A DNA stretch of 64,000 nucleotides from the NCBI RefSeq assembly GCF_000382145.1, contig NZ_KB907624.1, positions 63,752 to 127,751 of the forward strand, written 5' to 3'. Below, one piece after another: positions 1 through 64,000 of this stretch. A program made the translations under genes and the position numbers. Source of the DNA: Psychrobacter lutiphocae DSM 21542. GTDB lineage: Bacteria > Pseudomonadota > Gammaproteobacteria > Pseudomonadales > Moraxellaceae. Every line of letters starts with the position of its first letter. Positions within the stretch are counted from its first letter, which is position 1. The notes under the pieces are model-generated. The model did no database searches and was not told the origin of the DNA. It was given only the letters and a program-made list of their open reading frames with translations.

Positions 1-351
1 AATTAAAATAATTAGTATGCGTTTTGCCCAATAGGGGATAAGCGGTTTTTTGTAGCCCATTGTATTTAATTGACTGTCAACACTGTTATAGAGTTTTTCA
101 GCACTATTCGTTAGTTTGTTAGTCAGCGGTTTGTTTTGTTTTTTGACGATGGCTTGCGTTTTTTTAGCGTGTTGCTGCTTTAGTTTGGCCTCATACGCAT
201 CAATTTGTACTTTAGCATCACCCATACTAATGCCTTGCTCAGAGGCCAGTTCTTTAATAGCCAGTACCAGATTATTTTTTTCAACCATTTGAGCGATGTG
301 CTTTGGCAGTTTGCCTGATTGTGGTCGGGATGGGGGTTGTGAGTGTGGCAT
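1..351 (-). CDS. Hypothetical protein, C-terminus cut by window edge
   Basis: The reading frame is open from the ATG at 351 on the minus strand to the window edge, giving about 117 residues. The N-terminus is rich in Pro, Ser and Gln. A helical stretch follows (IKELASEQGISMGDAKVQ) that loosely resembles the helical part of ribosomal protein L7/L12 C-terminal-like domains. Next come a Lys/Gln-rich stretch (AKLKQQHAKKTQ), a basic segment and, at the edge, the start of a hydrophobic run (AKRILIILI) that may be a membrane segment. A second in-frame ATG lies at 363; I prefer 351 because of a nearby GAGAG. The function is not recognised. A hairpin terminator sits just upstream, towards ppa. Confidence 0.55.
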   Translation of the reverse strand, partial: MPHSQPPSRPQSGKLPKHIAQMVEKNNLVLAIKELASEQGISMGDAKVQIDAYEAKLKQQHAKKTQAIVKKQNKPLTNKLTNSAEKLYNSVDSQLNTMGYKKPLIPYWAKRILIILI

Positions 352-415
352 AGGCGCTCTCATTGTCTGGTATTAAATGTTTGAGTTATTTTACATCGAT
401 AATGTCTTAAACTAC

Positions 416-449
416 AAAAAGCACTTTAATTGACTTAAAGTGCTTTTTT
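416..449. terminator. Bidirectional rho-independent terminator
   Basis: Perfect inverted repeat: a 13-bp stem (AAAAAGCACTTTA and its complement, 416-428 and 436-448) with a 7-nt loop and A/T tracts on both sides. It can stop transcription in either direction. Its most likely client is ppa, which ends at 567 on the minus strand. Confidence 0.8.
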
Positions 450-498
450 ATATGGTGTAAAGTGACAAGCTGATAGAGTTAGTATTTGATGGTAACAG

Positions 499-538
499 TC
501 AGTGATGGTTTATCAATATCAGTGATGGTTTATCAATA
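499..538. repeat. 20-bp direct duplication
   Basis: Two exact adjacent copies of a 20-bp unit beginning TCAGTGATGG (499-518 and 519-538), in the 3' flank of ppa. Confidence 0.9.
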
Positions 539-566
539 ACTGCTGTTAATCATGAGCTCATCAAGA

Positions 567-1097
567 TTACTTGTCTTTCCAACGCTGGATAGCTTCTTTA
601 ATGACGTCTTTGGCTTCAGCGACATCACCCCAAGATTGAACCACAGTAGTGCCTGCTTTTTTTAAGTCTTTATAGTGGCTGAAGTGGAACTCAAGCTGTT
701 CAATTAAGCGCTTTGGCAAATCTTCTAAGCTATTGTAAGCGTTGCCGTTGTTACGGTCATCGGCTGGCACCACAACGATTTTGTCATCAACTTCGCCATC
801 GTCAACAAACTTCATCACTCCGATGACTTTCGCTTTCAAAAAAATACCTGTTGTTAATGGTTGTTCAGTAATGATGAGTGCGTCTAATTCATCACCGTCT
901 TCATCAAGTGTTTGTGGAATAAAACCGTAGTTGCAAGGCTTAGCAAAAATAGCGGGCTCAACACGGTCTAACTCAAATACCGCTAACTCACGGTTCCATT
1001 CAATTTTGTGGTTGCTGCCGGTTGGGATTTCTACTACAACGTTAATCTCGCCGCCGTCAACATCGCCTGCATCTAAAATTACGTTAAAATCTGCCAT
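567..1097 (-). CDS. ppa: Inorganic pyrophosphatase, family I
   Basis: 176 residues, the usual length for bacterial soluble family I pyrophosphatases. It hydrolyses pyrophosphate in the cytoplasm and so pulls DNA, RNA and aminoacyl-tRNA synthesis forward. The signature acidic cluster DEDGDELD lies at residues 65-72 and carries metal-binding aspartates. The upstream substrate-site segments EIPTGS (23-28) and KPCNYGFIP (53-61) are intact. The start is fixed by a GGAG about 8 nt upstream. A promoter is visible at 1203-1230. It is a single gene bounded by terminators on both sides. Confidence 0.97.
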   Translation of the reverse strand: MADFNVILDAGDVDGGEINVVVEIPTGSNHKIEWNRELAVFELDRVEPAIFAKPCNYGFIPQTLDEDGDELDALIITEQPLTTGIFLKAKVIGVMKFVDDGEVDDKIVVVPADDRNNGNAYNSLEDLPKRLIEQLEFHFSHYKDLKKAGTTVVQSWGDVAEAKDVIKEAIQRWKDK

Positions 1098-1202
1098 TTT
1101 TTACTCCAATAAGGGTCAATAAGAGCGCAGTTATAAGCACTCAGAGTTATAAGCACTCAGAAAGGGTGGTTATTTAAAAAGGATAATTATAAAATCATGC
1201 TG

Positions 1203-1230
1203 ATTATAACAACTTTTGACCAATTGCCAA
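1203..1230 (-). promoter_or_regulatory. Sigma-70 promoter of ppa
   Basis: On the minus strand, TTGGCA (1230-1225) and a perfect TATAAT (1208-1203) are separated by 16 bp. This predicts a leader of about 100 nt before the ppa start at 1097. Confidence 0.6.
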
Positions 1231-1290
1231 GTTATGACAATATTCCAAAATAACATTTGTCACATCTTTTGGCTTTAGTTAACCAAAATA

Positions 1291-1325
1291 AAAAAAGCAA
1301 ATAGCGTAATGCTATTTGCTTTTTT
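1291..1325. terminator. Bidirectional rho-independent terminator
   Basis: 15-bp perfect stem (AAAAAAGCAAATAGC and complement, 1291-1305 and 1311-1325) with a 5-nt loop, A-tract on one side and T-tract on the other. On the minus strand it lies just downstream of the small lipoprotein gene ending at 1371. Confidence 0.85.
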
Positions 1326-1370
1326 GTGCTAAACCTTATGTTCAAGGCTTAGTATATTGACGAGTTCAGC

Positions 1371-1511
1371 TTATAGTTTCTCTTGAACTTTTTCAGCAGA
1401 GTTAGAAACACCTTCGCCTGCTTTAGAAACATCTTGGCCAAAACCTTTGAACGTGTTGCAACCAGTTAATAGGATTAGTGCAGTTAAAGATGCAAGAGTT
1501 AATTTCTTCAT
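1371..1511 (-). CDS. Entericidin-like small lipoprotein
   Basis: A 46-residue protein: a short Lys-containing N-terminus, a hydrophobic stretch (LTALILL) and a lipobox LTGC with the cysteine at residue 18. The mature part contains FGQDVSKAGE and ends KVQEKL. This matches the EcnA/EcnB (entericidin) family, whose members are tiny lipoproteins of about 40-50 residues. Family members are associated with stress or stationary phase and, in E. coli, with a toxin/antidote pair. Only one such gene is seen here, so a pair is not supported. It is monocistronic and followed by a strong terminator. The role in this organism is inferred from the family only. Confidence 0.85.
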   Translation of the reverse strand: MKKLTLASLTALILLTGCNTFKGFGQDVSKAGEGVSNSAEKVQEKL

Positions 1512-1584
1512 GTGAAGTCCTTAGTGTTAATGAAATAAAAAAGTTTGGGGTGTTCAAAATATTGGTAGGTGATTTGGCAGTCTT

Positions 1585-1638
1585 ATACTTATAAAAATAA
1601 ATAAAACACTGATACTTATAAAAATAAATAAAACACTG
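1585..1638. repeat. 27-bp tandem duplication upstream of the entericidin-like gene
   Basis: Two exact adjacent copies of a 27-bp AT-rich unit starting ATACTTATAAAAATA (1585-1611 and 1612-1638). It lies in the upstream region of the minus-strand lipoprotein gene and could affect its promoter spacing. The rest of 1640-1940 is very AT-rich, with no further feature recognised. Confidence 0.9.
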
Positions 1639-1950
1639 ATAATCAATAATAAAATAACTACCAATAAAATAATATTATATTGCAATATGTTATTTAAACC
1701 ATTTTAAAGTTAAGTAGTTTAAGTGGTTATTTATGCGTTAATTATTACCTGTAATTTAAATTAACCGCTAATTAAGTTAATTATTAAATGGGTAATAATT
1801 ACAATGTCGCAATAATAATATTAATACTACCTAGTATATTAATTTTTATGAAAACAACAACATAGAAATGTGTGTAATTTAAGCAAAACTGTCATAGAAT
1901 TGTAAACCAAAATTTCATTGTAAATAGCAGTTGTCAAAAAGGGCAAAAAA

Positions 1951-2496
1951 ATGACCATTCACATCGTTCTTGTACATCCAAAAATTCCAAACAATACTGG
2001 TAGTGCCATTCGTTTATGTGCTAATACAGGTGCACAACTGCATTTAGTAGAGCCATTGGGCTTTGATTTAGAAGATAAAAAGCTACGCCGAGCTGGTCTT
2101 GATTATCATGAGTACGCCAATATGAAAGTGCATAAAGACTGGCAACAGGCCAAGCAGGCATTGCAACAGGCAGGCTGTGAGCGGATGGTGGCGTTAACGA
2201 CTAAGCTGAGTCAGCCCTTTTATGACTATGACTTTGTACATACCGAAACGGGCGAAAAAATAGAAAACGTGGCCTTGGTATTTGGCTCTGAAACCGCAGG
2301 ATTGGCAGATGAGATACGGGCTGATATTGGGGCTGAAAACTGGTTGCGATTGCCTATGTTGCCAGATTCACGCAGTCTAAACTTAGCCAATAGTATCAGC
2401 ATTTGCCTTTATGAAGTGTGGCGCCAGCAAGGCTTTATAGGTGATGAGGGTCGTAGCACAGGATATACAGAATTGACTCCATATGACCCTAAATAG
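1951..2496 (+). CDS. trmL: tRNA (cytidine/uridine-34-2'-O)-methyltransferase TrmL
   Basis: 181 residues with a SPOUT fold. TrmL methylates the 2'-O of the wobble base in tRNA-Leu isoacceptors using S-adenosylmethionine. The N-terminus has IVLVHPKIPNNTG, typical of TrmL. The C-terminal knot has FGSETAGL and LPDSRSLNLANS, which form the cofactor and substrate site. E. coli TrmL is 157 residues, so this one is slightly longer at the C-terminus. A purine-rich AAGGGC precedes the ATG. It stands alone between AT-rich spacers, near another wobble-modification set (tusDCBE). Confidence 0.93.
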   Translation: MTIHIVLVHPKIPNNTGSAIRLCANTGAQLHLVEPLGFDLEDKKLRRAGLDYHEYANMKVHKDWQQAKQALQQAGCERMVALTTKLSQPFYDYDFVHTETGEKIENVALVFGSETAGLADEIRADIGAENWLRLPMLPDSRSLNLANSISICLYEVWRQQGFIGDEGRSTGYTELTPYDPK

Positions 2497-2516
2497 CTTT
2501 GAGCTACTATAGACAT

Positions 2517-2570
2517 ATGAGCTACTAGAGTCATAAAAGTTACTAGAGTCATAAAAGTTACTAGAGTAAC
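2517..2570. repeat. 18-bp tandem repeat after trmL
   Basis: About 2.5 copies of an 18-bp unit, TACTAGAGTCATAAAAGT, start about 20 bp after the trmL stop codon. Confidence 0.8.
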
Positions 2571-2684
2571 AGGGGCTATTGAATTAGAGTTATCAGCCGC
2601 AATCTTGGTAAGCAGCAGACTTCTTGATTAGTAATTAATTGGTTGAGTGTTCAATTCAGTTAATTATTGATACTTATAAGCTAT

Positions 2685-3050
2685 TTATAAGCAATTCGGG
2701 GGTTTGGGTAGACCTGCAATGCGATTAACATGACGTGCAACTAAGCCTGTATTAAACATCTGTTGCAATTTTTGATTGCTAATATCCAACTCTGGCAAGG
2801 TCTGCATCAAATATTTGATTAATGGTCTGGTCGTCGGCGGATGGTTAAAATTGGCGTGAAATTGGCGCACCTGACGCAAGATTGCATAGTGATCATCGGT
2901 GAGCGTCACATCCAATACATCGGCTAGTTGCTGTGCCACAGCCTCACTCCATAAGGTGTGATCGACTAAGTGACCTTCGTCATCAAGTGCCAATACTGTC
3001 TGGTCGTCAGAGTGTATGCTTAACTGGGTGAGGGCGGTGATATCTGTCAT
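2685..3050 (-). CDS. tusE: Sulfur-relay protein TusE (DsrC family)
   Basis: 121 residues. TusE accepts sulfur from the TusBCD complex and passes it to MnmA for 2-thiolation of U34 in tRNA-Glu, -Gln and -Lys. The signature C-terminus RIAGLPKPPNCL ends with the conserved penultimate cysteine (residue 120). The central segment (LRQVRQFHANFNHPPTTR) matches the DsrC/TusE helix-turn region. The loop before the signature reads FNTGLVARHVN instead of the FP-x-GPAKQA type common in the family. It is the last gene of the minus-strand tusDCBE row, 94 bp after tusB. Confidence 0.9.
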   Translation of the reverse strand: MTDITALTQLSIHSDDQTVLALDDEGHLVDHTLWSEAVAQQLADVLDVTLTDDHYAILRQVRQFHANFNHPPTTRPLIKYLMQTLPELDISNQKLQQMFNTGLVARHVNRIAGLPKPPNCL

Positions 3051-3144
3051 GGTTGGGCGGCTCTATAATTGATCAATTGTCAGATTTAAAAATTAAAAAT
3101 TATTGCTAGAATTATTGCTAGATTGTTTAAGTGGTGCTATCTGT

Positions 3145-3492
3145 TTAAGTGGTGCTATCTAAGGTGACCACACGCTCAACATCTTGAGTTAATTGTACCC
3201 AATCAGCATCAGTCAAAGCCGTGATACCGGTCAGGTCTAAGTTGATTTTAGCGCTATCATTTAAGGCATTGATATCTTCAGACAGCACATACCATCCTTT
3301 GATATTAGCAATCTGATACTCTGACTCATCATCATGATTAATGTCATCAATATAGGCTTTTGCCCAGCTGTAATATGCACAGGTTTCACCCAACAATAGG
3401 ATGCTGTCACCTGGTTTCCATAATGTACCTAGCTCTTTAATTAAGGCTTTTAAATTATTTATATTGGCGTGTAACTGAAACAAAGTGGTCAT
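3145..3492 (-). CDS. tusB: Sulfur-relay protein TusB (DsrH family)
   Basis: 115 residues with DsrH/TusB features: a short N-terminus (MTTLFQLHANINN), a central GDSILLLGETCAYY segment and a divergent C-terminal half. TusB forms the hexameric TusBCD complex with TusC and TusD. The sequence is weakly conserved, as is usual for TusB, and the assignment leans on its position between tusC and tusE. Confidence 0.82.
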   Translation of the reverse strand: MTTLFQLHANINNLKALIKELGTLWKPGDSILLLGETCAYYSWAKAYIDDINHDDESEYQIANIKGWYVLSEDINALNDSAKINLDLTGITALTDADWVQLTQDVERVVTLDSTT

Positions 3493-3569
3493 GATTATGC
3501 CCTTTAAGTTGGGAATAGAGTCTGTAAAATAAGAAAGCGGTATGCAACTAATGAATTAAAAGAGCAAGT

Positions 3570-3893
3570 TTAAAAAGAGAAAATCTGCTCAAAAATACTC
3601 GAATCAAAATCTTCAGGAATAAAGTCAATCTGCTGTGCTACGTCATTAGCTACCATTGCGGTTATCCAGCTACTAAACACATCATTTGGCAACCAGGCTG
3701 GGGGGATGTCGTACAAATCAAGAGATTTGATCATACCATGTAGTCGGCTGGTAGGTTGCATTAATATGCCAAATACGGAGCTACCAAGCATCAGCTGTAC
3801 TTGTTGACCAAAGGTTGCTAAGGTCAACGCCAGCGCGCAGCCTTCATAAGTTGCGGTTTCTGTTGGGGTTGTTAAGCGAATTAAAATAGCCAC
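3570..3893 (-). CDS. tusC: Sulfur-relay protein TusC (DsrF family)
   Basis: 107 residues of DsrE/F-like fold. The segment YEGCALALTLATFGQQVQLMLGS (in part, residues 16-38) matches the helix and strand that follow the first strand in TusC/DsrF. The product is a structural subunit of TusBCD. It is separated from tusD by 130 bp of T/G-rich repetitive DNA (3905-4020), which is unusual inside this normally compact operon. Confidence 0.85.
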   Translation of the reverse strand: MAILIRLTTPTETATYEGCALALTLATFGQQVQLMLGSSVFGILMQPTSRLHGMIKSLDLYDIPPAWLPNDVFSSWITAMVANDVAQQIDFIPEDFDSSIFEQIFSF

Positions 3894-3904
3894 TGGGTTT
3901 CCTA

Positions 3905-4018
3905 TTTATTAGGTTAATTGCTGTTGGTTTAATTTGTTAGTTTAGTTTGTTAGTTTAGTTTGGTTTAGTTTATTTTGGTTTGATGATTGGTTTAATGATT
4001 GGTTTAGTGCGGTTTATT
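3905..4018. repeat. Degenerate TTAGTTTG-type repeats inside the tus operon
   Basis: The tusD-tusC spacer consists largely of iterated TTAGTTTGTTAG and GATTGGTTTA motifs on the plus strand. They could change the expression balance within the operon, but no hairpin terminator is seen. Confidence 0.6.
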
Positions 4019-4023
4019 AGCCG

Positions 4024-4443
4024 TTAAAAAGAGATTACCTTATCAGCCTCTGCTAAGGCAGTCGCTAATTCACCAAGACCAACTAATTCAAAGCCATCAG
4101 CCAGATTGTCTGCGCTTAGCTTATGGCGTCCAGCATTATCAGTATCGACTACCCCACGGGTTAATGCGGTACTAACGCACACTGGTAGTCTTTGATTAAA
4201 CTGCTGACTAAGCGCAGACCACTGCTGCATTAAATTATCTCTATCTGCCGTTTGCCAACGCAAGACATTTGCCGTATGCGCAGCATCAGCATAAAAAAAT
4301 ACAGTTAGCTTCTTAGCAGGTGCTGATGCATTAGCTTGTTGTTGTAAAAATGCACTGGCATAGCGATAGGCATGCTTTGCTAATGGTTGGCTAGGATCTA
4401 TGGTAATCAGTAGTAGGGTTGAAGCGGTTGATGAATTGGTCAT
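4024..4443 (-). CDS. tusD: Sulfurtransferase subunit TusD (DsrE family)
   Basis: 139 residues from the ATG at 4443. Upstream alternatives (ATG at 4497, TTG at 4503) add residues that do not look family-like, so I take 4443. TusD receives persulfide sulfur from TusA on a conserved cysteine; here that is Cys89 in LPVCVSTALTRGV, the expected context. The first strand (STLLLITIDPS) and following helix fit the DsrE fold. First gene of tusDCBE. A 19-bp sequence (ATTAGGAGATTGTATAAAT) occurs twice just upstream, near 4471-4528. Confidence 0.88.
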   Translation of the reverse strand: MTNSSTASTLLLITIDPSQPLAKHAYRYASAFLQQQANASAPAKKLTVFFYADAAHTANVLRWQTADRDNLMQQWSALSQQFNQRLPVCVSTALTRGVVDTDNAGRHKLSADNLADGFELVGLGELATALAEADKVISF

Positions 4444-4503
4444 AGTGTGGCCACTGTATGTTGATTTTAATAGGAGATTGTATAAATTAGGGGGCATTTC
4501 CAA

Positions 4504-5002
4504 ATAAATTAGGAGATTGTATAAATACTGAGACGTTATAAATTATGTATTAGGGTTGTCGGTCATTATCTCAAGATAGGTTGACATAAATTTAGTAAGA
4601 AAGCTGGCTTTGCCACTTAGCGTATATCCCCAATTGGAACATTAAAGATAGATGGGCTAGTTGGCATTAAACGTTGGGCTATATTCTCGCTAATCTTTGC
4701 AAATTTTTTGACAATAGATCTCTATTTTTTACAAAACATACTTTGATTAGCGCAAGTCTATCCCATAGTTAGCTTAATGACCAAATATGGACATGCCCTA
4801 GTGTCATCAAGTGGTGATATATTTGAGGTAAACTGACGGCATATAGTACTAGTACATAGAGTAGTAGTGGAAAAAGTAGAGAAAAGCACCAAAAACTAAC
4901 CAATTAATATAACAAAAATACAATAGAAACAACAAGGTAATTGATAAAGAAAAAAACGAGCTTACAATAATGAACGGCTATATAGTGTGGGCGCTGTATA
5001 AG
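4504..5002. other. Intergenic region between tusD and the PAP2 gene
   Basis: About 500 bp with no credible reading frame. It should hold the divergent promoters of tusD (minus) and the PAP2 gene (plus), but no strong consensus could be placed with confidence. Confidence 0.5.
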
Positions 5003-5060
5003 GTCTGACTGCGATTTATCTTTTTTTTATCACCATTGTTAAAATAAAGACACGCCTAAG
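5003..5060. repeat. Dispersed repeat, copy 1 (pair with 58023-58083)
   Basis: A segment starting GTCTGACTGCG and ending near GACACGCCTAAG has the same start, T-rich middle and end (GAAGACGCGCCTTAA) as 58023-58083. It probably represents a worn mobile-element end. It lies just upstream of the PAP2 start codon. Confidence 0.6.
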
Positions 5061-5106
5061 CACCAAAGTAGTCAATATAAGCAGTAAAATACATAGGGGA
5101 TAATCT

Positions 5107-5793
5107 GTGAAACGCAACTGCGTTAAACGAGCAAATAAGCCAGATACTAAAATAAATAATAAGCCAAGTGTCGTATCAAGCGCTGCACCGACCCCTTTAT
5201 TTGGCTTATTGATAAGGAACACAGCTCTGGCGACTTTTGTTAATCAGCTTATTTTGTGGGATACAAGTGTTTGTATTCACTTTAATCGCTATTCAGATCA
5301 TCGAGGTATTGCTAAGTTTTTTAAGATTATCAGCCGTTTGGGGGATGGCTGGTTTTGGTATTTAATGCTAGTTTGTGCCTTTGTACGACAAGGAGCTTCG
5401 GCCATTGTACCGCTAACAGCAACTTTACTGGTAGGTTTGATAGGTTTGGTAGTTTATAAGCTTTTAAAAGCAAAAACGGTACGACCAAGACCCTATCAGG
5501 TACACCAAGCCATTGTACTGGGAGAAAGGCCATTGGACGTATTTAGTTTTCCATCTGGGCATACATTGCAAGCTGTGTTATTTACCTCATCTATTGGGGT
5601 TTATGTTCCTGAATTGTTGCCTGTTATGCTGGTGTTTACTTTTTTAATTGCTTTGTCACGCATGATATTAGGTTTGCATTATCCAACAGATGTTCTAGTG
5701 GGCGCAGGTATCGGCTATGCTTTATCGCTTTGGGTTAATGATATAGAGGGCTTGATTGTGATTGGCGTATCAGTTATGGTGCATTTAGGCTAG
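5107..5793 (+). CDS. PAP2-family membrane phosphatase
   Basis: 228 residues with the three phosphatidic-acid-phosphatase motifs in order: KAKTVRPRP (KX6RP type), PSGH and SRMILGLHYPTD (SRX5HX3D). Several hydrophobic helices surround them, so the active site should face the periplasmic side of the inner membrane. Likely substrates are lipid phosphates or undecaprenyl pyrophosphate; the sequence does not decide. The start is a GTG with a good AGGGGA about 8 nt upstream. A 68-residue frame on the opposite strand overlaps it and is not credited. Confidence 0.85.
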   Translation: MKRNCVKRANKPDTKINNKPSVVSSAAPTPLFGLLIRNTALATFVNQLILWDTSVCIHFNRYSDHRGIAKFFKIISRLGDGWFWYLMLVCAFVRQGASAIVPLTATLLVGLIGLVVYKLLKAKTVRPRPYQVHQAIVLGERPLDVFSFPSGHTLQAVLFTSSIGVYVPELLPVMLVFTFLIALSRMILGLHYPTDVLVGAGIGYALSLWVNDIEGLIVIGVSVMVHLG

Positions 5794-5796
5794 GTT

Positions 5797-5880
5797 TTAT
5801 TCTTATCATTTTTCTTATTCTTATTCTTATTCTTATTCTTATTTTTATTCTTATTATTTTTTATTATTGTTCTTATATCC
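5797..5880. repeat. TTCTTA-type simple repeat
   Basis: About 80 bp of iterated TTATTC/TTCTTA hexamers with drift, beginning right after the PAP2 stop codon. It is the sort of tract that can change length by slippage. Confidence 0.85.
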
Positions 5881-6196
5881 CTATTCTTAATTGCTACTTT
5901 GAAGGTTGATGAGCCAAAGCAAGGTTGATGAGCTAAAAGTAGCTATACAGGCCTAGATTAGCAAAAGTTTATTTCTCATTTTTAGCCCCGCCAATCAATT
6001 ACACCCAGCAACCAATTAGGCTGACTATTACAGGGTGTCGATTGTTGTAGGAGGTAGACTATCGAGAGTTTAGAATTATTGACAGTGCCTAAACATAACA
6101 TCACTAGTCATCTTATTTTTATCGTTTTTGTGGTAGTCTAAGAGCTGTATAAGCGTTTTACATGAAGTGATAATACTCAAGGAGCCAAGCCTTACC
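5881..6196. other. Intergenic region upstream of glnE
   Basis: Contains a short duplication (AAGGTTGATGAGC, twice near 5900-5936) and otherwise nothing recognised. The glnE promoter should lie here. Confidence 0.5.
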
Positions 6197-9058
6197 ATGC
6201 CATCTGCCAACCATACCGACCATTCGTTAACGCCACAAGCCCCTTCAATATCTTCCAGCCAGCTAACGACAGCACACATTGAAAAATTAAGAATCGCTAG
6301 CCCGTTTGCTTATCAAATCTGGGAAAATAAACAAAATATATGTCAGAGCTTTTTGACCAGTTATCCTTTAGGTGAGGGATTAACCCACCAACAAATTTGT
6401 GACTTAATTGATGATTATACTTTAGATGATGGCTTAGAAGGAGAGTTGAAGCGTGCTGATGAAGCAGGCGTGATGACAGGGCTGCGCCGGTTACGTGAAC
6501 TGTTAATGCTGCGCTGGATTTGGCAAGATGCACTGGGTATCATTAGTCTTGAACGGTTAACAAATGAGCTGTCGAACTTTGCTGATAACTGTATTATTTT
6601 TGCCAAAGACTATGTTTGGAAGCAAATGGTGGCTCGCTATGGACAGCCAACTTTTATCGATGCAAAAGGTCAGCGTCAGCTGGATGACATGGCAATTTAT
6701 GCAATGGGGAAGCTTGGCGCACAAGAGCTGAATTTGTCCAGTGATATAGATCTGATATTCGTACATCGTGCTCGTGGTGAGACGGATGGTGATAAAACCA
6801 ATGGCACCAAGTGTATCGATAACAAGCGATTTATGATTAAGCTGGGTCAAGGTATCATTAAGCTGTTAGATAGTAATACCGCTGAAGGCTTTGTGTTTCG
6901 AGTCGATATGCGTCTGCGTCCTTGGGGTGAGGGTAGTGATTTAGCCATCCATATTGCAGCGCTTGAGAAGTATTTTGCAGATCAAGGTCGTGCCTGGGAG
7001 CGTTTTGCTTGGTTAAAGGCACGTATTGTCAATGATATTGATGCCACTTTTAAAGAGCAGCTAGATCATATTACCAAGCCGTTTGTCTTTCGCTATTATG
7101 TTGATTATAGCGCCTTTGCTGCCTTGCGTGAGATGAAATCCTTGATTCAAAATCAAGTGGCACAAAGGGAGGATTTAGATAATGTTAAGTTGGGTGCAGG
7201 TGGCATCCGAGATATTGAATTTGTGGTGCAGGCTTTTCAGCTTATTTATGGTGGTCGGCACAGTCAGCTTGAAGTAAAGCCCTGTTTGCAGGCGATGAAA
7301 GTGCTGCATGATTTTGACTTCTTAGATGATCAGACCTATCAAAATCTGGAAGCCGCTTATCGCTTTTTGCGCCGTGTTGAGCATGGTATTCAAGCCATTC
7401 ATGATCAGCAAAGTCAAAGACTACCCAGTGACCCAGTTTGTCAGAAAAACTTGGCAACTACTTTAGGTTTTGAAAGCTGGGACGATTTTTTGAAGCGCCT
7501 GAATGAACACCGTCAAAATGTACACCTGCCGTTTGATAGGATGGTCACTGAGCGTCAAATTGCGACCAATACTAGCGTTGATACTGAAAATGAGCGTCAA
7601 AGTTTGACCAATATATTGACGGAAGAAAATAATCAAAAGCTTGCTCAGTTTTGGGATAGTAAGCTAGTACAAAACTTATCGCCAGAAGCAAAAAATCGCT
7701 TAGATACGGCGTATCCTGTGTTGGTGCATGCATTATTAGAGCATGAAAGCAAGCAAGGCATGGCCAATGTGGCGTTACCTAGATTGCTTAATTTATTAGA
7801 AGCTATTTGCCGCAGGTCAATCTATCTGGTAATGCTAGCAGAAAATCCCAATGCTACCGTAAACTTAATCCCTATGCTGTCTGCCAGTCCTTGGATCGCA
7901 GGAGAGTTGACCCGCTATCCAGTGCTATTGGATTCTTTTTTACAACAGCGTTACCGCCACTTACCAGATAAAGAGGAGCTTGCAGATATTTTAAGACAGC
8001 GCTTATTAAGGGTCGAGCCAAATGATGAAGAGACTCTGCTTAATGTGCTGCGCTTATTTAAAAACAATCAAGTATTGGCAGTGGCAGCTAGTGATGTCAT
8101 CGCTGAGCGCCCAATTATGAAAGTTTCTGACTCATTGACTTATATTGCAGAAGTGGTATTAGAGTTTACTTTAGAGCGTGCATTTAGTGAATTGGTCAAT
8201 CGTCATGGCTACCCAATTAACCAACAAGGAGAATCGGTGACCGAGTCGCATAACGGTTTTGCGATTATTGGTTATGGTAAACTTGGCGGTATTGAGATGT
8301 CTTATACTTCGGATTTGGACTTAGTCTTTATTCATCAAATTAATGAACAGGCTATGACCACAGGCGCACGGCCAGTCAGTGGAATGAAGTTTACCGCACG
8401 CTTGGCACAAAAGCTGATGACTTATCTTAATACTCAAACTCGTGATGGACGTGCCTATGAGATTGATATGCGCCTAAGACCGTCAGGCAATGCTGGGATG
8501 ATGGTTGTATCGAGCCGTTCGTTTGAGCGCTATCAATTAGAGAAAGCATGGGTATGGGAGCATCAAGCCTTGGTGCGCGCCCGTGCTATCTGTGGTGACA
8601 AACGAGTACAGCACACCTTTAATCAGATACGCAGTCAGGTGCTCACCCGTCATTGTGACATTAACGAGTTAAAACAAAAAGTCATTGAAATGCGTGACAA
8701 AATGAAAGACCATTTGGGCAGTGATCAACAAACGCAGCAACAAGGAAAGTTTCATTTAAAGCAGGATGCTGGCGGCATCGTTGATATCGAATTTATGGCA
8801 CAGTTTGGCGTATTGGCACATGCGCACCAATATCCAGAGCTTACGCAGTGGAGTGATAATGTGCGTATCTTTGAAAGCTTAGCAACTGCTGGGGTATGGG
8901 ATAAAGCAACATGCGAAGGATTGACCCAAGCCTATTTGGATTTGCGGGCAGCCATACACAAAATTGCCTTAGCCAATGAAGAGATTGTGGTTGATGCGGA
9001 GCCTTGGCAACAGACACGCGAATTTGTCATATCTAAATGGAATGAGATTGTTGTATAA
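6197..9058 (+). CDS. glnE: Bifunctional glutamine synthetase adenylyltransferase/deadenylase GlnE
   Basis: 953 residues from the ATG at 6197, which has AAGGAG 12 nt upstream; a GTG at 6167 would add ten residues. E. coli GlnE is 946. It adenylylates and deadenylylates glutamine synthetase in response to PII and glutamine. The two nucleotidyltransferase domains are both intact: the N-terminal one with GKLGAQELNLSSDIDLIF and the C-terminal one with GYGKLGGIEMSYTSDLDLVF. A helical regulatory region lies between them. Monocistronic in appearance, with ilvE 213 bp downstream. Confidence 0.96.
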   Translation: MPSANHTDHSLTPQAPSISSSQLTTAHIEKLRIASPFAYQIWENKQNICQSFLTSYPLGEGLTHQQICDLIDDYTLDDGLEGELKRADEAGVMTGLRRLRELLMLRWIWQDALGIISLERLTNELSNFADNCIIFAKDYVWKQMVARYGQPTFIDAKGQRQLDDMAIYAMGKLGAQELNLSSDIDLIFVHRARGETDGDKTNGTKCIDNKRFMIKLGQGIIKLLDSNTAEGFVFRVDMRLRPWGEGSDLAIHIAALEKYFADQGRAWERFAWLKARIVNDIDATFKEQLDHITKPFVFRYYVDYSAFAALREMKSLIQNQVAQREDLDNVKLGAGGIRDIEFVVQAFQLIYGGRHSQLEVKPCLQAMKVLHDFDFLDDQTYQNLEAAYRFLRRVEHGIQAIHDQQSQRLPSDPVCQKNLATTLGFESWDDFLKRLNEHRQNVHLPFDRMVTERQIATNTSVDTENERQSLTNILTEENNQKLAQFWDSKLVQNLSPEAKNRLDTAYPVLVHALLEHESKQGMANVALPRLLNLLEAICRRSIYLVMLAENPNATVNLIPMLSASPWIAGELTRYPVLLDSFLQQRYRHLPDKEELADILRQRLLRVEPNDEETLLNVLRLFKNNQVLAVAASDVIAERPIMKVSDSLTYIAEVVLEFTLERAFSELVNRHGYPINQQGESVTESHNGFAIIGYGKLGGIEMSYTSDLDLVFIHQINEQAMTTGARPVSGMKFTARLAQKLMTYLNTQTRDGRAYEIDMRLRPSGNAGMMVVSSRSFERYQLEKAWVWEHQALVRARAICGDKRVQHTFNQIRSQVLTRHCDINELKQKVIEMRDKMKDHLGSDQQTQQQGKFHLKQDAGGIVDIEFMAQFGVLAHAHQYPELTQWSDNVRIFESLATAGVWDKATCEGLTQAYLDLRAAIHKIALANEEIVVDAEPWQQTREFVISKWNEIVV

Positions 9059-9271
9059 TTTTTACCTGGCTTTTAGCAAACAAAAATTTGATAGTCAATT
9101 AAATAGGCAATGCTATACTGAATGTTCTACAAACTTGCTATCTATGAGTGCAGCAGTCCTTAAAATCAACGTCTTATGTGCTGTGTCTCACTAGGTAACA
9201 TCTTGGTTAACAACATTAAATGATCGGATAATGATCAAAAAAACGATAACTTCACACATGGAATAAATATT

Positions 9272-10204
9272 ATGAATATGGCAACAACTGAAGGTAAGCT
9301 TTGGCTCAATGGCACGATGATCGACCAGCCAGATGCTAAAGTTCACGTATTAACCCACAGTTTGCATTATGGTATGGCTGTATTCGAAGGGGTACGTGCG
9401 TATGAGACTGATGATGGTCGTACTGCCATCTTCCGTCTTGATGATCACACGGATCGCTTACTGGGTTCAGCTAAGATTTTCCAATTGAATGTGCCTTATG
9501 ACAAAGCCACTTTAGATCAGGCACAAAAAGATGTGGTTAAGCAAAACAACTTAGCTTCAGCGTATATCCGTCCGCTTATTTGGGTTGGTGCAGAAAAGCT
9601 GGGTCTGTCATCACGTGATAACAGTATCAATGCGATGGTTGCTGCTTGGCAGTGGGGGGCTTACTTAGGTGAAGATGGGATGCAAAAAGGTATCCGTGTC
9701 AAAACATCTTCATTTTCACACCATATGACGAATATCACTATGTGTAAAGCTAAAGCGGCTAGTAACTACCCTGTTTCTATTATGGCTAACCAAGAAGTCA
9801 CTCGTAACGGCTATGATGAAGCCATTTTGATGGATACTCAAGGTTATGTCTGCCAAGGCTCTGGTGAAAACCTATTTATGGTCAAAAATGGTGAGCTACA
9901 CACTCCAGATTTAGCAGGTGGTGCGCTTGACGGTATTACCCGTCGCACCATTATCCAGTTTGCAGAAGACTTAGGCATCAAAGTCATTGAGCGCCGTATT
10001 ACGCGTGATGAATTCTACTTAGCTGATGAAGTCTTTATGACTGGTACTGCTGCTGAAGTCACCCCAATTCGTGAATACGATGATCGTACCATTGGTAATG
10101 GCGGTCGTGGTGAGCTTACTGAAAAATTGCAGACCCTATACTTTGACGTGGTACATGGTCGTAACGAGCAGTACAAACATTGGTTAAGCTTTATTGACGA
10201 ATAG
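9272..10204 (+). CDS. ilvE: Branched-chain amino acid aminotransferase
   Basis: 310 residues, fold-type IV PLP aminotransferase (E. coli IlvE is 309). It performs the last step of Val, Leu and Ile synthesis and the first of their breakdown. Key parts: HSLHYGMAVFEGVRAY near the N-terminus, the probable PLP lysine K161 in CKAKAASNY, and QGSGENLF in the cofactor-binding loop. Start at the first ATG; a second ATG two codons on is also possible. It ends at a strong terminator, so it is a single-gene unit. Confidence 0.95.
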   Translation: MNMATTEGKLWLNGTMIDQPDAKVHVLTHSLHYGMAVFEGVRAYETDDGRTAIFRLDDHTDRLLGSAKIFQLNVPYDKATLDQAQKDVVKQNNLASAYIRPLIWVGAEKLGLSSRDNSINAMVAAWQWGAYLGEDGMQKGIRVKTSSFSHHMTNITMCKAKAASNYPVSIMANQEVTRNGYDEAILMDTQGYVCQGSGENLFMVKNGELHTPDLAGGALDGITRRTIIQFAEDLGIKVIERRITRDEFYLADEVFMTGTAAEVTPIREYDDRTIGNGGRGELTEKLQTLYFDVVHGRNEQYKHWLSFIDE

Positions 10205-10253
10205 ACAAGCAAAATAATATATATAAAATGTATGTATAAGTCAGGATAAAACG

Positions 10254-10284
10254 AAAAAAGCAAAGGTATGGCCTTTGCTTTTTT
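10254..10284. terminator. Terminator after ilvE
   Basis: 13-bp stem (AAAAAAGCAAAGG and complement, 10254-10266 and 10272-10284) with a 5-nt loop, followed by a T-tract. Confidence 0.88.
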
Positions 10285-10491
10285 ATTTGTATAGATTTCT
10301 GTCGAGTCCACAATATTAATAACAGTTTTTATCTATAAAAAAATATTTTTTATGTATAAAATAATAGGTTACTTTCATATACACTTTAAACATCTATTTT
10401 TAATGACTTAACTTTAACTATTTAACTTTAAGCAACTATTTAACTTTAAACACTAAACACTAAACAGCAAACACAAAAAAGATTATAGATT

Positions 10492-11550
10492 ATGAAAATA
10501 TTAGTGACCGGCGGTGCAGGCTTTATAGGCTCTGCTGTGGTGCGCCATATTATCAATAACACTCAAGATGAGGTGCTTAACATTGATAAATTGACCTATG
10601 CAGGCAATTTAGAGTCCTTGCTATCGATAGCGGACAATCCCAGATACAGCTTCCAACAAATCGATATTTGTGACAGACAAGCCGTTGAACAAGCCTTTGC
10701 CAGCTTTCAACCAGACGTTATCATGCATTTGGCTGCTGAGTCGCATGTGGATCGTTCTATTGATGGCCCTGCTGAGTTTATTCATACCAATATAGTCGGC
10801 ACTTACACCTTATTAGAGGTAGCACGTCAATACTGGAAAGGACTTGAAGCTGACAAAAAAGCAGGCTTTAAATTCCACCATGTGTCTACCGATGAAGTCT
10901 ATGGTGACTTAGAGCACACAACAGATTTATTCACTGAAACCACACCTTACGCACCAAGCTCGCCATATTCAGCGTCCAAAGCCAGCTCAGATCATTTAGT
11001 CCGAGCTTGGCATCGCACTTATGGCTTGCCAGTGTTAATTACCAATTGCTCGAATAATTACGGGCCCTATCATTTTCCAGAAAAGCTGATTCCTTTGGTT
11101 ATCTTAAATGCCTTGGAAGGTAAGCCGCTGCCAGTATATGGTGAAGGTACTCAAATTCGTGATTGGCTGTATGTGGAAGATCATGCAAGAGCGCTTTATA
11201 AAGTAATTACTGAGGGTAAATGTGGTGAAACGTACAATATTGGCGGTCACAACGAGAAGCAAAATATTGAGGTGGTAAAAACCATCTGTCAAATACTCGA
11301 TGCGCTGCAACCTCAAGCCAACGGTCAGCCTTATGAGTCGTTGATTACCTTCGTTAAAGACCGCCCGGGTCACGATTTACGCTATGCGATTGATGCCTCG
11401 AAGATACAGCAAGAGCTTGGCTGGACGCCAGAAGAGACTTTTGCAACTGGTATCCGTAAAACAGTACAATGGTATCTAGATAATTTAACCTGGTGTCGCC
11501 GTGTCCAAGATGGCAGTTATCAACGTGAGAGATTGGGAGTGCAACCATAA
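10492..11550 (+). CDS. rfbB: dTDP-glucose 4,6-dehydratase
   Basis: 352 residues, extended short-chain dehydrogenase. It converts dTDP-glucose to dTDP-4-keto-6-deoxyglucose. It has the NAD-binding GGAGFIGS at residues 7-14, STDEVYGDL and the catalytic YSASKAS. The stop codon overlaps the start of the next gene (TAATG), so translation is probably coupled. This is the first gene of the sugar-nucleotide operon. rmlC and rmlD are absent, so rhamnose is not the product. Confidence 0.96.
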
Positions 11551-12440
11551 TGAGTATAAAAATGAATACTAAAGGCATTATTCTTGCGGGTGGGTCAGGC
11601 ACTCGTTTATATCCAATTACTAAGGGTGTTTCTAAGCAGCTTTTGCCCATTTATGATAAGCCGATGATTTATTATCCTCTGTCCGTATTAATGTTGTCGG
11701 GTATCCAAGATATTCTCGTCATTAGTACTCCAGAAGATATCGATGGCTTTAAGCGTCTATTAGGTGATGGTAATCAGCTTGGCGTGCATATCTCTTATGC
11801 GGTTCAGCCAAGCCCAGATGGATTGGCACAAGCCTTTGTTATCGGTGAAGATTTTATTGGTGATAGCAACGTATGCTTGGTGCTGGGTGACAATATTTTT
11901 TACGGTCAAGGCTTTACGCCCATGTTAAAAGGTGCGGCAGCACGTCGTAGTGGTGCCACTGTGTTTGGCTATCAGGTCAAAGACCCTGAGCGCTTTGGTG
12001 TGGTTGAGTTTGATGACAATCAACGAGCTATCTCATTAGAAGAAAAGCCGACTCACCCCAAATCAAACTTTGCGGTGACTGGTCTTTATTTCTATGATAA
12101 CGATGTGGTTGAGATGGCAAAGCAGGTACAACCTTCAGAGCGGGGGGAGCTTGAGATTACCAGTATTAATCAGATGTATTTGCAGCGTGGTGATTTAAAT
12201 GTTGAGCTACTCGGTCGAGGTTTTGCTTGGTTAGACACGGGTACTCATGAAAGCTTACTGGAAGCAGGTATGTTTGTAGAAACTATTGAAAAGCGACAAG
12301 GTTATAAGGTTGCTTGCTTAGAGGAAATTGCTTATAACAATGGTTGGTTAACCAAAGAGCAGGTACTTGAGCAAGGACAAAAGCTAAATAAAAATAGCTA
12401 TGGTCAATATCTATTAGCACTTGCGGAAGGTAAGTTATGA
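11550..12440 (+). CDS. rfbA: Glucose-1-phosphate thymidylyltransferase
   Basis: 296 residues. It activates glucose-1-phosphate with dTTP to dTDP-glucose. The N-terminal [16 protein letters not shown] is the nucleotide-binding signature, and [17 protein letters not shown] carries the sugar-binding region. Start at 11550 overlaps the rfbB stop by 1 bp; a second ATG four codons in is an alternative. It overlaps the next gene by 4 bp (ATGA). Confidence 0.96.
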
Positions 12441-12850
12441 GCTTGATTAAGTTAATAGACCTGCCTGTTTTGGGCGATGATAGAGGCTCTTTGATCGCTA
12501 TTGAGGCACTAGATACCATTCCGTTTGAAGTCAAGCGAGTGTATTATATTTTTGATACTAAGGTTGGCGTCTCACGTGGCTTTCATGCGCATCATCAGTT
12601 GCAGCAGCTTGCCGTCTGTGTGTCTGGCAAATGCCGTATGGTGTTAGATGACGGTCATACCAAAGAAGAGGTTTGGCTAGACTCACCGAGTAAGGGCTTG
12701 TTAATTGGTGATATGGTCTGGCGTGAAATGCATGACTTTAGTGACGATTGTGTATTGTTGGTATTGGCCAGTGAGCACTATGATGAAGCAGATTATATTC
12801 GTGATTATGATGAGTTTTTAACGCTAAAAGGTGATCAGCATGCAATTTGA
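12437..12850 (+). CDS. dTDP-4-keto-6-deoxyhexose 3,4-ketoisomerase (FdtA/QdtA type)
   Basis: 137 residues, a small cupin of the FdtA/WxcM family. It shifts the keto group of the RfbB product from C4 to C3, making the substrate for 3-amination. The cupin histidines are in [15 protein letters not shown], followed by [11 protein letters not shown]. FdtA gives the galacto and QdtA the gluco product, and the sequence alone does not let me choose. It overlaps the neighbouring genes on both sides, consistent with a compact operon. Confidence 0.85.
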
Positions 12851-13376
12851 TTTGACTGCAAAGACGATATATTTAAGGCTATTAACAGAAGATGATGCTG
12901 AGTTTGTTTGTCAGCTTAGAGGTGATGATAAGCTCAATACCTTTATTTCTAAAACGGATGTGGATATAGAAGTACAAAGGCAGTGGATTAAAAATTATAA
13001 ATCTCGTGAACAAAATAAGAAAGAGTATTACTTTATTATTTGCCGAGTCGATGATAATCGCCCTGTTGGAACAGTTCGTTTGTATGACTTTAAAGAGGAA
13101 CCTAAATCATTTTGTTGGGGCAGTTGGATTTTAAATAATAATAAAACCAAATATGCAGCAGTGGAAAGTGCATTATTAGTTTATGAAATGGGTTTTGATA
13201 AGTTGGGCTTTGATCAAAGCCATTTTGATGTGATGAAAGGCAACCAAAGTGTGCATGATTTTCATTTACGTATGGGTGCTCAGCAAGTATCTGAAGATGA
13301 ACAAAACATCTATTATGTTTTCCCTAAACAAAGATATGAGATCAATAAAGAAAAATACGCTAAATTTTTAAATTAA
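12840..13376 (+). CDS. GNAT-family N-acyltransferase of the amino-sugar operon
   Basis: 178 residues from the ATG at 12840, which has AAAAGGTG 6 nt upstream; a GTG three codons earlier is possible. It has a RimJ/RimL-type GNAT layout: YLRLLTEDDAEFVCQLR at the N-terminus, VGTVRLYDF on the central strand and KGNQSVHDFHLRMGAQ near the C-terminus. In this context it most likely acylates the 3-amino group of the sugar. The characterised FdtC/QdtC enzymes are of another fold (left-handed beta-helix), so this would be a non-homologous replacement. It overlaps the isomerase gene by 11 bp. Confidence 0.75.
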   Translation: MQFDLTAKTIYLRLLTEDDAEFVCQLRGDDKLNTFISKTDVDIEVQRQWIKNYKSREQNKKEYYFIICRVDDNRPVGTVRLYDFKEEPKSFCWGSWILNNNKTKYAAVESALLVYEMGFDKLGFDQSHFDVMKGNQSVHDFHLRMGAQQVSEDEQNIYYVFPKQRYEINKEKYAKFLN

Positions 13377-13446
13377 ATAAAAAGAATACAGAGCAGACCA
13401 GATTAGTAAAAATTAAAGATAAAACCCCCAAGGTTTAGGATAAATT

Positions 13447-13851
13447 ATGTTATCTATTTCGCAGTTTCAAGTCGGTATGACAGCAGAAGTTAAGCGCAGC
13501 TTTAGTAGTGACGATGTGATTAAGTTTGCGGAAGTGTCAGGAGATGCCAATCCCATTCATTTAGATGATGATTATGCTAAGCAAACGATGTTTGGTGCAA
13601 GAATTGTGCATGGCGCATTGGCTTCAAGCCTCTTTTCTACCTTGTTTGCAAACAAACTGCCAGGACCTGGGTGTATTTATTTGAAGGCTGAGCATAAGTA
13701 TTTACGACCGATATACCTCAATGAGGATATTACTTTCGTTGTAAAGTTGGTTGAGATTATTGAAGAAAAGCAACGGTTAATATTTGAAACGGTAGCACTA
13801 AATAAAGATAAAAAGTGCATTGTTGGCAGTGCTGAAATTTACATTCCATAG
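13447..13851 (+). CDS. MaoC-like (R)-specific enoyl-CoA hydratase
   Basis: 134 residues, single hot-dog domain like PhaJ. The hydratase motif is intact: D33 and H38 in GDANPIHLDDDYA, followed by GARIVHG. The family hydrates trans-2-enoyl-CoA to (R)-3-hydroxyacyl-CoA. It lies between an acyltransferase and an aminotransferase in a dTDP-sugar operon, 70 bp after the first and 49 bp before the second. That suggests it supplies a (R)-3-hydroxyacyl group, for example 3-hydroxybutyryl, to decorate the amino sugar. The functional link is an inference from context. Confidence 0.82.
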   Translation: MLSISQFQVGMTAEVKRSFSSDDVIKFAEVSGDANPIHLDDDYAKQTMFGARIVHGALASSLFSTLFANKLPGPGCIYLKAEHKYLRPIYLNEDITFVVKLVEIIEEKQRLIFETVALNKDKKCIVGSAEIYIP

Positions 13852-13900
13852 GCATTCTTTAAGCATCCCTTAGTTAGGTATTAGGTATTAGGTATATAAA

Positions 13901-15001
13901 ATGATTCCTTTTTTAGATTTAAAAGCAGTAAACAAGCAGTATAGAGACGCGCTTATTGAAGCGGCCACCCGTGTCATTGATTCAGGTTGGTATATCACTG
14001 GCAGCGAGCTTGAAACCTTTGAACAAAACTTTGCTCAATATTGTGGCGTTAAGCACTGCATAGGCGTTGCCAATGGCTTAGAAGCACTGACGCTGACTTT
14101 AAAAGCTTGGATGCTGTTAGGCAAACTACAACAAGGTGATGAAGTGATTGTCCCTGCCAACACTTATATTGCCAGCATCTTGGCCATTAGTAGCAATCAT
14201 TTAACCCCTGTTTTGGTTGAGCCAGATCCTGTCACTTATAATTTGTGTCCAACAAATACGCAAGCAGCCATAACTGATAAAACAAAAGCCATTTTGCCCG
14301 TACATCTGTATGGACAGCTGGCGGATATGACTCAGATTATGGAGATTGCTAAGCAGCACGATTTATTGGTATTAGAAGATGCCGCCCAAGCACATGGTGC
14401 CAGTATTGACGGCGTTAGAGCAGGTAGCCTAGGTGACGCCGCAGGCTTTAGCTTTTATCCAGGCAAAAACCTAGGGGCATTGGGTGATGCGGGTGCAGTG
14501 ACTACCAATGACAATGAGTTGGCTGAGACTTTGCGTGCGTTGCGCAACTATGGATCCCATGAGAAATATAAAAATATTTTTCAGGGTACCAATAGCCGCT
14601 TAGATGAAATACAAGCTGCCATGCTCAGTGTGAAATTGGATCATCTGGACGATGAAATAGCACAAAGACGCCAAATAGCCAAGGCTTATCTGGAAGGCAT
14701 TAATAATCCTGCGCTAACTTTGCCAGAAGCTTATGGTGAGTCGCATGTTTGGCATTTGTTTGTGGTTCGCTGTGAGAAACGTGATAAGTTGCAGCAGTAT
14801 TTGGCAGATAACGGGGTGCAAACTTTGATTCATTATCCAATTGCGCCGCACAAACAACAGGCCTATGCCGAATGGAATGATTTAAGCTATCCCGTTACTG
14901 AGTCTATTCATCAGCAGGTATTAAGTTTGCCAATGAGTCCTGTACTTGATATGAGCGATGTTAAGAAGGTGATTGAGCTGTGTAATGCGTATCAACCGTA
15001 A
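13901..15001 (+). CDS. Sugar-nucleotide 3-aminotransferase, DegT/DnrJ/EryC1/StrS family (FdtB/QdtB type)
   Basis: 366 residues, PLP-dependent. It should transfer an amino group to C3 of the dTDP-3-keto-6-deoxyhexose. The PLP lysine is K189 in [24 protein letters not shown] carries the PLP-binding aspartate. The start follows iterated TTAGGTA, which supplies the ribosome site. With rfbB, rfbA and the ketoisomerase this completes a route to dTDP-Fuc3N or dTDP-Qui3N. Confidence 0.92.
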
Positions 15002-15053
15002 TAGTTTATTTTTGAATAAGCAGGTGAATGGGTTTCAATAAAAGGGACACATA

Positions 15054-16310
15054 GTGAAAGATAGGTTTGAGCTTGGTAGGCAACTTATATCCAATCAGCT
15101 AAAAGCAGTTAAATTTAAGCTAAAATATAAAAGGTTGCAAAAAAAGTCATTGGCGGATTTGCAGACCTTTACTATTTTGGAAGAGTGTGGACTTGAGAAT
15201 GTATCAACCAGTCCAAAATATAATAATGCTTGTAATCAGCAGCTGACATACCCAGAAGTTGCTATAAAGCTGTATCAATTAAAAGATGTTTATTGCAATA
15301 TTGAGGGTGCTAATTTTGTCACTGAAGATTTAAAGTATGTTTTTATAGAAGAGTTCCCCTATATATCTTGTGAAGATGCAAACTATAAAGCAGGGTTAGT
15401 AGTGCGGCATGATACACAGTTTGCATATATTAAAAATATTAAAAAATCGCAAGTTAGGAGATTTGATTCAGTTTTTTTCTTAGGTGGTAATGGGTCATTT
15501 AATTTTTATCATTGGATGATAGAGTTAGTGCCTAAGTTATTATTGATAACTAACGAAATGTTACAGGAAAAGGGTATAGATACGATTGTAGTTCATAAGT
15601 GTGTGCAAAAAATTGATAATTATCAATGGTTATTAACCCAGTGTAGTAAACACCTTCCATCAGCAAAGATAGTTTATGTTGATGCAAATGATATACTTTT
15701 TGCTGAAAACTTGTTGTTTATAAATACCTTTAATCAAACTCTTTATCATCAGCGAAAAGGAGTAGATGGCTATCAAACAACAACAATTTTTAATTGTAGC
15801 AATATAGATGCTTATCGACAGTTACTCAAGTGTGCAGCAGATAAGCTAACCACGACACCAGTTACAGGCAATATAGGTAATAGTCTTAATCAGCTAGATA
15901 TAAAGTATAATAAGATCTTTGTTTTACGTAATGAAGACTCAGTTAGTCGCTACAATAATAGACGTTATAATCAACAAGAAGTATTTAGTTTTTTTAAAAA
16001 AGAAGGTTTTATTGGTGTCTATCCAGATCAGCTTAGCCTAAGTGAGCAGATTCAGCTGTTTCAAAATGCAGACTTTATCGTTGGCCCAACAGGGGCGTCT
16101 TGGTCAAATTTAATATTTGCCAGTAAAGGTATGAAAGCGATCAGTTGGTTGCCCAGTCAATTACAATACTTTGATACCTATTGTTCTTTAGCTAATTTGT
16201 TAGGCGTTGATATGCGCTTTTTGCAGTACAAAACCGAAAATGAAGATATACATTCTGCTTATCAGTTAGATTTAAATGAAGTCATAGAACTATATAAACA
16301 GATGAAATAG
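15054..16310 (+). CDS. Glycosyltransferase family 61-like protein
   Basis: 418 residues. The C-terminal half has the DUF563/GT61 marks: NFYHWMIELVPKLLL in the centre and VGPTGASWSNLIFASKG near the end, the latter replacing the usual VGxHGAGLTN. The first 40 residues are strongly basic. The start is GTG with AAAGGGA 7 nt upstream. It is the first of two plus-strand transferases following the amino-sugar genes and may add that sugar to a surface glycan. Acceptor and linkage are unknown. Confidence 0.78.
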   Translation: MKDRFELGRQLISNQLKAVKFKLKYKRLQKKSLADLQTFTILEECGLENVSTSPKYNNACNQQLTYPEVAIKLYQLKDVYCNIEGANFVTEDLKYVFIEEFPYISCEDANYKAGLVVRHDTQFAYIKNIKKSQVRRFDSVFFLGGNGSFNFYHWMIELVPKLLLITNEMLQEKGIDTIVVHKCVQKIDNYQWLLTQCSKHLPSAKIVYVDANDILFAENLLFINTFNQTLYHQRKGVDGYQTTTIFNCSNIDAYRQLLKCAADKLTTTPVTGNIGNSLNQLDIKYNKIFVLRNEDSVSRYNNRRYNQQEVFSFFKKEGFIGVYPDQLSLSEQIQLFQNADFIVGPTGASWSNLIFASKGMKAISWLPSQLQYFDTYCSLANLLGVDMRFLQYKTENEDIHSAYQLDLNEVIELYKQMK

Positions 16311-16420
16311 TTAAGCTGGATAAGAGACGTAATTTTGACTTTTTTTAAGCTTAAGACAGCTGTGGTATTTGCATAATAATAAATATATAAACGTTAACGG
16401 TATTAAACTTAGGTAGTAAT

Positions 16421-17296
16421 ATGACCAACCCTTTAGTTTCAGTCGTCATTCCTTGTTATAACCATCAAGACTTTGTGCAAGATAGCATTCAAAGCGTTAT
16501 TGATCAAACTTACCAAAACATTGAGCTAATTATCATCGATGATGGTTCAAAAGATGATTCGGTTGCTAAAATAGAGCAGATGATTGAGGCTTGTGAGCAA
16601 AGATTTACTCGTTTTGAGTTCAGAAGCCGTCCGAACAAAGGGTTGAGCGCAACTTTAAATGAGGCAATAGAGCGGTGTCAGGGTAAGTATTTTGCTGCCT
16701 TAGCTTCTGATGATATGGTTTTGCCACATAAGACGGCTACCCAAGTTGAGTTTTTAGAAGCACATCCAGAAATTAGTGCGGTATTTGCTGGTGCAAAGCT
16801 AATTGATGATAGTGATGAAATGTTTGAAGTTACTTTAAGAGAGCCTGGAATTTATAGCTTCAAACAGATTATTATGAATAAATATGATTTTCCTGCAGCT
16901 ACTCAAATGCTAAGGTTAGATATTGTAAAAGAGGTCGGGGGTTATGATCCGTCGATAGCGCTTGAAGATTGGTATATGTGGCTGAAAATTAGCGAGATCA
17001 GCCAAATTTATTATATGGATGAGGTCTTAGGTTGCTATCGACGCCATGAGGGTAACTTCTCAGCAAATCTTGAGAAAATGATGCAAGGGCGTATTGATGT
17101 GCTAAATTGTTTTCAAGATTCTAAGTATTATCCTAAGGCGATGGAGCGAGTACTGTGGTCTAATGCACGCAGACGCATAGAAAATAGTAGTGGTAGAGAA
17201 AAAATAGAAAGATATAAAGCGCTATTTAAACAAAAGCCGTTAAAAGCTAGTAATTTATTATTAACGCAAACGATTAAAAAAATTAAAAATAAATAG
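16421..17296 (+). CDS. Glycosyltransferase family 2
   Basis: 291 residues with a GT-A fold at the N-terminus: LVSVVIPCYNHQDFV, IELIIIDDGSKDDS and the metal-binding ALASDDMV. The GGYDPSIALEDWYMWL segment is the usual second acidic motif. No membrane helices are seen, and the C-terminal tail is Lys-rich. It lies 110 bp after the GT61 gene. It probably acts in the cytoplasm on a lipid-linked or LOS acceptor. Confidence 0.9.
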   Translation: MTNPLVSVVIPCYNHQDFVQDSIQSVIDQTYQNIELIIIDDGSKDDSVAKIEQMIEACEQRFTRFEFRSRPNKGLSATLNEAIERCQGKYFAALASDDMVLPHKTATQVEFLEAHPEISAVFAGAKLIDDSDEMFEVTLREPGIYSFKQIIMNKYDFPAATQMLRLDIVKEVGGYDPSIALEDWYMWLKISEISQIYYMDEVLGCYRRHEGNFSANLEKMMQGRIDVLNCFQDSKYYPKAMERVLWSNARRRIENSSGREKIERYKALFKQKPLKASNLLLTQTIKKIKNK

Positions 17297-17405
17297 GTTG
17301 TTTATTCCCGTATCTATCGATTATCTATTGTTAACTCTTAAATATTATTAGCTAGATAAAGGTTATTAGTTAGAATTGATTTGGATTCTGACTGTCATCT
17401 TATTT

Positions 17406-18062
17406 TTAAAACAAACTATTTTTTTTAATTTTTAGTTTGGTTTGATATTCAATGATATCTTGATAAATCCTTTGCTCAACTTTTCTAATATTTTTGGTGT
17501 TAATGGACTTGCTCATCGATCTAAAGGGAATAAGTAATTTTTCACCAATACCATCGACTAATACAAACTCTGGTCTGCCTTGGCGCTGTTCAGTGTACAT
17601 AATACCACCAATATTAATTTCACCAAACACCACATGAAAGTCGCAACAATCATCAAAAAAGCGTGCCAATGCTTGTTGCTGTTCATCACCGTACAAGCCC
17701 TTAATCAATAAATGCTCTAAAGTTAAAGACTGACCTGTGGGGCTGATAATTTTTTCGGTGACCAAGCCTAAGCCCTGGTTTGTACCAATAAAGCCATGTA
17801 CGGTTTCAATAGGAAAGATATATTGGTTTTGACTATAATGATTTTTGCACAATTGTAGATATTGCAGTAGCTCTCGACGAAATTGACGATAAATGCCTTG
17901 ATGACGGTGTGAGCGTAAGTGATGTTGGGTAGCACGTCCACCATCAGCAGTCGCATTTTCTGGTCGCATGATTTTGATTACCTTACCATCATCTTCTGGA
18001 TAGGCATAGACCAGCTTTTGTGTTCCTTTACCAAGTAAGTCAAGGTTTTCTACTACAATCAT
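17406..18062 (-). CDS. YrbL-like protein with kinase-fold marks
   Basis: 218 residues, matching the YrbL (PhoP-regulated) family. It keeps the landmarks of a protein-kinase-like fold: a Gly loop LLGKGTQKLVYAY (residues 9-21), a candidate ATP lysine in GKVIKIM (26-32), HVVFGEIN (143-150) in the catalytic-loop position and VLVDGIGEK (167-175) in place of DFG. Placed head-to-head with the plus-strand operon and 87 bp before a GT25 gene, it may phosphorylate a core sugar in the manner of WaaP/KdkA. That role is an inference. Confidence 0.7.
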   Translation of the reverse strand: MIVVENLDLLGKGTQKLVYAYPEDDGKVIKIMRPENATADGGRATQHHLRSHRHQGIYRQFRRELLQYLQLCKNHYSQNQYIFPIETVHGFIGTNQGLGLVTEKIISPTGQSLTLEHLLIKGLYGDEQQQALARFFDDCCDFHVVFGEINIGGIMYTEQRQGRPEFVLVDGIGEKLLIPFRSMSKSINTKNIRKVEQRIYQDIIEYQTKLKIKKNSLF

Positions 18063-18149
18063 GTAAATCTCGTTTTATTGTTCTTTGTCTATTTAAGTTA
18101 AATAAATAAGTTAAGTGAAATAAGTAAGGAAATCAAAACAAAGAAAAGC

Positions 18150-18929
18150 CTACCGAAAAGGTATCTGCTTCGCAAATAGTGCATCCTTGGTTTGTTCTAC
18201 TAGTCTATTTGCCTCACGGCGTATTTTAGCTAAGCCTCCTTTTTTTTCTGAGCGCATTCTTTTGCGACGATCTGCCTCTAGCGTACTGGGTAACTGCAAG
18301 CTATCGGCAGTTGCATTTAAAACAATATCTTGGATACATAGTGCTGGAACCATTTGATAGACAGGCTCTTGATCAGCCTCAATAAAGTCTCTAAAGACCG
18401 TCTCATCAATAGGTAACATAGTATGCTGCATGGCATAAGCTAGTAGCTGCTCTGCCCCTTGTTGTGATAGGGTATAAGCACCGGCGCCCAAATGTTTGCC
18501 TTTTAAAGGAACAAGTTTTCGCTGTTTGGCAAGTGGTATTTGTTTTGTGTTGTCTAATATTACTTTATTGTTTACAGTCTCAATTTTTAGGATATGCCAG
18601 TTAGGGTTAATCCAATCAGAGCTGTTTAAATAAAAGCTGGCATCTTGACCTAAATACACATCATCTTCAAATACTGTAAAGTATGAGACGCCTTCTGCCA
18701 GTGCTTTTTTCCATACTGCAATATGGCTCATCATACAAGCTAACTCAACGGGTGTTAAATGCTCAGGCTCAAGTTCAAAAGGCAATTTATTATCTAAGAT
18801 ATATTGCTTAGCAGTATCAGGTGTTAAGGCATCAAAAAACTCAAACTCAACCTGATGTTTGCCAAACTCTTTTTCGATATGCTCACGGCGCTCGCTTGCT
18901 GATTTTAAGCTAATCACATAATTTTTCAT
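18150..18929 (-). CDS. Glycosyltransferase family 25 (LPS/LOS type)
   Basis: 259 residues from the ATG at 18929, which has AGGA 6-7 nt upstream; an earlier frame-open start at 18965 is rejected. GT25 marks: NYVISLKSASERREHIEKEF at the N-terminus, CMMSHIAVWKKAL, the metal-binding FTVFEDDV, and GAGAYTLSQQGAEQLL. The family adds galactose or other hexoses to lipooligosaccharide. A second GT25 gene follows on the same strand. Confidence 0.88.
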   Translation of the reverse strand: MKNYVISLKSASERREHIEKEFGKHQVEFEFFDALTPDTAKQYILDNKLPFELEPEHLTPVELACMMSHIAVWKKALAEGVSYFTVFEDDVYLGQDASFYLNSSDWINPNWHILKIETVNNKVILDNTKQIPLAKQRKLVPLKGKHLGAGAYTLSQQGAEQLLAYAMQHTMLPIDETVFRDFIEADQEPVYQMVPALCIQDIVLNATADSLQLPSTLEADRRKRMRSEKKGGLAKIRREANRLVEQTKDALFAKQIPFR

Positions 18930-19071
18930 AAAAAATCCTATTAGCCTATCGGCTAGGGTTATCATCTATTGTTGTATTTATTGTCATGTCTGCGTGTTTG
19001 CATTTATTGACTTAATTCGTTACTTATTTAGCTGTTAATTGAGTTATTTATTGAGTTACTTAGTCGTTTAG

Positions 19072-19842
19072 CTATTTAGATTTTGCGCTGGCCAGATGCT
19101 TTAGCGCAGCAGTCTTATTTTTTAACATACGCAGTTGTTTTTTGACATTATAGCTGGCATCTCGTTTTTCTCTGTCTTTGCGCTCAATATTTTGTTCAGT
19201 TACTGAGCCTAGAATATCACTGTCAACGCCTAATGGGCGCACAGGTGCTGGCCAAATACCTAGACCTTTGCCATTTGCACTTAACCAGTTTTGAAAAAAG
19301 ATATCGACCGGCATGCTAATCGGTTTGCCTTTGGCCACGAATTCTTTGGCACCTTGGCGTGACCAAATCAAGCCAAGCCCACGAATGGGGAAGTAAAAGG
19401 CGTGCCATAGACTATGACCTTCTAATGTTGTGATGTCATGCGCCAGCTTTTTCTTTTTTGATGCCAAGTTGACTAAATACCAGTCAAGCTCAGGATGGCT
19501 ATCCAAATAGGCGAGGGTAGCATCCATGATCTGTTTGAACTCAGGATTAATCTTTAAGTCATCCTCTAGCACAATCAGGTAGTCGGCATCTGTACTCAAA
19601 AATTGCTCGGCACACTGGTAATGGCTTAAATAGCACCCAATTTCAGAGTTTAGCAGACTTCGACCCAGATTTTTTCTGGCTTTGCTGTCAGCATAATCTA
19701 CAAAGTCAGACAACTGTTTGCCACGGCCGTCATAGGCTGAGATACGCTCAAACGGCCAGTTAACGGCATTAAGCTGTTCGGTGGCTGTGTTTAAGCGCTC
19801 TTTACTGCTGTCAAGATTGATCAAATAGGTGACTGTTTTCAT
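19072..19842 (-). CDS. Glycosyltransferase family 25 (LPS/LOS type)
   Basis: 256 residues. N-terminal VTYLINLDSSKERLN, then EIGCYLSHYQCAEQFL, the acidic YLIVLEDDLKI and RGLGLIWSRQGAKEF match the GT25 order. It is divergent from the neighbouring GT25 product, so the two probably make different linkages. The stretch 19010-19070 that separates them is made of drifting TTATTTAG-type repeats. Confidence 0.88.
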   Translation of the reverse strand: MKTVTYLINLDSSKERLNTATEQLNAVNWPFERISAYDGRGKQLSDFVDYADSKARKNLGRSLLNSEIGCYLSHYQCAEQFLSTDADYLIVLEDDLKINPEFKQIMDATLAYLDSHPELDWYLVNLASKKKKLAHDITTLEGHSLWHAFYFPIRGLGLIWSRQGAKEFVAKGKPISMPVDIFFQNWLSANGKGLGIWPAPVRPLGVDSDILGSVTEQNIERKDREKRDASYNVKKQLRMLKNKTAALKHLASAKSK

Positions 19843-19908
19843 AGTAAGTACGTAACCAAGTCGGTTTTTATAAAATAATAATGCTGTATAAGGTATATAG
19901 GGATAGGG

Positions 19909-20907
19909 TTAAGCCTTTGCAAGCAGGGCTGACGGCAGATGCGAGGCCAGTTTATTATTCATGGCACTACTAACCTGAGTAAATAGCTTAGGATCTAATT
20001 GATCCATGCTTTGGATACAGCCGTATTTAATCGAGGTGTCGGTTAAGTCGTCTAAAAACTTGGGCACACTGCTGTCATTTTTTAGATAGTTTAACTGAAG
20101 ATTTGGCATCAAGGTGGCTTGATTGCTGTTGATTTTTAAGTGATTCATCAGCGATACTGGATCAAATTGGGAAATGTCTCTAAATTTATGCTTGATTTGA
20201 TCGGACAGTAGTTTGGGATGTCCCAGTAGATAATCTTGCAAGGCTTTTTTATCGACAATGTGTGGATAGTGATGAATTTCAAAGAACTTATCGCCTTTAT
20301 AAACTTGCTCAGCGCCCAACATTTGAGCTGTGGTATATTTTGGCTGTAAGGTTTTATTGAATACTTTGCTTAAAAACGATCTATAAGTGAGCTTGGTCTT
20401 TAATACTGTCTTTTTACGCCAGTGACCTCGAATGATAATATTACCATTATTGTCTAAAAAATCACCAATAGTTGCTGGTTGATTAAAAAAGAAATCATCG
20501 TCTAAGCTGATATAGTAATCAGATAAGTCGGGAATATTCCACAGCATGGTCTCAATGGATAGACTATTAAAGGTGGGCAAATACTGCTTATAGCCTTTGA
20601 ATATTTGAGTGTGATCAATGATTTGAATTTTGTCTTTGTCACAAATGCCTTCGGTGACAAAATCGTCTATAAAGGCTGGTTTTTGTCCATCAGTCACAAT
20701 ATAAATATGACCACAAAAAGGCACATATTTTAAAATAGAAGCCACGTTGTAATAGATTTCATTAAAGCTATTAAAGCGAGTAGGGCTAATGGCATTTGAG
20801 GGAATGTCGTCTTGCTTTAAGTAAGGCGCTCTTTTTTTGTTCAGTACCGGATCATCACCATCCACCCAGGTGAGTACTAGGTCAATTTTTTGGTCATTAT
20901 TACTCAT
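19909..20907 (-). CDS. Stealth-family sugar-phosphate transferase
   Basis: 332 residues from the ATG at 20907, which has GGAG 6 nt upstream; the longer frame to 20967 has no ribosome site. Conserved region 1, IDLVLTWVDGDDP, is at the N-terminus and region 2, DYYISLDDDFFFNQP, is in the middle. Both are diagnostic of Stealth proteins, which move hexose-1-phosphate units in capsule or LOS synthesis and form phosphodiester links. It is encoded between two glycosyltransferase genes in the same direction. Confidence 0.88.
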   Translation of the reverse strand: MSNNDQKIDLVLTWVDGDDPVLNKKRAPYLKQDDIPSNAISPTRFNSFNEIYYNVASILKYVPFCGHIYIVTDGQKPAFIDDFVTEGICDKDKIQIIDHTQIFKGYKQYLPTFNSLSIETMLWNIPDLSDYYISLDDDFFFNQPATIGDFLDNNGNIIIRGHWRKKTVLKTKLTYRSFLSKVFNKTLQPKYTTAQMLGAEQVYKGDKFFEIHHYPHIVDKKALQDYLLGHPKLLSDQIKHKFRDISQFDPVSLMNHLKINSNQATLMPNLQLNYLKNDSSVPKFLDDLTDTSIKYGCIQSMDQLDPKLFTQVSSAMNNKLASHLPSALLAKA

Positions 20908-20968
20908 GATTTCTCCGTTTAAGATGATGTGTTTGCGCTTGTTTATGTGCTGATTTATTAATCGCAAT

Positions 20969-21772
20969 CTACTGCCAATATTGCTTTAACCAAGGGCTAG
21001 GCTTCACATGACGATACCACTTACCGCCACCACCTTTGATCGCATCGGGTGGATTAATCTCTCCATGGAAAATGACAATTTTTGCGCCCTCAGGTAAGCG
21101 AGGAGCTTTGATAAAGTTCAATGGACTAGGCGCCATACATTGGTATTTGAAGCTGACACACCACGTTTTGTCCCAGTATTCTAAGTGATGATGTTGACGC
21201 AGATAATTGGATAGATAAGCCTGCTCATGACGCACTTCTGAGCGGATTTTGGCAAAGTTTTGTTCAAAATAGTTCAGCAAATTTGGGTAAGTATTTTGAC
21301 CAACTTTAAAACGATACACTGAGCTGTTACCGATCATACGCCACGGCTTTTTCCAGTCACGGATGATGACCACGCTGTCTTCATACTTAGCTTTATATTC
21401 AAAAAAGGCATCGATATTATCAACAATTACAATATCAATGTCCAAAAAAAGGGCAGTACCTTTTAAGTCATACAATTCAGGCTTAAAGGTGGTGAGCTTT
21501 TTCCAGCCACGCTCCGGTAGACCGTCAGGCAAATTCAGCTCTGGAATTGGGTAGCAGCGCACGTTGGGGTCGATGCCAGTTTCATCATCGGTTAAGCAGA
21601 CCATTTGGAAGTCTAAAGTTAGGTTGCGCTTGACCATGTTATACAGACGATTTACATATTCGGGCCCGTATTTTGTACCCCATTTCATACAAATGATATA
21701 GCGCTGTTCAGATGTAGATTGGCTATCAGTGTTGTCAGTGTTTAAGTTAGCATTGGACTGAGTAGTGCTCAT
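20969..21772 (-). CDS. Putative glycosyltransferase with DXD motif
   Basis: 267 residues from the ATG at 21772 (AGGT 5 nt upstream). After a Ser/Asn/Thr-rich N-terminus comes RYIICMKWGTKYGPEYVNRL, then VCLTDDETGI, GWKKLTTFKPELYDL and the metal-site-like ALFLDIDIVIVDN. Near the end lies IVIFHGEINPPDAI. The layout resembles GT8/GT32-like GT-A enzymes but I do not recognise the exact family. First gene of the minus-strand glycan arm, 61 bp ahead of the Stealth gene. Confidence 0.7.
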   Translation of the reverse strand: MSTTQSNANLNTDNTDSQSTSEQRYIICMKWGTKYGPEYVNRLYNMVKRNLTLDFQMVCLTDDETGIDPNVRCYPIPELNLPDGLPERGWKKLTTFKPELYDLKGTALFLDIDIVIVDNIDAFFEYKAKYEDSVVIIRDWKKPWRMIGNSSVYRFKVGQNTYPNLLNYFEQNFAKIRSEVRHEQAYLSNYLRQHHHLEYWDKTWCVSFKYQCMAPSPLNFIKAPRLPEGAKIVIFHGEINPPDAIKGGGGKWYRHVKPSPWLKQYWQ

Positions 21773-21902
21773 GAGTAACCTGTACAAATAGATGGTTTAA
21801 TTAATAAGATTTTAGCAGATTATCGGCTGTGAGGCTGTTGTATTTTATCAGTTTGTTTTGTTAACACTTGCTTTTAAGCTTACAGCCCCTAGATATTTTT
21901 TC

Positions 21903-21940
21903 AAAAAAAACGCCACTATCTGATGGCAGGTAGTGGCGCT
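21903..21940 (-). terminator. Terminator after aspS
   Basis: On the minus strand an imperfect stem, AGCGCCACTACCT pairing with AGATAGTGGCG, is followed by a run of eight T. It lies between aspS and the glycan arm, so the two minus-strand units are transcriptionally separate. Confidence 0.85.
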
Positions 21941-21993
21941 TTAATGCTAAACAATTTGAACTCTTAACCATATCAAGGACAGGTTAAATGTGC

Positions 21994-23793
21994 TTACTCT
22001 TCGGTTTTTGGCTTTTCACGTAAACGAATACCAAGCTCACGCAACTGACGGCTATCGACTTCAGCAGGGGCTTGAGTCAATGGGCAGTCTGCGGTTTTGG
22101 TTTTCGGGAAGGCAATCACGTCACGGATTGAGCTTGCACCCACCATTAACATGATTAGACGATCCAGACCAAATGCCAAACCACCGTGCGGTGGCGCACC
22201 ATATTTTAGAGCGTCAAGTAGGAAGCTGAATTTCTCATCGGCTTCTTCTTTAGAGATACCTAGCGCATCGAATACAGCACGTTGCATCTCCACCGTGTTA
22301 ATACGTAAACTACCGCCACCAACTTCAGTACCATTTAATACCATGTCATAGGCGATTGATAGTGCTGTTTCTGGGCTGTTTTTCAGCTCTTCAACAGAGC
22401 CTTTTGGCATTGTGAATGGGTGGTGCATAGCTGTCCACTGACCATCGTCTGTTTCTTCAAACATTGGGAAGTCAACAACCCATAACGGTGCCCACTCACA
22501 AGTTTCCATGTTCATGTCAAGACCAATTTTGACACGTAGTGCGCCCATGGCATCGTTAACAATCTTAGCTTTGTCCGCACCAAAGAAGATGATGTCGCCA
22601 TTTTCAGCACCAGTACGCTCAACCAAGCTAACCAATACCTCATCAGTCATGTTTTTGATAATAGGTGATTGTAGGCCTGATTCTTTGTCAACACCATTGT
22701 TGATGTTGCTGACGTCATTGACTTTAATATAAGCTAAGCCACGAGCACCATAAATACCAACATACTTAGTGTATTCGTCAATTTGTTTGCGAGTTAGTGA
22801 GCCACCATTAGGTACCCGAAGGGCTGCAACACGGCCTTTAGGATCATTGGCAGGACCAGCAAATACTTTAAATTCAACGTCTTGCATTAAGTCAGCTACA
22901 TCGACTAATTTTAATGGAATACGTAAGTCAGGCTTATCTGATGCATAGTCACGCATGGCATCTGCATAGGTCATGCGTGGGAACTTGCCAAGATCTACAT
23001 CAAGCATCTTTTTGAATAAGTCTTGGATTAGACCTTCGTTGATGTTCATGATGTCTTCTTCAGTCAAGAATGACGTCTCGATATCCACCTGAGTAAATTC
23101 AGGCTGACGGTCGGCACGTAAGTCTTCATCACGGAAGCACTTAGCGATTTGATAATAGCGATCAAAGCCAGATACCATCAATAGCTGCTTGAATAGCTGC
23201 GGTGACTGAGGTAGCGCAAAGAAGTTACCTGGGCGTGTGCGTGAAGGCACCAGATAGTCACGAGCACCTTCAGGTGTCGCACGGGTTAGAATTGGGGTTT
23301 CAACATCCAAGAAGCCATGATCATCAAGATAGCGACGGATAGTAGAGGTCGCTTTGGCACGGAACATCATACGCTCAAGCATTTGCGGACGGCGCATGTC
23401 AAGATAGCGGTACTTTAAGCGTAAATCTTCGTTGACTGTGGTGGTTTCGTCATTCAGTGGGAATGGCGGTGTTTCTGATTTAGCCAATACTTCAATTTCT
23501 TTGGCCAATAGTTCCACTTTACCACTGGTCATGTTTGGATTTTGAGTGCCTTCATAACGCTCACGTACACGGCCTGTGATTTTTAATACATATTCAGGAC
23601 GTGCGGCATCTGCTGTTGCAAACGCTTCTGGCGTATCTGGATCGATAACCACTTGCAAAATGCCTTCACGGTCACGCATATCCAAAAAGATCACACCACC
23701 ATGGTCACGACGACGGTGAATCCAGCCAACGACTGTGATAGTCTGCTCTAGTAACGCCTCAGTTACTGCTCCACAATACTCGGTACGCATCAT
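21994..23793 (-). CDS. aspS: Aspartyl-tRNA synthetase
   Basis: 599 residues, bacterial-type class II synthetase (E. coli 590). The N-terminal OB fold is seen in [24 protein letters not shown]. Motif 2 is [17 protein letters not shown], and motif 3 is [15 protein letters not shown]. The bacterial GAD insertion lies between them. Two adjacent ATG codons begin the gene. Since many Moraxellaceae lack AsnRS, it may be non-discriminating, but nothing in this window tests that. Confidence 0.97.
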
Positions 23794-24257
23794 AAATTAT
23801 CCACTACCTATATATAATTAATTATAAAAATAAAAATGGTCTATCAATAAGAATTTTTATCAAACGTACATTATGCCTAATCTTGCGTGTTGATACAACC
23901 AAGCACCCTTGAAATAATACAAATGTAGTCGCATATTAAATACAATATCTTATGACTAAAACTAATTATACTGAATATAACCGTTAAAAATTTGATTTAG
24001 TTTCTTATATCTACTCCGATCTTAACTTATGACCACAGTAGAGTAGGCTGATTTATGACCACAGTAGGCTGGTACTTTTAACCTAGCGAGGTCTGTTGAA
24101 CATTTTCCACGTTAGCATAAGAGTGATGTGGTTTTAAGGACCAATGTTTGTTAATTGCTAATGACTGCTGGACTTAATCCACCGCCTACGTCAAAATTTG
24201 AGGTTGGAGTTATACTCGTATATATTTACGCATACCTATCATGCCAAAGGATTAACT
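23794..24257. other. Divergent intergenic region aspS-sohB
   Basis: 464 bp. A near-duplicate TTATGACCACAGTAG occurs at about 24026 and 24054. No coding frame or clear hairpin was recognised. It should contain the promoters of aspS (minus) and sohB (plus). Confidence 0.5.
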
Positions 24258-25256
24258 ATGTTGTTTCATTCTGCTAAAAATCCAGTTGAATTAAAAGTCA
24301 TTCATCTTAATAAAAGTCAACAAGAGCACCGTAAGCGCTTAATTGAAGCGGTGGAAGATAAAAATACTGTCAAAAAATTTCAAAAAGCTTTGGCGAAAAA
24401 AGCAAAACAAAAGTTAAAAGAAAAGCATAAAAGTAAGGATAAAGAAAAGCGCATTTTCGTCTTAGACTTTGATGGTGATATCAAAGCCTCTGCGGTTAAG
24501 CACTTACGTGAAGAAATTAGTGCCATCATCAGTACAGCAAAGATAGGTGATGAAGTTGTTGTGCGTTTAGAGTCAGGCGGTGGCATGGTGCACAGCTATG
24601 GTCTGGCGGCTGCTCAATTGGTGCGCCTCAAAGATGCTGGGCTGACTTTGACCATTTGTGTGGATAAGATAGCAGCAAGTGGTGGCTATATGATGGCGTG
24701 TGTAGCAGATAAAATATTAGCAGCACCTTTTGCGGTGATAGGATCTATCGGTGTCGTTTCACAAATGCCGAACTTTAATAAATGGCTAAAAAAACACGAC
24801 ATTGATTATGAGATGTTTACTGCTGGCGAGTATAAGCGCACAGTGACTATGTTTGGTGAAAATGATGATGAAGATCGTGCCAAGTATAAGGAAGAGCTTG
24901 AGCAAACGCACAAGCTCTTTAAGCACTTTGTGACAACTTACCGTCCAACACTTGACCTGTTTAAAGTGGCAAATGGTGATCATTGGTATGGTAAAGATGC
25001 TCTGAACTTAAACTTGGTTGATGAGTTAAAGACATCTGATGCTTATTTATTAGAACAAATGGAACACCATCAGGTATATGCATTGCAGTCACGTCAAAAG
25101 CCTACTTTGGCAGAAAAGCTAGGTCTAGCCAATGCTGCTCATGCAGCGGTATCAAGCTTAGTGAGTACTGCAACGACATCAGCAATTCAAGTAATAGGTA
25201 ATAAACTACCAGAGGTTTTAACAAAAATTGAGCAAGATAAGCGGTTGAAGGTTTAA
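24258..25256 (+). CDS. sohB: SohB-type protease (peptidase family S49)
   Basis: 332 residues from the ATG at 24258, with AAAGGA 7 nt upstream. A signal-peptide-peptidase-A-like serine protease. The catalytic serine is in KIAASGGYMMAC and the lysine in TAGEYKRTVT. IGSIGVVSQMPNFNKWL is also typical. E. coli SohB begins with a membrane anchor; here the protein starts at the charged linker (FHSAKNPVELKVIHLN) and has no hydrophobic N-terminus. Upstream DNA shows no alternative frame encoding an anchor. Confidence 0.92.
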   Translation: MLFHSAKNPVELKVIHLNKSQQEHRKRLIEAVEDKNTVKKFQKALAKKAKQKLKEKHKSKDKEKRIFVLDFDGDIKASAVKHLREEISAIISTAKIGDEVVVRLESGGGMVHSYGLAAAQLVRLKDAGLTLTICVDKIAASGGYMMACVADKILAAPFAVIGSIGVVSQMPNFNKWLKKHDIDYEMFTAGEYKRTVTMFGENDDEDRAKYKEELEQTHKLFKHFVTTYRPTLDLFKVANGDHWYGKDALNLNLVDELKTSDAYLLEQMEHHQVYALQSRQKPTLAEKLGLANAAHAAVSSLVSTATTSAIQVIGNKLPEVLTKIEQDKRLKV

Positions 25257-25451
25257 CGGAAGTACTCTACAAGCAAGCCTTAGCTATACCACATTTTGAC
25301 AGCCTCTTTCTTATAGCTAACCACATCAAGAGCTGGGTTTTAAATATTATTGAAAGTAGGCTGTGCCTTCTAAATTAGCTGATTAAAATAGAAATAAATT
25401 ATATTGGGATAAAATTACCAGTCTACACCGATAAATAAAAAGTTGCCTACC

Positions 25452-26240
25452 ATGACAATACAACCTATAAAGATTGCTGCAATTTCAGATATTCATAGTA
25501 ATATTTTTGCTTTAAATGCAGTGCTTACTGATATAGAAACTCAAAATGTTGATGTTATTGTCAACTTAGGCGACATTTTATATGGGCCTATTGCACCTAA
25601 AGCAACTTATGACCGGTTGTGTGTATTGCAAGCACAGCGTCCTAATACAATTACCATACGTGGCAATCAAGATAGACAAATATACGAGGCTGATAGCAAA
25701 GAAATAGCTGAAAACTCAACCATGAAATTTATTATGGATGATTTACCAATTGATGCTATTAAGTGGATGCAGAATTTGCCATTTGAGCATCACTTAACAG
25801 AAAATGTTTATTTATGTCATGGTTCGCCAACCGATGATATGATTTATTTACTTGAAGAGGTTGAGTCTGGAGCACCAACGATACGTCCAGATAAAGAGAT
25901 ATTGCAGTTACTGAATGGTAATCTAGCTCAAGTTATTGTTTGTGGGCATACACATATTCCACGTACTGTAAAATTATCAACTGGTCAAATTGTCGTTAAT
26001 ACAGGTAGTGTTGGATATCCAGCTTATGAAGATGATTTACCTGTTTCTCATAAGATGGAAACTTATTCGCCGCATGCAAGCTATGCCATTATTGAGCTTA
26101 AACTTATTAATGATATTTCAAGCTGGAAGGTAAGTCATATTAAGGTGCCTTATGACCATGCAAGTGCTGCGAAGCTCGCTTTAAGAAATGGTCGTAAAGA
26201 TTGGGAGTATGCGCTCATGACAGGAAGAGTGGGAGGGTAA
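25452..26240 (+). CDS. Calcineurin-like metallophosphoesterase
   Basis: 262 residues from the ATG at 25452; a TTG three codons earlier is less likely. All metal-binding blocks of the family are present: SDIHSN, NLGDILYGP, RGNQD, CHGSP and CGHTHIP. The fold is that of YfcE/MJ0936-type phosphodiesterases, but the substrate cannot be predicted. Single gene. Confidence 0.9.
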   Translation: MTIQPIKIAAISDIHSNIFALNAVLTDIETQNVDVIVNLGDILYGPIAPKATYDRLCVLQAQRPNTITIRGNQDRQIYEADSKEIAENSTMKFIMDDLPIDAIKWMQNLPFEHHLTENVYLCHGSPTDDMIYLLEEVESGAPTIRPDKEILQLLNGNLAQVIVCGHTHIPRTVKLSTGQIVVNTGSVGYPAYEDDLPVSHKMETYSPHASYAIIELKLINDISSWKVSHIKVPYDHASAAKLALRNGRKDWEYALMTGRVGG

Positions 26241-26270
26241 CTTGACTATTGTTGAATAAAAAATCATAAA

Positions 26271-26416
26271 TTAGCCATTCCCGCTTTCGCTACTATCTAC
26301 TTATCGATACGAGGCATTGGCTAAGAGTTGACGAGTCGCTTACTTCGTGCGCCGCGCCAAATCAAGCCACTGCAACTCGTCTCGCTAAGCAGTATATCCG
26401 CTACAATCGGGGCTAA
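26271..26416. repeat. 146-bp dispersed element, copy 1 (pair with 31382-31527)
   Basis: Aligns without length change to 31382-31527. Shared blocks include GCTACTATCT, CTTACTTCGTG, CTGCAAC and CAGTATATCCGCT. It is bounded by TTAGCC and GGCTAA, so the ends are inverted. It lies between the metallophosphoesterase gene and hrpA and has no credible coding frame. Confidence 0.8.
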
Positions 26417-26597
26417 GCATTTGCCACATGACTTATATTATATGACCTCCAGCGACAAAATCATGTATACATAACAGACGTAAAGTCAACGATAAGCCTT
26501 GATGATGCACTCTTACAGGATATCCAGTCGCCATACATTTGATATCAAATATTGAAAATTATCCAAATTTAAAAGGTAAGCCCTAACGCAATAAATT

Positions 26598-26673
26598 AAA
26601 CGCAGCAATTAGTAGGTTTAATGAGCTTGACCGGGTTTTAAATGGATAGGTTGTTTTATAGAAAAGGTATAAA
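26598..26673. repeat. Short dispersed repeat, copy 1 (pair with 35524-35590)
   Basis: Shares AGTAGGTTTA, GATAGGTTGTTTT and AGAAAAGGTAT, in order, with 35524-35590; this copy has about 10 extra bases in the middle. Its origin is unknown. The remaining part of the 26241-26776 spacer shows nothing else recognisable. Confidence 0.6.
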
Positions 26674-26776
26674 TTCTACGTCAGCTCGATGAATATATCC
26701 TTCATAATCCTTGATTTATCGCCTTATCACCCTCATCAACAAACAAAACCTCCTTTATAATAAATAGCCTAAGCCA

Positions 26777-29700
26777 ATGCCAGAAAATAATTCATCAAGC
26801 CTATCTTCAAGTAATCCTCATTCAAATACAAAACCTTCAAACCATACCAATGATAACGCTTTTATGACATCTGAAACTTCTGCCTTAATTATGCAACCCA
26901 ATAAGCAACAAGACGACCGACAGCATGAGCTACCTGTACTTGCCAAAGATCGGCATTTTTTAAGCCGTTTGCAACGTGAAATCACCCGTCCCAACAAAAA
27001 CACACCGCCAAAAGTGCTGGCAGAAAAACAAGCCAAGTTTGAACAAATCAAACAGCGCTCACAGCAAGCGGTGCAAGAACGTATCGACAGTATTCCGCTA
27101 AAAATGGCGGAGCGCCTTAACGATGAGTTGCCTGTCAGTAAGCGTGCCGAAGACATTGTACAAGCTATTAAAGAGCATCAAGTCATCATTGTGGCAGGCG
27201 AAACAGGATCAGGTAAAACCACACAACTGCCCAAACTGGCTATGATGGCAGGGCGAGGGATAACAGGGCAAATAGGACATACGCAGCCAAGACGGCTTGC
27301 CGCCAGAAGTGTTGCAAACCGTATTGCCGAAGAGCTAGGCGAGCAACTTGGTGATACCATCAGCTTTAAGATTCGCTTTAATGAGCAGGGCAGTGCAAAA
27401 TCCATCGTCAAACTGATGACCGATGGTATCTTACTTGCCGAATTGGGGCATGACAGGTTTTTAAACCGTTATGACACCATTATCATTGATGAAGCACACG
27501 AGCGTAGTCTAAATATTGACTTTATTATGGGCTATTTAAAGCAGCTATTGCCTAAGCGTCCTGATTTAAAAGTGATTATTACCTCAGCTACTTTAGATAC
27601 TCAGCGTTTTAGTGAATATTTTGCCCACTATGATAAGCGTAAAAAGCGGATGATACCAGCGCCAGTTATTAATGTGGAAGGTCGTGGCTATCCGGTAGAG
27701 GTACGTTATCGTCCGCTCACCGACACGCCTGTGGGCAGCTCAGACGATGACAGTTATGATGATTTTGAAGACAATCTGCCACGAGCGGTTGTCGCAGCAG
27801 TTGAAGAGTGTTTTGATGATGCTGTCAAAAAAGGGCATCCTGAGCATGCCGATATTCTAATTTTTGCGGCAACCGAAGCGGAAATCCGAGAGATGCAAGA
27901 GGTCTTGATTCAACATGGACCTCGCCATACCGAAATATTGCCGTTATTTGCCCGTCAAACGTATGCCGAGCAACAGCGCATTTTTAAACCCTCAGGGCGT
28001 GGAAGGCGTATTGTTATCGCTACTAACGTCGCTGAAACAGCGTTAACGGTACCAGGTACTCGCTATGTGATTGACTTGGGGTTTGCCCGTATTTCACGTT
28101 ATTCCTATCGCTCTCGGGTACAGCGACTTCCTATTGAAGCCATTTCACAAGCAGCTGCTAACCAACGCAAAGGTCGCTGTGGCCGTGTTGCTCCTGGGGT
28201 GTGTATCCGTCTATATAGTGAGGAGGATTTTGCCAGCCGTCCAGAATATACCGAGCCTGAAATCTTACGCACCAACCTAGCGTCTGTTATTTTACAAATG
28301 GCGAACTTGCGTCTGGGTGCTGTCGAAGATTTTGATTTTATTGAGCCGCCCGATAGCCGCTTGGTCAAAGATGGTCGCAAGCTGCTAGATGAGCTAGGTG
28401 CACTTGAGCCCAAACGTCCTGACAGCAAAAAGCCACTAGCAAAGCAGACACTCAATGATGTCAAACTAACCCGTGTTGGTCAGAAAATGGCACGCATGCC
28501 AATAGATCCAAGGCTGGCACGTATGTTGGTTGCCGGCAGTGATTTTGATTGTATGCTGGAGATGCTGATTATCGTAGCAGCATTGGCGGTACAAGACCCA
28601 CGTGAGCGTCCAGCAGAAAAGCGGGCACAGGCCGATCAAAAGCATGCGTTATTCCGTCAGCCAGACTCCGACTTTTTGTTTTATTTAAGCCTGTGGCAAG
28701 CCTTGTATGCCAATGGCAACAATAAATTAAGCAACAGTCAGCGCCGCAGTTTTGCCAAAAAGCATTACTTAAGCTTCCCACGCTTGCGTGAATGGGAGCG
28801 TACTTATCATCAGCTTGAGCAAATGGTTACGGACTTAAAGTTGCTCACTGATTCGGGTACAGCAAAAAAAGATATGCCACAAAGCCTATCACAACAACCA
28901 GCGTTAACCAGAGCAACGCAAGATAAATTGGTAAAAAGTAAGTCAGCCAAAGGCAAACCAGCTAAAGCTAAAGAAAAAGGGATTGCTAATAAAGTTACCG
29001 CCAACCAAGTTGCACCAGCCCTAATTGCTGAAGCTGGTGAGGTTGATGATGAGATACGTGCAGTGAAATATGCCAATTTGCACCGTGCCTTGTTAACCGG
29101 CCTGCTGTCTGTCATTGCACACAAAACAGATCAGCGTGGTGAATATTTGGCTGCCCGTCAGCAAAAAACCAAAATCTTCCCAGCCAGTACCGTCTACAAA
29201 CAAGCGCCGGCTTGGGTGATGGCGTTTGAGATTGTCGAAACTTCGCAAGTCTTTATGCGTACGGTGGCCAAGATTGAGCCAGAATGGATCGTGTCGGCTG
29301 CGGGTAACTTGCTCAAATATCACTACTTTGAACCGCATTGGTCGAAGAAAACTGGGCGAGTGCGTGCCTATGCACAGATTAGCCTATTTGGGCTTATTGT
29401 GGTCGCCAAACAGTTGACCAACTATGAGCAAATCAACTTAGAAGAATCTCGTGAAATCTTTATCCGTGACGGATTGGTAACCGGTAACTTTGGCCGACAA
29501 GCACCATTTTTACAGCACAACATGGATAAAATTGCTGATGTAGAACGCATTGAAGACAAATTGCGTCGTCGAGACTTACTGGTTGATGAAGAGGCCTTAT
29601 ATCAGTTTTATGAGCGCAAAATACCAGCGCACATTGCCAGCCGTAAAGCCTTTGAAGACTGGCGAGCAGAAGTCGAAAAAGAAGATGCAAAGTTCTTATT

Positions 29701-31153
29701 TTTCACAGATGAAGATGTGCTGAAAGAAACTGCCCCGACCACGGGTGAGTTCCCAGAAGTATGGCAACTCGGTGATCTAAAGCTGCCGTTAAAATATGTT
29801 TTTGATCCAGCGTCTGAAGATGACGGGGTCACCATTCGTGTGCCATTAGCTGCACTCCCTCAGCTTGATGCTATTGAGCTATTATGGGGGGTGCCAGGGT
29901 GGCGATATGAATTAGTATTACAACTACTGAAGTCGTTACCAAAAGAGATTAGACGTAAGATTGTACCGATTCCAGATACGGCCGACAGCCTGTATGATGA
30001 GCTACAAAAAAACCATCAAGTCGGGCTGCTCAATCAATTGTGCCAAGCCTTGCAACGTCGTGGCGTGGTCGGAGTCAAACCAGATGACTTCAATCCGTCT
30101 GCAATAGACCGTTATTTGCAGCCACAAATTTGTGTTGTCGATGACAAAAAGCAGATTATTGAAAAAGGGCGTGATTTAAAAGCATTACAACTACGTCATG
30201 CTAGTGAAACAAGTCAAGCTATATCTTCTGAAACAGATGCCCAAGGTGTTCATACGCACTTTCCAGAGCATTATAAATTCAGCCAAAATCGTCATAGCGC
30301 TGGCGTGGTTATGAAAGAATTTTCTGCCTTGGTTGCCGATGAGGCAGGCGAAGCTGTGACCATTTATCAATTTACCGATGTTACCGCTGCCTTAAATACA
30401 CATCGTAAAGGGGTGTTGACCCTTATCAAGTTACAGCTAGGCGCCAAACAAAAACAGCTCACCAGCCAAATTGACAAAACCTTTAAGCTAGCATTTGCCC
30501 CACTTGGCGACATGGAAAAACTAAAAACCATTGTTGTCGATGCCACCCTAGATGCAGCTTTAGAAGCCCATGCACCTCGCTATAAAGACCATGATGACAT
30601 CATACCCGACAATGCCGATGAGGCAGCCTACCAGCTTGCTGAACAGTTGCCATTAGACGACATTGAGTTTGAGCAAACAGCAAAAGCAGTATTAGGTCAA
30701 TTCTTATTAGAAGGTCAAACAGTTTTAAAGCTTTTAAAAGAAGTGTATTCCCGTTGGCAGCGCATTCGCCGCAGTCTCTTGATGCTGGATCGTGAGATAT
30801 TTGGCGAGTCGATTGACGACATCGAAGATCAGCTCGATGACCTGCATTTGTCCGATTTTGTTTATCGTATGAACTATGAACATTGGCAACAGTATCCTCG
30901 CTATCTTGAAGCCCTTGAGGTTCGTATTGAGCGTCTTGAGCACAATCTTGATGGCGACCTTGATGCGGTATATGAGCTTGATGTGCATATGGAGCGCCTC
31001 GCTGGACGTGCCGATGACGAGGCTATTAGTGAGTATCGCTGGCTGGTTGAAGAGTTTCGAATTCAGCTATTTGCACAGCCGATGAAGACCCGTCAAGCCG
31101 TATCTCAAAAGCGTTTAGAGCGGATGTGGGCAAAAGTCACCGCTCGTAAATAA
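26777..31153 (+). CDS. hrpA: ATP-dependent RNA helicase HrpA
   Basis: 1458 residues, longer than E. coli HrpA (1300). DEAH-box helicase acting on RNA and implicated in ribosome rescue and mRNA processing. Motifs: GETGSGKTTQ (Walker A), DEAHERS, ITSATLDTQ and QRKGRCGRV. The C-terminal third matches DUF3418 of HrpA. Two additions explain the extra length: a Ser/Asn-rich N-terminal tail of about 50 residues, and a Lys/Ala/Gln-rich stretch of about 70 residues near position 690-760 (including KSKSAKGKPAKAKEKG). Start at ATG 26777. Confidence 0.96.
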   Translation: MPENNSSSLSSSNPHSNTKPSNHTNDNAFMTSETSALIMQPNKQQDDRQHELPVLAKDRHFLSRLQREITRPNKNTPPKVLAEKQAKFEQIKQRSQQAVQERIDSIPLKMAERLNDELPVSKRAEDIVQAIKEHQVIIVAGETGSGKTTQLPKLAMMAGRGITGQIGHTQPRRLAARSVANRIAEELGEQLGDTISFKIRFNEQGSAKSIVKLMTDGILLAELGHDRFLNRYDTIIIDEAHERSLNIDFIMGYLKQLLPKRPDLKVIITSATLDTQRFSEYFAHYDKRKKRMIPAPVINVEGRGYPVEVRYRPLTDTPVGSSDDDSYDDFEDNLPRAVVAAVEECFDDAVKKGHPEHADILIFAATEAEIREMQEVLIQHGPRHTEILPLFARQTYAEQQRIFKPSGRGRRIVIATNVAETALTVPGTRYVIDLGFARISRYSYRSRVQRLPIEAISQAAANQRKGRCGRVAPGVCIRLYSEEDFASRPEYTEPEILRTNLASVILQMANLRLGAVEDFDFIEPPDSRLVKDGRKLLDELGALEPKRPDSKKPLAKQTLNDVKLTRVGQKMARMPIDPRLARMLVAGSDFDCMLEMLIIVAALAVQDPRERPAEKRAQADQKHALFRQPDSDFLFYLSLWQALYANGNNKLSNSQRRSFAKKHYLSFPRLREWERTYHQLEQMVTDLKLLTDSGTAKKDMPQSLSQQPALTRATQDKLVKSKSAKGKPAKAKEKGIANKVTANQVAPALIAEAGEVDDEIRAVKYANLHRALLTGLLSVIAHKTDQRGEYLAARQQKTKIFPASTVYKQAPAWVMAFEIVETSQVFMRTVAKIEPEWIVSAAGNLLKYHYFEPHWSKKTGRVRAYAQISLFGLIVVAKQLTNYEQINLEESREIFIRDGLVTGNFGRQAPFLQHNMDKIADVERIEDKLRRRDLLVDEEALYQFYERKIPAHIASRKAFEDWRAEVEKEDAKFLFFTDEDVLKETAPTTGEFPEVWQLGDLKLPLKYVFDPASEDDGVTIRVPLAALPQLDAIELLWGVPGWRYELVLQLLKSLPKEIRRKIVPIPDTADSLYDELQKNHQVGLLNQLCQALQRRGVVGVKPDDFNPSAIDRYLQPQICVVDDKKQIIEKGRDLKALQLRHASETSQAISSETDAQGVHTHFPEHYKFSQNRHSAGVVMKEFSALVADEAGEAVTIYQFTDVTAALNTHRKGVLTLIKLQLGAKQKQLTSQIDKTFKLAFAPLGDMEKLKTIVVDATLDAALEAHAPRYKDHDDIIPDNADEAAYQLAEQLPLDDIEFEQTAKAVLGQFLLEGQTVLKLLKEVYSRWQRIRRSLLMLDREIFGESIDDIEDQLDDLHLSDFVYRMNYEHWQQYPRYLEALEVRIERLEHNLDGDLDAVYELDVHMERLAGRADDEAISEYRWLVEEFRIQLFAQPMKTRQAVSQKRLERMWAKVTARK

Positions 31154-31173
31154 TCCTCTTTGTTGACTCAGTG

Positions 31174-31368
31174 ATAAAGTTGGTTGACATAAAGTTGGTT
31201 GACATAAAGTTGGTTGACATAAAGTTGGTTGACATAAAGTAGGTTGGCATAAAGTTGGTTGGCATAAAGTTGGTTGGCATAAAGTTGGTTGGCATAAAGT
31301 AGGTTGGCATAAAGTGGGTTGGCATAAAGTGGGTTGGCATAAAGTGGGTTGGCATAAAGTGGGTTGGC
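31174..31368. repeat. 15-bp minisatellite, 13 copies
   Basis: Exactly 13 units of 15 bp, with consensus ATAAAGTTGGTTGGC, starting 20 bp after the hrpA stop. Units are ordered in blocks: four ending TTGGTTGAC, one TAGGTTGGC, three TTGGTTGGC, one TAGGTTGGC, then four TGGGTTGGC. There are no spacers, so it is not a CRISPR array. Open frames across it on either strand are by-products of the period being a multiple of three. Confidence 0.97.
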
Positions 31369-31381
31369 GTTTAATTATTTG

Positions 31382-31527
31382 GAGCCAATCTCGCTTTGCG
31401 CTACTATCTGTCCGTCATGACACGGCAGTTGCTAAGCGATGTGCTGTCTCTTACTTCGTGAGCCAGCGCATCGCAAGCGCCTGCAACGTGTCCTGCCAGC
31501 CAGTATATCCGCTTCAATCGAGGCTAA
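31382..31527. repeat. 146-bp dispersed element, copy 2 (pair with 26271-26416)
   Basis: Same length and block order as 26271-26416. It follows the minisatellite directly. GC content is higher than in surrounding spacers. Confidence 0.8.
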
Positions 31528-31573
31528 ACCGCATCCCACGACCACATTCAAAGCTTTTGCAGGATATCGTATG

Positions 31574-31620
31574 TAGGCTGGCATCGGGTTTGCTCGGTCT
31601 CGTCCCTCGACACCAACCTA
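31574..31620. repeat. Hairpin-forming repeat
   Basis: Imperfect inverted repeat TAGGCTGGCATCG / CGACACCAACCTA with a 21-nt centre containing CTCGGTCTCGTCC. A worn relative appears on the opposite strand near 43055-43075 (CCGAGGGACGAGG). The segment 31621-31770 between this and the next gene has no recognised feature. Confidence 0.6.
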
Positions 31621-31780
31621 CAAAGCGCACAAGGCACTGCTCCCTTCCTTTTCCTTTAGCCAAGCACAGCTTGACTCTTGCGAAGCTAAAAAGTTATCCC
31701 AGAGCTTTTTTCAACGCTTCTCAGGGTCGGGGATGGATTTGTTTTTTAACATTGCTCATATTAAATTAAGGATGAATAAC

Positions 31781-32725
31781 GTGCCAATATTCAATATTTC
31801 AGGTAATAAACTGGTTGCTGTGGAACAAACCAATTTTGACTATGAAAAACAGCTACAATCGTTGATTGAAAACAACCTTGAAACAGTATTTAACTGTCGG
31901 TTTGTGGCGACAGAGTTTTCAACAGGCACGTTGCATGCGGGTAGAATTGATACCTTAGCCTTATCTGAAGAAGATAATCCGGTTATTATTGAATATAAAA
32001 AAGTTGAGTCATCAGAGCTGATTAACCAAAGTCTTTTTTATTTGCACTGGATTCAAGATCATAAAGGAGATTTTGAAATAGCGGTGCAAAAGCAACTGGG
32101 TAAGTCAGTAAAAGTAGATTGGTCTGATGTCAGAGTGATATGTATTGCGCCTAATTATAAAAAGTATGATATGCATGCGGTACAAGTTATGGGTGCAAAT
32201 ATAGAGCTATGGAAGTACCGTCTGTTTTCGAATGATTCCATTTACTTTGAAGAGGTCTTCCATAACGCTAAGGCAGTAAGTAGCACAAATATCAATCCAG
32301 CAAATAAGTTAAAAAATCCAGTGATGGTAGAGGCTGGTAAAAAGGCGGCAATCACACGTGCGACAGTGACTTATACTTATGAAGAGCGATTAGAAGGTAA
32401 GAGTCAGAAGATTATTGATTTATCAAATAATATACGTGAGTTTATCTTAGGTTTAGATGAATCCATTGAAGAGTCACCTAAAAAATACTATGTGGCCTAT
32501 AAGGTTTCGCAAAATATTGTTTGTATGGAAATTTTAAGCCGAAACATCAAGCTATTTTTAAAGTTTAACCCATCTGATATAGCTAAAGACACGCCGAATT
32601 TTAGAGATGTATCAGAGATAGGGCATTATGGTACAGGTGATGTTGAGTTCACCATAACCTCTGATGAGGATTTTGAATCCGTCAAACAATATATTATTAA
32701 GGCTTATAATAAAATTGGCGGATAA
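31781..32725 (+). CDS. PDDEXK-type nuclease with C-terminal DUF5655
   Basis: 314 residues from GTG 31781, which has AAGGA 8 nt upstream; an in-frame ATG at 31772 lacks room for a ribosome site. The N-terminal half has restriction-nuclease-fold marks: LIENNLETVF, GRIDTLAL with the metal aspartate, and VIIEYKKVE with the E-x-K pair. The C-terminal part (NIKLFLKF, then DVSEIGHYGTGDVEFTI) matches DUF5655. The family is found beside defence and repair genes, but its substrate is unknown. It overlaps the next gene by TAATG, so the two are translationally coupled. Confidence 0.8.
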   Translation: MPIFNISGNKLVAVEQTNFDYEKQLQSLIENNLETVFNCRFVATEFSTGTLHAGRIDTLALSEEDNPVIIEYKKVESSELINQSLFYLHWIQDHKGDFEIAVQKQLGKSVKVDWSDVRVICIAPNYKKYDMHAVQVMGANIELWKYRLFSNDSIYFEEVFHNAKAVSSTNINPANKLKNPVMVEAGKKAAITRATVTYTYEERLEGKSQKIIDLSNNIREFILGLDESIEESPKKYYVAYKVSQNIVCMEILSRNIKLFLKFNPSDIAKDTPNFRDVSEIGHYGTGDVEFTITSDEDFESVKQYIIKAYNKIGG

Positions 32726-33678
32726 TGACCTTTACTAAAACTCATTCGATACATGAAAAGCCCATGCACCCACACGACACTTCAATTCAGCTTGCCCATG
32801 ACATCCGCCAGTATTTACAGGTCCATCAGCTAAGCGATGGCTTACCAGCGATTAGCTATGAGATACTGGCGTTGCAGCTGTTAGACAGCATTAAGCAAGA
32901 GCAGCAGATTGAGGCTTTATTTAATCAGCCACTGTCGCAAACTTGTTGTGATCCAAAATCACCAGACTTTGATCCGATTAAAGCCATTGTACGTATAAAA
33001 GATATAGATTATGACGAGGCGTGCTGGCTGAGTTTTTTGCTGATATATACCAATGACAGCGCAGAGAGTGATTGGGCGTTTATGCGTTTGCTTTATAATG
33101 GTATTGGCTTAACAGCGCCAAGGCTAACATGGCAATTTATAACCGAGCAGACCTTATCGTTACAAGATAGTTTGCAGCAGCTTGCCAAGGCATTAGCCGC
33201 CCATGATCCAAAGCCTAAGTTTGGCCATCACCGAGCTTATGAGTCTTTGGCGCAGTTGCCAGCTGTATTTCACAGTTATATTGCTTTTATCACTGAGCAG
33301 GGCGGACATAAAGCCTTATTTAAACCACATAAAACACTTAAACCAAACAAAAAGGTTATAGCTAAGCAAGCCTACTTTCAGACTCTATATTCGCTAATCC
33401 GAAACATCTATCGCTTTGGTCGGTTGTCGACTTTTGAGTATTTATGTTTAGTTGGCAAGATGGGATTGGCAGATGTGGCGCCAGACAGTTGTTATATTGC
33501 AGAGGCAAGTGGTCCCAAGCGTGGTGCTAAGCTGTTGTTTGGTATGTTAACCAATGAGCAGCTGGATAATCACGCTGTGGGTTTGGCAGATTATCTTGAT
33601 GTGGGCTACCAGCAAATGGAAGCGGCCATTTGTCATTGGCAAAAGTCGCCGCAGCGATATATTAAAATGCCTCATTAA
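32725..33678 (+). CDS. Protein resembling alpha-glutamyl/putrescinyl-thymine pyrophosphorylase (clade 3)
   Basis: 317 residues. The C-terminal half carries IYRFGRLSTFEYLCLVGKMGL, then CYIAEASGPKRGAKLLFG, a pattern I associate with the aGPT-Pplase family. These proteins were predicted by comparative genomics to act on hypermodified thymine in phage DNA and have a helix-hairpin-helix glycosylase-like core. The N-terminal half is helical and rich in Leu and Gln. An ATG at 32764 is an alternative start. Coupled to the nuclease gene upstream. The family call is from memory of the motif and needs a profile search. Confidence 0.45.
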   Translation: MTFTKTHSIHEKPMHPHDTSIQLAHDIRQYLQVHQLSDGLPAISYEILALQLLDSIKQEQQIEALFNQPLSQTCCDPKSPDFDPIKAIVRIKDIDYDEACWLSFLLIYTNDSAESDWAFMRLLYNGIGLTAPRLTWQFITEQTLSLQDSLQQLAKALAAHDPKPKFGHHRAYESLAQLPAVFHSYIAFITEQGGHKALFKPHKTLKPNKKVIAKQAYFQTLYSLIRNIYRFGRLSTFEYLCLVGKMGLADVAPDSCYIAEASGPKRGAKLLFGMLTNEQLDNHAVGLADYLDVGYQQMEAAICHWQKSPQRYIKMPH

Positions 33679-33701
33679 CTGCTAGAGTCAGCGAATTAAC
33701 T

Positions 33702-33808
33702 TATAGTCAGTGAAATACTAAACGGTTATGGTGTCAACCTCGCTAAGCCTACCTTTGTAATACTTGCGCTCGGTTGCCTTGTCACCATTTTAGATTTCTT
33801 TGGTTATA
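33702..33808. mobile_element. MITE-like element B, copy 1 (pair with 42631-42726)
   Basis: 107 bp with imperfect terminal inverted repeats (TATAGTCAGTGAAAT / ATTTCTTTGGTTATA). The interior shares CTCGCTAAGCCTAC, TACTTGC and GGTTGCCTTGT with the copy at 42631. It has no coding capacity and starts 24 bp after the preceding gene. Confidence 0.7.
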
Positions 33809-33853
33809 GCTTAAAAGCTTAATTAGTTTAAGGACTTAAAGACTTAAAAGCAC

Positions 33854-33892
33854 AAAAGGATTACCCACAATTTAAACTGGGGTAATCCTTTT
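33854..33892. terminator. Terminator after the nuclease operon
   Basis: 13-bp stem AAAAGGATTACCC / GGGTAATCCTTTT with a 13-nt loop and T-rich tail. It could end transcription from either side. Confidence 0.8.
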
Positions 33893-33975
33893 TGCATGTC
33901 CTTTTTTTTGCTTTTTAGCTCTTCTAGTTTGATTCTTGTAGATGAGCAGCCTAATTGTTAGGCTTCAACTTTATT

Positions 33976-34140
33976 ATTTGCAAACTTGCTATTTGCAAAC
34001 TTGTTATTTCCAAACTTGCTATTTCCAAACTTGCTATTTCCAAACTTGCTATTTCCAAACTTGCTATTTCCAAACTTGTTATTTCCAAACTTGTTATTTC
34101 CAAACTTGTTATTTCCAAACTTGTTATTTCCAAACTTGTT
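33976..34140. repeat. 15-bp minisatellite, 11 copies
   Basis: Eleven units of 15 bp: one ATTTGCAAACTTGCT, one ATTTGCAAACTTGTT, four ATTTCCAAACTTGCT, five ATTTCCAAACTTGTT, then a degenerate twelfth unit at 34141. It lies directly after the stop codon of the minus-strand dehydrogenase gene. Four frames stay open across it only because of the 15-bp period. Confidence 0.97.
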
Positions 34141-34154
34141 ATTTGCAAAATTTA

Positions 34155-35231
34155 TCACTTGCAAGTTCGTGACTTCCAAATCACCGACGCATCAATGCTA
34201 TCAAGGCTGTCACGACCAGTGAGACGCATTGCCATTTCAAACTCATGTTGTAGTATGTGTAGCGCTTTAGTGACACCTTCAGCACCAGCTGCGCCTAAGG
34301 CATGAGCGATGGGTTTGCCTAATAGCACCGCATCAGCGCCTAGCGCTAAGGCTTTTAACACATCGGTGCCACGGCGAATGCCACCATCAAGCAACACAGG
34401 AATGCGTTGTTCTACCCGTTCGACTACTCTTGGCAAAGCCTCTATGGTTGGCGGCGCTGTGTCTAGCTTTCTGCCCCCATGATTGGAGACGATGATCCCT
34501 GCTGCGCCAATGTCGATGGCCCGTTGGGCATCTTCGCCACTGACGATGCCTTTGATTAATACCGGCAGCTTGGTATAGGCAATGAGCTCTTCCACCAGTT
34601 GCCAGCTTACTGGAACTGGTCTGCCGATTTTGTATGGCGTGACCAAGTCTGCTGGCAGGTTAAAGCCAATTTTTTGTTCTTTGTTGCGTACCGCAGAGGC
34701 GACAGAATCTAGGGTAATACAAATGGCACGACAATTATTCACTTCTGCTTGGCGGATGACGTCTTTGGCAAACTCTGTGTCTTGTTGGATATAGAGCTGA
34801 AACCAAATTGGCGTTGTAGCAACGTGTTGGATATCTTCTAAAGATGTTGTGGTAAATGAGCTAATGACACAGGCAGTATTGGCTTCACCTGCGCCTTTGA
34901 CTGTGGCCAGTTCGCCTTCTGGGTGCATGATTTTTTGGAAGGCAAAAGGATCGACCATGATGGGATAGTCTAGGGTGTCACCAAATAAGTTGACCTTGGT
35001 GTCAAGCTCGCCAGCTGGATTGAGCACTCTTGGATTTAAAAAGATATCATCAAAGGCGGTGTGATTTTTGTTAAAGGTAATCTCTTCGCCTGCACCAGTT
35101 GAGACATAAGCAAAGGCGCTTTGGCTCATGTGTTTTTTTGCCAGTACTTCAAAGTCAAATAAGTTGGTGACTTGTGATAAGTCATTGATGGGGTAGTTGT
35201 CGAGTTCGTGTTGGAGGCTGATGTTTTTCAT
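34155..35231 (-). CDS. FMN-dependent 2-hydroxy-acid dehydrogenase/oxidase
   Basis: 358 residues of the lactate oxidase/glycolate oxidase/L-lactate dehydrogenase family. The enzyme oxidises L-2-hydroxy acids, passing electrons to FMN. The catalytic histidine lies in IIVSNHGGRKLD, with FMN phosphate binding in LLDGGIRRGTDVLKALALGA and YIQQD earlier. The substrate-side loop reads KIGFNLP rather than the usual form, so the substrate is open; lactate is only the default guess. No lactate permease or regulator is adjacent. Confidence 0.88.
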   Translation of the reverse strand: MKNISLQHELDNYPINDLSQVTNLFDFEVLAKKHMSQSAFAYVSTGAGEEITFNKNHTAFDDIFLNPRVLNPAGELDTKVNLFGDTLDYPIMVDPFAFQKIMHPEGELATVKGAGEANTACVISSFTTTSLEDIQHVATTPIWFQLYIQQDTEFAKDVIRQAEVNNCRAICITLDSVASAVRNKEQKIGFNLPADLVTPYKIGRPVPVSWQLVEELIAYTKLPVLIKGIVSGEDAQRAIDIGAAGIIVSNHGGRKLDTAPPTIEALPRVVERVEQRIPVLLDGGIRRGTDVLKALALGADAVLLGKPIAHALGAAGAEGVTKALHILQHEFEMAMRLTGRDSLDSIDASVIWKSRTCK

Positions 35232-35523
35232 ACAACTATTCCTTTATTAAATTATGATTTTGTCTTTTAGGTCAGCTATTTAAGTCAGTTGTTTAAGTTA
35301 GGTGGTTGAGGTAAATTGTTTTATCGCCATTTGTTTATTACTATCTATATCGACTGCAAGGTGGGTCTGTCAATAATAGGTTAAACCAGCAGACAAAATG
35401 TAGCAATGTTGTATGAAGTTGTATAAAAAATACTGATTTATTAAAAATACGGTTTGTTGCTGGCTCATGAGCGAAGTGACTTATACCAAATCTGTAAATT
35501 AAGATATCGAGGAAAAAGAGTGC

Positions 35524-35590
35524 AAACGCCACAAGTAGTAGGTTTAGCGAGTTTGACAAAGATAGGTTGTTTTTCAGAAAAGGTATTATA
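35524..35590. repeat. Short dispersed repeat, copy 2 (pair with 26598-26673)
   Basis: Matches 26598-26673 in the blocks AGTAGGTTTA, GATAGGTTGTTTT and AGAAAAGGTAT. The rest of the 35232-35611 spacer shows nothing that I can name. Confidence 0.6.
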
Positions 35591-35611
35591 AAGGTTTAGA
35601 GAGGTTGAGTG

Positions 35612-36628
35612 CTACTCATGACTCAGGTTTAAATCAAGCTGTTCAAAAAATGCCATGCGATGCGGTATGCTGTTTAAAATAACCTGCTTTAAATCACCAA
35701 TACGTTCGCTTTTATAAGCCACCGCATAATAGGCTAACAAGCTTTCTGCCATGTCCTCATAATCATTGGTTTTGGCATAGTAGGAGATATGGTGGCTGTC
35801 TTTGGCTTGTGCTTGTTTCCATAAGGCGTATTGCGGATTTTGTTGTTTAAACAGCATCTCGTTGAAATAATTGTGAGTGGCTTCATGAAACAAAGCTTCT
35901 TCAATAGAGCCTTTTTTAATATGTTCAGCACCTCGTTGCTCAAAAATAATGAGGTTATTGCTGCCGCCCATCAGACCGTTATAATGGTTGTGTATGGTCA
36001 TAGAGTGGGTTGCGGCACGTAACTTTGGCGGAATATATCCCATTAATTTGGCATACTCCAAACCAACCAAATAGGCATCTTGCCAACTGCGTTTGCCATT
36101 ATCATAGCTGACTTGCACCTCAATAGTTGCGCCAGAGTGATAGCGTGCGCTAAAGATATAAAATCGGCTGTACAACCATTTTTTTTGTTTGATTTCATAA
36201 TATCTTCTAACAGCGGTATAGGGAGGATAACTGGGAAAAGATGTGGCAGGATGTGTAGAAGAGAGAGTAGAAGAGTAGGAGTAGAAAGAAGGCGAGAGAT
36301 TTGAATGTGATACCAACTTGCTGGCAAGCTTGTTAGTGCCAGCCTGATCAGCGTTTTTTTGATAAGTGTACGCCTGATTGGTATTGGCCTGATTTGCGAG
36401 ATCCTGATTTGATGCAGCACAGTTGAATCTATGCCCATAGCAAGACCTCATCGTTTCAGGCACAGACAGGCGTAAAAAATCATTGGCATCTGTCGAGTTA
36501 ATGATGTCAGTGCCAAGCGCATAGACGGTGCCGCCAGTGCCATTAGGGTGGCCAAAGGCGGCGGCATACAGCCCAGAGCTTATGGTGAGAAGCAGTACGC
36601 TGGAAAATAAAAGATGGACGGCTCTCAT
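35612..36628 (-). CDS. Putative secreted zinc metallopeptidase
   Basis: 338 residues. A signal peptide is clear (VHLLFSSVLLLTISSGLYA, cleavage near residue 22). A Ser/Asn/Gln-rich low-complexity region spans about residues 70-135. The conserved C-terminal part has HEATH at 248-252, matching HEXXH, and Glu291 or Glu295 in NDYEDMAESLLAYY as the likely third ligand, a gluzincin layout. The protein is probably periplasmic or outer-surface. I do not recognise the exact peptidase family. Confidence 0.65.
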   Translation of the reverse strand: MRAVHLLFSSVLLLTISSGLYAAAFGHPNGTGGTVYALGTDIINSTDANDFLRLSVPETMRSCYGHRFNCAASNQDLANQANTNQAYTYQKNADQAGTNKLASKLVSHSNLSPSFYSYSSTLSSTHPATSFPSYPPYTAVRRYYEIKQKKWLYSRFYIFSARYHSGATIEVQVSYDNGKRSWQDAYLVGLEYAKLMGYIPPKLRAATHSMTIHNHYNGLMGGSNNLIIFEQRGAEHIKKGSIEEALFHEATHNYFNEMLFKQQNPQYALWKQAQAKDSHHISYYAKTNDYEDMAESLLAYYAVAYKSERIGDLKQVILNSIPHRMAFFEQLDLNLSHE

Positions 36629-36833
36629 GGTTGCTCTCTATATGTTCTATACGCTTGATATGAGGGTTTTTGGCTTGTTTCTGATTTTTTAATCCTGACT
36701 TTTCTAGCTTGTTAGCTATCTAAAGTCAGCTTTTAACGCCAGCTTTCTAATCTTTGAGCTCATTCTAACCTTTTAATTCTCTAGTGCTAACTCTCAAGTT
36801 TTCTAGCACCTAACTTGCTAATCGTACTGAGTG

Positions 36834-38207
36834 CTAACTGTACTGAGTGGACTCATTGTCAACCTTATTAAAGTGCTCTGCTTGGGTTTTATTACCCAAA
36901 ATCTTATTGCCAACCACGCCTGACGTAATAGAGCCACTGACGTTCACTAAAGTACGCATCATATCAATTAACGGCTCAATAGAAATAAGCAAGCCTGCTA
37001 ACTCAAGCGGCATGCCCAATGTTGATAACACAATAATGGCGGCAAAAGTTGCACCACCGCCGACGCCTGCCACGCCAAAAGAGGCAATCATAGCGACACC
37101 CACCACAGAAGCGATAAAGCTGATAGACCAAGGATCTATTCCCATCGTCGGGGCAATCATCATCGCAAGCATGGCTGGATAGACGCCAGCACATCCATTT
37201 TGACCGATGGTGGCACCAAAAGATGCAGAGAAGTTAGCGATGGGTTTGGCAATACCCAGCTTATTGACTTGCGCATCGATGTTTAGAGGAATAGTGGCCG
37301 CTGAGCTGCGTGAGGTAAACGCAAAGGTAAGAACAGGCGCAATTTTTTTAAAATGCGCTACTGGAGATCTGCCAGTGAGCATGATAATCAAGGCATGCAC
37401 AATTAGCATGATGAATAAAGCCACATAGGAGGCAATTAAAAACTTTGCCAGTTGCCAAATGGCAGTGGCATCTGTGGTGACGATTACCTTAATCATCAAG
37501 GCTAGTATACCATAAGGGGTTAAGCGGATGATAAAGCGCACCAACTCCATCACCCAAGTTTGTAGCACATCAATGCCACGGATAATTAGCCCCCCTTTTT
37601 CAGGATCATTTTTATTGACTGTTAAAGCCGCAAATCCTAGCAAACTGGCGACGACTACGGCAGAAATCATCGAGGTGCTGGCAAGCTCAGCAAAGGTGCC
37701 ACCGATACTGGTTGGAATAAAGCTTAAAATTAATCCAGGAATGGTTAAATCCGCAATATCACCACTGCGCTCAATCATGCTTTGACCACGGGCAATTTCC
37801 ATCTCACCAGCGACAATAGAGCTGGCATCAAGTTGGAAAATATTAGCAATAATTGCACCGTCTAAAGCTGCTATCCCTGTGGTAATAAGCAGGGTACTGA
37901 TAATCCAAAAGCTCATAGAGCCAATCATCGCTGCTTTTTCTAAGCGTGCAATGGCCGCTAAAATCGAGATAAACACCAAAGGCATGGCGATCATTTTTAA
38001 TAAATTCACATAGCCATTACCGACGATATTTACCCAAGGCAAGAATTCATCGATATTGATCTGTAACACCGACAGCACAAGCCCATAAGCCACGCCCAAA
38101 AATAGGCCTAAAAACACACTGTGGCTTAGTGAGTTGCTGTTACGATGAAATCGCCATAAGCCAAACAGTAAGGCAATAAAAACTGCCAGTAAAATGACAA
38201 CCAGCAT
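36834..38207 (-). CDS. tcyP: L-cystine:cation symporter, TcyP/YdjN type
   Basis: 457 residues of the dicarboxylate/amino acid:cation symporter superfamily (E. coli TcyP is 463). About eight membrane helices plus two re-entrant loops are visible. The serine-rich TSRSSAATIPLNI and the GATIGQNGCAGVYPAMLA and GVAGVGGGATFAA segments match the cystine-specific subgroup rather than GltP/DctA. Start ATG with AGGGGG 7 nt upstream. Cystine uptake fits with the sulfur-relay and methionine-repair genes elsewhere in the window. Confidence 0.88.
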   Translation of the reverse strand: MLVVILLAVFIALLFGLWRFHRNSNSLSHSVFLGLFLGVAYGLVLSVLQINIDEFLPWVNIVGNGYVNLLKMIAMPLVFISILAAIARLEKAAMIGSMSFWIISTLLITTGIAALDGAIIANIFQLDASSIVAGEMEIARGQSMIERSGDIADLTIPGLILSFIPTSIGGTFAELASTSMISAVVVASLLGFAALTVNKNDPEKGGLIIRGIDVLQTWVMELVRFIIRLTPYGILALMIKVIVTTDATAIWQLAKFLIASYVALFIMLIVHALIIMLTGRSPVAHFKKIAPVLTFAFTSRSSAATIPLNIDAQVNKLGIAKPIANFSASFGATIGQNGCAGVYPAMLAMMIAPTMGIDPWSISFIASVVGVAMIASFGVAGVGGGATFAAIIVLSTLGMPLELAGLLISIEPLIDMMRTLVNVSGSITSGVVGNKILGNKTQAEHFNKVDNESTQYS

Positions 38208-38384
38208 AATAAGCCCCCTTAAATAGATAGTGAAATAGTATTAGATAGTGAGTAGGTTTGGTTGCATTATAGTTAATAAGGTTAGTGTTAGTAGAGTAGT
38301 GTTATGTAGGGTTAGTATAAATGAGAATCTATGATTGCTGCCCTTATTTGATAATAAAGACAACCAATCATAAGTATTAATTAC

Positions 38385-38413
38385 TTGACCCACTAACAAA
38401 CTTACATTAGAAT
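38385..38413 (+). promoter_or_regulatory. Sigma-70 promoter of trpB
   Basis: TTGACC (38385-38390) and TAGAAT (38408-38413) with a 17-bp spacer. Transcription should begin near 38420, giving a leader of about 175 nt before the trpB start. Confidence 0.6.
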
Positions 38414-38485
38414 TTGTATCAATGTACTAGAGCGATAGAACAAAATAACAAGTTATCACGTAATGACAAAACAATATCCACTTTC

Positions 38486-38521
38486 GTTAATCTAGATTAG
38501 TCTAGCGTAATCTAAATTAAC
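38486..38521 (+). promoter_or_regulatory. Palindrome in the trpB leader
   Basis: GTTAATCTAGATTA (38486-38499) pairs with TAATCTAAATTAAC (38508-38521), 13 of 14 positions, with an 8-nt centre. No T-tract follows, so it is not a terminator. It may be an operator or an mRNA hairpin. Confidence 0.55.
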
Positions 38522-38596
38522 AAAGCCAGTTAAATTAATCATATTTAAAGTCACTATTATAACGCATCAGTTAAATATTAGAGAAAAGGCACTACA

Positions 38597-39817
38597 ATGA
38601 TACAAATTATTAACAGCTATGGTCTGCACCCAACTACTCAGCCAGATGCTGACGGCTTATACGGAGAGTTTGGCGGTAAGATAGGGCACCCACAATTGGC
38701 AAAAGCATTGGCAGAGCTAGAGGTCGGCTTTCACGAAATTATCAAAAACGATGACTTTATATCTGAAATGAAGCGCTTACGTGAGACCTATGTTGGTCGT
38801 CCCAGTCCTATTTATCATGCCAAAAGATTGTCAGAACATTGCGGTGGTGCGCAAATTTATCTAAAACGGGAAGATTTAAACCATACAGGTGCGCACAAGA
38901 TCAACCACTGTTTAGGCGAGGTGTTGCTGGCTAAGAAGTTGGGTAAAACCAAAGTCATCGCTGAGACTGGCGCTGGTCAACATGGGGTAGCTTTAGCAAC
39001 CGCCGCCGCCTTGATGGACGTTGAATGTGAAATCCATATGGGCGTGGTTGATATCAAAAAAGAGCATCCAAATGTTAGCCGCATGAAGATTTTAGGTGCC
39101 AAGCTGGTGCCAGTATCTGAAGGCGCAGGAACCTTAAAAGAAGCGGTTGACAGTGCATTTGTTGCTTATTTAAATGACATTGAAAACAGCATGTTTGCCA
39201 TTGGCTCTGTGGTAGGCCCTGCGCCGTATCCTGAAATGGTAGGATACTTCCAATCAGTTATTGGACATGAGGCACGTGAGCAGTTTTTGGCGACAACGGG
39301 TAGTTTGCCTAATAAAGTAGTGGCCTGTGTTGGCGGTGGATCCAACGCCATGGGAATGTTCAGCGGCTTTTTAGATGATGAGACTGTCGAAAAGATTGGA
39401 GTTGAGCCGGCAGGAGAGGGACTAGATACGCCAAATCACGCGGCCACCATGACCAAAGGGGTTAAGGGTGAAATTCAAGGCTTTAAGTGTTATGTCCTGC
39501 TTGATGATGAAGGTCAGCCAGCACAAGTACATTCGATTGCATCTGGCTTGGATTATCCTGGTGTTGGACCACAGCATTCATATCTAAAAGATTCACAGTT
39601 GGCGACTTATGAGGCCGTGACTGATGAAGAATGTTTGGATGCGTTTATGGCGCTATCACGGTTAGAGGGTATTATCCCTGCGCTTGAGTCTTCGCATGCG
39701 GTGGCGTATGCGATGAAAGTGGCCAAAGATATGTCACCACAAGATACCATCTTAGTCAACTTATCTGGACGTGGTGATAAAGACATTGATTATGTGTTAG
39801 AAAAAATTAAATTATAA
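38597..39817 (+). CDS. trpB: Tryptophan synthase beta chain, divergent and stand-alone
   Basis: 406 residues. The core is clear: [21 protein letters not shown] with PLP lysine K101, AETGAGQHG with catalytic E123, [12 protein letters not shown] and [12 protein letters not shown]. It condenses indole and serine. Differences from standard TrpB: the usual YVPE after FGG is replaced by KIGHPQ, and the segment before [20 protein letters not shown] is short and altered. No trpA follows (a terminator and a receptor gene do), so it may work alone on indole or be paired at a distance. Confidence 0.85.
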
Positions 39818-39867
39818 CGGTTTTTAATAACTCTACGTTAACTTAAAAACCAAGGCTCTACATAAAT

Positions 39868-39902
39868 AAAGCGGTGGTTTTATGTGGTTTAACCACCGCT
39901 TT
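39868..39902. terminator. Terminator after trpB
   Basis: 12-bp stem AAAGCGGTGGTT / AACCACCGCTTT with an 11-nt loop. A short T-rich tail follows. Confidence 0.8.
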
Positions 39903-40039
39903 AGTTTTGACGTTGTAGATCCTAAAATAAAGACACTTCCTTTCTTGTAATAAAGGCTTGCTTTAATAGGGGTATGTCTTATTATTAGCTTAACCCCTTT
40001 AGTTTACTGAGCTAGCTACTAGCTAGTTAACTATTAAAA

Positions 40040-40102
40040 ACGATAGGTAACTAAACACGATAGGTAACTAAACACGATAGGTAACTAAAAACGATAGGTA
40101 AC
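40040..40102. repeat. 17-bp tandem repeat carrying the receptor gene's stop codon
   Basis: Three units ACGATAGGTAACTAAAC (40040, 40057, 40074; the last with one change) continue into the coding copy at 40091. On the minus strand each unit reads as the last codons of the receptor gene (TYRF-type) plus TAG. So the gene end and its stop codon were copied in tandem. Confidence 0.9.
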
Positions 40103-42607
40103 CCCGGCATTAATCGAGCGCTCACTAAGCGGTGTGTGTTCTGCCAAATAAGACGCATGGTTATAAGCGAGCTTATTAAACGCATTCTCTAACTGAATAA
40201 AGGCTGTATAATCATGCTCACTGGGGCTGTAATATACCAGTTTGGCGTTGACTCGGTTATAGCTGGGCGTTGTTTTTTCAAAGTCAGCCACTTTGTTTTG
40301 CTCAAAACGATGATAGCCAGAAACAACCAAATCAAATTGACCAAACTGAGCACTGATATCGCCACCCACTCTTGGGGCGACCAAACGCGGGGCATAGCGG
40401 CTATTTAAACTGCGATCATCTAGCTTAATAATGGCAATATCTGCAAAACTACCGATGCTAATATTTGGGGTTAAGTAATAGCGCGCTGTGACTTCACCGC
40501 CATAATGCTTGGCATCACTTTGTGCATAGTCAACCAAACGAAATCCAGCAGATTCACCTTCAGTCACCAAGTCTTGAGTTTTGGCATAGATATAGTCTTG
40601 GCTGTCATTATAAAAGGCAGATGTGCTAAACTCGAAGTTTTCTTTGTTGTTATAACGGTAAGTAAGCTCTACGCCATTGGTTTTTTCTTTATCCAACTGG
40701 GTATTACCACGTTCCCAGCTATTGGTTGCCAAGTGTGCTCCATTAGCAAACAACTCTTGAGAAGCAGGCAAACGCTGTGAGTGGCTAAGGCGTGCAGATA
40801 CCTGGTGGTGCGGCGCCAAGTAGCGACCACCTTCTAAGCTAACAGACGTGCCTGAGTGTGATTTCTTGATTGAGTTATCTTTGTCTTTGATGCGCTGGTA
40901 GTCTTGACGGGCGCCAAATTCAAGATACCAAGGGCTTTTATTTAAACTATCATGGTTATGGCTGTGCGTTGTGGCAGTTTGATGGGTGGTAGCTGTTTCA
41001 GTGCCTGAGCCTGTCACTGAGTTGTGCTGCTGCGCCAGAGTGTGGCTGTCACTGCTGTGGTCATGACCAGCATGTCCGTCTTGTTGTCCTGAGTTAAAAA
41101 TCTGAGTGTCATCCATTTGACTGCCAAAATAACCTGGGGTGAGACGCTCAATAAAATACACGCCAATTTGGTCGCTGTCGGTTTTTGGTAAATAGCCTTC
41201 TAATCCTCTGGCTTTAAAGTTGCTCTTGTTGTAGTCCACTCCGAAAACCCCTTTCATAAAGCCTAAGTTGCCCACAGGATATAGGCTGTGAGTGGCTTGC
41301 ACTTTTGTACCAAAGGCTTTGTTGCTAAAGCGGGTACCGACCACGCCTTCATCAATTTCATCATGATGATAATCGGTATAGCTAAATTTGGTATTTAGCT
41401 TGTCGATGCCGAGTATGGGCGTTAGATGTTCGGTATGAACTTGAAATACATCAGATTTTAGTTTTACAAAAGGCGGTGCACCATGCTCATGACTGTGACC
41501 ATGTCCGTGACTGTGGTCGTGATCGTGGTCATGGTCATGGTCGTGACCGTGTGCATGTTCATCATGATCTGCGTGCTCATGGTCGTGCTCGTGGTCATCA
41601 TGCCCATGCAGATGGTCATGATCTGCTGGCGAGCAGTTTAAGCGATTGCTAAACGGGTCGTCAGGTTGACAAAAGTTGTGTACGTGAAAGGGTAAGCCAT
41701 ATTCTGACTTTTGGCGCTGATAAGAAAAGCCAATGGAATCAAAGTCGCCCACATAAGCAAGGCCTAGGCTGCCGTTATCTTGGGTATACCAGCTGTTATC
41801 GATTTTTTTGTTGCGCCAATGAGGTACTTTAATATCTTCTTGGTCGGTTTTTTGAAAGCGACCAGTCCACAGCCAGTTGTCACCCAGCTTACCATTGAGC
41901 TGTGCATAGCCTAGATAGCCTTCAGTGGCCTGTTGTCCAACCAAGGTGACCTGTCCATTAACCGAGTTTTGTTGGTCTTTCATATTGAGGGCAGTATCAA
42001 TACCAGGGATACTGTCATCGACCACATTGACCACACCGCCAATAGCGCCACCACCATACATAAGTGCTGAGGTGCCTTTGATGACTTCAATTTGTTTTGC
42101 GCCCAATACGGGTACTGAGACTTGGTGGTCTGGCGAAATATGCGAGGCATCTTGTACGTTCATGCCATTTTGCATAACTTGAACTCTGGGCGCAGTTTGG
42201 CCACGGATGATGGGGCGACTTGCGCCTTGACCAAAACTGTCAGAGGCTAGGCCTGGCTCATTGGCCAGTACATCACCTAAGGTGGTTTTGGTCTGGGTTT
42301 CGAGCTGATATTGGTCAATGATACTGGTGGCAGTGGCCAGCTCTTGAGTTTTTGATTGAAGTGGACTGCTGTGTACCACAGCGGTAATAGGGGCTAAGGT
42401 GACTTTTGGGGTTTGGGTTGTATTGAGTGCTTGGGTTGTATTGGTTGGGTCAGTCTGAGTGACCGCAAGTGCTGGTACTGTAAGTAGTGACAGCGATAAT
42501 AAAGGTACGGCCGTTAGGTGTAGTTGGCGAAGAGCACCTGATAGTGGATGTAGTTTGTGCTGTTTGATAGATGCGCTGTTAGCTAGGTTGTTAGTTGAGT
42601 TTGACAT
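40085..42607 (-). CDS. znuD: TonB-dependent receptor, ZnuD-like, with His-rich loop
   Basis: 840 residues. A signal peptide (hydrophobic LTAVPLLSLSLLTVPALA), a plug domain with TSALMYGGGAIGGVVNV, and a 22-strand barrel ending in the aromatic GVTYRF. An extracellular loop of about 55 residues near 320-380 is packed with His and Asp (HGHDDHEHDHEH and similar), flanked by cysteines in HNFCQP and LNCSPA. A second His-rich loop has DGHAGHDHSSDSH. These are hallmarks of ZnuD, which imports zinc and can use heme. A Zur-box-like palindrome lies upstream. Confidence 0.88.
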   Translation of the reverse strand: MSNSTNNLANSASIKQHKLHPLSGALRQLHLTAVPLLSLSLLTVPALAVTQTDPTNTTQALNTTQTPKVTLAPITAVVHSSPLQSKTQELATATSIIDQYQLETQTKTTLGDVLANEPGLASDSFGQGASRPIIRGQTAPRVQVMQNGMNVQDASHISPDHQVSVPVLGAKQIEVIKGTSALMYGGGAIGGVVNVVDDSIPGIDTALNMKDQQNSVNGQVTLVGQQATEGYLGYAQLNGKLGDNWLWTGRFQKTDQEDIKVPHWRNKKIDNSWYTQDNGSLGLAYVGDFDSIGFSYQRQKSEYGLPFHVHNFCQPDDPFSNRLNCSPADHDHLHGHDDHEHDHEHADHDEHAHGHDHDHDHDHDHSHGHGHSHEHGAPPFVKLKSDVFQVHTEHLTPILGIDKLNTKFSYTDYHHDEIDEGVVGTRFSNKAFGTKVQATHSLYPVGNLGFMKGVFGVDYNKSNFKARGLEGYLPKTDSDQIGVYFIERLTPGYFGSQMDDTQIFNSGQQDGHAGHDHSSDSHTLAQQHNSVTGSGTETATTHQTATTHSHNHDSLNKSPWYLEFGARQDYQRIKDKDNSIKKSHSGTSVSLEGGRYLAPHHQVSARLSHSQRLPASQELFANGAHLATNSWERGNTQLDKEKTNGVELTYRYNNKENFEFSTSAFYNDSQDYIYAKTQDLVTEGESAGFRLVDYAQSDAKHYGGEVTARYYLTPNISIGSFADIAIIKLDDRSLNSRYAPRLVAPRVGGDISAQFGQFDLVVSGYHRFEQNKVADFEKTTPSYNRVNAKLVYYSPSEHDYTAFIQLENAFNKLAYNHASYLAEHTPLSERSINAGVTYRF

Positions 42608-42630
42608 AATTAATAGGCTATTTTGTAATA

Positions 42631-42726
42631 TATAGTCAGAGAGCTACTAAGTGCAGTGTCTCGCTAAGCCTACGTGAGTAGTACTTGCACTTGCTTGCCT
42701 TGTATCTTTAGACTTCTTTGACTATA
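42631..42726. mobile_element. MITE-like element B, copy 2 (pair with 33702-33808)
   Basis: 96 bp with end repeats TATAGTCAGAGAG and CTTCTTTGACTATA. It shares interior blocks with copy 1 (CTCGCTAAGCCTAC, TACTTGC, GCCTTGT). It sits in the leader of the receptor gene, between the predicted Zur operator and the start codon. Confidence 0.72.
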
Positions 42727-42777
42727 AACGTTAATGGTTGGTGGATGTTTAAGTAGTTAAGTAATTTAACATAGAGA

Positions 42778-42792
42778 TGTTATAACATAACA
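42778..42792. promoter_or_regulatory. Zur-box-like operator
   Basis: TGTTATAACATAACA: an inverted TGTTAT/ATAACA with 3-nt centre, close to the gammaproteobacterial Zur consensus core. On the minus strand it overlaps a possible -10 region about 170 bp upstream of the ZnuD-like gene. Confidence 0.6.
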
Positions 42793-42840
42793 AATTGAAA
42801 AACAAGCATCGTTTATTTTATAAGTCGTTTATTTTATAAA

Positions 42841-42974
42841 TAGGACTTATGCAAAAATACGATTTCAAGGCTTTAAAAGCGACTGGTTATTATTTATGGA
42901 GCGTCTGGCTCTACCGTCAGAGGATTCATAAATGATGACCAGTCGCCATAATTTCTACTCGGGCGTAAGTTTTA
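42841..42974. mobile_element. MITE-like element A, copy 1 (pair with 57872-58005)
   Basis: 134 bp, the same length as the other copy. Ends TAGGACTTATGC and GCGTAAGTTTTA are inverted but worn. The interior contains a long inverted repeat, GCGACTGGTTATTATTTATG with CATAAATGATGACCAGTCGC (18 of 20). No coding capacity. Confidence 0.82.
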
Positions 42975-43544
42975 TAAAGTGGATGTGGTAGAAAAAATAG
43001 GTGCTAAAATAAAATAGGTGTAGAAAAAATTAAGTAGGTGATACAAATAAGGTTGTAGCCGAGGGACGAGGCGCGCGCTACTGTGGATTGAAGCTTGGGA
43101 TGTGAAGGCGCATATTTCGTAGGGTGGTAGTATTTTTGATGTTGAGGCTAGTTCTTTTGTTTTGTTTTATGGTGAAATGTTGTTATGGGTAATTTAGGGT
43201 TGTGGTTGGATGTGGAGGTTGTGGTATATTATTTACTGTAAGTGTACGAGTGTTTACTGGCATAATAAGAGCGCTTGATTTAAAACTGTTAACAAAAGGA
43301 GGGTATTAAAATAGTTGTAAACTTTTATGGCATATAGCATGGTGATAAAGACGTGCTCTAGGAATTATTGTCTAAAACAGGCATAATATTAGGTTTAGTT
43401 ATGCGTGTTTATCAGTTGTAAAGTTCTAGGTTTTATCCTTACATAGTGTAATAAACAATAATTTTAAAATTTTTAGTAATAGGTCTTAAATAGAGTCTAA
43501 TTAGTTTATATAATAAATTAATTTATATAATAATAGGAAGCCGT
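42975..43544. other. Intergenic region upstream of the ketoacyl synthase gene
   Basis: 570 bp without a credible gene. A G-rich stretch at about 43055-43130 (CCGAGGGACGAGG onwards) resembles the opposite strand of the hairpin repeat at 31574-31620. The remainder is AT-rich. Confidence 0.5.
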
Positions 43545-44690
43545 ATGAAAACATATATTACAGGGACAGGGCTATATATTCCGCCATATAGCATTAGTAA
43601 TGAAGAGCTGGTTGCCTCGTTTAATCAGTATGTTGATAACTATAATGCACAGTATGCCAGTGATATTGAGGCTGGTGAGCGTGAGGCGCTAGAGAAATCT
43701 TCAGCAGAGTTTATTGAAAAGGTTTCGGGGATTAAGTCACGCTATGTGATGGAGAAGTCTGGAATTTTGGATCCAGAGGTGATGATGCCAGTTATCGCTG
43801 AGCGCAAGCTGGGTGAGGAGTTGTCAGTGATGGCTGAGATGGGGCGTGATGCCTTGCTTCAGGCGCTTGCTGAGGCTGGTCTTGAGCCTAATCAACTGGA
43901 TGGCATTATTGTCGCTTGTTCAAATTTGCCACGGGCCTATCCAGCATTGGCGATTGAGATTCAGCATGCTATCGGTATGATAGGCGGTTTTGCCTATGAC
44001 ATGAACGTCGCTTGTAGTGCGGCGACTTTTGGTATTGCGCAAGCGGTGGGGACTATTAAAGGTGGTCTTGGGACACGTATCGCTGTGGTTAATGTTGAGA
44101 TTACTTCTGCGCATCTAAATTGGCGTAATCGTGATAGTCACTTTATCTTTGGTGATGTCGCAACTGCTAGTATTGTTGAGCAGTGTGAGACGCCAAAAGG
44201 CTATGAGATATTGGATAGTAAGTTGTTTACTCAGTATTCGATTAATATTAAAAATGAGTACGGCTTTATGGACAGAGGTGAGTATTATGCAGCTGGTCGA
44301 GCCCTGTATGATGATATCAAAGAGCCGATGACTGATAAGCTGTTTATGCAAAATGGGCGTAAAGTGTTCCGTGAGGTGTGTCCAAAAGTGTCTGAGATTA
44401 TCAGCACTCATTTGCAAGAAAATAACTTGCCTGCATCTGAAGTAAAAATGATGTGGCTGCATCAGGCCAACATTAATATGATTAATCTTATCTTACGCAG
44501 TGTGGTTGGTAAAGATGCCGATCCAGCGATTACGCCAACCGTGATTGATGAGTTTGGTAATACTAGCTCTGCCAGTCCAGTCATTGTGTTTCACCGCTAT
44601 AAAGACCAATTGCAGTCAGGTGATTTGGGTGTGATGTGTTCGTTTGGTGCTGGTTATTCAATTGGTTCTGTATTGCTTAGAAAAGTATAA
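43545..44690 (+). CDS. Beta-ketoacyl-ACP synthase III-like enzyme
   Basis: 381 residues, thiolase fold. The catalytic triad is intact: Cys in DMNVACSAATF, His in WLHQANINM and Asn in EFGNTSSASP. It is longer than E. coli FabH (317) and resembles the longer Pseudomonas-type KAS III enzymes, some of which prime fatty-acid synthesis with acyl-CoA from beta-oxidation. Good ribosome site AGGAAG. No acyl carrier protein or other fab gene is adjacent, which fits an accessory rather than the main FabH. Confidence 0.85.
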   Translation: MKTYITGTGLYIPPYSISNEELVASFNQYVDNYNAQYASDIEAGEREALEKSSAEFIEKVSGIKSRYVMEKSGILDPEVMMPVIAERKLGEELSVMAEMGRDALLQALAEAGLEPNQLDGIIVACSNLPRAYPALAIEIQHAIGMIGGFAYDMNVACSAATFGIAQAVGTIKGGLGTRIAVVNVEITSAHLNWRNRDSHFIFGDVATASIVEQCETPKGYEILDSKLFTQYSINIKNEYGFMDRGEYYAAGRALYDDIKEPMTDKLFMQNGRKVFREVCPKVSEIISTHLQENNLPASEVKMMWLHQANINMINLILRSVVGKDADPAITPTVIDEFGNTSSASPVIVFHRYKDQLQSGDLGVMCSFGAGYSIGSVLLRKV

Positions 44691-44722
44691 CATCACTAAG
44701 CTTACGCTGTTATTAGGTTAAT

Positions 44723-44750
44723 AATCAGGGGCTATTTATAGCCCCTGATT
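44723..44750. terminator. Hairpin after the ketoacyl synthase gene
   Basis: 11-bp stem AATCAGGGGCT / AGCCCCTGATT with a 6-nt loop. The T-tract is weak, so it is a probable rather than certain terminator. Confidence 0.65.
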
Positions 44751-44870
44751 TGAATTAAAATTGCCAGTAGTGAGGCTGATTAGCGTGTCCTTTTGGTGAT
44801 AATTGTCAGTTAAATTGTTGCAATTTTTTATTGATGGCTGAATGTTATACAGACCCTGATTAAAATTTGG

Positions 44871-44876
44871 TATAAT
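44871..44876 (+). promoter_or_regulatory. Extended -10 promoter upstream of prfA
   Basis: TGGTATAAT, an extended -10 element, lies about 235 bp before the prfA start. No good -35 is seen. The rest of the 44751-45108 spacer has 19-bp tandem repeats and no gene. Confidence 0.4.
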
Positions 44877-44979
44877 TAGCCAATTTATTTTTAGTTAAGC
44901 TGATAATTTAGTAGACTAATGTCTTTTTTGAGTCTATTTGATGCCCAAAAATAGACAATATACTGCGCTAAACCAGACT

Positions 44980-45036
44980 GCGTTAACCTTCTAAAGTTGC
45001 GTTAATCCTATAAAGTTGCGTTAACCCTCTTAAGTA
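44980..45036. repeat. 19-bp tandem repeat upstream of prfA
   Basis: About three copies of GCGTTAACCTTCTAAAGTT-type units with small changes (44980, 44999, 45018). Confidence 0.75.
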
Positions 45037-45108
45037 AAGTTGAAGCTTAACAAAATCCTGCCAAATACTTATATCCCACTAAATACTAGACTAAATAAAA
45101 GATTGCTT

Positions 45109-46200
45109 ATGAAAGACTCGTTACGAGAACGCTTAGATCAAATGGTAGATCGCTATGAAGAAGTGACCGCCTTGCTCTCTGATCCAGATGTTATCAGTGA
45201 TAACAATAAATTTCGTGAGCTGTCAATGGAGCACAGCGATTTAACGGACATCACGACTTTATGGCAGCGCTACCTTCAGGCAGAACAAGATAAGAAAGAT
45301 GCCGAAGAGATGATTGCTGAAACATCTGATGCTGAGATGAAAGCCATGATGCAAGAGGAGATAGATACCGCAGCTGAAGACATCGAAGCCATGGAAGAAG
45401 AGCTGAATGTGATGATGCTGCCAAAAGATCCGAATGACAGAGTGCCAGCATTCTTAGAGATACGTGCCGGTACTGGTGGTGATGAAGCGGCTATATTTGC
45501 TGGTGATTTATTCCGTATGTATGAGCGCTATGCCTCAAACCATGGCTGGAGCATCGAAGTGCTGTCGGCCAACGAGGGTGAGCATGGCGGTTATAAAGAG
45601 ATTATTACCCGTGTTTCAGGCAATGATGTCTATGGTCGTTTAAAATTTGAGTCAGGTGCTCATCGCGTCCAGCGTGTACCTGAAACAGAAAGCCAAGGAC
45701 GAGTGCATACCTCAGCTTGTACGGTCGCAGTAATGCCAGAAGTAGAGATTGATGATACGGTTGAGTTGAATCCAGCCGACATCCGAATGGATACCTTCCG
45801 CTCAAGTGGTGCCGGTGGTCAGCACGTTAACACCACAGACTCAGCGGTTCGCTTGACTCACATTCCAACTGGGGTAGTGGCAGAGTGTCAACAAGAGCGT
45901 AGCCAGCACAAAAACCGTGCCAAAGCGATGCAAATGCTGATTGCCCGTATTCAGCAAGCCAAGGTGCAAGAGCAGGTTGATACTGCCGATGCCTTACGTC
46001 GTAACTTGGTTGGTAGCGGTGATCGCAGTGAGCGTATCCGTACCTACAACTTCCCACAAGGGCGCATGACTGATCATCGTATTAATCTAACCTTATATAA
46101 GTTAGATGCGATTATGGAAGGTGATTTGGACGAGTTGCTGGATGCCTTAACTCGTGAGCATCAGGCAGACTTGATGGCCAGTGTTAGTGGTGACGCGTAA
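45109..46200 (+). CDS. prfA: Peptide chain release factor 1
   Basis: 363 residues from the ATG at 45109 (E. coli RF1 is 360); the upstream open frame is not coding-like. It recognises UAA and UAG and triggers peptide release. The codon-recognition tripeptide PxT appears as PET in [15 protein letters not shown], and the catalytic GGQ in [12 protein letters not shown]. prmC, the GGQ methyltransferase gene often found next to prfA, is not here; lysS follows. Confidence 0.97.
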
Positions 46201-46206
46201 CCTGAA

Positions 46207-46230
46207 TTTATCTTTATCTTTATCTTTATC
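46207..46230. repeat. TTTATC hexamer repeat
   Basis: Four exact TTTATC units between prfA and lysS, seven bases after the prfA stop codon. Confidence 0.9.
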
Positions 46231-46275
46231 TTTAGCTTTTTACTTTAATATTTTTTGAATAACTTGGGAACTGCA

Positions 46276-47814
46276 ATGTCTAATCAAGCAACAAACAATG
46301 ATCAAGAACAAATCCAATCCGCAGAAGAAACCAATGAGCTGATTGCGCAGCGTCAAGCCAAGCTAGATGCCATTAGCGCTGCTGGCAAGGTGGCTTATCC
46401 CAACCAGTTTAAGCGCACTGACTATGCCAAGGATTTGCAACAGCAGTTTGAAGACGTGAGCAAGCAAGAAATTGAAGAAAAAGCAGCTGCTGGTGACAAA
46501 ACGCAAGTGAACGTTGCTGGTCGTGTGATGCTCAATCGTGGTGCCTTTATCGTTATTCAAGATATGACCGGTCGAATTCAACTGTATGTGGCACGCAAAG
46601 AGTTGGATAAAGAAACGTTAGATTTGATCAAATCGCTAGATCTTGGTGATATTGTTGGTGTATCTGGTTATATTGGTCGTTCAGGTAAAGGTGATTTGTA
46701 CGTTCATATCGAAGAGATTACCTTATTAACCAAATCACTGCGCCCAATGCCAAACAAGTTCCATGGTTTAGCAGATACAGAAGCACGCTATCGCAACCGT
46801 CATCTGGACTTGATGACCAATGAATCAAGCCGTGACACCTTTATGATTCGTAGTCAGGTGGTTAGTGGCATCCGTAAATTTATGCTCAACGAACGGTTTA
46901 TGGAAGTAGAGACGCCGATGATGCATCCAATTCCAGGTGGTGCCGTAGCGCGTCCATTTATTACCCATCATAATGCGTTAGATATGCCATTATATCTTCG
47001 TATTGCACCTGAGCTTTATTTGAAGCGTTTGGTCGTTGGTGGCTTTGAGCGTGTCTTTGAAATTAACCGCAGCTTTCGTAACGAAGGGGTGTCAACCCGT
47101 CACAACCCTGAGTTTACTATGATTGAGTTTTATCAAGCCTATGCTGATTATAAGGACTTAATGGATTTAACTGAGCGTATGTTTAATGAGTTAGCGCTAG
47201 ATATTCTGGGCAGCACTGAGCTGACTTATCAAGGCGAAAGCATCAGCTTAAAAGCACCTTTTGAGCGTCTAAGCATGAAAGATGCGATTGCCAAATATGC
47301 TGATAACTTTGATATGAGCAAAGTAGATGACAGAGAGTACTTAGCTGATTATGCACAAAATGTGTTAAAGCAGCAGGTAAAAGAAGGTTTTGGTATCGGT
47401 AAATTACAAACCATCATCTTTGAGGAGACGGCGGAGCATCAATTACGTCAACCAACCTTCATTACTGAATATCCAGCAGAAACGTCACCATTGGCTCGTC
47501 GCAATGATGAGAATCCAGAGATTACGGATCGCTTTGAGCTGTTTATTGGTGGTCGTGAAATTGCTAATGGCTTTAGTGAACTTAATGATCCAGCAGATCA
47601 GGCCGAACGCTTCCACAATCAAGTGGCAGAAAAAGAAGCTGGTGATGATGAGGCGATGCATTTTGATGCCGATTATATCGAAGCCTTATCATACGGCTTA
47701 CCGCCAACTGCGGGTGAAGGTATTGGTATTGATCGCTTGGTGATGTTGTTTACCGATGCGGCAAGCATTCGTGATGTGATTTTATTTCCACATATGCGTA
47801 TGAAGCACCAGTAA
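46276..47814 (+). CDS. lysS: Lysyl-tRNA synthetase, class II
   Basis: 512 residues from the ATG at 46276 (GGGA 7-8 nt upstream; E. coli LysS 505). An OB-fold anticodon domain ([19 protein letters not shown]) is followed by the class II core: motif 2 in [18 protein letters not shown] and motif 3 in [11 protein letters not shown]. The N-terminal 40 residues are Gln/Glu-rich. It ends at a strong terminator. Confidence 0.97.
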
Positions 47815-47865
47815 TATATATACCCAACACACTCAATCAGTGCTAATGTTGGGCCGATCTATGAT

Positions 47866-47916
47866 AATATGGGACTGCATGCGACTGTGAATGTCAAAGC
47901 AGTCCTATATTTTTTA
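47866..47916 (+). terminator. Terminator after lysS
   Basis: 13-bp stem AATATGGGACTGC / GCAGTCCTATATT with one mismatch and a 20-nt loop, followed by a T-tract. Confidence 0.8.
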
Positions 47917-48017
47917 GGGTTTTGTTTTTAGATATCTGTTATTAGTAAACCAAACCTCACACACTCAATTAAGCCACTCATTAACTCACAAGTGATAGCA
48001 ACAAAAATACTAAGCCT

Positions 48018-49298
48018 ATGTCAAATATAAATTCTAACCCTCAGTCAGCACATCCTTCTTCTTTTGATTGGACAGCTATGTTCCATCGAACTTTTTTTTC
48101 TGTCTATCTTCAAAATAACGACCCTTTAGTTGGGGCGGGTAAGTTTGATTATGCGTTCCAAGTGGGTGACCAGCGTATCTATATGCTGGTGCATCATGAG
48201 TCGTTAGAAGTAGAAAGCACCAATGTTGAAAAGCGGGTATTGGCAGAGCTGAAACAAAAAGCGGCAACCCAACTCAATAAGCGTTTTCAACAGCTTAATG
48301 TAAAGCATGAGTTACCTATAGCTGGTCAGATTATTCGTGATCAGCACTCTGAGATTGTGCTTAGCAAGGTTCATTACATAGGATTAAGCTCTATTGTGTT
48401 CACTCATCAAGGTGAGATGTATCAAATTGAGCATGAGTATGGCAGCCGCTTCTTCCAAGAAGAGTGTGTATTAGATTTAGATGATGGCAATCATGTATTA
48501 CAGCTGCTAAGTCTTAATAGCTTTTATAAGATTATTAAGTTGTTACAGACACCCAGTGATATGTTGAGCTTTTTAGATCATCATTTGCAGCTATTGGTCA
48601 ATTTTAATGACTTTAATGGTGAGTTTGAGCTGGCGCAGCAGTATTTGGGCAGTGCTGCTTTCTTTGAGCGAGCAATTGCCGTTCAACAAAAGCTGGTACA
48701 AATTGGGTTGCTGTCTAAAGTAGAAACACGCTTAACCAATATGACAAACCCTGAATATGTGGCCAGTGCGGAGTTTAAACAGCAGCAAGCTGAGTTAATT
48801 TCAAAGTTACAATCGTATGCCAGCACTTTCCAAAAACTACTTAATGGCACAACCAAACGCCGCCACGAAGCCAACGATACTATTCCTATCGATCAGGTAA
48901 AACTATTGGTTGCTGAATCCATGTACACTCGATTGAGTATCATAGAAGAGATGATGGCGTATGAAACGCACTCACAACAAGAATGCTTAACAGGTTATAT
49001 GAGTCATCAGCACTCGTATAATGACTTCGGTCATCACTATGTGATTATTGTATATGGACTGGGTGAGCATGCTCAATATACCCGTGAATATGTCGAACAA
49101 AATTATGTGAGTCTATTAACGGATATCAATGCGCAGCTACAAGATCCAGCAATGAAAGAGTACTTTATCCTTGGTTTTGATATGTCAGATCATGATGGTC
49201 AAGGTAATGTAAAAGTGAAGATGGATGTTTTCCATCACTCTGGTCACCAAATGACAGAGCCAGAAAGACGTTTGTATCAGCAGGTGACTGGTGAATAA
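48018..49298 (+). CDS. Unknown cytoplasmic protein
   Basis: 426 residues, no recognised family, no signal peptide and no membrane helix. The first third looks like an alpha/beta domain (VGDQRIYMLVHHESLEVE). The middle is helical with an EFKQQQAELISKLQSYASTFQKLL stretch (given in part) that could form a coiled coil. The C-terminal part is His/Asp-rich (CLTGYMSHQHSYNDFGHH and FDMSDHDGQGNVKVKMDVFHHSG), which could bind metal. It sits between lysS and dnaX in the same direction with its own spacers, and codon use looks like that of its neighbours. Confidence 0.7.
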   Translation: MSNINSNPQSAHPSSFDWTAMFHRTFFSVYLQNNDPLVGAGKFDYAFQVGDQRIYMLVHHESLEVESTNVEKRVLAELKQKAATQLNKRFQQLNVKHELPIAGQIIRDQHSEIVLSKVHYIGLSSIVFTHQGEMYQIEHEYGSRFFQEECVLDLDDGNHVLQLLSLNSFYKIIKLLQTPSDMLSFLDHHLQLLVNFNDFNGEFELAQQYLGSAAFFERAIAVQQKLVQIGLLSKVETRLTNMTNPEYVASAEFKQQQAELISKLQSYASTFQKLLNGTTKRRHEANDTIPIDQVKLLVAESMYTRLSIIEEMMAYETHSQQECLTGYMSHQHSYNDFGHHYVIIVYGLGEHAQYTREYVEQNYVSLLTDINAQLQDPAMKEYFILGFDMSDHDGQGNVKVKMDVFHHSGHQMTEPERRLYQQVTGE

Positions 49299-49461
49299 TC
49301 TTTCATCTCTTGTTTACTTTTGTATCTTGCTAACTATTTATAAAAGCACATTTTATTTATAAAAGAACATTTCTTAAAACTAGTAAAAGACTGGGTAGTC
49401 TGAAGATTTAAGTCGTTAAACGAGATATTTTAAACATTATAAAAAGGGTTGAGCATCCATT

Positions 49462-51414
49462 ATGCCGCAGCAGTATCAGGTTTTAGCACGTAAATATCGT
49501 CCAAAAAACTTTCACGAATTAGTTGGGCAAACCCACGTGTCTAAGGCATTAATCAATGCGATAGATCATAATAGACTGCATCATGCTTATTTATTTACAG
49601 GGACTCGTGGGGTGGGGAAGACCACCATTGCACGTATCTTGTCAAAGTGCTTAAACTGTGAAACAGGGATAACCAGTACACCTTGTGGTGTATGCAGTAG
49701 TTGTACCGCCATTGATCAAGGGCGTTTTATTGACTTAATTGAGATTGATGCTGCGTCACGTACGAAAGTTGAAGACACACGTGAGCTTATTGATAACGTG
49801 CCCTATGCACCTACGCAAGGCAGGTATAAAGTCTATCTGATTGACGAAGTGCATATGCTGTCGACCCACAGTTTTAACGCCTTATTAAAAACGCTCGAAG
49901 AGCCACCTGAGCATGTTAAGTTTTTACTGGCAACCACAGATCCACAAAAGCTACCGATTACCATTATTAGTCGTTGTTTGCAATTTGTGCTCAGACCTTT
50001 GCCACAGCAAGCCATTAGTGAACATTTGGCCAATCTATTGACTCAAGAAGGCGTAAGCTATACTCAGCCTGCGCTTTGGCAATTGGCGAATGCAGCTAAG
50101 GGTTCTGTCCGTGATGCGTTATCATTAACCGATCAGGCTATTGCCTTTGGTCAAGGCCAGTTAACCGATGACACCGTCAATGAGATGCTAGGTTTAATTG
50201 ACAGTGCGGACTTGGTGCGTTTGGTATTGGATATCTATCAAGGTGATACGCCAGCAGTTGCCGCCCACATTGAGCAGATGCGGGCGCAAATGGTCGATGC
50301 GGGCAGTATGTTTGATGGCTTGGCTGAATTGCTGCACCAAATTGCTATGGTACAACTTTTACCCAATGTCAGCTTGAATGTTAATGAGATACAAGCACAG
50401 CAGATTACCCAATTGGCTCAGCACATCACACCAGATGTATTACAATTGTATTATCAAATTGTCGTGCAAGGTCGTGAACAGATTAAGTTGGCCAACACAC
50501 CGCTACAAGCTCTTGAGATGTGTGTGTTACGTCTGCTTGCATTTAAACCTTTGGCAACCAATGAGGTGGCTCCTAATCAGATTGAGGGTGGGGCTAGTGA
50601 AAGAGCTAGTGAAATAAGGGTCGCTCAAGATGTAGAGTATGACGCTGGTATTAGTCAAGAAGCCATGAGTCAGAGTGCAATAAGTCAAGAATATATAGCG
50701 ACTCAACAAGAAGCAGTTCAACAAGAAGCAGTTCAACAAGAAGCGGATTATCAGCAGACAGATAGTATATATTCAGTAGCAGATACACTAGATGTAAACC
50801 ACGATGCAACAACAAACGGTATTCAGTCATCAGATATAATCACAGTTTCTAACCAAGCTGAAGTCAATAACCAGCCTCAACCCAATGATTTAACTGAAAA
50901 AAAAGAAGCAGACCCCATAGTTTATTCTGCCACTAGCGATAGTGGTGCTCAACAGATACAAGTTGATGATCCACGTCAGCTATTAAAATCTCCTGCCGTG
51001 GCACTTGAAGGTGAGTGGAGTGCAGAAAAGTGGGATTACTGGTTACAAACAGCACGAGAATCTGGCGCTTTAGCACAGGATCAGTTGGCCTTGGCAAGAC
51101 AAGGTGTCATGACTGGTGATATTCATGGTAGAAGTGAGTTTAAAGTTGCCTTTGATACCAAGAATATGCAAAGTATTTTTCGGCATTTAGCACAACATTT
51201 AACCGAACAGTTTGGTGCAGAAGTTAGTATTGCTTTTGATGCAAAACTTAACAGTGAAGATGCTGATTTACTGCCGCATAATAGGCAAAAAGCACGCGAA
51301 TTTAAGGCGGTTGAGTGCGCAAAAGAAAAGATAGTTAGTGGCGCAGTAATGCAGAGGCTAATGCATGATTTCCAAGGTAAAATTGTTCAGTTAAAGTTGC
51401 TAGGTGATAAATAA
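49462..51414 (+). CDS. dnaX: DNA polymerase III subunit gamma/tau
   Basis: 650 residues, clamp-loader ATPase. Walker A GTRGVGKT at 47-54, zinc cysteines C66, C75, C78 and C81, Walker B IDEVHML and sensor-1 LLATTD are intact. A Gln/Glu/Ser-rich linker (about 375-500) precedes the tau-specific C-terminus (EKWDYWLQTARESG). Inside the linker an A8 run at 50897-50904 offers A AAA AAA G in frame, and the -1 frame stops at 50934, which would give a gamma form of about 491 residues. The linker also contains a 15-bp tandem repeat. ybaB/recR do not follow. Confidence 0.96.
   Translation: MPQQYQVLARKYRPKNFHELVGQTHVSKALINAIDHNRLHHAYLFTGTRGVGKTTIARILSKCLNCETGITSTPCGVCSSCTAIDQGRFIDLIEIDAASRTKVEDTRELIDNVPYAPTQGRYKVYLIDEVHMLSTHSFNALLKTLEEPPEHVKFLLATTDPQKLPITIISRCLQFVLRPLPQQAISEHLANLLTQEGVSYTQPALWQLANAAKGSVRDALSLTDQAIAFGQGQLTDDTVNEMLGLIDSADLVRLVLDIYQGDTPAVAAHIEQMRAQMVDAGSMFDGLAELLHQIAMVQLLPNVSLNVNEIQAQQITQLAQHITPDVLQLYYQIVVQGREQIKLANTPLQALEMCVLRLLAFKPLATNEVAPNQIEGGASERASEIRVAQDVEYDAGISQEAMSQSAISQEYIATQQEAVQQEAVQQEADYQQTDSIYSVADTLDVNHDATTNGIQSSDIITVSNQAEVNNQPQPNDLTEKKEADPIVYSATSDSGAQQIQVDDPRQLLKSPAVALEGEWSAEKWDYWLQTARESGALAQDQLALARQGVMTGDIHGRSEFKVAFDTKNMQSIFRHLAQHLTEQFGAEVSIAFDAKLNSEDADLLPHNRQKAREFKAVECAKEKIVSGAVMQRLMHDFQGKIVQLKLLGDK
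50704..50748 (+). repeat. 15-bp tandem repeat inside dnaX
   Basis: Unit CAACAAGAAGCAGTT at 50704 and 50719, with a partly changed third unit. It encodes QQEAV, QQEAV, QQEAD in the linker. Confidence 0.9.
50897..50947 (+). promoter_or_regulatory. Candidate dnaX slippage/frameshift site
   Basis: Eight A followed by G, read in frame as GAA AAA AAA GAA. The -1 frame ends at TAG 50934-50936. A small hairpin, CCACTA GCGA TAGTGG, spans about 50930-50947. It is farther from the slip site than in E. coli, so transcriptional slippage on the A-run is at least as likely as ribosomal frameshifting. Confidence 0.5.
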
Positions 51415-51583
51415 CGATGAATTTTGAATTATAAAAAGCAGCTGAAAACAAAATGTAAAATAAGTAAACAAAAAATAACTAAAATAATGCAAAAAAACAG
51501 AGATTAGTTTATATATTGTCAACAATTGTCTGCAAAATACGTTATAATACGTCACTTATATTACATATGTTAGGTATTCAAAT

Positions 51584-52489
51584 ATGATGTTAGACAATTT
51601 AAGAGGAATGGCTGTATTTGCAAGTGTAGTCAGCCATGGTTCGTTTAGTGGGGCAGCTAGACAACTCGGCATTACGACAAGTGCTGTCAGTCAACAAATA
51701 CGTTCTTTAGAAAAAGATTTGGGTGTTGTTCTACTGCATAGATCTACACGTAAGCTGAGTTTAACTGAAGCTGGGGCAAGCTTCTATGAATCAGCAAAAG
51801 ATGTGGTCACCGCCGCAGATCAAGGGCGCATTAAAGTAAATCAATTACGTGATGAGCTGGCGGGTAGTCTGCGTATCGCAACGACTCCTGAGCTGGGTGT
51901 TAATCACATTCTTCCAGCATTATCAACTTGGATGTCAGCACACGATGACTTAAGCATCTACTTTATTGCTGACAACCATTACATTGATATGATTGATGAG
52001 CGTGCTGATATTGCGATTCGTATGAGTCCGCAGATCAAAGATACTTCAGTTGCCACTTATCCGTTGGCAGAAGTGAAGCAGATATTAGTTGCATCACCAC
52101 ATTACTTGCGCCAACACGAAAAAATTACTAAGCCAAAAGACTTGACCAATCATAAGTTAATTGGTATTGATCTGATGAAAGATCCAAACCTATTAGAGTT
52201 TAGTAGCATTGAAACTGGCAAAAAAAATCGAATCAAGATGAACTCTCGAATTCAAACCAACAACCTATTCCTCGCTACGACCTTAGCGAAAGAAGGGCAT
52301 GGCTTGGTTCGTGTGATGTCGCTTGATGTACAAAAAGAGTTGGCGTCTGGAGATCTGGTTGAAGTCTTACCTGAATACTCATTGCCACATTTTGTACTTT
52401 ATGCAGTAACCTTAGATCGTGAGCAACAACCAGCGAAAATTACCCGCTGTCTAGAAGTGTTAAAGAAGCACTTTCATGCTGCCATATAA
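51584..52489 (+). CDS. LysR-family transcriptional regulator
   Basis: 301 residues. Winged helix at 1-65 (MAVFASVVSHGSFSGAARQL, then TTSAVSQQIRSLEKDLG), followed by a substrate-binding domain of the CrgA/AaeR type. It has no divergent target gene next to it: dnaX lies upstream in the same direction and ruvB downstream. The target is therefore unknown. It ends at a long terminator hairpin. Confidence 0.92.
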   Translation: MMLDNLRGMAVFASVVSHGSFSGAARQLGITTSAVSQQIRSLEKDLGVVLLHRSTRKLSLTEAGASFYESAKDVVTAADQGRIKVNQLRDELAGSLRIATTPELGVNHILPALSTWMSAHDDLSIYFIADNHYIDMIDERADIAIRMSPQIKDTSVATYPLAEVKQILVASPHYLRQHEKITKPKDLTNHKLIGIDLMKDPNLLEFSSIETGKKNRIKMNSRIQTNNLFLATTLAKEGHGLVRVMSLDVQKELASGDLVEVLPEYSLPHFVLYAVTLDREQQPAKITRCLEVLKKHFHAAI

Positions 52490-52546
52490 GTGATATTACT
52501 GCTGTCAATGCAAGGTTAACAGACTCTGTCAAAGGGCTTTTAACTT

Positions 52547-52616
52547 AAAATACGCTCTAGTGGTGCTTTTGATAGTTAGTTACAACTGTCTATTAGCACG
52601 ACTAAAGCGTATTTTT
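52547..52616 (+). terminator. Long terminator hairpin after the LysR gene
   Basis: The stem AAAATACGCT / AGCGTATTTT continues through AGT/ACT to GTGCT/AGCAC, with a loop of about 27 nt and a T-tract after it. Confidence 0.75.
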
Positions 52617-52679
52617 TTATGTTATTTTATGCGAGGATAGCAGCTGCGTTAGTTCCTCTGTGGCGATTGGAATAAGTGG

Positions 52680-52685
52680 TATAAT
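52680..52685 (+). promoter_or_regulatory. Extended -10 element upstream of ruvB
   Basis: TGGTATAAT about 145 bp before ruvB. No good -35. The remaining 52617-52825 spacer is plain AT-rich DNA. Confidence 0.35.
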
Positions 52686-52825
52686 TTGTCATTAAGATTT
52701 TTAGCTTCAAAAAAATCTTTTAGCTTTAATAGGAAGCTTTAGAGCCTAACAGCATCTCTAGACTTTAACAGGTAAAATAAGTACAGTCATGTTTGTAAAA
52801 TAACGATAAGATAAATAGAAAAATT

Positions 52826-53803
52826 ATGGAAAATAGATTAATTAATCCGCTTGAGCGTGTTGATGATGTAGTTGACAATAATATTCGTCCAAGTACCCTT
52901 GCCGACTATATTGGTCAGCCAGTTGTGCGTGAGCAGATGTCTGTATTTATTGAAGCCGCTCGGCGTCGCAATGAAGCGCTGGATCATACATTGATATTTG
53001 GTCCACCTGGACTGGGTAAAACTACTTTGGCCAATATCATTGCCCGTGAAATGGGCGGTAATCTACGCTCGACATCAGGTCCAGTGCTTGAGCGTGCAGG
53101 CGACTTGGCAGCGATGCTGACCAACTTAGAAGAAGGCGATGTGTTATTTATCGATGAGATTCATCGATTAAGTCCAGTCATAGAAGAGATTTTGTATCCT
53201 GCTATGGAAGACTTTCAGCTAGATATTATGATTGGAGAGGGACCAGCTGCGCGTTCTATTAAGTTGGACTTGCCACCATTTACTTTGGTCGCAGCCACCA
53301 CACGTGCTGGATTGCTAACGTCGCCTTTAAGAGACAGATTTGGTATTGTGCAGCGCCTAGAGTTTTATAACATTGAAGACTTGACTACCATAGTCAGCCG
53401 TTCGGCAAGGTTGATGAATGTATCGATGACGCCAGAAGGTGCAGTGGAAGTGGCCAGACGCTCACGTGGTACACCTCGTATTGCCAATCGTTTATTGCGC
53501 CGAGTGCGTGATTATGCAGAAGTTAAATCTAATGGTGAGGTCACTGGTGCTATTGCAGATAGTGCACTAGATATGTTAGCAGTAGATAGACGTGGACTAG
53601 ATCATTTAGATAGGCGCTATATCGAGATGGTGCATGCTCGCTTTGATGGTGGTCCTGCAGGGGTGGAGGCTATTGCCGCTGCGATGGCAGAAGATAGAGG
53701 CACTTTGGAAGATGTGATTGAGCCGTATCTCATCCAGCAAGGCTATGTATTGCGTACGGCTCGTGGTCGGGTCTTAACTCAAATAGCGATAGATCAGTTA
53801 TAA
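52826..53803 (+). CDS. ruvB: Holliday junction branch-migration helicase RuvB
   Basis: 325 residues, AAA+ motor of RuvABC. Walker [11 protein letters not shown] (K65), Walker [10 protein letters not shown], sensor AATTRAG and arginine finger region SPLRDRFG are intact. The C-terminal winged helix ends in [15 protein letters not shown]. It stands apart from ruvA and ruvC, which are not in the window. Confidence 0.97.
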
Positions 53804-54001
53804 GTTATAACTACCAGCAGTCCTAATAAGCCGCTCTACTAGATGAATTCTATACAGCCCTAGTACGAGGACATATCTATTTTTTACAATCTCTTATGCT
53901 TTAAGTCTCAATTAAGTTACCCACTTTGTCAAAATCTTGCAAACTTCAGGAATAAATATCAGGTATCAAATACTCAGGTGACCAGCCTTAATAGGCTCTC
54001 T

Positions 54002-55153
54002 TTAATGATGGTCTGTTTTTTGGATGATTTTAGGTTTTGGTTGTGACGATGGGTCAGTGTTTGCTTTTTTGTAATGGTATTTACCGATCGCCAATAAGCT
54101 AAGCGCACCTATAATAATCACTAATAAAATAACGACTGGATTTTTCCAAAAGGGTAATTTATCTTTGTTGCTAATGTTAGACGCTGATTTGGTATCATCA
54201 ACAACATGGTCTCTATCCAAAAATCCAAAGCTGACCAAAGGTCTAGAGGGTGGTTGTGCAGGTTCAGGTGCAATTTTTAAACGGTTACGGCTTAGGTAAA
54301 TATCAGATATTTTTGCCAGTTGTAGCATCCAGCGCTGATAAGGTAATAGGATGTTATCCATCGCACAAAAGGTTAAGATATCGCTATTATTATCTTTATC
54401 GATAATGAGTTGTCCGTTATCTGTTGCTATATCTGCTTTATTGCCAGATGATGTCTTACTGTTTTGTGTGGTACGACCGATGACCTTGGCATAATGTGGC
54501 ATTTGCTCAGCACTGATGATCTGTGTAGCTTGTTGCGGTAGGTCATAGTTAGTGAGTTGACACCAGCTAGTATCAAAAGTTGGCATGCTATACGCATTGG
54601 CGTCACAGATATTATCATTTAAAGTTAGGTTTGCGATTTTACGATCTAAATGTAAAAACTGTGGTTGTTGCCGAAACCAAGCATCTAACTCGGTAGCGTC
54701 TAATTGGGCAAAGTCAGTTAAAATTGCAATTTCACGTAAGCACAATAAGCTTAGTGCACTCAATAAGGGACGTACTTTTGCGGCACTAAGATTACTTACT
54801 TGTCCCAACTTTTTACAGATAGCTTTTTGTACATCATTAGTTGTAAATAGGGTGTCAAAGATAGCCTGTCCGTTCAGTATGGCAGTTTGCATGGTATTGA
54901 AGTTAAAGGCATTATGCTTGCGTAGTTCTTTTATTTGACTTCGGCACAATAGTTTTTTTAGCACTGCTTCCGCACCGTAATTTTGATGGTAGGCAAGTAA
55001 CGCACTAATGATGGCTTGGATGCCATGTTCGATAATTAGCCGTGCCTGAGGCAAAGAGATACGCCCAGTATCAGCAAAGACGGCATCAATAGGCTGGGTA
55101 TCTTCATACAAGAAGTCATAAAGTGATACACGAGTTGGTAATAGAGCGGTCAT
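54002..55153 (-). CDS. DUF937-like protein with C-terminal membrane anchor
   Basis: 383 residues. The N-terminal 150 residues are helical, and AIFDTLFTTNDVQKA followed by VSNLSAAKVRPLLSALS recalls the repeat pattern of DUF937. A variable middle follows, then one membrane helix at about 341-360 (PVVILLVIIIGALSLLAIG) and a Lys-rich tail. No signal peptide, so a C-tail-anchored inner-membrane protein is likely. Function unknown. It is divergent from the L,D-transpeptidase gene, 165 bp away. Confidence 0.55.
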   Translation of the reverse strand: MTALLPTRVSLYDFLYEDTQPIDAVFADTGRISLPQARLIIEHGIQAIISALLAYHQNYGAEAVLKKLLCRSQIKELRKHNAFNFNTMQTAILNGQAIFDTLFTTNDVQKAICKKLGQVSNLSAAKVRPLLSALSLLCLREIAILTDFAQLDATELDAWFRQQPQFLHLDRKIANLTLNDNICDANAYSMPTFDTSWCQLTNYDLPQQATQIISAEQMPHYAKVIGRTTQNSKTSSGNKADIATDNGQLIIDKDNNSDILTFCAMDNILLPYQRWMLQLAKISDIYLSRNRLKIAPEPAQPPSRPLVSFGFLDRDHVVDDTKSASNISNKDKLPFWKNPVVILLVIIIGALSLLAIGKYHYKKANTDPSSQPKPKIIQKTDHH

Positions 55154-55318
55154 GGTGTCTACTGTTTTGCATAGTTTGCAGATATCATAAGGGCGTTTAC
55201 AACTAGATACAACCCTTGATTTAAAAAGTCTATCATTTATTGGTAACTTAGGTCGTAGGTTTTTAGGTCGTAGGTTTATAATTACTTATTATTCTAAAGT
55301 GCATCTCAAAAGGGTATT

Positions 55319-55969
55319 ATGACAGAATTTAATGACAAAAAAGATAGCAATGTTGGCTTGGGAAATAATAATACAGCGCAAAAAGTCATAGTTGTTAATG
55401 TGGCTAAACAACAGTTAAGTTTACGGCAACTAAGTTTACCGAAACCAAGTTTACCGAAACCAAGTTTACGGAAACTAGCTATAAGCCAGAATATAGACCA
55501 AAACAACCCAAGTCATATACAACAATACAGTGAGGTAATACGCAATTTTGACATATCCACAGCCAAAAATGGTATAGGTAGTCAAGAGGGTAGTTATTGT
55601 ACGCCTCTTGGCAAGCACAGCATAGCAGCAAAAATAGGTACAGATTTACCGATAAATAGTGTGTTTGTCGCTAGAGAGCCGACTGGTGAGATTTATAGCG
55701 AGCAACTTGGGCAACAATACCCTGATCGTGATTGGATTTTGACCCGTATTTTAAGGCTTCAAGGCTGTGAAGAGGGGGTTAATAAGGGGCACAATGAGCT
55801 GGGCTGCTGTGACAGTTATCAACGCTATATCTATATTCATGGTACACCTGATACTGAGCCTATGGGTGTACCTTTATCGCATGGCTGTGTACGGATGCGT
55901 AATACAGATCTTATTTGGCTGTATGAACAGGTAGAACAAGGTACACCTGTATATATCACAGCCAGCTAG
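55319..55969 (+). CDS. L,D-transpeptidase-like (YkuD) protein
   Basis: 216 residues. The YkuD active site is intact: His174 in YIHGTPD, and SHGCVRM with His188 and catalytic Cys190. The family cross-links peptidoglycan or attaches lipoproteins to it. No signal peptide is visible, which is unusual for a periplasmic enzyme. Four 15-bp tandem units (55418-55477) encode LSLRQ LSLPK PSLPK PSLRK inside the first strand region, a likely recent insertion. Good ribosome site AAAGGG. Confidence 0.88.
   Translation: MTEFNDKKDSNVGLGNNNTAQKVIVVNVAKQQLSLRQLSLPKPSLPKPSLRKLAISQNIDQNNPSHIQQYSEVIRNFDISTAKNGIGSQEGSYCTPLGKHSIAAKIGTDLPINSVFVAREPTGEIYSEQLGQQYPDRDWILTRILRLQGCEEGVNKGHNELGCCDSYQRYIYIHGTPDTEPMGVPLSHGCVRMRNTDLIWLYEQVEQGTPVYITAS
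55418..55477 (+). repeat. 15-bp tandem repeat inside the L,D-transpeptidase gene
   Basis: Four units of the type AGTTTACCGAAACCA: 55418, 55433, 55448 and 55463. The middle two are identical, and the outer two start AGTTTACGG. Confidence 0.93.
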
Positions 55970-56063
55970 TTTATGTTTTCTTGAGCTAGCTTCTGCTTTT
56001 CCTTGAGCTAGCTTCTGTTTCTGCACAGCAACATCTACCTCTACCTCTTTATATCCAAAAGCT

Positions 56064-57683
56064 CTATTTCCAAAATACTGGTAACTGCTGGAGTGCTTGC
56101 AAGCTATTGGCGCAGGCCTGCATACTATGTGGATTTTGGGCTGTAAAATAGCCTACTGCAAACCAAGCTTTGGCGTCTTCCTTAGTTTTTGCCTGATAAA
56201 AGTCATGGGCCACCAGATCATCATTGTAATTACCTAATAAATCCTGCATAGGTGCAATACTACTCAAAAACACTTTAACCTGTTTCTTTTTATATAAAGG
56301 TGCTACAAACTCTGTCAAATAGCGCAAGCTTTTTAAACGCTTGCGTAGCTTGTGTTGAGAGTCTATATCTAAGGTAGCAAACTGGGTACTGGCTTTAACA
56401 ATTTTGTTGTATAAAGTATCCAATATCAGGCTACATTCTTGTTTTAAAGAAGTCTTGTTTTTTGCCTTATCTTGTTTGGTTGCAGCCTTATTTTTTTTGT
56501 TTAGAGGGTTATCTTTTTTTGCCGAACTCATGGTAAATTCAATTAGCTCTAATAAGGTTAACTGAAAATCATTGGCGCGTATGGCAGCTATTGGCTCAAT
56601 AATACGTTTTGCACCACAATTGTCTGCTGGCTGTTGCCAGTTAACTACGGGTCCACCCATGCTTTTAAGTTTTGGTTGGGTTTGTGATTGTAGTAATTGA
56701 TAGTCACGATATTCACCGAGTAAGCTAAAGGTTTGCTTTAAAATAGGGATCCACTCAGGATTGATTTGGCTTGAAAAGCTAGCAAATGCGGTTAATGCCG
56801 TTCGTAGTCTGCGAATCCCAACGCGTAGTTGATGAACGTGGCTTTCGTCATAGTTGCTAGAGGCAATAGCGCTAACATTAGGCAGAATTTGTAACATACA
56901 GTTGTGAACTACGGCTCGCAAAAACTGGGGTTGACTCATTTTTTTGCTAACGGCTAAGTTTTTTAGGTTAGCCTTGGTGGCATCGGTATGGTCTTTGTTT
57001 GCTACTAATAAGCCACCACGCTCAGCTTTGGTTACTGTGCTTAGGCATAGTTGATAGCGTTTGCACCAGATCTTTGCAGTTTCAAACAAAAAGGCCACAT
57101 CGCCTTGCAATAATTCAAGCTCTAGCTCGATAATGGGCTGGGTAATTTGTGGGTTTTTACCATGAATGATCAGTCCTTCATCATAAGCCATTTCGATGAT
57201 GTTGTTGTCTTTTTTAATTAAGCGGGTCGTACGCTGTATGTCTGTGACATATTGACAGCTTAGCTTTTCATTAGCTATTTTAAGTGTATTGGCAGTACTG
57301 ACAGCTGATCCATCCGTTAAATTAACAGCTGGGCTTGAGGCTTGAGCATTGGCTATTAATCCCGCTAAGTCAATAGATTTATAAACGGATAAATCAGGAG
57401 CAAGTTGTTGTTGCTGTGCCAGAGCAGCCGCATCTTCACTTAAAACATTATTCTGTTCACCACGAGATGCCATGCCATCACCGTTAGATTTCAAAGTCTG
57501 AACCCAAGCATCACCTTCTTTACGTATTCTTAAAGCCATCCCTGATGAGGCAAGCGTATTGTCAGGAGTGTCAAAGTAGTGAGCAGCTAGCTGAAATGTC
57601 GTTGAAGATTTTATTTTTGCCTGACGCATTAAGGAGGCAACTTTGTATTCGGGTACTAAAAATTTAAGTTCAATTTCTTGCAT
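56064..57683 (-). CDS. CYTH-CHAD domain protein (inorganic triphosphatase type)
   Basis: 539 residues. The N-terminal CYTH domain starts with EIELKFLVPE and continues with AAHYFDTPDNTLASSGMALRIRKEG, the metal and phosphate tunnel residues. The C-terminal CHAD domain begins near residue 255 with HVHQLRVGIRRLRTAL and includes HKLRKRLKSLRYLTEF; its many basic residues bind polyphosphate. E. coli YgiF has the same layout and hydrolyses triphosphate. A Lys-rich insert (LNKKNKAATKQDKAKNK) lies inside CHAD. Confidence 0.9.
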   Translation of the reverse strand: MQEIELKFLVPEYKVASLMRQAKIKSSTTFQLAAHYFDTPDNTLASSGMALRIRKEGDAWVQTLKSNGDGMASRGEQNNVLSEDAAALAQQQQLAPDLSVYKSIDLAGLIANAQASSPAVNLTDGSAVSTANTLKIANEKLSCQYVTDIQRTTRLIKKDNNIIEMAYDEGLIIHGKNPQITQPIIELELELLQGDVAFLFETAKIWCKRYQLCLSTVTKAERGGLLVANKDHTDATKANLKNLAVSKKMSQPQFLRAVVHNCMLQILPNVSAIASSNYDESHVHQLRVGIRRLRTALTAFASFSSQINPEWIPILKQTFSLLGEYRDYQLLQSQTQPKLKSMGGPVVNWQQPADNCGAKRIIEPIAAIRANDFQLTLLELIEFTMSSAKKDNPLNKKNKAATKQDKAKNKTSLKQECSLILDTLYNKIVKASTQFATLDIDSQHKLRKRLKSLRYLTEFVAPLYKKKQVKVFLSSIAPMQDLLGNYNDDLVAHDFYQAKTKEDAKAWFAVGYFTAQNPHSMQACANSLQALQQLPVFWK

Positions 57684-57871
57684 GTTTTATCCTTGAAGTT
57701 TTTGTAAAGATAGTTTTACAAAGAGATGTTAAGGCAGGTGGGCTAGAGCTTTATATTCATCTTATTTTTTCTTTGATTTTATGCTTAAGGTAGATGTTAG
57801 GATAAGTGTCTGATAATAACAAGTAAATTAACGTGATATATTCATGACAAACGTAAGCAGAGATATATTGA

Positions 57872-58005
57872 TAGGACTTACGCAAAAGTATAATTTAAAG
57901 GCTTTAAAAGCGACTGGTTATTATTTACGGAGCGTCTGGCTCTACTTTCAGAGGATTCATAAATGATTAGCAGTTGCCATCATATCTACACGTGCGTAAG
58001 TCCTA
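57872..58005. mobile_element. MITE-like element A, copy 2 (pair with 42841-42974)
   Basis: 134 bp with perfect 13-bp terminal inverted repeats TAGGACTTACGCA / TGCGTAAGTCCTA. Interior about 85% identical by eye to copy 1. The TA at each outer end could be the target duplication. No coding capacity. Confidence 0.88.
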
Positions 58006-58022
58006 ATTGCGTTATTTTCCTA

Positions 58023-58083
58023 GTCTGACTGCGTTTTGTTTTATTGTTATTGTCATTATTATTAAAATGAAGACGCGCCTTAA
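58023..58083. repeat. Dispersed repeat, copy 2 (pair with 5003-5060)
   Basis: Starts GTCTGACTGCG and ends GAAGACGCGCCTTAA. It lies between MITE-like element A and the aceA terminator. Confidence 0.6.
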
Positions 58084-58085
58084 AC

Positions 58086-58119
58086 AAAAAATCGCCCTAA
58101 CCGAAGTTAGAGCGATTTT
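58086..58119 (-). terminator. Terminator after aceA
   Basis: On the minus strand a 14-bp stem (AAAATCGCTCTAAC with GTTAGGGCGATTTT, one mismatch) encloses a TTCG loop, a stable tetraloop, and runs into T residues. Confidence 0.88.
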
Positions 58120-58158
58120 GTGTTCAATGATGAACTAAGAATGTTTTATAAAGCGTTC

Positions 58159-59742
58159 TTAGAACTGGTTCATTGTGTTTTTCTCACCGCCAGCTTTAAG
58201 TGCATTTTCACCAGAGAAGATCTCTTTGTGATCGTCACCTAAGTCAGAACCAGCCATTGCTTGGTGCTTAACGCAAGCGATACCTTCACGGATTTCTTTA
58301 CGTTGTACGCCAGCAGCATAAGCAAGCATACCGTCTTCACCGAAGTAACCTTTGGCTAGCTCATGAACGCTTAGCGCAGTGGTGTGGTAAGTTGGTAGCG
58401 TGATTAAGTGATGGAATACACCGGCTTCACGTGACGCATCTTTCTGGAAGTTTTTCGCAGCTTGGTCAGCAGCAGCGTCAAGTTCAGTACCGTCATAGTC
58501 AGCACTCATCAAGTTGTTCTTGTCGTATGCTGAGATATCTTTGCCTTCTTCTTCCCACTTAGCGATAACTTGCTTACGGAAGTTTAGCGTCCAGTTGAAC
58601 GATGGGCTGTTGTTGTATACTAGCTTCGCTTCTGGGCGTTTTTCTTTAATGCGATCTACCATCATTTTGATGTGTTCAACATCTGGCGTTGGAGTTTCGA
58701 TCCACAGTAGGTCAGCACCGTTTTCTAGCGCAGTCACACAGTCAAGAACAACGCGGTCAATGTTAGTTTCTTCACGGAACTGATATAGACCATTAGCTAG
58801 ACGTTTAGGACGAACCAGTTTGCCATCACGTTTTAGTAAGACATCATTTTCTTTAGCATCAGCGATGTCGATTTCTTCAACATCGATAAAGTCGATGTAC
58901 TGTGAAGCTAGGTCGCCTGGTTTTTCGGATACTGGGATTTTTTGTGTTAGTGATGCACCTTCAGAGTCAGTACGGGCAACGATAACGCCATCGTCAACAC
59001 CAAGCTCTAAGAAAGCATAACGGATAGCGTTTAGCTTAGAGATGAAGTCTTCGTGAGGTACAGTTACTTTACCTGCTTGGTGACCACACTGTTTAGCGTC
59101 AGATACTTGGTTTTCGATCTGGATGGCACAAGCACCCGCTTCGATCATTGCTTTTGTTAGCAAGTAAGTAGCTTCTTCGTTACCAAAGCCTGCATCGATG
59201 TCAGCGATGATTGGCACAACGTGTGATTCAAAGTTGTTGATTTTTTCTTCGATAGCCGCAGTATCTTGGCCAGCTTCTTTTGCAGCGTTAAGCTCACGGA
59301 AGTAGTCGTTTAGCACTTTGGCATCTGCTTGACGTAAGAAGGTGTATATCTCTTCGATAAGCGCTGGTACAGTGGTTTTTTCGTGCATTGATTGGTCAGG
59401 TAGTGGGCCAAGTTCTGAGCGAAGGGCAGCTACCATCCAGCCTGATAGGTAGATGTAGGTTTTATCAGTTGTACCAAAGTATTTTTTCTTAGCGTACATT
59501 GTTTGCTGGGCAATAAAGCCATGCCATGCACCAAGAGACTGAGTGTACTTAGAGTGGTCGGCATCATACTCTGCCATATCTTTACGCATGATGGCAGCTG
59601 TGTATTTTGCAATATCAAGACCAGTTTTAAAGCGGTTTTGAACCATCATACGAGCGGCATCAGCTTCACTGATGTTTTTCCAGTTGCCATGTTTTGCTTT
59701 GATTTCACGGATATGGTCAATAGCTGATTTATAAGTTGACAT
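58159..59742 (-). CDS. aceA: Isocitrate lyase
   Basis: 527 residues from the ATG at 59742 (GGAG 7 nt upstream); this is the long form found in Acinetobacter and Pseudomonas rather than the 434-residue E. coli type. It cleaves isocitrate to glyoxylate and succinate in the glyoxylate shunt. The active-site loop reads AKQCGHQAGK, where shorter forms have KKCGH. IADIDAGFGN supplies metal ligands. Malate synthase is not in the window. A LysR regulator is divergent, across a 529-bp spacer. Confidence 0.96.
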   Translation of the reverse strand: MSTYKSAIDHIREIKAKHGNWKNISEADAARMMVQNRFKTGLDIAKYTAAIMRKDMAEYDADHSKYTQSLGAWHGFIAQQTMYAKKKYFGTTDKTYIYLSGWMVAALRSELGPLPDQSMHEKTTVPALIEEIYTFLRQADAKVLNDYFRELNAAKEAGQDTAAIEEKINNFESHVVPIIADIDAGFGNEEATYLLTKAMIEAGACAIQIENQVSDAKQCGHQAGKVTVPHEDFISKLNAIRYAFLELGVDDGVIVARTDSEGASLTQKIPVSEKPGDLASQYIDFIDVEEIDIADAKENDVLLKRDGKLVRPKRLANGLYQFREETNIDRVVLDCVTALENGADLLWIETPTPDVEHIKMMVDRIKEKRPEAKLVYNNSPSFNWTLNFRKQVIAKWEEEGKDISAYDKNNLMSADYDGTELDAAADQAAKNFQKDASREAGVFHHLITLPTYHTTALSVHELAKGYFGEDGMLAYAAGVQRKEIREGIACVKHQAMAGSDLGDDHKEIFSGENALKAGGEKNTMNQF

Positions 59743-60271
59743 CAATTGTCTCCTTGATTGAGGATGGGTTGGGTAAAATAAATGGGTCTTAGTGATGGAA
59801 AGTAAGTATAATTCGTACTAAGACAACCTTATTTCACTCATGAATACGAGGGGATACTACTAGGTAGTTCATCTCGGTATTTTTAGGGAAAGTTGCTATA
59901 TATTTTATGAATGTTTTTCTATTTATTAGTTGTTCTAAGTCCAATAAATTCAATCATAATTGTTAGTGTGTGACTACTATGCCCTTAACAGTTGCTAATC
60001 ACTATAACTATATTTATCAGATTTATCTAGTTTATGATGGTTATCTTGGGTATTTATTTAAATTATAGTATAATAAACATCAGGGTTTAACGCTGTTTTT
60101 AGCGGCTTATCTACTACTAAGATAGCATGAAAAATAAATATTAAGATGATTTTAAGTGGTCATAATTAAGCATAAATTAAATGTATCATAGACAACGATA
60201 ACATAATCAATAATAAGCCAATAAAATTACCAAACCATTACAAATATTAAATACAAAAGTCAGAGAGAATT
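59743..60271. other. aceA-LysR divergent intergenic region
   Basis: 529 bp, AT-rich, no gene. It should hold both promoters and any LysR operator. No clear consensus was identified by eye. Confidence 0.5.
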
Positions 60272-61261
60272 ATGAATTTACAACGGGTCGATTTAAATTT
60301 ATTAGTAAATTTAGACGTATTATTACGTGAAAAAAATGTTACTAGGGCAGCAGAGCAATTAGGAATAACCCAGCCTGCTATGAGTAATATTTTGCGCCGG
60401 TTGCGTAAGTTATTTAATGACCCTTTGTTAGTTCGATCTTCAGAAGGCATGACCCCAACTGAACGTGCGTTGGAGTTACAGCCACGAATACGTGAAATTT
60501 TAGCAGAGCTGGCTCAGTTGTTAGAGCCTAGAACAGAGTTTAGGCCTTATAGTACATCTCGTGTATTTAGGATTATGACCTCCGACTATGCAGAGGCTAC
60601 TTTAGTCCCCCGTTTGGTTAAAGCATTGCGATCAGAAGCACCTAATGTCATTTTAGATTTTTTAACCCCATCGGATGTGTCTTATCGTGATATGGAGCAG
60701 GGACGGGTGGATTTGGCGATTAACCGTTTTAATGAAATTCCGCAAAGCTTTCACCAAGTTTTAGTTTGGCGAGATACCTTTAGTTGCCTTTTATCTGCTG
60801 AAAGCCCTTATGCCAATCGCTTTAATCTTAAAAATTATCTGAAGGCACAGCATGTTTGGGTTTCAAAAACAGGCATGGGCGTAGGTTTTGGGGTTAATCC
60901 AGACAAGTCAGGAGGCCTTGGTTCTATTGACCAAGCGTTGCAGCGTCTAGGGCAAAAGCGTCAAATTAGCGTCTTTACCCGTCATTATCAAATGCCTGCT
61001 ATGTTGGCTGCAAATAAAGACTTGATAGCCACTTTGCCAACACGAGTTGCACGTATGCAGGCGAATAATGACAGGATTATTTTAAAAGACCCACCATTTT
61101 TTATTCCAGAGTTTGAATTAACCATGGCATGGTCGCCTTTATTACAACACCATCCAGCTCACCGCTGGCTTCGTCAATTAATTATGCATGTAGCGCGGCA
61201 AGTGGTTGCTGATGAACAGCAAAATGTAGAGGAAGCACCAGTGATTAGTCATTTGTTTTAG
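60272..61261 (+). CDS. LysR-family transcriptional regulator divergent from aceA
   Basis: 329 residues. The N-terminus (RVDLNLLVNLDVLLREKNVTRAAEQL, shown in part, then TQPAMSNILRRLRKLF and DPLLVRSSEGM) is typical of the NodD/LinR-like subgroup. The substrate domain follows. Its position suggests it controls aceA or itself; this is inferred from the divergent layout only. Confidence 0.92.
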   Translation: MNLQRVDLNLLVNLDVLLREKNVTRAAEQLGITQPAMSNILRRLRKLFNDPLLVRSSEGMTPTERALELQPRIREILAELAQLLEPRTEFRPYSTSRVFRIMTSDYAEATLVPRLVKALRSEAPNVILDFLTPSDVSYRDMEQGRVDLAINRFNEIPQSFHQVLVWRDTFSCLLSAESPYANRFNLKNYLKAQHVWVSKTGMGVGFGVNPDKSGGLGSIDQALQRLGQKRQISVFTRHYQMPAMLAANKDLIATLPTRVARMQANNDRIILKDPPFFIPEFELTMAWSPLLQHHPAHRWLRQLIMHVARQVVADEQQNVEEAPVISHLF

Positions 61262-61465
61262 ATGTCAGTTTTTTTATTGTATATTTTTTTATGATAGACA
61301 AGATATACAAACAGTTGTCTTAAAATAATAGCCATTACAGATGTATTTAAACAACTGTATCTAAAAAAATAGGCTCTAAAAAATAACCTAAAAAACGGTG
61401 GTTATATGAATTTACACCAACAAGATCACACCAACAAAATTCTACATAAATAAGGTACAACAAGT

Positions 61466-63226
61466 ATGATCCACTCCAATTCGTCAATAGCTATACTTAC
61501 CAAAGTTAAAAGCTTGACTGTGCTTACAGCGGTTATGATGCTTAGCGCCAGCCTATTGCCGGCTTGCGGTAATGTCAATTCAGATAGGCAACCAACGCCT
61601 AGCACCCAAACTGCCAATAGTGGCAAAAGTAGTCGTGAGATGCTGCCAACAGAGGTGCTAAATCAGTTAAACGCATTACCACAATTGACCCAAGGGTTAG
61701 GTAATACAGGGGCTGACGTTCTAGATCCAACCAAACCGACCTTGGTTAAGTTTTGGGCCAGTTGGTGTCCGTTATGTTTGGGTACACTTGAAGAAACAGA
61801 AAGTTGGCGTCAAGACGCAGCTTTTACTGGACTTAACGTGATTACAGTTGCCAGTCCTGGTCATCTAAATGAACAACAGGGAGTAGAGTTTATCCAGTGG
61901 TATGCTGGCGTACAGAGCGATTATCCTAAGCTACCTGTCTTAACCGATACTTCAGGCAATTTAATTAAGCAGCTAGGAGTTCAGGTCTATCCAAGTTGGG
62001 CAATACTGGATACGCAAGGTAATTTGGTACGTTTAATTAAGGGTAACTTGACCACAGAGCAAGCCTATGCCTTGGCAGAAAATGCTGGTAATGACTTTAT
62101 TGCGCTAAAAAATAGTACTGCCAAACCTGAGCAAGCCATATCAGAACAAGCCACGGCCACATCAGATAAAGGTAGCCAAAAAAATGGGGTATATTACAAC
62201 TCAGATGGGGCACCGATAAACACCAAGACAATTTATCTTGCTGGTGGCTGCTTTTGGGGGTTAGAAGCGTATATGGAACGAGTTGATGGAGTGGTAGATG
62301 CCATATCTGGCTACGCCAATGGTGATTCTAAATATCCAGATCCCAGCTATGAGCAAGTGATAGCTGGCTCAGGTCATGCTGAAACGGTCAAAGTCATTTA
62401 TGATGCCGATAAAATAGACTTAGATACTGTCTTAAAATACTATCTGCGTGTGGTTGACCCGACCAGTCTCAACAAACAAGGTAATGATAGGGGCGTGCAG
62501 TATCGTACTGGTATTTATTACACAGATCCTGCTGATCAAGCGGTCATTGATAGCGCATTGCAGTCTTTAGCATCGAATTATAGTAAGCCGATTGTGGTTG
62601 AAAACAAGCCCTTACAAAACTTTTCGTTAGCCGAAGAGTATCATCAAGATTACTTAGCCAAAAATCCAAATGGCTACTGTCATATTGATATCAGCTTGGC
62701 CAATGATAAGATTCAACCCAGTAGCAAAGCTGTTAAACTGGCACCAGCGAAGACAGTTGCTGAAGCGTTAGATCCCAAGCGCTATGCCAATTTTGACAAA
62801 AATGCGTTAAAAAACACCCTAACCAAGTCGCAATATGAGATTACCCAAAAGGCAGGTACAGAACGTGCCTTTAGTCATGAGTATGATCATCTGTTTGCGC
62901 CAGGTATCTATGTTGATGTGGTCAGCGGTGAGCCGTTATTTTTATCAACCCATAAGTATGATTCAGGCTGTGGCTGGCCAAGCTTTTGGCAGCCGATAGC
63001 GCCTGAGGTCATTACCGAGCATGAGGATAATGCGTATAATATGTTACGCACCGAAGTACGCTCACGAGTGGCAGACTCGCACTTAGGTCATGTGTTTAAT
63101 GATGGTCCAAAAGACAAAACTGGGCTACGTTATTGCATTAATGGCGGTGCGTTGCAGTTTATTCCAGTGGATAAGATGCCGCAATCTGGTTATGGTGTGT
63201 TTGTTGACCAAGTTAAGGTCAAATAG
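61466..63226 (+). CDS. msrAB: TlpA-MsrA-MsrB methionine sulfoxide reductase lipoprotein (PilB type)
   Basis: 586 residues in four parts: a lipoprotein signal with lipobox LPAC (Cys34), a thioredoxin/TlpA domain with WCPLC (101-104), MsrA with catalytic Cys262 in [11 protein letters not shown], and MsrB with SGCGWPSF and catalytic Cys557 in LRYCINGG. Together they repair both sulfoxide epimers of envelope proteins, with the N-terminal domain passing reducing power from the inner membrane. The layout is that of neisserial PilB. The last codons (GTC AAA TAG) form the first unit of a 15-bp array. Confidence 0.95.
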
Positions 63227-63322
63227 CAACCAGTCAAATAGCAACCAGTCAAATAGCAACCAGTCAAATAGCAACCAGTCAAATAGCAACCAGTCAAATA
63301 GCAATAAGTCAAATAGCAACCA
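63218..63322 (+). repeat. 15-bp minisatellite including the msrAB stop codon, 7 copies
   Basis: Seven units GTCAAATAGCAACCA; the first overlaps the last two sense codons and stop of msrAB, and the sixth ends AATAA. A degenerate eighth unit follows. Every unit repeats the in-frame TAG, so stop codons are stacked. Confidence 0.97.
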
Positions 63323-63392
63323 GTCTAATAACTATTAACCTGATAGCTATCAACCTGATAATAAGAATAAAATAGTAAGTTATGAATACGTT

Positions 63393-64000
63393 ATGAAGCT
63401 GTCGTTTAAGCGGTTACAAACCGACTCATTGTTGGTATTGTCGGTATTTATCGTTGCCTCCTGCGGTCTGGCTTATGAGCTGATTGCTGGGGCACTGGCA
63501 AGCTATGTGCTTGGCGACTCTGTGTTGCAATTTTCGACCATTATTGGCACTTATCTATTTGCGATGGGTATTGGCTCGCATCTATCGCAATATGTACCTG
63601 AGGATAAAGTGTTACAACGCTTTATTGAAATTGAGGTATTGGTCGGATTAATCGGTGGGCTGTCTGCTATATTCTTATTTTTAGCCTTTGCATGGTTACC
63701 GACTTTTAAGACCATTTTATATGCGTTGGTTATTTGTATTGGTACCTTGGTGGGAATGGAAATTCCGTTGGTGATGCGTATTTTAAACTCGCAACAGCAG
63801 GCGTTTCACCAGTTGGTCAGCAAGGTGCTCACCTTTGATTACTTAGGGGCGCTGGTGGTGTCCTTGCTGTTCCCTTTGGTGTTGGCGCCGATGTTGGGCT
63901 TGGCCAGATCTGCGGTGCTATTTGGTATTTTAAATGTACTGGTAGCTGGCTGGACGGCATGGCACTTTTATCCCAAAGTGGCTATCAATGTAGCTAAGCC
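63393..64000 (+). CDS. Membrane-bound spermidine synthase-like protein, partial
   Basis: Open from ATG 63393 to the window edge (about 202 residues). The N-terminal region has hydrophobic helices (LLVLSVFIVASCGLAYELIAG, GTYLFAMGIGSHLS, LVICIGTLVGMEIPLVMRI). This is the membrane domain that precedes the SpeE catalytic domain in long polyamine aminopropyltransferases. FDYLGALVVSLLFPLVLAP is also typical. The catalytic half lies beyond the window, so activity cannot be judged. Confidence 0.82.
   Translation, partial: MKLSFKRLQTDSLLVLSVFIVASCGLAYELIAGALASYVLGDSVLQFSTIIGTYLFAMGIGSHLSQYVPEDKVLQRFIEIEVLVGLIGGLSAIFLFLAFAWLPTFKTILYALVICIGTLVGMEIPLVMRILNSQQQAFHQLVSKVLTFDYLGALVVSLLFPLVLAPMLGLARSAVLFGILNVLVAGWTAWHFYPKVAINVAK

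What the first reader, a model, noticed from the sequence alone, without database searches (positions are those of the whole stretch)
31781..33678. Coupled nuclease and base-pyrophosphorylase-like gene pair
A PDDEXK nuclease with DUF5655 overlaps (TAATG) a gene with the RFGRLSTFEYL / GPKRGAKLLFG pattern of the aGPT-Pplase family. That family was predicted to act on hypermodified thymine of phage DNA. The pair sits in a repeat-rich spot between the minisatellite and 146-bp element on one side and a MITE and a second minisatellite on the other. A two-protein system that senses or strips modified bases and cuts DNA is a plausible, undescribed defence module.
Basis: inference. Interest (0 to 1): 0.66.

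Follow-up and report, generated by a model that had tools for sequence, protein, structure and literature searches.

The report
Orphan base-modifier beside a stray nuclease
The two genes are real but not a conserved pair: a DNA-cutting gene appears to have landed next to a long-resident gene of a base-modifying family whose usual partners elsewhere are a predicted nucleotide hydroxymethylase and a toxin-antitoxin-like pair.

Summary
Both gene calls are right; the two-gene system is not supported. The second protein is aGPT-Pplase clade 3 (PF18746, 4e-59), with a predicted fold nearest to a phage amino-acid:DNA transferase (PUGT, Z 11.4). Six other Psychrobacter carry it in the same chromosomal neighbourhood without the nuclease. 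The nuclease is full-length in 1 of 105 Psychrobacter genomes, this one, in a ~1-kb low-GC insert.

Elsewhere the clade has other partners: a thymidylate-synthase-like gene upstream in 38 of 39 loci and a convergent HTH-M78 gene in 38 of 39, each miss at a contig edge; the nuclease in 0 of 39. The TS-like proteins carry the cytosine-type Asp in 35 of 35, predicting a dCMP hydroxymethylase, so the clade probably deals with hydroxymethyl-cytosine, not thymine. Some modules add a protein with Brig3-type active-site residues.

The window gene is an orphan without these partners, changed at seven of 33 near-invariant positions. The nuclease is a separate defence-type gene (PADLOC PDC-S18). As a pair this is ordinary; the module is the better lead.

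The parts
26777..31153 (+). HrpA-like DEAH helicase gene (label by eye, from no family search); left flank of the locus
   Evidence: ORF; same gene on the same stretch as aGPT3 in L012-L016, with other genes between in L013 and L014
31174..31368 (.). 15-bp minisatellite, 13 copies
31374..31651 (.). intergenic element also present (83% identity) at the same place in G055, which lacks the nuclease
31740..32757 (.). segment absent from G055 at the same locus (about 1 kb, boundaries approximate); holds only the nuclease gene; no target duplication recognised
   Evidence: exact boundary read by eye from the two sequences
31772..32725 (+). PD-(D/E)XK nuclease with C-terminal DUF5655 (317 aa); D60 at 31949-31951, E74 at 31991-31993, K76 at 31997-31999
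   Evidence: (PDC-S18 1.1e-112); GC 35.3%
32725..33678 (+). aGPT-Pplase clade 3 / ADDT-like protein (317 aa), orphan form; probable ancestral start ATG at 32764
33974..34149 (.). second 15-bp minisatellite, 11.7 copies
34155..35231 (-). FMN-dependent dehydrogenase gene; right flank of the locus, shared with G055 only among the loci fetched
   Evidence: PF01070 5.6e-113

Best explanation
The window shows a juxtaposition, not a system. (1) Shown: the aGPT3 gene belongs to a clade of orphan copies in 7 Psychrobacter genomes, in one chromosomal neighbourhood, next in the tree to a Psychrobacter copy that sits in a module with a thymidylate-synthase-like gene and a convergent HTH-M78/small-gene pair. 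Where synonymous sites are not saturated the orphans show purifying selection. (2) Predicted from residues: the TS-like enzyme is a dCMP 5-hydroxymethylase, so the module aGPT3 most likely acts on the hydroxymethyl arm of cytosine as a PUGT-like transferase. (3) Inferred: no such hydroxymethylase was found in the orphan's host, so the orphan either meets hydroxymethylated or hypermodified pyrimidines only in incoming phage DNA or has changed substrate. Its fold and the E299/C303/W305/K307 block are kept, while R58, W134, N168, D238, T262, D300 and N304 are replaced. (4) Shown: the nuclease is a separate gene of the PADLOC PDC-S18 family with a NucS/EndoMS-like nuclease domain plus a YjbR/YdhG-like C-terminal domain, present in an insert that the nearest relative lacks; 4 of 8 plasmid relatives opened lie among type I restriction genes. 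Inferred: it arrived later and cuts foreign DNA on its own, with DUF5655 as its DNA-binding part.
For: aGPT3 without nuclease in 6 genomes of the neighbourhood. Nuclease full-length in 1 of 105 genomes, the other 6 hits being partial and weak. Insert against G055. GC 35.3% against 43.3-47.7% for the six other genes measured. dN/dS was finite in 3 of 15 pairs: 0.12 (window-G055), 0.11 (G038-G046), 0.055 (G055-G037, dS 3.8); the other 12 were saturated. Orphans one clade 100/99, sister to the module copy of G089. Helicase tree of six genomes (G037's contig stretch has no helicase) agrees on the window+G055 and G046+G073 pairs, but not on the place of G038/G039. TS-like 25 of 25 and M78 24 of 25 in viral contigs; plasmids 8 of 8 for both. 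TS residues 35 of 35 with controls. TS-like search of the 8 genomes: strong hit only in G089, elsewhere none or weak (best E 2.5e-4). Fold. Type I restriction genes beside the nuclease in 4 of 8 plasmid loci (one search had no annotation).
Against: The two genes are head-to-tail, overlap, and no terminator-like site lies between them, so they may be co-transcribed. Other strains of this species were not available. DUF5655 also ends GmrSD-type (modification-dependent, by recall) restriction proteins in Psychrobacter, which keeps a shared theme of modified bases alive. D300 and N304 are not shared by phage PUGT either in a very weak alignment (probability 2.9%, E 0.016), so their loss need not mean loss of catalysis. 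Direction of change (module lost, or orphan ancestral) is not fixed, because the tree is rooted at the midpoint only. Many of the 39 module loci are close relatives of one another, so they are fewer independent cases.
Confidence: 0.7

Rival explanations
1. The nuclease and aGPT3 form a young operon in this lineage: the insertion made a translationally coupled pair, with aGPT3 marking or sensing modified phage bases and the nuclease cutting there.
For: TAATG overlap; no terminator-like site between them; both kinds of protein have ties to modified-base biology; aGPT3 stays intact and constrained.
Against: Found in 1 of 8 Psychrobacter genomes with aGPT3 and in 0 of 39 other aGPT3 loci. The overlap depends on a start codon that G055 does not use. 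The nuclease family stands elsewhere with type I restriction genes in 4 of 8 plasmid loci opened.
Confidence: 0.12
2. The orphan aGPT3 has become a base-excising or base-binding protein (HhH-glycosylase-like) rather than a transferase, working on phage hydroxymethylpyrimidines without a partner.
For: After PUGT the next fold matches are 8-oxoguanine, MutY-type and 3-methyladenine glycosylases and the queuosine salvage enzyme (Z 9.4 to 6.6; that these share the HhH fold is recalled). Seven positions nearly invariant in module copies are changed in all 7 orphans. No host source of the hydroxymethyl nucleotide was found.
Against: Z under about 13 is weak for a helical protein, as the tool itself warns. 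No glycosylase catalytic residue could be assigned. PUGT is the top match.
Confidence: 0.2
3. The orphan aGPT3 is a decaying relic of the module.
For: Partners absent; long branch to the orphans (0.56); the G039 copy appears frame-shifted near its start.
Against: 6 of 7 orphans keep a full reading frame while the window copy is 61-79% identical to the others; dN/dS 0.055 to 0.12 in the three pairs that could be computed.
Confidence: 0.15

Closest known systems
PUGT, 5-phosphomethyl-deoxyuridine glycinyltransferase gp46 of phage PaMx11 (PDB 8z2n/8z2m)
   Same: Best fold match of the window protein: Z 11.4, 215 residues, 3.9 A, 12% identity; the phage also encodes a thymidylate-synthase-annotated gene, gp51
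   Different: Sequence link very weak (no PDB hit by profile); gp51 has the uracil-type Asn, the bacterial module's enzyme the cytosine-type Asp; the window copy has no partner
TS-like / aGPT3 / HTH-M78 module on plasmids, chromosomes and viral-collection contigs (described here from loci; aGPT-Pplase is named as a predicted, unvalidated defence domain in PMC13092281)
   Same: Same protein family, PF18746
   Different: The window copy lacks TS-like, M78 and small-gene partners and differs at seven near-invariant positions
PD-lambda-2 (PMC9519451, passages read)
   Same: The module's HTH-M78 protein (L037 copy) matches PADLOC PD-Lambda-2_B at 7.6e-34, with a small gene upstream
   Different: The small gene had no Pfam or PADLOC match and only a weak PHROG toxin match (0.041); TS-like and aGPT3 are not described as part of PD-lambda-2 in the passages read
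Brig1/Brig3 DNA glycosylases (PMC11078745, PMC13160076, passages read)
   Same: An accessory protein in some modules has N-P-S-x-x-E, Y-x-x-W-F and H-x-D (6 of 6), the same order and the same spacing within each motif as Brig3 N50/P51/S52/E55, Y97/W100/F101, H125/D127
   Different: The gap between the first two motifs differs (42 against 51 residues), and Brig3 R197 and N225 were not placed; Brig sequences themselves were not available, so this is a motif match. No such gene was found in the 8 Psychrobacter genomes with aGPT3 (no positive control). The window protein is not shown to be a Brig
PDC-S18 (PADLOC candidate), EndoMS/NucS, Shedu SduA
   Same: The window nuclease matches PDC-S18 over its whole length (1.1e-112); nuclease-domain fold Z 12.9 to EndoMS/NucS, 9.3 to SduA
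   Different: Has DUF5655 (YdhG/YjbR-like fold, Z 10.5 to 9.0) at its C-terminus; NCBIfam NucS score 13.2, far below its cut-off 216

Membership tests
aGPT-Pplase clade 3 (PF18746) | profile score above the curated cut-off | tested here: met
   200.7 bits against 25
Amino acid:DNA transferase (ADDT/PUGT-like) | profile and fold resemblance | tested here: met
   PF18724 150.6 bits against 26.2; PUGT top fold match Z 11.4; viral ADDT-domain models, best E 1.3e-5
Amino acid:DNA transferase (ADDT/PUGT-like) | amino-acyl transfer to a hydroxymethyl or phosphomethyl pyrimidine in DNA | not testable with these tools
   needs biochemistry
TS-like / aGPT3 / HTH-M78 module | TS-like gene upstream (directly, or with one gene between) | tested here: not met
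   absent in window and in the 6 other orphan loci; genome-wide no strong hit in the 7 orphan genomes
TS-like / aGPT3 / HTH-M78 module | convergent HTH-M78 gene downstream | tested here: not met
   downstream neighbour is an FMN dehydrogenase; no tblastn match in window
   0 of 7 other Psychrobacter with aGPT3; 0 of 39 other aGPT3 loci; 0 shared plasmid records
PD-(D/E)XK nuclease | D, E-x-K core and nuclease fold | tested here: met
   D60, E74, K76; EndoMS/NucS Z 12.9
PDC-S18 | full-length profile match | tested here: met
   1.1e-112, residues 1-315
NucS/EndoMS (NF003270 equivalog) | score above cut-off 216 | tested here: not met
   13.2 bits
Brig-type DNA glycosylase (for the window protein) | UDG-like alpha/beta fold | tested here: inconclusive
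   model is all-helical and UDG folds are not in the list, which cannot exclude them

The most novel reading that the evidence does not exclude
aGPT-Pplase clade 3 is the second enzyme of a mobile bacterial immune module that builds a decorated 5-hydroxymethyl-deoxycytidine: a dCMP 5-hydroxymethylase makes hm-dCMP, aGPT3 adds an amino-acid-like group (or, where the Brig3-like glycosylase is present, hydroxymethylated DNA is stripped), and a PD-lambda-2-like HTH-M78 pair gates the response. The Psychrobacter orphan, including the window's, is a domesticated stand-alone form that meets such bases only in phage DNA.
Probability: 0.28. Interest if true: 0.75.

Novelty: new variant of a known kind. 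Interest (0 to 1): 0.42.

Why it matters
It removes a plausible but unsupported two-gene defence claim and replaces it with a testable one. aGPT-Pplase clade 3 was named for thymine, yet its near-constant bacterial partner carries cytosine-type residues. If the module is a defence system it would be a nucleotide-hypermodifying immune system run by bacteria and not by phages. The orphan clade in Psychrobacter is a natural separation-of-function case: the same protein without its partner enzyme.

Tried and rejected
Conserved nuclease-aGPT pair: rejected. Brig identity for the window protein: considered because both act on modified bases; the papers describe UDG-like structural homologues, while the window model is all-helical and matches PUGT; left inconclusive. 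A solved structure by sequence for either window protein: none convincing; the weak YTH-domain hit of the DUF5655 part (E 0.011) does not appear in the fold lists, which give YdhG/YjbR-like matches. Foldseek alone found no PDB match at E 0.001 for the aGPT model; the VIA-align second look gave the PUGT match. Phage relatives of aGPT3 by tblastn at E 0.001: none. A viral-contig scan with the window nuclease alone gave no relative; with an alignment it gave 21 loci. A search for further glycosylase-like proteins returned only the four contigs already held. Module glycosylase-like protein in the PDB by sequence: nothing better than E 0.14 by profile or 0.74 with one sequence; no Pfam match for three copies; NCBIfam gave sub-cut-off hits to DNA-deoxyinosine glycosylase for two of three copies, 0.00083 and 0.014. 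One small gene I first took for MazG has no Pfam match and a weak PHROG MazG-like match (0.004). Literature: no paper in the held library holds 'DUF5655'. I found no paper that describes the module in these searches, but figures and supplements of PMC13092281 were not seen, and the PUGT paper was not found.

Full report
Observation. The window holds two complete overlapping genes. The first (31772-32725) ends in DUF5655 and its N-terminal half has a PD-(D/E)XK core (D60, E74, K76) conserved in all 8 aligned members, the window and 7 plasmid loci. The second (32725-33678) is aGPT-Pplase clade 3 (PF18746) and also passes the ADDT cut-off. The minisatellites on either side are real.

The pair is not conserved. 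In 105 genomes of the genus the aGPT family occurs in 8, the window's included, and a full-length nuclease only in the window's own genome; six other genomes show partial, weak matches. In six of the seven other genomes the aGPT gene stands in the same chromosomal neighbourhood with no nuclease. The helicase gene is on the fetched stretch in five of the six (next to aGPT in L012, L015 and L016, with other genes between in L013 and L014; the contig of L011 starts too near). The transporter and trpB genes are on the other side in four (L011, L013, L014, L015), and the dehydrogenase in L012. The names helicase, transporter and trpB are my reading of the sequences. In the closest, G055, the DNA matches the window on both sides of the nuclease, and about 1 kb is extra in the window. 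The nuclease has 35.3% GC, the six other genes measured 43.3 to 47.7%. In G055 the aGPT gene starts at the equivalent of the internal ATG at 32764, so the TAATG overlap looks like a product of the insertion.

The resident gene. The seven orphan sequences form one group (100/99), with the Psychrobacter module copy of G089 next to it. For the six genomes with a helicase sequence, the aGPT tree agrees with the helicase tree on two pairs, window+G055 and G046+G073, but places G038 and G039 differently. dN/dS could be computed for 3 of 15 pairs (0.12, 0.11 and 0.055); the other 12 are saturated. One orphan (G039, not in that table) appears frame-shifted near its start.

What the family usually travels with. 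I examined 39 aGPT3 loci outside the orphan locus: 25 viral-collection loci, 8 plasmid records, all that matched, 5 genomes outside the genus, all that matched in the three samples searched, and G089. They are not 39 independent cases: two loci lie on one contig, two have aGPT proteins identical to another row, and several others are near-copies. A TS-like gene lies upstream in 38 of 39, directly or with the glycosylase-like gene between; the exception, G538, is cut by a contig edge inside the aGPT gene. An HTH-M78 gene lies convergent downstream in 38 of 39; the exception, L055, reaches the contig end after the aGPT gene. The DUF5655 nuclease was found in none (tblastn for 38; annotation for L052). 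The M78 protein of L037 matches PADLOC PD-Lambda-2_B at 7.6e-34 and NCBIfam HigA at 1.3e-7, below that model's cut-off. The small gene upstream of it is HigB-like mainly by position: no Pfam or PADLOC match, one weak PHROG toxin match. PD-lambda-2 was described as HigB-like, Xre-peptidase and a third component, with abortive-infection defence (PMC9519451, passages).

Base specificity of the partner. The TS-like protein of L037 is closest to the CMP hydroxymethylase MilA (2e-52) and far less close to ordinary thymidylate synthases (best 3e-16). Of 37 module sequences taken, 35 were aligned (two dropped for reading-frame reasons; one exact and one near duplicate remain). The catalytic Glu, Cys, His and Tyr are present in 35 of 35, the Ser that goes with deoxyribose in 35 of 35, and the Asp that goes with cytosine in 35 of 35; the Arg/Lys position is Arg in 32 and Lys in 3. 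The meaning of these positions is from PMC5175136 (passages). Two controls in the same alignment behave as expected: gp51 of phage PaMx11, annotated thymidylate synthase, and the host's own thymidylate-synthase-like gene have Asn at the Asp position. So the module enzyme is predicted to make 5-hydroxymethyl-dCMP, which argues against the thymine in the family's name for this clade. Four of 25 viral loci (two of them with the same match coordinates and scores), and L035, L037 and L038, also hold a protein of about 265 aa. Its N-P-S-x-x-E, Y-x-x-W-F and H-x-D are invariant in 6 of 6 aligned copies and fit the residues reported for the 5hmC glycosylase Brig3 (PMC13160076, passages). The gap between the first two motifs differs by nine residues, and two further Brig3 residues (R197, N225) could not be placed. 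This is a motif match; the Brig sequences were not held.

What the window proteins look like. The aGPT model is confident (pLDDT 87.7). Its best solved match is the phage 5-PmdU glycinyltransferase PUGT (Z 11.4, 215 residues, 3.9 A), then DNA glycosylases at Z 9.4 and below; for a helical protein these Z values are modest, as the tool warns, and Foldseek's own scores were not significant. Viral amino-acid:DNA transferase models match at 1.3e-5 at best. Of 33 positions near-invariant in 35 module copies, the orphans keep 26 (in at least 6 of 7) and all 7 differ at R58, W134, N168, D238, T262, D300 and N304; D238E and T262S are mild. A very weak profile alignment with PUGT shares the E..C.W block but not D300 or N304, so these changes may mean a new substrate and not inactivity. 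No TS-like protein of the module type was found in the orphan genomes (the same search finds the G089 copy), and no glycosylase-like one (without a positive control). The nuclease model (pLDDT 80.9, pTM 0.52) has an EndoMS/NucS-like domain (Z 12.9) and a C-terminal domain like YdhG/YjbR (Z 10.5 to 9.0) and, less so, the T4 MotA DNA-binding domain (Z 6.9). DUF5655 also ends GmrSD-type restriction proteins in the two Psychrobacter loci scanned (L020, L024). In 4 of 8 plasmid loci opened for the nuclease (one without annotation), type I restriction genes flank it; a ninth has restriction and methylase genes or fragments nearby.

Prior knowledge. PMC13092281 (passages and section 5) lists aGPT-Pplase among predicted but unvalidated defence domains and reports a thymidylate synthase and a 5-hydroxymethyluracil kinase among domains newly validated in defence. 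That supports defence by analogy; its figures and supplements were not seen.

Verdict. The claim that the orphan handles phage modified bases is inference.

Noticed in passing
L010, L029-L035, L037, L038, L050, L051, L053-L077: Recurrent module: TS-like (predicted dCMP hydroxymethylase), aGPT3, convergent HTH-M78 and a small gene; probably an uncharacterised defence or base-modification system.
   Followed up: partly
L035:5094-5894, L037:8129-8923, L038:1391-2185, L053, L055, L056: Glycosylase-like protein with Brig3-type active-site residues inside some modules.
   Followed up: partly
L034, L050, L067, L068, L070-L072, L074, L075: A small protein with a weak MazG-like match recurs beside the M78 pair in 9 of the 38 module loci scanned; DUF4031-like genes recur upstream in 4 (L010, L053, L055, L060).
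   Followed up: no
L029:4076-4861, L033:3980-4765, L051:5844-6518: A different, unmatched protein of about 262 aa near the TS-like gene in three modules.
   Followed up: no
L020, L024: DUF5655 at the C-terminus of GmrSD-type restriction proteins in Psychrobacter, beside what looks by eye like an integrase gene.
   Followed up: no
L036:2339-3291: Nearest plasmid relative of the window nuclease (71%) is an unannotated, apparently frame-broken copy near restriction and methylase genes or fragments on a Saccharobesus plasmid.
   Followed up: no
window 31174-31368 and 33974-34149: Two 15-bp minisatellites of unlike sequence flank the locus; the second stops 5 bases short of the dehydrogenase ORF.
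   Followed up: no
window 26273-26416 and 42660-42726: Further copies of intergenic elements that also occur between helicase and aGPT and after aGPT in G055.
   Followed up: no
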